DNA from: a virus
Direction: 5' to 3' (one strand)
Virus record (IMG/VR): IMGVR_UViG_3300035145_004233
Coordinates: 1-22,881 of that record
DNA length: 22,881 bases
Shown here: piece by piece, positions 1 through 22,881 of the stretch
Layout: each line of letters begins with the position of its first letter
How positions within the stretch are numbered: the first letter of the stretch is position 1
The notes under the pieces: generated by a model
Database searches by the model: none
Seen by the model: the letters and a program-made list of their open reading frames with translations, nothing else
Told to the model about the DNA's origin: nothing
Position numbers and translations under genes: made by a program

Positions 1-2
1 TG

Positions 3-461
3 AAAAAGTCTGAATTTAAAGAATATCTTAAAACTGAAATCCTCAAAATGCAAGAGGCATCTTCTGAAGATATAGCAAAACAAAAAGAACTTAACGCTGA
101 ACTCGAAAAAACTAAAGAGTTAAAAGCTAATATGAAAGAAAGTAAAGTTACTAAATCTGAATTTAAAGAATATCTTAAGCAAGAAATTCTTCGTGAAATT
201 ACTGAGCAAGAAGATGAAGATGTTGCTTTAGATGATTTAGCTGGAGAAGAAGAAATTACTGCAGCTATAGAAGAACCCTCCCAGGATAAAGCTCTTGAAT
301 TAGACGATATAGGAGATACCTTGGTTCAATTAGCCAGAAGAGCTAAAGATGTAGACGAAAGAGAATTAGCTAACCAAATCCTTAATTCAGCTAAATTTGC
401 TAAAAAGACTGAGTTTAAGAAAGTAGAAAAGGATGCTGGTATTAAAGGTGAAGAAGTATAA
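3..461 (+). CDS. Charged coiled-coil-like phage protein, 5' end cut by window edge
   Basis: The frame is open from base 3. Bases 1-2 are TG, so an ATG whose A lies just outside the window would give a start MKKSEFKEYLK; the true start may instead lie further left. An internal ATG at 48 is possible but would drop a duplicated motif. The protein (about 152 residues visible) is rich in Lys and Glu and probably helical. The motif KSEFKEYLKxEIL occurs twice, near the visible N-terminus and again about 49 residues later. The C-terminal third (DTLVQLARRAKDVDERELANQ) looks like a compact helical segment. The stop overlaps the next start (TAATG), so it is co-translated with the following gene. I do not recognise the family. 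Position in a T4-like late block suggests a virion or head accessory role, which is inference. Confidence 0.75.
   Translation, partial: KKSEFKEYLKTEILKMQEASSEDIAKQKELNAELEKTKELKANMKESKVTKSEFKEYLKQEILREITEQEDEDVALDDLAGEEEITAAIEEPSQDKALELDDIGDTLVQLARRAKDVDERELANQILNSAKFAKKTEFKKVEKDAGIKGEEV
9..178 (+). repeat. 23-nt in-frame direct repeat (9-31 and 156-178)
   Basis: An identical 23-base stretch occurs at 9-31 and 156-178. The spacing is 147 nt, a multiple of three, so both copies encode SEFKEYL plus flanking Lys in the same frame. It reads as a duplicated N-terminal motif within the first gene. Confidence 0.8.
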
Positions 462-1366
462 TGGCTAAAAAAAAGACCAAATTAGATAAGATGTCTAAAA
501 AAGAAAAGACATCATTAGCTTATGCTTTAGCTACTAATTTGGCAAAGCATGGTAAACCTCAATCACCTAAAAATGAGCGTAAACTTACTAAAGGTGAAAT
601 GAAAAAAAAGGAAAAAAACGTAATGAAGTTTAAAAAAGCTTTTGATTTAGAGGAAATACAAGAAATTGTAAAAGCTATCCGTGAGCAAAAATTAGATCCT
701 GTAGGTAAAGAAGATGCTGATGTTAATAATGATGGTAAAGTAGATAAAACAGACGATTATTTAAAAAATCGTAGGGAAAAAGTATCTAAAGCCATTAAAA
801 AAGAACACCACCTTAAAAACAACCCCAATGCTAAGTACGTAGCTACAGCAGCTCCTCAAGGATGGTTTGATGTTTGGGAAGGTGAACCTTTTGATATAAC
901 TGGTGAAAATGGTGTTCTTGTAGGAAAATTTCATTCTATGAAAGATGCTAAGGAGTATGCGGATAGAAAAAATGCTGAACAGGGTAAATTAGAGGAAGAA
1001 TTTGAATATAGTGATCAAGCAAAAGCTTCATTAGAAAAAATTAAAAATAAAAGAACAGCTAGGTATCAATACAACCAACCTAAAAAAAGTGATCCTACTA
1101 TAGCTCAAAGAGGTGGACACGATAAAGTGTATAAAGATTATCTAAAAGAAGACGCTAATAAAATAATTGCTTTAGAAAAAGAGCGTGAACGTTTAATGGC
1201 GGACATGGAGCAAGAAGCGGAGCCCGGAGGAGGTCCTATCGCTGACGAATATGGAGTTAAATTAGATCGTATTGATAAAGCATTAGCAAAATTAAAAGGA
1301 TCAAAAAAACAATATGGGGTACTTTCAACAGCCGAGTTAAATAAACTCGCAAGAATAAAAAAATAA
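461..1366 (+). CDS. Basic phage protein with one EF-hand/dockerin-like calcium loop
   Basis: A 301-residue, very Lys-rich protein. Residues 87-98 form a complete 12-residue calcium-binding loop with the pattern D-x-N-x-D-G-x-V-x-x-x-D, followed by DYLKNRREKVSKAIKKE. To my knowledge this loop-plus-helix module recurs in hypothetical proteins of T4-like marine phages. A second segment around residues 126-170 (YVATAAPQGWFDVWEGEPFDI) may be a small separate domain, and the C-terminal part is a charged helix. The start overlaps the upstream stop by one base and its own stop overlaps the next start by one base, so it lies inside a tight operon. The exact role is unknown; calcium binding is predicted from the loop only, and a virion-structural role is inferred from context. 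Confidence 0.8.
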   Translation: MAKKKTKLDKMSKKEKTSLAYALATNLAKHGKPQSPKNERKLTKGEMKKKEKNVMKFKKAFDLEEIQEIVKAIREQKLDPVGKEDADVNNDGKVDKTDDYLKNRREKVSKAIKKEHHLKNNPNAKYVATAAPQGWFDVWEGEPFDITGENGVLVGKFHSMKDAKEYADRKNAEQGKLEEEFEYSDQAKASLEKIKNKRTARYQYNQPKKSDPTIAQRGGHDKVYKDYLKEDANKIIALEKERERLMADMEQEAEPGGGPIADEYGVKLDRIDKALAKLKGSKKQYGVLSTAELNKLARIKK

Positions 1367-1923
1367 TGCAAAAGTCTGAATTTATATCAAAAATTAAGAA
1401 CCTTGCTAAAAAGGTATATGCTGAAAAAACTAGCCCTTTAGCTAGCCCTAAAGAAATAGAAAAAGCTATATCTAAGTTTCCTGTATTGGATCAATTTCCA
1501 CCTTTGAAGGATATCATGGATGATCTATTTGATTTCCAATATGAACCTTTTGTAAGTGATATACAATGGGTTGCACCACGCCCTACTACATTTAGAATTA
1601 AATTAGTAAATGGTGCTGATTTTTACTTAACTTATCAAGGTAAGGACCAAGATAAAGCTTTGTTTATAGCACAAGTAGCAGGTAAAAAATACTTTTTAGA
1701 ATCATTACCTGAAGAACAACAAGCAGCAGAAGCCATCGCTAGATTATTAAGGTATCAATTTGCTGATACTGGTAAATCTACATCAGATGTTGAAGCTGGA
1801 TTAGATGCTGAATTAGGGGATGAATCAGCTGCAGCAGTAGATTCAATAGAACCTGAAACTCCAGCAGAGGAACCAGCAGCAGAACCAGATCTTGGTCTCC
1901 CAGCAACAGTAGACGACTTATAA
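1366..1923 (+). CDS. Unrecognised phage protein with acidic Pro/Ala-rich tail
   Basis: A 185-residue protein that I do not recognise. It begins MQKSEFISKIKNLAKKVYAE, an amphipathic helix sharing the KSEF beginning with the first gene of the window. The middle (about residues 55-125) looks globular with beta-strand character (TTFRIKLVNGADFYLTYQG). The last 45 residues are acidic and rich in Pro, Ala and Glu (EPETPAEEPAAEPD) and are probably disordered. Start and upstream stop overlap as TAATG; the next gene starts two bases after its stop. Clustering with other late genes suggests a virion or assembly protein, but nothing in the sequence proves it. Confidence 0.75.
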   Translation: MQKSEFISKIKNLAKKVYAEKTSPLASPKEIEKAISKFPVLDQFPPLKDIMDDLFDFQYEPFVSDIQWVAPRPTTFRIKLVNGADFYLTYQGKDQDKALFIAQVAGKKYFLESLPEEQQAAEAIARLLRYQFADTGKSTSDVEAGLDAELGDESAAAVDSIEPETPAEEPAAEPDLGLPATVDDL

Positions 1924-1924
1924 T

Positions 1925-3112
1925 ATGGACATACTAGAACAATTTTTAAGGAATATTTCATATAAATTTCCTAAAGGATATCCTGACATCAATGATGCTC
2001 AGGATATGCTTATGTTAGAGGGAATATTAGGTGAAATGGGAATTGATTTAGAAGAAGCTATTTCTAAGTCAACTTCATCTAAAGCAGCTGAAGATTTTGC
2101 TAATAGTGCTATAGGTAAAAAATACGAATTTAGAAAATTCAAATCAGGTAAATATAGAAATAGAATAAATTCAACTAAAGTACAATATCCCGAACTTAAA
2201 GATTTACTAGCCACCTATTTTGGAGTTGAACCCGATAAAGTAATACCCATATCAGCAGGTCAAGGTCCAGCTGCTAAAGACTCAGTTTCAGGTTATCAAT
2301 TAGATACACCTAAGTATGGTGAAATTTATATTGCTTTTAGTGGGGGTAAAAAAGGTAGAGGGGGAAAAGAAGAAGAAGAAAGACTAATAAATGGTATAAA
2401 CGAGTATACAGGGGATGGAATAGAACCTATAACTGTTAAATTTATAGGTAAAAATGGTCCTTATGAAGTTGAAAATGTAAAAAAGGCTGAAGATGCTTCA
2501 ACCCGACCTGCTGGGGGTATAAAAGCGGATGTGATATTAACAGATGGATCTTCTAATTTAGCTAACATTTCGGTAAAGGCTGATTATACTGGAGAAGGTA
2601 AAGAATCCACTGGATTTAGGTGGGCTTCTGTTAACAATGATCAAACTCCTTTTCGTAAAGAGTTTGTTAAAGCAGCTTTAACTGATAATTCCTTTCCTAT
2701 AGAACTCCGAAGAAGAGGAGGAAACACAGATACTGAAAGAAGCCCTAAATACTTAATGTTTAAAAGGGGAACAGATGAAAAAATAAGCAAGGTTGTAGTA
2801 GATAACGCCCCAGATGAATATAATAATTTTTATATTTTTGGTAATGATAAACCTAAAACTGTAGTAATAGGGGGTAAATTTTCCCCAGATGACTTTAGTT
2901 ACGATGATAGTACTAGTACTTTAACTATAAAAGTAAAAACTATATACACTGATTTAGAACAAATAGAGGGTACTGTAATAGAACCAAAATTTACTATTGA
3001 ATTACATAAGGATCAACCCTACGGCTTAGACTTTAGATCTGTACCTGCTGGAAAAGCTAAATTTGGCTCAAAATCAGCAGCCATAAGAATAGATTACTCA
3101 GACGTCCTTTAA
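1925..3112 (+). CDS. Unrecognised 395-aa phage protein, weakly nuclease-like core
   Basis: Residues 1-50 are helical (MDILEQFLRNISYKFPKGYP). The centre contains GGIKADVILTDGSSNLANIS followed by VKAD, a strand-Asp-strand-xxK arrangement reminiscent of PD-(D/E)xK nuclease folds (Asp, then S-V-K in place of the usual acidic-x-Lys). The C-terminal half is beta-rich (phrases such as PKTVVIGGKF and TLTIKVKT). The nuclease resemblance is weak because the acidic residue before the lysine is missing, so I do not assign an activity. The gene starts two bases after the upstream stop, and a 14-base gap containing the recurrent ATATTTA element follows it. Alternative reading: a structural protein of the neck or baseplate region. 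Confidence 0.75.
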   Translation: MDILEQFLRNISYKFPKGYPDINDAQDMLMLEGILGEMGIDLEEAISKSTSSKAAEDFANSAIGKKYEFRKFKSGKYRNRINSTKVQYPELKDLLATYFGVEPDKVIPISAGQGPAAKDSVSGYQLDTPKYGEIYIAFSGGKKGRGGKEEEERLINGINEYTGDGIEPITVKFIGKNGPYEVENVKKAEDASTRPAGGIKADVILTDGSSNLANISVKADYTGEGKESTGFRWASVNNDQTPFRKEFVKAALTDNSFPIELRRRGGNTDTERSPKYLMFKRGTDEKISKVVVDNAPDEYNNFYIFGNDKPKTVVIGGKFSPDDFSYDDSTSTLTIKVKTIYTDLEQIEGTVIEPKFTIELHKDQPYGLDFRSVPAGKAKFGSKSAAIRIDYSDVL

Positions 3113-3115
3113 TAA

Positions 3116-3123
3116 TATTTATA
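3116..3123 (+). promoter_or_regulatory. Recurrent intergenic element TATTTATA
   Basis: Exact TATTTATA four bases after the preceding stop and three bases before the ATG at 3127. One of nine intergenic copies, all on the + strand. It is the reverse complement of the T4 late-promoter core TATAAATA, so its function is not obvious. Confidence 0.4.
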
Positions 3124-3126
3124 ATC

Positions 3127-4089
3127 ATGCTACATCAATTTATACACGAAGCACTAAAAGGGTATGAAGCCCCTAAAAAATCATGCTCATGCGGTTGCGG
3201 TGGGTGTAGTGATGCGCAACCTAAACTCGCATTATTAGAAAGTAAAACGCCTATAAGCGAAGGCCTCCGCTACCACATCGAGAATAATATATCGCTACAA
3301 GAAAATGTGTTTAGAATTGGATCTAAAAAATATTTACAACTATTTGCCGAAGCTCGTATGCTTCATGAATGGGGTAATATTAGTTTAGATGAAAACAGTA
3401 AATTTCTTATTGAAAATACTGACATTGGTAAATTTGGTATTTTTGAAGGCAAAAAGGTACCACTTGATTTACCTGTTGTAAATGAAGAGTACGATAAAGA
3501 ACCTGTTAATGAATTTTTGAGAAAATTAATGGGTAAAGTTACTAAGTATGTTGGTATACAAAAGGTAGCAGATATTCTTTTAGACAAAATTGCAGAAAGG
3601 GTCCCAACAGAACACCAAGACCTAATCACAGATCTTAGACCAGTAATTGCCTCAGCCATTACATTAGGTAAAATTACAACAATTACAGAACTTGTAAAAT
3701 ATATAATGGATAATGGGGGTGAAATAAAAGACCTAATAGCAGATGAAATTCCTGGATTACTTCAAAAATTAAAATTAGCTGAAGGGGATATAGACGAGGC
3801 TAAGAAAAAAAAGAAAAAAGATCCACCCCTTGGTAAACCAAAAAGAGGTGGATCCAAAGCTTATTACGTTTACGTAAGAGACCCTAAAACCAAAAACATT
3901 AAAAAAGTATCATTTGGTTCAGGTGGTTTAAGGGCTAAAATTAAAAACCCTAAAGCAAGAAGTGCTTTTGCTAAAAGACATAAGTGCTCCCAAAAGAAAG
4001 ATAGAACTAAAGCTTCATACTGGAGTTGTAACCTCCCAAGATATGCCCCAGCTCTTGGTCTTGGTCCAAAAATGAATACTTATTGGTGA
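3127..4089 (+). CDS. Two-domain Cys-containing virion-type protein
   Basis: A 320-residue protein. The N-terminus MLHQFIHEALKG resembles the T4 capsid-targeting sequence and offers an IHE-A site of the gp21 protease type. A Cys cluster follows (C20, C22, C24, C27 in CSCGCGGC), a possible metal site. Residues 40-110 (GLRYHIENNISLQENVFRIG and on) form one conserved-looking module. A very basic linker (KKKKKKDPP) leads to a C-terminal domain of about 75 residues with YYVYVRDPKTKNIKKVSFG, RHKC (C287) and YWSC (C301). This ending resembles a C-terminal domain I recall from T4-like cyanophage proteins; the recollection is not checked. Its stop overlaps the next ATG as ATGA-type (TGATG). Function unknown; a virion component is likely by context. 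Confidence 0.78.
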   Translation: MLHQFIHEALKGYEAPKKSCSCGCGGCSDAQPKLALLESKTPISEGLRYHIENNISLQENVFRIGSKKYLQLFAEARMLHEWGNISLDENSKFLIENTDIGKFGIFEGKKVPLDLPVVNEEYDKEPVNEFLRKLMGKVTKYVGIQKVADILLDKIAERVPTEHQDLITDLRPVIASAITLGKITTITELVKYIMDNGGEIKDLIADEIPGLLQKLKLAEGDIDEAKKKKKKDPPLGKPKRGGSKAYYVYVRDPKTKNIKKVSFGSGGLRAKIKNPKARSAFAKRHKCSQKKDRTKASYWSCNLPRYAPALGLGPKMNTYW

Positions 4090-4709
4090 TGAATACATTT
4101 GATTTTAAATCCTATTTAGCAGAAGGGGGTGTTGACCAACAACTTCTTGAAAATGAAATTAACTTAATTTTTGAAGAATTTTTTGCTTCAATTACAGAAG
4201 AAGATCTTCTTGTAGAAGAAGTAACTACTGAAGAAAAAGAACAAGTTAATGAAGGTATAGGACTTGTTATAGCCGGTGCTATTTTATCTGCTCCTAAAAT
4301 TATTAATCTTTTAGGTAAACTTATTAAAAGAATTCAAAAGTTACTTGGTAAAACCCCTTCTGAAGATGGTGTAGCCGCTTGGATTGAAAAACAAGGTAAA
4401 AATCTAGAAGGAAAATATGTTAAGGTTCTTATGAAAGCTATTAAACTTTTTGGTATAGCTAAAAATGTATGGACTGATAAAAAAACAGGTGAAGTAAACG
4501 AAGAAAAACTTGAAGATACTGCTGAAGTAATATTAGCTATAGTTCTTATGGTTGCTGGTGCTTTAGCAGGTGTTGGAGGATTTGAAGCACTAGAATCTGG
4601 TTCTAATATTGTAGCAGCAATTGAAGGTAGCCTTACAGGTATTAAAGGAGCCGAAATTTTGGGCATTGTCAAAAAAGTTGGACCTAAATTGGTATCAGCA
4701 GCAGCATGA
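4089..4709 (+). CDS. Phage protein with two hydrophobic segments and targeting-like N-terminus
   Basis: The ATG at 4089 overlaps the upstream TGA and gives MNTFDFKSYLAEGG. A TTG six bases earlier is also in frame but less likely. The 206-residue protein begins with a motif like the T4 capsid-targeting sequence, with an LAE-G site of the gp21 type around residues 10-13. An acidic stretch follows, then a hydrophobic segment (GIGLVIAGAILSAP), a basic amphipathic region (LLGKLIKRIQKLLGK), and a second hydrophobic segment (VILAIVLMVAGALAGVGGF). Two membrane-active segments with a basic helix would suit a protein that enters or crosses a membrane, for example during DNA ejection; that is speculative. 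Family not recognised. Its stop overlaps the next start (ATGA). Confidence 0.75.
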   Translation: MNTFDFKSYLAEGGVDQQLLENEINLIFEEFFASITEEDLLVEEVTTEEKEQVNEGIGLVIAGAILSAPKIINLLGKLIKRIQKLLGKTPSEDGVAAWIEKQGKNLEGKYVKVLMKAIKLFGIAKNVWTDKKTGEVNEEKLEDTAEVILAIVLMVAGALAGVGGFEALESGSNIVAAIEGSLTGIKGAEILGIVKKVGPKLVSAAA

Positions 4710-4969
4710 ACCCATATACCAACTTAACAGAAGGTAAAGAAATAATTAGAGAATTTAGTGCTGATGTGGATCCTATGTCTTTAATTTGGCATGAAGATCA
4801 AGAAGATAGAACAATAGAAGTTGTAGAAGGAAATGGATGGAAATTTCAATTTGATGAAGAACTTCCATTCGAACTTACAGAAAATACAACGTTTGACATC
4901 CCTTGTGGATATTTACATCGGGTAATAAAAGGACAAGGAAAATTAACAATAAAAATTATAAAAAAATGA
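4706..4969 (+). CDS. Small cupin-like phage protein
   Basis: An 87-residue protein. The N-terminus MNPYTNLTEGKEIIREF carries an LTE-G site. The body reads as a single jelly-roll/cupin-like barrel: LIWHEDQEDRTIEVVEGNGW, then FQFDEELPFEL, then IPCGYLHRVIKGQGKLTIKI. The spacing of His in WHED and His in LHRVIKG matches small proteins I know from T4-like phages that resemble cupins. Whether it binds a metal or is catalytic cannot be decided; only two His are well placed. Start overlaps the upstream stop and its stop overlaps the next start (both ATGA), which implies translational coupling. Confidence 0.75.
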   Translation: MNPYTNLTEGKEIIREFSADVDPMSLIWHEDQEDRTIEVVEGNGWKFQFDEELPFELTENTTFDIPCGYLHRVIKGQGKLTIKIIKK

Positions 4970-5136
4970 ACACACAAGAGTTATTTGAACAAATTGATGC
5001 TTTTTACGAAACGTTTAAAGCTGAACATGAGGGTAAATCAAAGGCTGCCCATGGTCGTGCTAGAAAAGCATTAGGTGAAATTAAAAAATTAGTAACCGAA
5101 TATAGAAAAGCCTCTGTAGCAGAAGACAAAGCATAA
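4966..5136 (+). CDS. 56-aa histone H1-like (Hc1-type) DNA-binding protein
   Basis: The ATG at 4966 overlaps the upstream TGA and gives MNTQELFEQIDAFYETF. A longer in-frame reading from 4903 lies wholly within the cupin-like gene and is rejected. The core AAHGRARKALGEIKKLV followed by TEYRKAS resembles the 'AAGtRaRK.l.eik' core of the small Hc1/histone H1-like proteins common in Bacteroidota. It is Lys/Arg-rich, helical and has no signal peptide. The likely role is to bind and compact DNA, either packaged phage DNA or the host nucleoid. It is the last gene before a strong terminator. The short length limits certainty. Confidence 0.65.
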   Translation: MNTQELFEQIDAFYETFKAEHEGKSKAAHGRARKALGEIKKLVTEYRKASVAEDKA

Positions 5137-5179
5137 CTTATAGACTGATTCATAGCCAGTCGATTTTAAAACATTCGAG

Positions 5180-5214
5180 AGCTGTGGCCTCAATTTGGGG
5201 CCACAGCTTTTTTT
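5180..5214 (+). terminator. Rho-independent terminator after the histone-like gene
   Basis: A perfect 10-bp stem AGCTGTGGCC (5180-5189) / GGCCACAGCT (5199-5208), 9-base loop, followed by seven T (5208-5214). It separates the upstream group of small genes from the FAD oxidoreductase gene. A weaker GACTG/CAGTC hairpin lies just before it (5143-5161). Confidence 0.93.
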
Positions 5215-5219
5215 GCGTA

Positions 5220-5227
5220 TATTTAGA
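5220..5227 (+). promoter_or_regulatory. Recurrent intergenic element, variant TATTTAGA
   Basis: ATATTTA core located directly after the terminator and 16 bases before the ATG at 5244. Because the terminator separates it from the previous gene, this copy belongs with the downstream gene and could be its promoter. Confidence 0.4.
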
Positions 5228-5243
5228 CAACCTCAAAAAACAA

Positions 5244-6722
5244 ATGGAAAAAATAGTAATAATCGGAGCAGGTGTAGCAGGTGTTAATGCTGCTACCAAA
5301 TTAGTTGATAATGGTTATCCTGGTGATCACATCACTATCATTGATATGGGTAACGACCCCTACAAGCGTAAACCTGAAGAAGTAATGACAGGTTTTATGG
5401 GTGCTGGTGGTTGGAGTGATGGTAAACTTACCTATCATACTTCAATTGGTGGACATATGTCTAAGTATTGTGGTGATGAAAAAGCTATGGAGTTAATGGA
5501 TCAAGTTATTACTAACTTTAAACGATTCCACCCTAAACCAGAAGAGGTACAATGCTCAAACCCAGTAGCAGAACCTGATTTTATCAAACCTTATTTTGGG
5601 CTTCGTTTATTCCCAGTTTGGCACGTAGGTACAGATTATCTACATGAAATTGGTAAAAATTGGTATGATTTTCTTTGTGATAAAGGTGTTAAGTTTCACT
5701 GGAATGCTAAAGTAACTAATGTTTTTCCTGATAAAAATAGGGTTGCATTTGAATATGTTAATAGAGATCGCCAAGGTGGTGGTACCTTTGATTATGACCG
5801 TTTGATTTTTGGTGTTGGTAAGTCTGGTATTGATTTTGGTAAAAGAATTATCGAAGAAAACAAATACCCAACCGAAGCAAAACCAGTACAGATTGGGGTA
5901 CGTTTTGAGGCACCACAAAAACACTTCCAGAAACTTATTGATGTAAGCTACGATTTTAAATTGTATCGTAAGTTTGAAGATGAGGGGGTATCACTTCGTT
6001 CATTTTGTACTAATAATAATGCAGCATATGTAGCACTTGAAGAAACATATGGTGATTATAGCTACAATGGTCATGCCAAAAAAGACGAAGCATATCGTAA
6101 TGATATGACTAATTTTGGTATTTTGATGGAAGTTAGAGGAATTGAGAAACCATTTGAATGGTCTCGTGAATTAGTTTCTAAAGTACAAAAAGTAGATATT
6201 GTACCTGGTGAAGGGTATGGTGGTAAAAGAGCACAAGGTCGTTTTCAAGCAAAATATAAAGCAGGATTATATTACTCACCTTGGGTTAAAGAAGAAGGTG
6301 GTGGCGGTATTGTAAATCGCCTAAAAAGTAAAACATCTGAAGGTGATTGGGTAAAAGCCCATTACATTACTGAAAAAGGCTTACAGGAAGTTCGTGATCA
6401 TTTTCAAGGATACTTTAAGTATATTGAGGATTTTATTGGGGATATGAAAAAAGTATTTCCAACACTTGGTGATGATTGGGGTATGTACATTCCTGAAGTG
6501 AAATATCTCTCACCTGAACCACTTGTAAATTATGACAATTTGTCACTTGAACAAGTACCTAATGTCCATTTTGTAGGTGACGCTCTTAGTGCTAGAGGTA
6601 TTACTGTAAGTGGAGCACAAGGGACATATGTAGCAGAAGATATTATAGAAAATCATAAAAGTGAATTATTTTTTCACTTAGAAGATGCTAATTATATTGG
6701 TGGATTAACAATGCCTAAATAA
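5244..6722 (+). CDS. FAD-dependent oxidoreductase/dehydrogenase
   Basis: The start at ATG 5244 places the dinucleotide fold at the extreme N-terminus: MEKIVIIGAGVAGVNAATKL, with GxGxxG at residues 8-13. A longer reading from 5184 starts inside the terminator and is rejected. The segment MTGFMGAGGWSDGKLTYHTS matches the 'GGAGaFSDGKL' signature of the uncharacterised NAD(FAD)-utilising dehydrogenases (COG2509-like). Near the C-terminus, FVGDALSARGITVSGAQG (about residues 443-460) is the second FAD-binding element, and the Asp of VGD usually contacts the flavin. At 492 residues it looks full-length. It is predicted to be a soluble flavoenzyme; substrate unknown. The gene sits between a terminator and small phage genes, so it is probably an auxiliary metabolic gene expressed from its own promoter. 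Confidence 0.85.
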   Translation: MEKIVIIGAGVAGVNAATKLVDNGYPGDHITIIDMGNDPYKRKPEEVMTGFMGAGGWSDGKLTYHTSIGGHMSKYCGDEKAMELMDQVITNFKRFHPKPEEVQCSNPVAEPDFIKPYFGLRLFPVWHVGTDYLHEIGKNWYDFLCDKGVKFHWNAKVTNVFPDKNRVAFEYVNRDRQGGGTFDYDRLIFGVGKSGIDFGKRIIEENKYPTEAKPVQIGVRFEAPQKHFQKLIDVSYDFKLYRKFEDEGVSLRSFCTNNNAAYVALEETYGDYSYNGHAKKDEAYRNDMTNFGILMEVRGIEKPFEWSRELVSKVQKVDIVPGEGYGGKRAQGRFQAKYKAGLYYSPWVKEEGGGGIVNRLKSKTSEGDWVKAHYITEKGLQEVRDHFQGYFKYIEDFIGDMKKVFPTLGDDWGMYIPEVKYLSPEPLVNYDNLSLEQVPNVHFVGDALSARGITVSGAQGTYVAEDIIENHKSELFFHLEDANYIGGLTMPK

Positions 6723-6728
6723 AAAATT

Positions 6729-6986
6729 ATGGGAAAAGATAATAAATGGCCTGAACCTAAAAAAATTACAACTCCTGAGGGAACTATTTTACGAACTTGG
6801 GATGGTAAACTCCACAGTTGGGACCACCCAGCACTTATACCTGAGGGTGTATACCGCAATAGAGAGTATTATCTTTATGGTGTAAGACTCACTGAAGAGG
6901 AATGGAAAGAGAGAAAAAGAGACAGAACAGGGTTACCTTGGTACAAGAATCCTGCAATGCGTGAATCAGCAAGACAAGGAGGATAA
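6729..6986 (+). CDS. Small protein with an HSWDHPA-type motif
   Basis: An 85-residue, charged, Trp/Tyr-rich protein beginning MGKDNKWPEPKKITTPEGT. The central WDGKLHSWDHPALIPEGVYR followed by NREYYLYGVRLTEEEW resembles one unit of the 'G.lHr.dGPA ... eyY.nG' repeat found in phage and other proteins. The tail is KRDRTGLPWYKNPAMRESAR. It has no signal peptide or membrane segment. It follows the FAD oxidoreductase by six bases and its stop overlaps the kinase start (TAATG), so the three probably form one transcript. Function unknown. Confidence 0.75.
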   Translation: MGKDNKWPEPKKITTPEGTILRTWDGKLHSWDHPALIPEGVYRNREYYLYGVRLTEEEWKERKRDRTGLPWYKNPAMRESARQGG

Positions 6987-7534
6987 TGAAAATAGGATTT
7001 ACAGGAACAATGAGTGTGGGTAAAACCACACTCGTTAATGCTCTTAAAAAATTACCTGAATTTGAAGGTTACACATTTGCTACTGAACGTAGTAAGTATC
7101 TTAATTCATTAGGTATACCTTTGAATTTTGAAACCACTATTGAAGGTCAAACTATATTCTTGGCAGAACGTGTTACAGAGTTAATGCAGGAAAATATTAT
7201 TACTGATAGAACAATCCTTGATGTGATGGCATTTACCAAATGTGCTAATAAAGTGAGTGTGTTGGATAGTGATGCATTTGAGAGCTATGCTTCTCGTTTT
7301 ATTAAACAATATGATCATATATTTTATATTTCTCCTAAAGGAATTGATATAGAAGATAATGGGGTTAGAGAAACAGACGAAAGTTATAGAAAAGAAATTG
7401 ATGAAACCATTCAAAAATTACTTTTAAAGTATCATCCTCAATCTTTTGAGGCTAGTGATAATTATTCTCCATATAAACTTAGTGGAACAACTGAAGAACG
7501 TATAGGACAAATATTAAAAACTATTAAGTCTTAA
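6986..7534 (+). CDS. P-loop NTPase / nucleotide kinase-like protein (NadR-kinase/AAA_28 type)
   Basis: The 182-residue protein opens with a Walker A motif, MKIGFTGTMSVGKTTL (GxxxxGKT at residues 7-14). ATERSKYLNSLG and IITDRTILDVMAF supply the Arg- and Asp-containing elements typical of small kinases that phosphorylate nucleotides or nucleosides; the DR motif is the usual Walker B-like position. This layout fits the NadR-type kinase/AAA_28 family often carried by T4-like phages. The likely role is a soluble ATP-dependent kinase or NTPase in nucleotide or NAD metabolism; substrate is not deducible. The start is preceded by AAGGAGG (6976-6982), one of the few Shine-Dalgarno-like sequences in the window, though only three bases from the ATG. 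Confidence 0.8.
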   Translation: MKIGFTGTMSVGKTTLVNALKKLPEFEGYTFATERSKYLNSLGIPLNFETTIEGQTIFLAERVTELMQENIITDRTILDVMAFTKCANKVSVLDSDAFESYASRFIKQYDHIFYISPKGIDIEDNGVRETDESYRKEIDETIQKLLLKYHPQSFEASDNYSPYKLSGTTEERIGQILKTIKS

Positions 7535-7542
7535 TATTTATG
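7535..7542 (+). promoter_or_regulatory. Recurrent intergenic element overlapping a start codon (TATTTATG)
   Basis: ATATTTA directly follows the stop at 7534 and runs into the ATG at 7540. If the next gene really begins at the second ATG (7546) the element is fully untranslated. Confidence 0.35.
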
Positions 7543-7920
7543 GACATGAATGGTAAAATATTAACCATAGGCATAGGATTATTAATAGGCTTAGTTGTAG
7601 GTAGTTCTATTACATGGTACCTAACTAGTGATTTTGTAAATAAAGCTGTTATAGAAGCAGAATTAAAATTTAATGAGCTCTTAGAAACAGAAAAATCAAA
7701 ATATCAAAACGAATTAGGTCAAGTAACTCGAATCCAAAAAAATCTAGAATATAATTTAGCCTCAGCCGAATTAGCTATAGATAGTCTTAATACTACCATC
7801 AGTACTAGAAGTGAAGAGTTAGATAAAATTAGAAAAAAATATGTTAAACAAATGTCTGATATTGATGGTATGTCTCATAATGAGCTTACCGACTTTTTCG
7901 CAGAAAGATACGGAAACTAA
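7540..7920 (+). CDS. N-terminally anchored coiled-coil protein, candidate inner-membrane spanin
   Basis: A 126-residue protein; starts at 7540 (MDMNG) or 7546 (MNG) are both possible. Residues 5-28 form one transmembrane helix (ILTIGIGLLIGLVVGSSITW). The remainder is a long charged coiled coil (FNELLETEKSKYQNELGQ, LDKIRKKYVKQMSD) ending in a short globular tail (MSHNELTDFFAERYGN). One N-terminal membrane anchor plus a periplasmic coiled coil is the topology of Rz-like inner-membrane spanins. The next gene starts inside this one in another frame (80-base overlap), as Rz1 genes often do. No sequence family is recognised, so the spanin call rests on topology and arrangement. An alternative is a membrane-anchored structural protein. 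Confidence 0.6.
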   Translation: MDMNGKILTIGIGLLIGLVVGSSITWYLTSDFVNKAVIEAELKFNELLETEKSKYQNELGQVTRIQKNLEYNLASAELAIDSLNTTISTRSEELDKIRKKYVKQMSDIDGMSHNELTDFFAERYGN

Positions 7921-8251
7921 TTTAGTTTGTCTTCCTACTAGCCAAGCTAAAGAAGTAGTAAAAGATCTTAAAGGATATGATTTTTGCCAACAAGAAAGAG
8001 ATTCTTTAAAAGCAGAAATTAATGATCTAAATTCTATAATAGAACAAAATTCTATTTTATTAGACCAATATAAAATATCAACAGATTCTTTAATTTTACT
8101 TAATACTGAATGTATTAATCAAAATATAAATCTAAATTTAGATTTAACAGCCAAGGATGAAAAGATTAAATCACTTAGAAATACACGAAATCTAACTATT
8201 TTAACTACTTTAGTAGGTACTTTAACTCCAATATTGTTAAATAAAAATTGA
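7841..8251 (+). CDS. Secreted/anchored coiled-coil protein overlapping the previous gene, candidate spanin partner
   Basis: A 136-residue protein starting in another frame 80 bases before the end of the upstream gene. MLNKCLILMVCLIMSLPTFSQ is a good signal peptide with cleavage plausible after TFS. LMVC is not a clean lipobox, so it is not a typical lipoprotein. The mature part holds two Cys (in NLVCLPTSQ and YDFCQQE) and a coiled coil (ERDSLKAEINDLNSII). It ends with a hydrophobic helix (NLTILTTLVGTLTPILL). To my knowledge similar 'CLPTSxAK...' coiled-coil proteins occur in phages of Bacteroidota. A role in lysis with the upstream gene is inferred from overlap and topology. Its TGA overlaps the TTG start of terminase. 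Confidence 0.6.
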   Translation: MLNKCLILMVCLIMSLPTFSQKDTETNLVCLPTSQAKEVVKDLKGYDFCQQERDSLKAEINDLNSIIEQNSILLDQYKISTDSLILLNTECINQNINLNLDLTAKDEKIKSLRNTRNLTILTTLVGTLTPILLNKN

Positions 8252-9819
8252 GTGATTTAAAACAAATAATAAGACAGGAATATATAAAATGTGCCCAAGA
8301 TCCTGTACATTTTATGAAAAAGTACTGTATGATTCAACACCCTCAAAGAGGTAGGATCAACTTTCACCTTTACCCATTCCAGGAAAAAGTTTTAAGATTA
8401 GTACAAGAAAATCCTTATTCAATTATTCTTAAATCTCGACAGTTAGGAATCTCAACCCTATCTGCTGGATATTCTTTATGGTTAATGACTTTTCATAAAG
8501 ATAAAAATATTCTTTGTATTGCTACTAAGCAGGAAACTGCTAAAAATATGGTTACAAAGGTTAAATTTATGTATGAAAATTTACCTTCGTGGTTAAAAGT
8601 AGAATTTGAAGAAAACAACAAATTAACACTTCGATTAGAAAACGGATCTCAAATCAAAGCTACCTCAGCATCAAGTGATGCAGGTAGATCAGAAGCCGTT
8701 TCTCTCCTATTAATTGACGAGGCGGCCTTCATTGAAAACATTGGTGAAATATGGGCTTCAGCTCAACAAACATTGGCTACTGGTGGTGGGTGTATAGCAT
8801 TATCTACTCCTTATGGTACTGGTAATTGGTTTCACCAAACATGGACTAGAGCAGAGGCTAAAGAAAATGATTTTTTACCTATCAAATTACCTTGGTATGT
8901 CCATCCTGAACGAGACCAAAGTTGGAGAGATAGACAAGACGAATTACTAGGGGATCCTAGAATGGCAGCACAGGAGTGCGATTGTGATTTTAGTACTTCT
9001 GGTGACATAGTTTTCTATCCTGAATATCTTGAATTTATAGAAAAAACAACTATAAGAGAACCCCTTGAAAGACGAGGTGTAGATCAAAATTTATGGATAT
9101 GGGAACCTGCTGATTACAGTAGATCATACATGATTTCAGCTGACGTAGCTAGAGGTGATGGTAAAGATTATTCTGCGTTTCATATCTTTGATATCGAAAG
9201 TGCTGTACAAGTAGGAGAATATAAGGGGCAAGTTGGTACTAAGGATTTTGGTAATATACTGGTAGCAATAGCTACAGAATACAATAATGCTTTACTTGTA
9301 GTTGAAAATGCAAATATTGGTTGGAGCACTATTCAAACTATTATAGAAAAAAGCTACCCTAATTTATATTATTCACCAAAATCAGATGCCCCTGATGTTA
9401 ATTCATACTTAAAATCCTATAATAGGAGTTCTAATATGACAGCAGGGTTTACTATGTCTACTAGAACTAGACCTATGGTTATAGGTAAATTTCAAGAGTA
9501 TGTAGGAGATAAAGGAGTTACGATCCAATCAAAACGTTTATTAGAAGAAATGAAAACGTTTATTTGGAAGTATGGTAGAGCAGAAGCCCAACAAGGTTAT
9601 AATGATGATTTAGTTATGAGCTTTGGAATGGGGTTATATGTTAGAGATACCGCATTAAAATTTAGACAACACGGAGTAGATATTACAAAAGCTGCCTTAA
9701 GTTCTATGCAAACCCAAAACACTCCTTACAAAGGAGCGTATTTTGCTAAAGGAACAGATAACCCATATCACATGGATGATGGTAGGGGAGGAAAAGAAGA
9801 TTTTAGTTGGCTCCTGTAA
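8248..9819 (+). CDS. Terminase large subunit (T4 gp17-like packaging ATPase/nuclease)
   Basis: A 523-residue motor protein that pumps DNA into the prohead through the portal and cuts the concatemer. The start is a TTG overlapping the upstream TGA (TTGA); no in-frame ATG is near. N-terminal ATPase: KSRQLGIST (residues 62-70) at the Walker A position, LLLIDEA (153-159, Walker B plus catalytic Glu) and ALSTPYG (184-190, coupling motif). C-terminal RNase H-like nuclease: ISADVARGDGKDYSA (Asp299), VVENAN (Glu353) and NDDLVMSF (Asp453/454). The usual P-loop lysine of T4 (RQLGKT) is Ile here; Lys62 at the start of the loop may replace it, as in lambda terminase. The portal gene follows at once, without the sheath and tube genes that intervene in T4. 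Confidence 0.96.
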   Translation: MSDLKQIIRQEYIKCAQDPVHFMKKYCMIQHPQRGRINFHLYPFQEKVLRLVQENPYSIILKSRQLGISTLSAGYSLWLMTFHKDKNILCIATKQETAKNMVTKVKFMYENLPSWLKVEFEENNKLTLRLENGSQIKATSASSDAGRSEAVSLLLIDEAAFIENIGEIWASAQQTLATGGGCIALSTPYGTGNWFHQTWTRAEAKENDFLPIKLPWYVHPERDQSWRDRQDELLGDPRMAAQECDCDFSTSGDIVFYPEYLEFIEKTTIREPLERRGVDQNLWIWEPADYSRSYMISADVARGDGKDYSAFHIFDIESAVQVGEYKGQVGTKDFGNILVAIATEYNNALLVVENANIGWSTIQTIIEKSYPNLYYSPKSDAPDVNSYLKSYNRSSNMTAGFTMSTRTRPMVIGKFQEYVGDKGVTIQSKRLLEEMKTFIWKYGRAEAQQGYNDDLVMSFGMGLYVRDTALKFRQHGVDITKAALSSMQTQNTPYKGAYFAKGTDNPYHMDDGRGGKEDFSWLL

Positions 9820-9827
9820 TATTTATT
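9820..9827 (+). promoter_or_regulatory. Recurrent intergenic element, variant TATTTATT
   Basis: ATATTTA lies immediately after the terminase stop and 16 bases before the portal ATG (9844). The rest of the 24-base gap is AT-rich without a Shine-Dalgarno sequence. Confidence 0.35.
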
Positions 9828-9843
9828 CATATAAAAATATACT

Positions 9844-11748
9844 ATGGCTGATACAAGCGTATTTACAAGACTAAAAAGACTATTTTCTACAGATGTAATT
9901 GTTAGAAATGTAGGGGGTAGCAAATTAAAAGTATTAGACTTTAGCAACTATCAACAAACAGGTCAAGTTGAAACTAACTCGATGGTTGATAGATTTAACC
10001 GTCTATACACAACCAATCAGGCTCCTATTTATAACCCTGCTCTTAATTACCAAACATTAAGAACTCAATTATATTCTGACTACGAAGCGATGGATACGGA
10101 TGCTATCATCGCTTCTGCTCTTGATATATTAGCAGATGAATCCACCCTTAAAAATGCTATGGGTGAAGTACTCCAAATTAAATCATCTGATGAAAGTTTG
10201 CAAAAAATTCTATATAATTTATTTTATGATGTTTTAAATATAGAGTTTAATCTTTGGATGTGGATTCGCCAAATGTGTAAGTATGGTGATTTTTTCTTAA
10301 AGTTAGAAATTGCTGAAAAATTTGGTGTTTATAACGTAATCCCCTATACAGCATACAATATTGTTAGAGAAGAAAAAATTAACGAACACAATAACAATCA
10401 GGTAGAAGTTAAATTTAAGTTTGACCCTGATGGTTTAAGTGGTGGTGGTGAGTATGGTGGGTATTTTGGAGGATTACAATCATCAAGCCCATCAAAAGGG
10501 GGTAGAGCTATTTATTTTGACAACTATGAAATTGCCCACTTTAGATTACTTTCAGACGTTAACTATCTTCCTTACGGTAGAAGTTATGTAGAACCTGCTC
10601 GCAAATTATTTAAGCAGTATATCCTTATGGAGGATGCTATGTTGGTACATAGAATTGTCCGTGCTCCTGAAAAAAGAATATTTTACGTAGATATTGGAAA
10701 TATACCTCCTGCTGAAGTAGAAAACTTTATGCAAAAAACTATTTCCCAAATGAAACGTACTCCATATGTTGATCAGCAAACTGGGGACTATAATTTAAAA
10801 TACAATATGCAAAACCTCTTAGAGGACTTTTACATGCCTGTAAGAGGAGGAGAATCAGCAACTAAAATTGATACAACCCCTGGCCTCCAATACGATGGTA
10901 TCCAAGATGTTGAGTACTTAAGAGACAAATTGTTCGCTGCTCTTAAGATTCCTAAAGCTTTCCTTGGATATGATGAAAACACAGATGGTAAAGCCACATT
11001 AGCAGCCGAAGACATTAGATTCGCTCGCACAATTGAGCGTATTCAAAGAATTATACTTTCTGAATTATATAAAATTGCTGTTGTTCACCTTTACACACAA
11101 GGATATGATGGTGATGATTTAGTTAATTTTGAACTTAATCTAACCACTCCTTCAATTATCTACGACCAAGAAAGAGTAGCATTAATGAAGGAAAAAATGG
11201 ACTTAGCTACCCAAATGATGGAAACTAAACTGTTCCCATCTGACTTTATCTACGACCACCTCTTCCACTTTAGTGAAGATGAATACCATGAGTTTAGAGA
11301 TTTAGTTAGAGAAGATGCTAAGCGTCAATTCCGTAATGCCCAAATAGAAGCAGAAGGAAACGACCCAGTAGAAACAGGACAATCATATGGTACCCCACAT
11401 GACTTAGCATCGCTATATGGTAAAGGTAGATACTATGATGATCCAGATAATGTTCCTGCTGGGTATGATGAAAAAGAATTAGGTCGCCCTGAAGAAAAAG
11501 TTTCGGATATTAACACACAAGATGGTAATTTTGGTAAAGATAGATTAGGTGTTAAGAGAATGAAGGGTGATGAAAATGAGTCGGACGCAATTAGACCTAC
11601 GTATAAAGGGGGTTCTCCTATGGCTTTAGAAGCAAAAACAGTTTACTTCAAAAATAAGGATATGCTTAAAAAGATTCCGGTTAATCGCAAGCAATTGGTA
11701 TTTGAGCAAGATGATTCACTTCTTGATGAAAAACAATTGAAAGAGTAA
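9844..11748 (+). CDS. Portal vertex protein (T4 gp20-like)
   Basis: A 634-residue protein forming the dodecameric portal ring through which DNA enters and leaves the head. Recognisable gp20 features in order: SALDILADESTLKNAMGEVL (about residues 89-108), W-x-R...KYGDFFLKLE, the clip/wing segment IAHFRLLSDVNYLPYGRSYV, RIFYVDIGNIPPAEVENFMQ, TGDYNLKYNMQNLLEDFYMP followed by VRGGESATKIDT, and DVEYLRDKLFAALKIPKAFL. The C-terminal ~130 residues after the conserved core (from about NDPVETGQSYGT) are hydrophilic and Gly/Asp/Lys-rich, which makes it longer than T4 gp20 (524 residues). Placement directly between terminase and the protease/scaffold/capsid group is diagnostic. The start has no Shine-Dalgarno; ATG at 9844 is the first plausible start. 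Confidence 0.95.
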   Translation: MADTSVFTRLKRLFSTDVIVRNVGGSKLKVLDFSNYQQTGQVETNSMVDRFNRLYTTNQAPIYNPALNYQTLRTQLYSDYEAMDTDAIIASALDILADESTLKNAMGEVLQIKSSDESLQKILYNLFYDVLNIEFNLWMWIRQMCKYGDFFLKLEIAEKFGVYNVIPYTAYNIVREEKINEHNNNQVEVKFKFDPDGLSGGGEYGGYFGGLQSSSPSKGGRAIYFDNYEIAHFRLLSDVNYLPYGRSYVEPARKLFKQYILMEDAMLVHRIVRAPEKRIFYVDIGNIPPAEVENFMQKTISQMKRTPYVDQQTGDYNLKYNMQNLLEDFYMPVRGGESATKIDTTPGLQYDGIQDVEYLRDKLFAALKIPKAFLGYDENTDGKATLAAEDIRFARTIERIQRIILSELYKIAVVHLYTQGYDGDDLVNFELNLTTPSIIYDQERVALMKEKMDLATQMMETKLFPSDFIYDHLFHFSEDEYHEFRDLVREDAKRQFRNAQIEAEGNDPVETGQSYGTPHDLASLYGKGRYYDDPDNVPAGYDEKELGRPEEKVSDINTQDGNFGKDRLGVKRMKGDENESDAIRPTYKGGSPMALEAKTVYFKNKDMLKKIPVNRKQLVFEQDDSLLDEKQLKE

Positions 11749-11759
11749 AAATCCTTATA

Positions 11760-11767
11760 TATTTATA
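11760..11767 (+). promoter_or_regulatory. Recurrent intergenic element TATTTATA
   Basis: Exact TATTTATA, 11 bases after the portal stop and 13 bases before the ATG at 11781. A TATAAATG (T4-late-like core overlapping the start codon) follows at 11776, so this gap holds both orientations of the motif. Confidence 0.4.
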
Positions 11768-11780
11768 AAAAAGCCTATAA

Positions 11781-12635
11781 ATGAAGATCAAACATTCCAA
11801 ATATAAAAATACGGGTCTTTTATTTGAATTATTAGTAAGGCAAATCACTGCAGATACCTTAGGTGGAGGAGACTCCCCTTCACTAAATATTTTAAAAACA
11901 TCTTTTGCTAAAACAGAATTAGGTAAAGAATATAAACTTTATGAAACTTTATTTAAAACTAAAAATTTAGCAGATAGCAAAGCAGAAGTCACACTGAACA
12001 CAGTGTTAGAAGCAACCCGTAAATTAAATAGAAGTGCTTTAAGAAGAGAAAAATATAATCTTATTAATGAAATCCGTAAGCACTATAACATTAATGAATT
12101 TTTCAGACACCAAGTACCCAATTACAAGGGGTATGCGGCTTTCTATAAATTAATAGAAATCTATAACTCAGATAAGTTATCTGAAACTGAAGAAATAATA
12201 AATAATAAGGTTACCATATTAGAATGTTTGACAGAACGTCCTGTTAGTGAAAAAAAGGTTAAACAAGATTTAGTTGAGGAATTCTCCAAGTATGATAAAG
12301 ATTTAAGAGTACTTACTTATAAAGTAATGCTTGAAAAATTTAATGGTAAATACGCTAACCTCAATACAGGACAAAAAGAAGTACTTAAAGAGTTTATTAA
12401 TTCAATTGATAATACCCCTCGTTTAAAGGAAATATACAATACTAAAATTAACGAGATTAAAAAAGTACTCAAGCTACAGGCTAGAAAAGTAAAAGATGAA
12501 GCTACTAAAATTAAACTTTTAGAAGTAGTTAAATTACTTAAAGAAATAGATAAAGGTTCTCGTATTAACAATGATGATTTAATTAATCTTCTTCAATATT
12601 ATCAATTGACAGAAGAATTAGCCCTAGTAAAATAA
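11781..12635 (+). CDS. Conserved T4-like head-region protein of unknown function
   Basis: A 284-residue, helical, Lys/Glu-rich protein starting MKIKHSKYKNTGLLFELLVR followed by QITADTL. I recall this opening from proteins in the same place in T4-like marine phages, but no function is attached to it. The segment INEFFRHQVPNYKGYAAFYK is the most distinctive internal region; the last 80 residues are predicted helices with coiled-coil character (INEIKKVLKLQARKVKDEA). There is no signal peptide or membrane segment. Its stop overlaps the next start (TAATG). Position between portal and protease matches where T4 has its small head genes 67 and 68, so a role in prohead assembly is plausible but not shown. 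Confidence 0.8.
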   Translation: MKIKHSKYKNTGLLFELLVRQITADTLGGGDSPSLNILKTSFAKTELGKEYKLYETLFKTKNLADSKAEVTLNTVLEATRKLNRSALRREKYNLINEIRKHYNINEFFRHQVPNYKGYAAFYKLIEIYNSDKLSETEEIINNKVTILECLTERPVSEKKVKQDLVEEFSKYDKDLRVLTYKVMLEKFNGKYANLNTGQKEVLKEFINSIDNTPRLKEIYNTKINEIKKVLKLQARKVKDEATKIKLLEVVKLLKEIDKGSRINNDDLINLLQYYQLTEELALVK

Positions 12636-13162
12636 TGGCTGAAACAATTAAACCTAAAGATTTAAACCCCAATTTTCTCAAAAAAATTGAGGACAAATAT
12701 GGCCCTACTAGTCCTGATGATTTCTTCTCAGCTGACTTAGATACTTACTATAAAGCCGATGACCCCTCTGAAAGAGGAGAAGGTGGGGGTATTACTCATA
12801 AAATAATACCACTTCCTAGTTTTATAGAATTGTTTAATACTTTAGGTGATGCTAAAGAAATTGCCAAAGATTTAAGTAGGAATAAAGAATTAAGAGGAGA
12901 TAATGAGTATAAAGCCCAAGCAAAGCAAGTAGCTAACACTTTTAACTCATTTAGAACCTTCTTTAGGAATAATTACCCAGACCAATATGCTATGGTAAAA
13001 TCTGCAGTTCAAGAAACTGCAGGTATAGGTTATAATACTCCATATGCTTTTGGTAAAGCTAACACTTCTCAATATACATCTATAGGATACAAACCAGTTA
13101 ATCAAAAGGCTGTAAGAAAAAAATCAAAGGGATTTGATTATGTAGATTTATATAAAGACTGA
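12635..13162 (+). CDS. Unrecognised head-region protein
   Basis: A 175-residue soluble protein starting MAETIKPKDLNPNFLKKIED. A Gly-rich loop (ERGEGGGITHKIIPLPSFIE) precedes a helical core (FIELFNTLGDAKEIAKDLSR, then KQVANTFNSFRTFFRNNYPD). The C-terminus is Tyr/Lys-rich (YTSIGYKPVNQKAVRKKSKG). No catalytic motif, membrane segment or signal peptide was seen. The start shares one base with the previous stop, and the following gap contains the ATATTTA element. It probably works with its neighbours in head assembly; the family is unknown to me. Confidence 0.75.
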   Translation: MAETIKPKDLNPNFLKKIEDKYGPTSPDDFFSADLDTYYKADDPSERGEGGGITHKIIPLPSFIELFNTLGDAKEIAKDLSRNKELRGDNEYKAQAKQVANTFNSFRTFFRNNYPDQYAMVKSAVQETAGIGYNTPYAFGKANTSQYTSIGYKPVNQKAVRKKSKGFDYVDLYKD

Positions 13163-13170
13163 TATTTATA
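13163..13170 (+). promoter_or_regulatory. Recurrent intergenic element TATTTATA
   Basis: Exact TATTTATA filling the 11-base gap directly after the stop at 13162, ending three bases before the ATG at 13174. A conventional promoter here would initiate at or inside the start codon, which argues for another role or a leaderless transcript. Confidence 0.4.
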
Positions 13171-13173
13171 ACC

Positions 13174-14247
13174 ATGAAGACACTTCAAGAACAATATAAT
13201 TTAATTAAAGAAGGAAAAGGACACAAGGATGTGTTTATGAAGGAAGCAAAGCGTTTGTTTCCTAATATTGTTCCTAATGCAGCTACATTTAAACAAACTG
13301 CTAAATTACTAAAGCAGCGTAGTGTAATTAGTGAAAATATATTTCCTTTAATGCCTTCTGCAGGATTGAATCCTTTTACTTCATTTGATAAATTTATTAA
13401 TGAAGAAGCTAAGGCTGATGAAAAGAAAACTACTAAAGAAGTTAACCAAGCAGAAACTGCTGGATACGACTATAAAGACAAAAAGAATCTTGACAATCAA
13501 ATTTTTGATCAGTATATTAAAGGCCTCAAATTTGAAATGGAACAAGATCCTGAATTATTAGCTGATGAGCCTGCTGAGGCTATGCTAAAAGCTAAAGATA
13601 TAGTAGCTAAAAACTTAGAAAAAGATCCTTTATACTATACAAAAAATGCAGCGTTTGGTATAAAAGATTTAGGTTACACAGAATTAGAAAATGGTAAAGA
13701 ACCAACTGGAAAATACAAATCCTCCGGCTACGGAGACTTAAAAGAAAATAAAATGAGTAAATCAGAAGACTTAAAAGAATTGCTAGAAGAAGCAGTAGCT
13801 GGAGTTCCTTCATTAGGTAACCCTTTTGCTGATCGTCAAAAAGAAAATTACGAAACCAAATTTGAAGCTTTCTTAAATGAAAAAAAGGAAGAAAAAAATG
13901 AGGGCTACGGTGCTTATGAGTACGAAAAAGGAAAAAAAGCTGGTATGAAGAAAGAGGGTGAAGAAGTTAAAAAAGAGGAGAAAGAGCCTAAAAAAGAAGG
14001 TAAAATGAAGTTTGAAGAAGTAGTCAAAAAAGCCGAAAAATTAGGTGAAATGGCTAAAAATAAAGTGATGATGGAAATTTATGGTAAAAAGAAAAAAGAG
14101 TTAGAAGAAACTCTTAACACCATAAATGAGGATTCAAACTTAGCTGAATTTATTGACGAAAATAAAAAGGCTGCTGTTCAAAAAGAGATTGCTTTGTACG
14201 AAAAGTACTACATGAACGCCGAAGCTAACTACAATAACGGCAAATGA
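13174..14247 (+). CDS. Charged head-region protein with capsid-targeting-like N-terminus
   Basis: A 357-residue hydrophilic protein. It starts MKTLQEQYNLIKEGKGHKDV, similar in style to the T4 capsid-targeting sequence (MKTYQEFIAEA), with an IKE-G site of the gp21 type at residues 11-14; FMKEAKRLFPNIVPNAATFK follows. The middle carries YTKNAAFGIKDLGYTELENG and SSGYGDLKENKMSKSEDLKE, then an ELLEEAVAGVP segment. The C-terminal third is extremely Lys/Glu-rich (EEVKKEEKEPKKEGKMKFEE) and probably an extended helix. To my knowledge homologues precede the prohead protease gene in other T4-like phages. It is likely a scaffold-associated or internal head protein cleaved during maturation; that is inference. 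Its stop overlaps the protease start (ATGA). Confidence 0.78.
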   Translation: MKTLQEQYNLIKEGKGHKDVFMKEAKRLFPNIVPNAATFKQTAKLLKQRSVISENIFPLMPSAGLNPFTSFDKFINEEAKADEKKTTKEVNQAETAGYDYKDKKNLDNQIFDQYIKGLKFEMEQDPELLADEPAEAMLKAKDIVAKNLEKDPLYYTKNAAFGIKDLGYTELENGKEPTGKYKSSGYGDLKENKMSKSEDLKELLEEAVAGVPSLGNPFADRQKENYETKFEAFLNEKKEEKNEGYGAYEYEKGKKAGMKKEGEEVKKEEKEPKKEGKMKFEEVVKKAEKLGEMAKNKVMMEIYGKKKKELEETLNTINEDSNLAEFIDENKKAAVQKEIALYEKYYMNAEANYNNGK

Positions 14248-14861
14248 AGCAAACTCTTATAGAGACTCAACTTTTTAAGCTATCCCCACAAGCAATTACC
14301 GAAGCGGTTAAAACCGAACAAGGTAATTTGCTTGTTGAGGGTAGGTTACAGGCTGCTGAAACCAAAAATGGTAATGGTAGATACTACCCAAGAAAGATTT
14401 TAGAAAGGGAAGTTGAGAACTATAAAAAAGGACCTATAGCAGAAAATAGAGCATTAGGTGAATTAGACCACCCAGATTCTTCTGTTATTAATTTAAAAAA
14501 TGTTTCACATAATATTAAGGATGTTTGGTGGGATGGAGATGATGTAATGGGTAAGATTGAAATACTACCCACCCCCTCAGGCAACATATTAACAGAGTTA
14601 TTTAAAAACGGAATTACAGTAGGTGTATCCTCTAGAGGTATGGGTAGCTTAAAACCTGGATCTGATGGGGTACAAGAAGTACAAGATGATTTCGAATTGT
14701 TATGTTGGGATTTTGTATCCACACCATCTACCCCAGGAGCTTATGTTCATCCTATTAAAGAAGGTTTAGAACACACAACATTTAAACCTAATAAATACAG
14801 TAGGGTAAATGAAGTGATAACAGAAATATTATGTAATAATGGGCAGTGTCCCATAATCTAA
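14244..14861 (+). CDS. Prohead protease (T4 gp21-like, peptidase family S80)
   Basis: A 205-residue serine protease, close to the 212 of T4 gp21. It digests the scaffold and trims capsid proteins at (L/I)xE sites before packaging. Active-site elements are visible: His76 in GELDHPDSS, Ser129/130 in VGVSSRGMGS, and Asp156 in CWDFVSTPSTPG. The typical NGRYYPRKILEREVENY substrate-cleft region is at residues 44-60. The N-terminus contains ITE-A (18-21) and LVE-G (30-33), candidate self-cleavage sites. The C-terminal tail NGQCPII is likely removed or flexible. It is the last gene before a terminator and is coupled to the preceding gene through ATGA. Confidence 0.95.
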   Translation: MKQTLIETQLFKLSPQAITEAVKTEQGNLLVEGRLQAAETKNGNGRYYPRKILEREVENYKKGPIAENRALGELDHPDSSVINLKNVSHNIKDVWWDGDDVMGKIEILPTPSGNILTELFKNGITVGVSSRGMGSLKPGSDGVQEVQDDFELLCWDFVSTPSTPGAYVHPIKEGLEHTTFKPNKYSRVNEVITEILCNNGQCPII

Positions 14862-14865
14862 AAAG

Positions 14866-14899
14866 AAAGGTGCGAAAAAATCGCACCTTTTTTCTTTTT
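14866..14899 (+). terminator. Rho-independent terminator after the prohead protease
   Basis: Perfect 10-bp stem AAAGGTGCGA (14866-14875) / TCGCACCTTT (14881-14890) with an A-rich 5-base loop, then TTTCTTTTT. It separates protease from scaffold/capsid expression. Confidence 0.92.
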
Positions 14900-14902
14900 A
14901 CA

Positions 14903-14910
14903 TATTTACG
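14903..14910 (+). promoter_or_regulatory. Recurrent intergenic element, variant TATTTACG
   Basis: ATATTTA directly after the terminator and about 96 bases upstream of the scaffold ATG (15006). It would give a transcript with a long structured leader, so a promoter role is plausible here. Confidence 0.4.
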
Positions 14911-14917
14911 ATTGAAT

Positions 14918-14982
14918 GCACCGTCAGTCTATACGGTGCCTATTATTATTAATCACTATTACGCTTCTACAGAATAAGCGTA
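14918..14982 (+). promoter_or_regulatory. Two tandem hairpins in the scaffold/capsid mRNA leader
   Basis: Hairpin 1: GCACCGT (14918-14924) / ACGGTGC (14933-14939), 8-base loop. Hairpin 2: TACGCTT (14960-14966) / AAGCGTA (14976-14982), 9-base loop. Both have perfect 7-bp stems and no T-run, so they are not terminators. They lie in the only leader of about 100 bases in the window that has no terminator of its own, before the two most abundant late proteins. A role in mRNA stability or translation is inference. Confidence 0.55.
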
Positions 14983-15005
14983 CTTTCCCAAAAAATTTAG
15001 GAATA

Positions 15006-16214
15006 ATGGCAAACAGAGATTTGTTAAAGGAAGCTATTGCTGACGCAAAAGCTGTTAAAGAAGTTGCTATTGCTAATGCAAAAGCCGCTTTAGAAGAAGC
15101 CTTTACACCTCATCTTAAAGACATGCTTGCTCAAAAGATTAACGAAATGGAAGAACTTGAGGAAACTGAAGAACTTGCAGAAGTTGATAAGGAGAAAAAG
15201 ATGGAAGAAGAAAAGGAAGTAAAGGAAGGTAAAAAAGAAGACATGGACGAAGCTAAGGACAAAATGGACGAAGCTGAGGACATGGATGAAGAACTCGATT
15301 TAGAAGAAATTCTTGCTGAACTTGAACTTGATGAAGGTGATGACATGGATGAAGCTAAAGACATGGACGAGGCAAAAGATATGGATGAAGCTAAGGACAA
15401 AATGGACGAAGCTGATGACATGGATGAAGCTGAGGACATGGATGAAGGTGACGACATGTATGAAGCTGAAGAGGAAGTTGAAGCTGAAGAAGAAATCGAT
15501 CTCGAGGACATGAGTGAAGAAGATTTAAAAGGCTTTATTGAAGATGTTATTGAAGACATGATTGAAGACGGTGAACTTGTTCCTGGTCCTAACGCAGATG
15601 AATCCGAAGCTGAAGAAGACGAGGGTGCTGAAGCAGAAGGCGAGGTAGGTGATGCCGATGTTGATGTCGATGTTGATCTCCAAGAAGGTGAAGATCCAAT
15701 GGAAGAAGCAATGATGAGTGTCGATGACCTTGTTGCTGCTTTTAAAGCATTAGGTTCAGGGGCTAAAAAAGCCTTTATGAAAGCTTTAATGTTCGCTCCT
15801 CTCCCTAACACAGGTATGGGTTACTACGGAGAAGGAAAAGAAGAAATGGAAGAAGAACTTAAAGAAGCTAAAGAAGTTATTAAAACTTTACGTTCTGATC
15901 TTAACGAAGTTAATCTTCTAAACTCAAAATTACTTTATACTAATAAGATTTTCAAAGCTAAAAACTTAACAGAAAATCAGAAAATTAAAGTTTTAAAGGC
16001 TTTTGATAAAGCCGAAACCGTTAAAGAAGCAAAGGCTATTTTTGAAACTCTTAATGAGAATCTAGTTGCTAAAACTAAGAAATCTAATATTAGAGAATCT
16101 TTAGGTGCTGCTTCTAAGCCTGCCGGCGTTGCTCCAAAGCGTCCTTTAAATGAAGGTATTGTTGAAGAAGATGCTATGGTATCTCGCTTTAAAAAACTCG
16201 CAGGTATTAAATAA
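15006..16214 (+). CDS. Prohead core scaffold protein (T4 gp22-like)
   Basis: The ATG at 15006 gives MANRDLLKEAIADAKAVKEV, the expected scaffold opening; an upstream in-frame ATG at 14916 lies inside the leader hairpins and is rejected. The 402-residue protein is strongly acidic. A low-complexity centre carries tandem DMDEA-type 5-residue repeats, followed by a long Glu/Asp-rich stretch and the helix SVDDLVAAFKALG. The C-terminal helical region (VIKTLRSDLNEVNLLNSKLL and TNKIFKAKNLTENQKIKVLK) resembles gp22 of T4-like phages. LKE-A, LNE-G and similar sites would be cut by the gp21-like protease, destroying the scaffold before packaging. It sits directly upstream of the capsid gene, matching gene order 21-22-23. 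Confidence 0.92.
   Translation: MANRDLLKEAIADAKAVKEVAIANAKAALEEAFTPHLKDMLAQKINEMEELEETEELAEVDKEKKMEEEKEVKEGKKEDMDEAKDKMDEAEDMDEELDLEEILAELELDEGDDMDEAKDMDEAKDMDEAKDKMDEADDMDEAEDMDEGDDMYEAEEEVEAEEEIDLEDMSEEDLKGFIEDVIEDMIEDGELVPGPNADESEAEEDEGAEAEGEVGDADVDVDVDLQEGEDPMEEAMMSVDDLVAAFKALGSGAKKAFMKALMFAPLPNTGMGYYGEGKEEMEEELKEAKEVIKTLRSDLNEVNLLNSKLLYTNKIFKAKNLTENQKIKVLKAFDKAETVKEAKAIFETLNENLVAKTKKSNIRESLGAASKPAGVAPKRPLNEGIVEEDAMVSRFKKLAGIK
15241..15480 (+). repeat. 15-nt (DMDEA) tandem repeats within the scaffold gene
   Basis: Imperfect 15-base units of the type GACATGGATGAAGCT repeat through this part of the scaffold gene. They encode MDEAKD/MDEAED-type pentapeptides, with some units expanded by Lys-Met (DKMDEA). 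Unit-number change between relatives is likely. Confidence 0.85.
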
Positions 16215-16237
16215 TATTAACTTTAAACTAAAACAAA

Positions 16238-17869
16238 ATGTCAAATTTAAATTCTCTTTTAGAGAGCTCTAATCAGTGGAAGTCAGTTCAGTCTGACGCT
16301 GCTAGATTAGCTACAAAGTGGGAAAAGACAGGCTTGTTGGAAGGTTTGGGTGAAATTGAGAAGAACAACATGTCTCTCATTCTCGAAAACCAAGCTAAGC
16401 AACTTGTTGTTGAATCCTCACAAACAGGTGGTGGCACTGCTGGTGCTTCCTTCACAGCCGGAACTGGTGAGCAGTGGGCTGGTATTGCTCTTCCTCTCGT
16501 AAGAAAGGTATTCGGTCAAATTGCAGCGAAAGACTTCGTTAGCGTTCAACCAATGAGCTTACCTTCAGGCCTCGTGTTCTTCCTCGACTTCCAGTATGGT
16601 ACTGATAAGTCAGGTTCTAAGTTTAACGTAGGTGGTGATGTATTCGGTACAGGTTCTATGTACGGTGTTACTGACACTTCTACTGCTCCTACTGATGGTT
16701 TGTACGGTGCTGGTAAGTGGACTTACTCAAGCAATGTAACTTCATCTGCAGGTGCTTCTGCTACATTCGCTTCAGCTTCTTGGGTTGAAGTAGGATACGA
16801 TTCTGATCTTTCAGCTTCTATTGGTGATGCTGGCTTGATTAAGAAAATTACTGTTCCTTTGGCCTCATTCAACGAACCAGATTTAGAAGGTGCTAGAGGT
16901 TACTTTGTTTCTGGTAACACTCTTACTACCAACTATGCTCAGTTTAACAACTATGATGCTACTAACGAAGAGTTTAACTTCTTTGTTAAAGGTACTGATG
17001 GTACTGATCCTGCTGGATTAGATATTACCTACATCCAACAGCCTACTGACAATAAGAGAGGTGACTTCGAAGATGGTAACCAAACTCTTAATAACGATAA
17101 CGCAGTAATCGCTATCCCTGAAATCAACATTAAGATGAAGTCTGAAGCAATCGTTGCTAAGACTAAAAAGCTTAAGGCTGTATGGACTCCTGAATTCGCT
17201 CAAGACTTGAATGCTTACCACAGCTTAGATGCTGAGGCTGAGTTAACAAGCATCATGAGTGAGTACATCGCTCTTGAGATCGATTTGGAAATCCTCGGTA
17301 TGTTGATTGAAAATGCTCTTACTACAGAGTACTGGTCAGCTGTTAACAACGTTGCTTATGATGGTACTGCTGATACTCCTTCAAACAGCAACTTGAATTT
17401 CTACAACACACAAGGCCAATGGTTCCAAACCCTCGGTACTAAGATCAATAAGGTATCTAACAAGATTCACCAGTTGACCTTAAGAGGTGGTGCTAACTTC
17501 ATGGTTTGCTCTCCAACTGTAGGCACAATTCTTGAGTCAATCCCAGGATTTGCTGCTGCTGATGGTGCTGATGCTACTACTATGAACTACGCGTTTGGTA
17601 TCCAAAAAGTTGGTAACTTAAACAGCAAGTACGAGGTTTACAAGAACCCATACATGACTGAGAATACTATCCTTCTCGGCTTCAAAGGTTCACAATTCTT
17701 GGAAACAGGTGCTACATTTGCTCCTTACATTCCATTAATTATGACTCCTCTTGTGTACGATCCAACGACCTTCACACCAAGAAAAGGTCTCTTGACTCGC
17801 TACGCTAAGAAGATGTTAAGACCTGAATACTACGCTAAGATCTACGTTAACGGTTTAAACACCCTCTAA
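16238..17869 (+). CDS. Major capsid protein (T4 gp23-like)
   Basis: A 543-residue protein of the HK97 fold that forms the head shell. The N-terminal propeptide MSNLNSLLESSNQWKSVQSD is followed by NMSLILENQAKQLVVESSQT. Cleavage by the gp21-like protease is expected near residue 65, as in T4. The conserved block WAGIALPLVRKVFGQIAAKD followed by FVSVQPMSLPSGLVFFLDF is the classic start of the mature gp23-type fold. Further markers are KLKAVWTPEFAQDLNAYHSL, GANFMVCSPTVGTILESIPG and the C-terminal LLTRYAKKMLRPEYYAKIYV. The start follows AAAACAAAATG, without a Shine-Dalgarno. Codon use differs from its neighbours, with more AAC, TTC, ATC and CTC/CTT, consistent with very high expression. A UUCG-loop terminator follows. 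Confidence 0.96.
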   Translation: MSNLNSLLESSNQWKSVQSDAARLATKWEKTGLLEGLGEIEKNNMSLILENQAKQLVVESSQTGGGTAGASFTAGTGEQWAGIALPLVRKVFGQIAAKDFVSVQPMSLPSGLVFFLDFQYGTDKSGSKFNVGGDVFGTGSMYGVTDTSTAPTDGLYGAGKWTYSSNVTSSAGASATFASASWVEVGYDSDLSASIGDAGLIKKITVPLASFNEPDLEGARGYFVSGNTLTTNYAQFNNYDATNEEFNFFVKGTDGTDPAGLDITYIQQPTDNKRGDFEDGNQTLNNDNAVIAIPEINIKMKSEAIVAKTKKLKAVWTPEFAQDLNAYHSLDAEAELTSIMSEYIALEIDLEILGMLIENALTTEYWSAVNNVAYDGTADTPSNSNLNFYNTQGQWFQTLGTKINKVSNKIHQLTLRGGANFMVCSPTVGTILESIPGFAAADGADATTMNYAFGIQKVGNLNSKYEVYKNPYMTENTILLGFKGSQFLETGATFAPYIPLIMTPLVYDPTTFTPRKGLLTRYAKKMLRPEYYAKIYVNGLNTL

Positions 17870-17892
17870 TTAGATCTTAATATAGGCTAAAG

Positions 17893-17919
17893 AAAAGCCC
17901 CGCTTCGGCGGGGCTTTTT
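17893..17919 (+). terminator. Strong UUCG-tetraloop terminator after the major capsid gene
   Basis: An 11-bp stem AAAAGCCCCGC (17893-17903) / GCGGGGCTTTT (17908-17918) closed by a TTCG tetraloop, ending in a T-run. It is the most GC-rich hairpin in the window and isolates capsid transcription from the enzyme genes. Confidence 0.95.
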
Positions 17920-17937
17920 ATGTGCTTACTAGTTCCC

Positions 17938-17951
17938 ACTATATTTATAGT
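17938..17951 (+). promoter_or_regulatory. Recurrent TATTTATA element inside a perfect dyad
   Basis: TATTTATA at 17942-17949 is embedded in ACTATA-TT-TATAGT, a perfect inverted repeat. It lies between the capsid terminator and the ATG at 17972, so it is well placed as the promoter or operator of the enzyme/PhoH transcript. Confidence 0.45.
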
Positions 17952-17971
17952 AAATTAATAAAGTATATAGA

Positions 17972-18886
17972 ATGAAAGAAACTCCCTCTCAACTGCCTAT
18001 ACCGGCATTCGTTATGAATTTCCCCTTTACTCTTGACACTGCTAATCCTAATAATATTTGGATGCAAGAATTAGCACCCGAAGAGTTACAAATAAATAAA
18101 GCTGTAGCATATAGACAATTTTTAGATTTATATCAATTTGTAGCAGGAAATGGTTTAGTGTGTAATTTACCTTCTTATGGTAATTATCAAGATTTAGTTT
18201 ATGTAGCTAATTTAGGTATTTACTTACCTCATATTAAGGGATCGAATCATATTGTTCTTTCAAACTTTACTTCTGAACCTAGACAAGGTGAAGAAAAAGT
18301 TGGTCTTCCATTTTTTGAGTTAATGGATTACCAAGTACACATGTGCCCGTTTAAATGGGAAGGAGAAGCAGATCTTAAATATCTTTATGATAATGTTTAT
18401 ATAGGAGGATATGGAATCCGCTCAGACATTCAAGCATATGAGTGGATGGAAGAGGAGTTTGATATGAACATTATTAAAGTTGAAATGGTAGATGATTACC
18501 TTTATCACCTTGATTGTTCTATTTTTCCATTAACTAAAGAAAAAACATTAGTTTGCACGGAAATGTTCACTCCTGAAGAGGTAGCACAAATAGCACAATA
18601 TACTGAAATTATAGACGTTAGCGTTGATGATTGCTTCAACGGATTAACCAATTCAGTACGTTTAGGTAATATGATTCTTTGTGCCTCTAATATTTCTGAA
18701 ATGACTAGAGCAGATGAAAATTATGAAGCCGAAAAAGCTAAAATTAATTCATTAGAAAAAATATGTTTTAACGAAGGACTTGAACCAGTATTCTTCAACC
18801 TTTCAGAATACATGAAATCTGGTGCTATGTTAAGCTGTATGATGATGCACCTTAATTACGTTGACCAAACTAAATCTTTAATCTAA
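17972..18886 (+). CDS. Amidinotransferase / dimethylargininase-like (guanidino-group modifying) enzyme
   Basis: A 304-residue protein of the guanidino-group modifying superfamily (arginine deiminase, DDAH, glycine amidinotransferase). The N-terminal DLVYVANLGIYLPHIKGSNH followed by IVLSNFTSEPRQGEE matches the 'D.VFtANaGl ... f..peRrgE' block. KWEGEADLKYLYDNVYIGGY is the acidic catalytic segment (E132/D134), YHLDCSIFPL (His179) is the catalytic His motif, and NLSEYMKSGAMLSCMMMHL (Cys289) is the nucleophile motif near the C-terminus. All three catalytic elements are present, so activity on arginine or a related guanidino compound is predicted; hydrolase versus transferase cannot be decided. No signal peptide, hence cytoplasmic. 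Its stop overlaps the next start (TAATG), coupling it to a phosphatidylserine decarboxylase-like gene. Confidence 0.83.
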   Translation: MKETPSQLPIPAFVMNFPFTLDTANPNNIWMQELAPEELQINKAVAYRQFLDLYQFVAGNGLVCNLPSYGNYQDLVYVANLGIYLPHIKGSNHIVLSNFTSEPRQGEEKVGLPFFELMDYQVHMCPFKWEGEADLKYLYDNVYIGGYGIRSDIQAYEWMEEEFDMNIIKVEMVDDYLYHLDCSIFPLTKEKTLVCTEMFTPEEVAQIAQYTEIIDVSVDDCFNGLTNSVRLGNMILCASNISEMTRADENYEAEKAKINSLEKICFNEGLEPVFFNLSEYMKSGAMLSCMMMHLNYVDQTKSLI

Positions 18887-19635
18887 TGGCCCAACGTTTA
18901 GAAGATTGGCTTGAAGGAGAGGTTGCCGATCTCTCAGAATTAGAAGTAGGTGAACTTTCTAATACTTTCTTTTTTAGGGACCCTATGCGTCCTAATTATA
19001 TAGACCATAGACATTTCTACTCACCAGCAGATGGTGTAATTTTATATCAAAAATACGTTCAAGATGCTACTGAACCTATAGTAGAAATAAAAGGTATGGA
19101 TTATACCTTACAAGATGTTTTGGGAAATAAGTTTTATAACCAACCATCTCTTGTAATTGGCATATTTATGTCGTTTTACGATGTACATATAAATAGAATA
19201 CCATACACCGGTATACTACAATATAGAGGGTTGGATCCTATTGAATCTACAAATAAGCCTATGCTTGCTGTAGAAAAAGATATTCTTAATGCTGCTATTA
19301 ATCCTAACAACATGGAGTATCTAAAATATAATGAGAGAATGTTAAACAAAATATATTCTCCACAATTAGATTATACTTATTTCTTAGTACAAATAGCAGA
19401 TGAAGATGTTAATGTAATCGCCCCCTTTATTAGCGAACAGAATGCTCCTGTTTCACAAAACGAGCGTTTCTCACTTATAAGATGGGGTTCCCAAGTTGAT
19501 TTAGTTCTTCCTTTAGATGAAAGATACGATTTTGACCTTGTCTTACCTGATGAAATGCACGTTAATGCAGGTTTAGATAAACTAGTTAAAATTAATTTTA
19601 GGAATGACCCATTTCAACAATACCCCCAAAGCTGA
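18886..19635 (+). CDS. psd-like: Phosphatidylserine decarboxylase-like pyruvoyl enzyme
   Basis: A 249-residue protein. The region SNTFFFRDPMRPNYIDHRHF leading into YSPADG (46-51, Asp49) matches the PSD N-terminal and catalytic-Asp motif. IGIFMSFYDVHINRIPYTGI matches 'fLSPfDVHvNRaP..G' with His101. FLVQIADEDVNVIAP and NERFSLIRWGSQVDLVLP match the VQIAG... and GERfG.IRFGSrVD blocks. Ser202 in WGS is the expected self-cleavage site that becomes the pyruvoyl group. The family converts phosphatidylserine to phosphatidylethanolamine at the membrane. Here the N-terminal membrane segment usual in bacterial PSDs is absent, so it may be soluble or act on another serine headgroup. It overlaps PhoH by 32 bases and follows the amidinotransferase-like gene in TAATG overlap. 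Confidence 0.85.
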   Translation: MAQRLEDWLEGEVADLSELEVGELSNTFFFRDPMRPNYIDHRHFYSPADGVILYQKYVQDATEPIVEIKGMDYTLQDVLGNKFYNQPSLVIGIFMSFYDVHINRIPYTGILQYRGLDPIESTNKPMLAVEKDILNAAINPNNMEYLKYNERMLNKIYSPQLDYTYFLVQIADEDVNVIAPFISEQNAPVSQNERFSLIRWGSQVDLVLPLDERYDFDLVLPDEMHVNAGLDKLVKINFRNDPFQQYPQS

Positions 19636-20302
19636 AGAAATTTTCAGAGAAAAAAAAATAGTGAAAAATCCCATTAAGTTTAAAATACAACTTAATGATG
19701 AACAAAAAGAAGCTAAACAGCTAATTTTAGATAACACTATTACATTATTAGCAGGTCAAGCAGGTTCTGGAAAAACACTATTAGCATGTCAAGTAGCTTT
19801 AGATGGGTTGCTAAGAAGAATGTATGATAAAATTATTATCACAAGACCTACTGTATCTAAAGAAGAAATCGGCTTCCTACCAGGCGACTTAAGGGAAAAA
19901 ATGGATCCTTGGGTTCAACCTATTTATCAAAATTTATTTACTCTTTATGATAAAGCTAAAGTTGAAAAACTTATTGCTGATGGTAAAATAGAAATTGTAC
20001 CTGTCTCATTTATGAGGGGTAGAACATTTTTAGATTCATGTATTATTGTAGATGAAGCACAAAACGTAACTCATGATCAAATGGAAATGATCACAACTAG
20101 AATAGGTTTAAGATCAAAAATGATGGTTTGTGGTGATGATTACCAAATTGATTTAAAAAAGAAAGCAGATTCAGGGTTTAAATATTTATATAAGGCGTCC
20201 CGTAAAGTTAAAAATCTTGAAGCAATTACACTTACGTCTAACCATCGTAATGAAATTGTAGAGGATTTAAGAGATTATTACATGGATAACCCGGTTTATT
20301 AA
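19604..20302 (+). CDS. phoH: PhoH-like P-loop ATPase
   Basis: A 232-residue PhoH-family ATPase, common in T4-like and marine phages. Walker A is GQAGSGKT (51-58), Walker B is CIIVDEAQN (146-154), and ITRPTVSKEEIGFLPGDLRE plus VCGDDYQIDL are the family's other signatures. The N-terminal ~30 residues are basic and variable. The start at 19604 lies 32 bases inside the decarboxylase gene and has AGGA three bases upstream; no better in-frame ATG is seen before the core. It is probably involved in RNA or phosphate-stress metabolism in the cytoplasm; its role in phages is not settled. Transcribed with the two enzyme genes. Confidence 0.94.
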   Translation: MTHFNNTPKAEEIFREKKIVKNPIKFKIQLNDEQKEAKQLILDNTITLLAGQAGSGKTLLACQVALDGLLRRMYDKIIITRPTVSKEEIGFLPGDLREKMDPWVQPIYQNLFTLYDKAKVEKLIADGKIEIVPVSFMRGRTFLDSCIIVDEAQNVTHDQMEMITTRIGLRSKMMVCGDDYQIDLKKKADSGFKYLYKASRKVKNLEAITLTSNHRNEIVEDLRDYYMDNPVY

Positions 20303-20310
20303 TATTTATA
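20303..20310 (+). promoter_or_regulatory. Recurrent intergenic element TATTTATA
   Basis: Exact TATTTATA immediately after the phoH stop and 10 bases before the ATG at 20321. A second ATG (20310) overlapping the element is out of frame with the gene. Confidence 0.4.
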
Positions 20311-20320
20311 TGAAAAAGAT

Positions 20321-20719
20321 ATGTCTGCTGGAAGATACTCATTTACAATAGAACAAGGTGCAACTCTAGATTTTGAGTTGGCATATAAGGATTCTGACAA
20401 TGATCCTATTGATTTAACTGGATACCAAGGTAGGATGCAAATTCGACCTTCAGTTGGATCTGATACTGTATATATTACATTATCAAGTAGTTTAGCTGAT
20501 GATGGCACTGGTTTAAATTTTAGTGGATCTGATGGTTTAAACCCACCTACCTCAGGTACTATAGGAATTTTTATATCTGCTAATTCTTCTTCTCAATTAG
20601 ATTTTGGAGAAGCAGTTTATGATTTAGAATTAGCAACTGGTAGTGAATTCCCTGTAGTTACACGTTTATTAGAAGGCCAAATACAATTAAGTAAAAACGT
20701 AACCCTAGGTAGTTTCTAA
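20321..20719 (+). CDS. Small beta-rich virion/fibre-associated protein
   Basis: A 132-residue protein starting MSAGRYSFTIEQGATLDFEL followed by YKDSDNDPIDLTGYQGRMQIR. This N-terminal pattern (fTIEQGaT ... kDsdg.PidLTGy.armqiR) recurs in small proteins encoded beside tail-fibre or decoration genes in many phages. It is predicted all-beta, with an immunoglobulin-like or BppU-N-like sandwich as a possibility. There is no signal peptide or catalytic motif. Its stop overlaps the next start (TAATG), and the following two genes encode collagen-like fibres. It is therefore probably a structural adaptor or head/tail surface protein; that is inference from context. Confidence 0.75.
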   Translation: MSAGRYSFTIEQGATLDFELAYKDSDNDPIDLTGYQGRMQIRPSVGSDTVYITLSSSLADDGTGLNFSGSDGLNPPTSGTIGIFISANSSSQLDFGEAVYDLELATGSEFPVVTRLLEGQIQLSKNVTLGSF

Positions 20720-21282
20720 TGAGCTGTGGATGTGGAAATGCACCTTGTCGTCATATCGTAATAACAAATAATAGCTGTGACGAATCTGTAACTGTAACCC
20801 AACCTTTAATAGGAACGGTTGAAGTTACAGCTGTTGGTCCTCAAGGACCAGCAGGTCCCTCAGGCATTTCTTTCCCATACACAGGCTCAGCTGACATTAC
20901 AGGTTCCCTTACAGTTACAGGCAGCTTTAACCATACAGGAGCTTATTTTGTAGACCATTTAGTGGTAACACATTCAGATGGCAGTACTTACCAGATAGGG
21001 AATACAGAATATATTATATTTAATACATGGCCTATTCAATTATCGGGACAAAACCATGCTGATATTTTCCTCCCCCTTTCTACTGAAAATGAGGGTAGAC
21101 TTCTTAGATTTAAATCTGATGAAACTATAAATTCAAACCACAATATTACATTAAACCCCTACAGTGGGGATAGTGCTACTATAGATGGAGACCCTACTGT
21201 AGATTTTAATAGATCGTATGATGGTATAACTCTTTTATGTCACGACGCTAATTGGTTTATAATCCAAAGAAAATCTAAATAA
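20719..21282 (+). CDS. Short collagen-like fibre protein
   Basis: A 187-residue protein. A Cys-rich start (MSCGCGNAPCRHIVITNNSC) leads to SVTVTQPLIGTVEV, then a short collagen-type tract (GPQGPAGPSG, about residues 39-48). It ends in a beta-rich C-terminal domain (SADITGSLTVTGSFNHTGAY and on) that has the look of a phage fibre or capsid-fibre head. HIVITNNSCDESVTV parallels KVIVTDRVCNKSVTI in the next gene, suggesting a shared attachment module. Its stop overlaps the next ATG by one base. Predicted to be an extracellular virion fibre or decoration protein; trimerisation through the collagen-like tract is expected but not shown. Confidence 0.78.
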   Translation: MSCGCGNAPCRHIVITNNSCDESVTVTQPLIGTVEVTAVGPQGPAGPSGISFPYTGSADITGSLTVTGSFNHTGAYFVDHLVVTHSDGSTYQIGNTEYIIFNTWPIQLSGQNHADIFLPLSTENEGRLLRFKSDETINSNHNITLNPYSGDSATIDGDPTVDFNRSYDGITLLCHDANWFIIQRKSK

Positions 21283-22881
21283 TGGGTCGTAATTCAATTA
21301 ACATATCAGACCAACCAAACCAAATCATTCTACAAAACCAGAATGAAAAGGTTATTGTTACAGATAGAGTCTGTAATAAGTCTGTTACTATTGAATTACC
21401 TCAAACAAATTTAATTGTACAAGAAGAATATACCCAAGTAGTAACCATTAATGAAGGTGCTACTGGTAAATCTGGTACTTCAGGCTCTTCAGGCACTAGT
21501 GGATCTTCAGGTACATCTGGATCTAGTGGTACTTCAGGCAGTTCAGGTAGTTCAGGTACTTCAGGAAGTTCAGGTACCTCGGGTTCATCAGGCACTTCAG
21601 GTAGTTCAGGAACTTCTGGTAGTAGTGGTGTTTCAGATAGATTTGCTACTACCTCTACTTCTACTTTTTTAGTCCCTACTTCTACAGGAACTACAATTGA
21701 CTTAGTAGTAGAAACAGGATTGTCTTGGTCCCCTGGATTATCTGCTCTTATAGCTGCTACATCTTCCCCAGTAACTGAAAGATTTACAGCTACTGTTATA
21801 ACTTACGATGATACTACAGGAGATATGCAAGTATCTTCTACTTCTACAGGAAGTGGTAATAGTTTTAGTTCATGGACAGTAAACCAAGAAGGAGCTCCAG
21901 GTACACCTGGTACTTCAGGCTCAAGTGGTACCTCAGGTTCAAGCGGTACCTCAGGCTCTTCAGGTACGGATGGTTCTAGTGGTTCTTCAGGTACCTCAGG
22001 CTCCTCAGGCTCTTCAGGTACTTCGGGCAGTTCGGGCACCTCAGGCTCATCAGGCACCTCAGGTTCAAGTGGTATTGATGGTAATTCTTATGGGGAATAC
22101 TACCCTGTAGAATATACCGGTAGTTTATTTCCCATAGCTTTAAGTGAAGCTAAATTCCATGCCCCCGGAGGAAGTGGTGGATCTTCCCCTGCTGTTGGTA
22201 CTATTACACAATTTTATTTTGATTATTTTACTTTCTATGATACATTTAATCAAATTACTAGTGATAATGCTAGTAACAGTAGTATAACAATTACCTCAGG
22301 GGATAGCTCTATTAGACCCGTTTCAGCTCTTTTTAATTTTGATGGAGCTCCAACAGTTACCGCAAATGGTTATGATACTAATGTAACATTTGTTAGTTCA
22401 CCTCAATCTTCTGAAACATATGATAATGGTGATCCCTTTACAGTCAAAATTACCGTTGGTGCTTCTGTAGGTTCATCAGGTTCTAGTGGTACTAATGGTT
22501 CATCAGGTTCCAGTGGTACTAACGGTTCCTCAGGTTCCTCAGGTACTTCAGGATCATCAGGTACTTCGGGTTCTTCAGGTACTTCAGGTAGTTCAGGATC
22601 ATCCGGTACTAATGGCTCATCAGGTTCCAGTGGTACTTCAGGTTCCTCAGGTAGTTCAGGTACTTCAGGTTCCTCAGGTAGCTCAGGTACTTCAGGTTCC
22701 TCAGGTAGCTCAGGTACTTCAGGTTCTTCAGGTAGCTCAGGTACTAACGGTTCATCAGGTAGTTCAGGTACTTCAGGTTCCTCAGGTAGCTCAGGTACTT
22801 CAGGTTCCTCAGGTAGCTCAGGTACTTCAGGTTCTTCAGGTAGCTCAGGTACTAACGGTTCATCAGGTAGTTCAGGTACTT
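21282..22881 (+). CDS. Large collagen-like (GTSGSS repeat) fibre protein, 3' end beyond window
   Basis: An open frame from ATG 21282 (overlapping the previous TAA) to the right edge, at least 533 residues with no stop in the window. Layout: residues 1-58 an N-terminal module (MGRNSINISDQPNQIILQNQ, then VIVTDRVCNKSVTIELP); 59-116 first G-x-S repeat tract; 117-203 globular domain with TGLSWSPGLSALIAA and TYDDTTGDMQV; 204-267 second tract; 268-396 second globular, beta-rich domain (NSYGEYYPVEYTGSLFPIAL and on); 397 to the edge a third tract of GTSGSSGSS units. The Gly-every-third pattern is collagen-like but Pro-poor. It is likely a long trimeric virion fibre or surface protein. Two minus-strand Pro/Glu-rich frames opposite the tracts are shadows. 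Confidence 0.85.
   Translation, partial: MGRNSINISDQPNQIILQNQNEKVIVTDRVCNKSVTIELPQTNLIVQEEYTQVVTINEGATGKSGTSGSSGTSGSSGTSGSSGTSGSSGSSGTSGSSGTSGSSGTSGSSGTSGSSGVSDRFATTSTSTFLVPTSTGTTIDLVVETGLSWSPGLSALIAATSSPVTERFTATVITYDDTTGDMQVSSTSTGSGNSFSSWTVNQEGAPGTPGTSGSSGTSGSSGTSGSSGTDGSSGSSGTSGSSGSSGTSGSSGTSGSSGTSGSSGIDGNSYGEYYPVEYTGSLFPIALSEAKFHAPGGSGGSSPAVGTITQFYFDYFTFYDTFNQITSDNASNSSITITSGDSSIRPVSALFNFDGAPTVTANGYDTNVTFVSSPQSSETYDNGDPFTVKITVGASVGSSGSSGTNGSSGSSGTNGSSGSSGTSGSSGTSGSSGTSGSSGSSGTNGSSGSSGTSGSSGSSGTSGSSGSSGTSGSSGSSGTSGSSGSSGTNGSSGSSGTSGSSGSSGTSGSSGSSGTSGSSGSSGTNGSSGSSGT
21456..21629 (+). repeat. Collagen-like repeat tract 1 (GTSGSS)
   Basis: Nine- and 18-base units encode Gly-x-Ser triplets, interrupted only at codon third positions. 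Encodes residues 59-116 of the large fibre protein. Confidence 0.85.
21891..22082 (+). repeat. Collagen-like repeat tract 2 (GTSGSS with one GTD and one GID)
   Basis: Encodes residues 204-267. It starts GAPGTPGTSG and ends GSSGIDG. Synonymous codons vary widely (TCA, TCT, TCC, AGT, AGC), so this tract appears older than tract 3. Confidence 0.85.
22470..22881 (+). repeat. Collagen-like repeat tract 3 with nested 27-nt and 108-nt periods
   Basis: The basic unit is 27 bases encoding GTSGSSGSS. Four units form a 108-base higher-order repeat: the marker ACTAACGGTTCATCAGG occurs at 22743 and again at 22851, exactly 108 apart, with near-identical sequence between. The window ends inside this tract. 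Confidence 0.9.

Follow-up and report, generated by a model that had tools for sequence, protein, structure and literature searches.

Putrescine synthesis by virus-encoded enzymes is already known, and the described routes make use of PLP ODC, of pyruvoyl ODC and ADC derived from AdoMetDC, and of arginase (Li et al. 2023, PMC9992855). They resemble the route that we propose here in that virus-encoded chemistry leads from arginine or ornithine to putrescine. Neither "dihydrolase" nor "phosphatidylserine" appears in the main text of that paper, and the main text of PMC10407285 mentions neither phosphatidylserine decarboxylase (PSD) nor dihydrolase. In the freely accessible literature searched, viral putrescine synthesis is not attributed to the two enzyme types considered below, and no report treats the two together as a pathway. 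As enzyme families, both are ordinary. The closest described relatives of the first are the cyanobacterial arginine dihydrolases ArgZ (Sll1336) and AgrE (Alr4995). In the ADI and DDAH enzymes two arginines hold the substrate carboxylate, and His-x-Asp is the motif of the ADI type, whereas the DDAHs compared in the same work carry Lys (PMC11659421). The second belongs with the PSDs (PF02666), which include a small class and an E. coli class. Known enzymes with the PSD fold include some whose substrate is a free amino acid, in one case a basic one: PsiD (8x4q, 8zia) is an L-tryptophan decarboxylase and an Aspergillus oryzae enzyme (9jer, 9jf5) is an arginine decarboxylase.

We have analysed a stretch of 22,881 bases (the window) from a virus of bacteria, in which Pfam and PHROGs recognise a T4-like head module (terminase, portal, protease and gp23) and which contains two adjoining enzyme genes, ORF A and ORF B. 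The features of the locus are the following:

About 17893..17919, plus strand: intrinsic terminator after gp23, AAAGCCCCGC-TTCG-GCGGGGCTTTTT, found by sequence and scan.
17942..17949, plus strand: TATTTATA element (TATAAATA on the minus strand), candidate phage promoter or start-proximal signal.
17972..18886, plus strand: ORF A, 304 aa, enzyme that modifies guanidino groups, predicted to be an arginine dihydrolase that forms ornithine from arginine.
18886..19635, plus strand: ORF B, 249 aa, PSD-family pyruvoyl decarboxylase of a soluble subfamily, with free ornithine as the predicted substrate.
19604..20302, plus strand: PhoH-like ATPase (Pfam PF02562, 209.9 bits).

The first-pass annotation had described two complete genes overlapping by one base, placed between the capsid and PhoH genes, separated from the former by a strong terminator, preceded by a sequence element and forming a unit with its own signals, and this picture holds. 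Pfam recovers gp23 and PhoH on the two sides of the pair, and of 132 viral locus records, among which duplicates of the same contigs are counted, 102 show the order gp23-A-B-PhoH. Because A and B share a single base (TAATG) and the end of B overlaps the start of PhoH by 32 bases, the three genes are probably carried on a single transcript. The terminator is clear, and a G+C run followed by T's is present in 49 of 55 distinct gp23-A spacers; to judge from these sequences, this type of terminator is kept across related loci. Read on the other strand, the TATTTATA element is the T4 late consensus TATAAATA. Of the 82 sense-strand copies of TATTTATA in the window and in 15 related phage loci, 57 end within 30 nt upstream of an ATG, compared with 3% of positions, while TATAAATA in the sense orientation does so in only 6 of 26 copies. 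This enrichment suggests that TATTTATA is probably a real phage signal, the supporting loci being mutually related. Its sites in the window (3116, 11760, 13163, 17942 and 20303) may be promoters or start-proximal signals that this phage group uses. Elsewhere in the window, a 512-aa FAD/NAD-dependent oxidoreductase-like protein is encoded near the head module (5184-6722; Pyr_redox_2, phrog_12409 dehydrogenase), and a nucleotide kinase-like P-loop protein at 6986-7534 (AAA_28, phrog_2107 thymidylate kinase).

Both profile families expected for the pair were recovered above their cut-offs: A matches PF19420 with 33.2 bits (cut-off 23) and B matches PF02666 with 83.8 bits (cut-off 22). In PHROGs they fall into phrog_12759 and phrog_12670, respectively, both families of unknown function. 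The nearest NCBIfam models of A are those of DDAH and arginine dihydrolase, and the score against NF052232, the curated model of ArgZ-type arginine dihydrolases, was 71.4 bits against a cut-off of 450; by sequence, A belongs to the same superfamily as those enzymes but to a different subfamily. B comes nearest to the PSD models, and its best PSD equivalog score was 69 bits against a cut-off of 183. As both proteins lie far below the NCBIfam equivalog cut-offs, neither is established as the orthologue of a named enzyme.

In the alignment of phage and bacterial relatives of A, residues N80, R104, E130, E132, R150, H179, D181 and C289 are invariant and N28 is conserved, and in that of B residues D49, H101 and G201-S202 are invariant. 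The active-site residues first listed for the two proteins (E132, H179 and C289 in A; D49, H101 and S202 in B) are thus all invariant except for D134 of A, which is Asp in phages and Glu in nearly all bacteria; E130 takes its place in the list. The structure models of both proteins were built on alignments of viral-contig and bacterial rows. That of A (pLDDT 91.7) shows the alpha/beta propeller fold with the Cys-His-Glu core of the guanidino-group modifying enzymes. Its only significant sequence matches in the PDB were ArgZ and AgrE, which also came first in the fold search (E 1e-19), followed by the weaker matches DDAH (4e-11), amidinotransferases (about 1e-10), AstB (2e-9) and agmatine deiminase (1.5e-8). 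The initial label "amidinotransferase" was therefore right about a guanidino-modifying family but too generic, as the closest structures are arginine dihydrolases.

A shares with the dihydrolase domain of ArgZ and AgrE the fold, the Cys/His/Glu core, the His-x-Asp motif and the carboxylate-site arginines. Its invariant Asn80 aligns with Asn71 of ArgZ, the residue mutated in 6juz (N71S), which we take from the title of that entry to be needed for dihydrolase activity. However, the identity is about 22%, A lacks the ornithine cyclodeaminase domain, EGEAD or EGEAE replaces the EGAGD motif, and A is paired with a PSD-family protein. Asn80 and His-x-Asp fall short of proving a dihydrolase, because an annotated dimethylargininase of actinobacteria has both, and we dropped Asn80 as a diagnostic residue. 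The motif H179-L180-D181 is His-x-Asp in place of the His-x-Lys of human and Pseudomonas DDAH, and we have rejected a DDAH function on this basis. The invariant R104 and R150 are presumably the carboxylate-holding arginine positions of ADI and DDAH, going by the alignment. Together with His-x-Asp, they suggest that a free alpha-carboxylate would fit, which favours arginine over agmatine as the substrate. From sequence and model, we predict that A is an arginine dihydrolase converting arginine to ornithine.

In the case of B, the likeness to PSDs comprises the Pfam family, the Asp of the ADG motif, His101 and the Gly-Ser self-cleavage site, so that membership in the superfamily is clear. Nevertheless, the B family forms a clade separate from the PSDs (support 100/100), and hydropathy revealed in it no N-terminal hydrophobic membrane segment of the kind that precedes FFRDP in small-class PSDs: its peak N-terminal hydropathy ranges from -0.98 to 0.33, against 1.16 to 2.68 for small-class PSDs from the same genomes and one plasmid. 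The small-class arginines that align with positions 90, 176, 177 and 203 of B are replaced by V90, N or D at 176, a variable residue and Q203, an argument that covers the small class only, as the E. coli PSD belongs to another class. B also carries acidic residues, D172 being invariant and D174 nearly so, and is accompanied by A. K69-G70 was considered as a B-specific feature and dropped, because the E. coli PSD has an identical segment.

The model of B (pLDDT 83) gave VIA-align structural Z scores of about 10.5 with E. coli PSD, 8.5 with PsiD and 7.5 with the Aspergillus arginine decarboxylase, so that no free-amino-acid decarboxylase stood out in this comparison as the closest fold; in Foldseek the top match was PsiD, with a weak E value of 2.8e-3. 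The two fungal enzymes share the PSD fold with B and apply it to a free amino acid, but they are longer, use other substrates and show no significant sequence match. The pairing with A, the gene context and this precedent lead us to predict that B is a soluble pyruvoyl decarboxylase of free ornithine: if A makes ornithine, an ornithine decarboxylase is the simplest role for B.

The coupling of the two genes had been read in the first-pass annotation as a sign of a shared pathway, and their co-occurrence in phages and bacteria is indeed very strong: every B-bearing viral locus long enough to judge has A. Each of the 45 INPHARED records that have B (39 Campylobacter and 6 Bacteroides phages) contains A as well. 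A stands alone in two records, of which one belongs to a Xanthomonas phage whose protein is ArgZ-like and the other gave a partial match. In the Bacteroides phages A and B are adjacent, and their neighbours are not gp23 but the replication genes for DNA ligase, helicase, dUTPase and primase; in Campylobacter phage NCTC12673 both genes are present about 42 kb apart. The 128 IMG/VR loci are overlapping records, many contigs recurring under both queries, and among them A precedes B at every B-bearing locus whose contig does not end there. In L036 the two are separated by an inserted endonuclease-like gene (5628-6629), by eye of the GIY-YIG type. Loci L045 and L046 have a diverged A (45% identity) after PhoH, and no B was found in the locus; B may have been lost there or the partner may be different. 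The DDAH annotated in Xanthomonas phage phiXF1 (L167, 2977-3795) carries ArgZ-like TANAG and YHLD motifs and is possibly arginine dihydrolase-like.

We scanned one genome per species (84,980 species) with the B alignment and found 32 loci, mostly at 45-54% identity. A adjoins B in most of about 30 bacterial genomes, at 44-55% identity and in the order B-A, the reverse of that in phages. The carriers belong to Verrucomicrobiales, Gemmatimonadota, Actinomycetota (Saccharothrix, Longimycelium), Latescibacterota, Sulfurimonas, Sedimenticola and Glomeribacter, and the pair is rare in bacteria: of 145 Verrucomicrobiota genomes, two have B, and the search was centred on one of these two. A contig of a Flavobacteriales MAG (L133) has the phage gene order at 68-75% identity. 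The phage order of A-B is also found on a 121-kb contig of a Verrucomicrobiota MAG (L205, G161), where the pair is 38% identical to that of the window; ORFs nearby resemble, by eye, GAPDH and a cell-wall hydrolase, as if the contig came from another phage lineage. Both look like phage contigs binned with their hosts. On a KSB1 MAG contig (L135, 598-1332), B has no detectable A and branches beside the phage clade; the genes after it encode a protein of 369 aa that matches nothing in Pfam and another that contains Ig-like domains.

The bacterial neighbours of the pair include exporters. A MATE exporter gene lies directly after it (checked with Pfam in L136 and L138, and in L143 on the opposite strand), and an MsbA-like ABC exporter follows it in Glomeribacter and Longimycelium. 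At nine Verrucomicrobiales loci it is followed by a solute-binding protein, all of one cluster, and at most of these by a hybrid histidine kinase. The solute-binding protein of L143 resembles PotD, with 180 bits against a curated cut-off of 582, and its best PDB matches are spermidine/putrescine-binding proteins (best E 1.7e-58); this polyamine-binding neighbour was seen only in Verrucomicrobiales and is located beyond the MATE gene. Among seven closely related Verrucomicrobiales carrying the pair, six have a single PF02784 protein, presumably LysA, and we found neither SpeD nor a convincing OKR decarboxylase in any of the seven genomes, which may be incomplete. This scarcity of other decarboxylases leaves B as a candidate source of putrescine, and, as these possibly incomplete genomes offer no clear spermidine route, export or signalling may be what the pair is for in these bacteria. 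A general link to the deoxyhypusine/homospermidine synthase family was rejected, since that family is present in only 5 of 22 pair-bearing bacteria.

A and B are strictly paired, their bacterial operon has exporters and a polyamine-binding protein as neighbours, and B has lost membrane-PSD features; all this points to a specific pathway, and several pathways have to be weighed. The reading first given to this locus was that the host membrane is remodelled before lysis, with phosphatidylethanolamine as the product of B and a guanidino head group as the target of A. PSD is after all the Pfam family name of B, and the GenBank records of Campylobacter phages already name both enzyme families in this way. 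However, besides lacking the membrane anchor and the small-class arginines and forming its own clade, B coexists in 19 of 22 B-bearing bacterial genomes with another PF02666 protein, the best of which scores 121-211 bits against 77-99 for B. Moreover, we found no CDP-alcohol phosphatidyltransferase (PssA family, PF01066) in 12 large phage records, and, while a canonical plasmid PSD adjoins a PS synthase, bacterial B has as neighbours exporters and the PotD-like protein and not PssA. On these grounds we have rejected a phospholipid pathway and regard remodelling of the membrane as very improbable. The earlier alternative of a modified amine or guanidino lipid or metabolite fares better in one half, as an amine metabolite is nearer to our best reading and a lipid is unsupported; that the pair yields some small amine derived from arginine, rather than a lipid, seems to us likely.

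Which amine is less clear-cut. The steps could run in another order, with B decarboxylating arginine to agmatine and A acting on agmatine, or with A making citrulline and B converting it to N-carbamoylputrescine. A PSD-fold arginine decarboxylase does exist (9jer/9jf5) and B precedes A in bacteria, but A retains both carboxylate-site arginines, needless for agmatine, has Asn80 where a Bacillus DDAH-family protein has Asp, and finds in agmatine deiminases much weaker structural matches; we consider these orders unlikely. A could also be a true amidinotransferase for which B supplies the amine acceptor, the product being a guanidino compound exported by the bacteria. The exporters beside the bacterial pair, the patchy and rare occurrence, reminiscent of secondary metabolism, and the common fold of the amidinotransferases HsvA and SxtG would agree with this. 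Nevertheless, ArgZ and AgrE match A far better than any amidinotransferase, no further biosynthetic genes were recognised in the bacterial operons read, and phages keep the pair alone, which makes such a natural product improbable.

All these data lead us to favour a two-step route from arginine through ornithine to putrescine, to which we give a probability of about 50%. It is suggested by ArgZ and AgrE as the best matches of A, the absence of PSD features in B, the pairing, the bacterial neighbours and the sparse decarboxylases of Verrucomicrobiales; we infer from them both substrates, the order of the reactions, their timing and their benefit. According to this route, A would hydrolyse L-arginine twice to give L-ornithine, CO2 and ammonia, as the cyanobacterial enzymes do, and B would self-cleave at Gly201-Ser202 to form its pyruvoyl group and decarboxylate free ornithine to putrescine in the cytosol. 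The pair would probably be expressed in the capsid-gene phase, and the putrescine di-cation could help to neutralise packaged DNA and feed spermidine synthesis by the host. T4 virions carry putrescine with their DNA. We found neither SpeE nor SpeD in the 12 phage records, which counts against the route and made us reject a phage-encoded spermidine pathway. In Campylobacter jejuni and Bacteroides thetaiotaomicron, the carboxyspermidine route leads from putrescine to spermidine, and the phages of these two hosts could therefore manage with putrescine alone.

Finally, we suggest, tentatively, that a soluble ornithine decarboxylase of bacteria and phages has evolved from the PSD fold, persistently paired with an arginine dihydrolase, and that this cassette has spread among several phage groups and scattered bacterial phyla. 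If this is true, many phage genes now called "phosphatidylserine decarboxylase" or "amidinotransferase", among them the ones in the 39 B-bearing Campylobacter phage records, would be mislabelled and would make a polyamine. Furthermore, ornithine decarboxylation would be within reach of a further protein fold, and phages would possess a putrescine route that is absent from the published overview of polyamine enzymes in viruses (PMC9992855).
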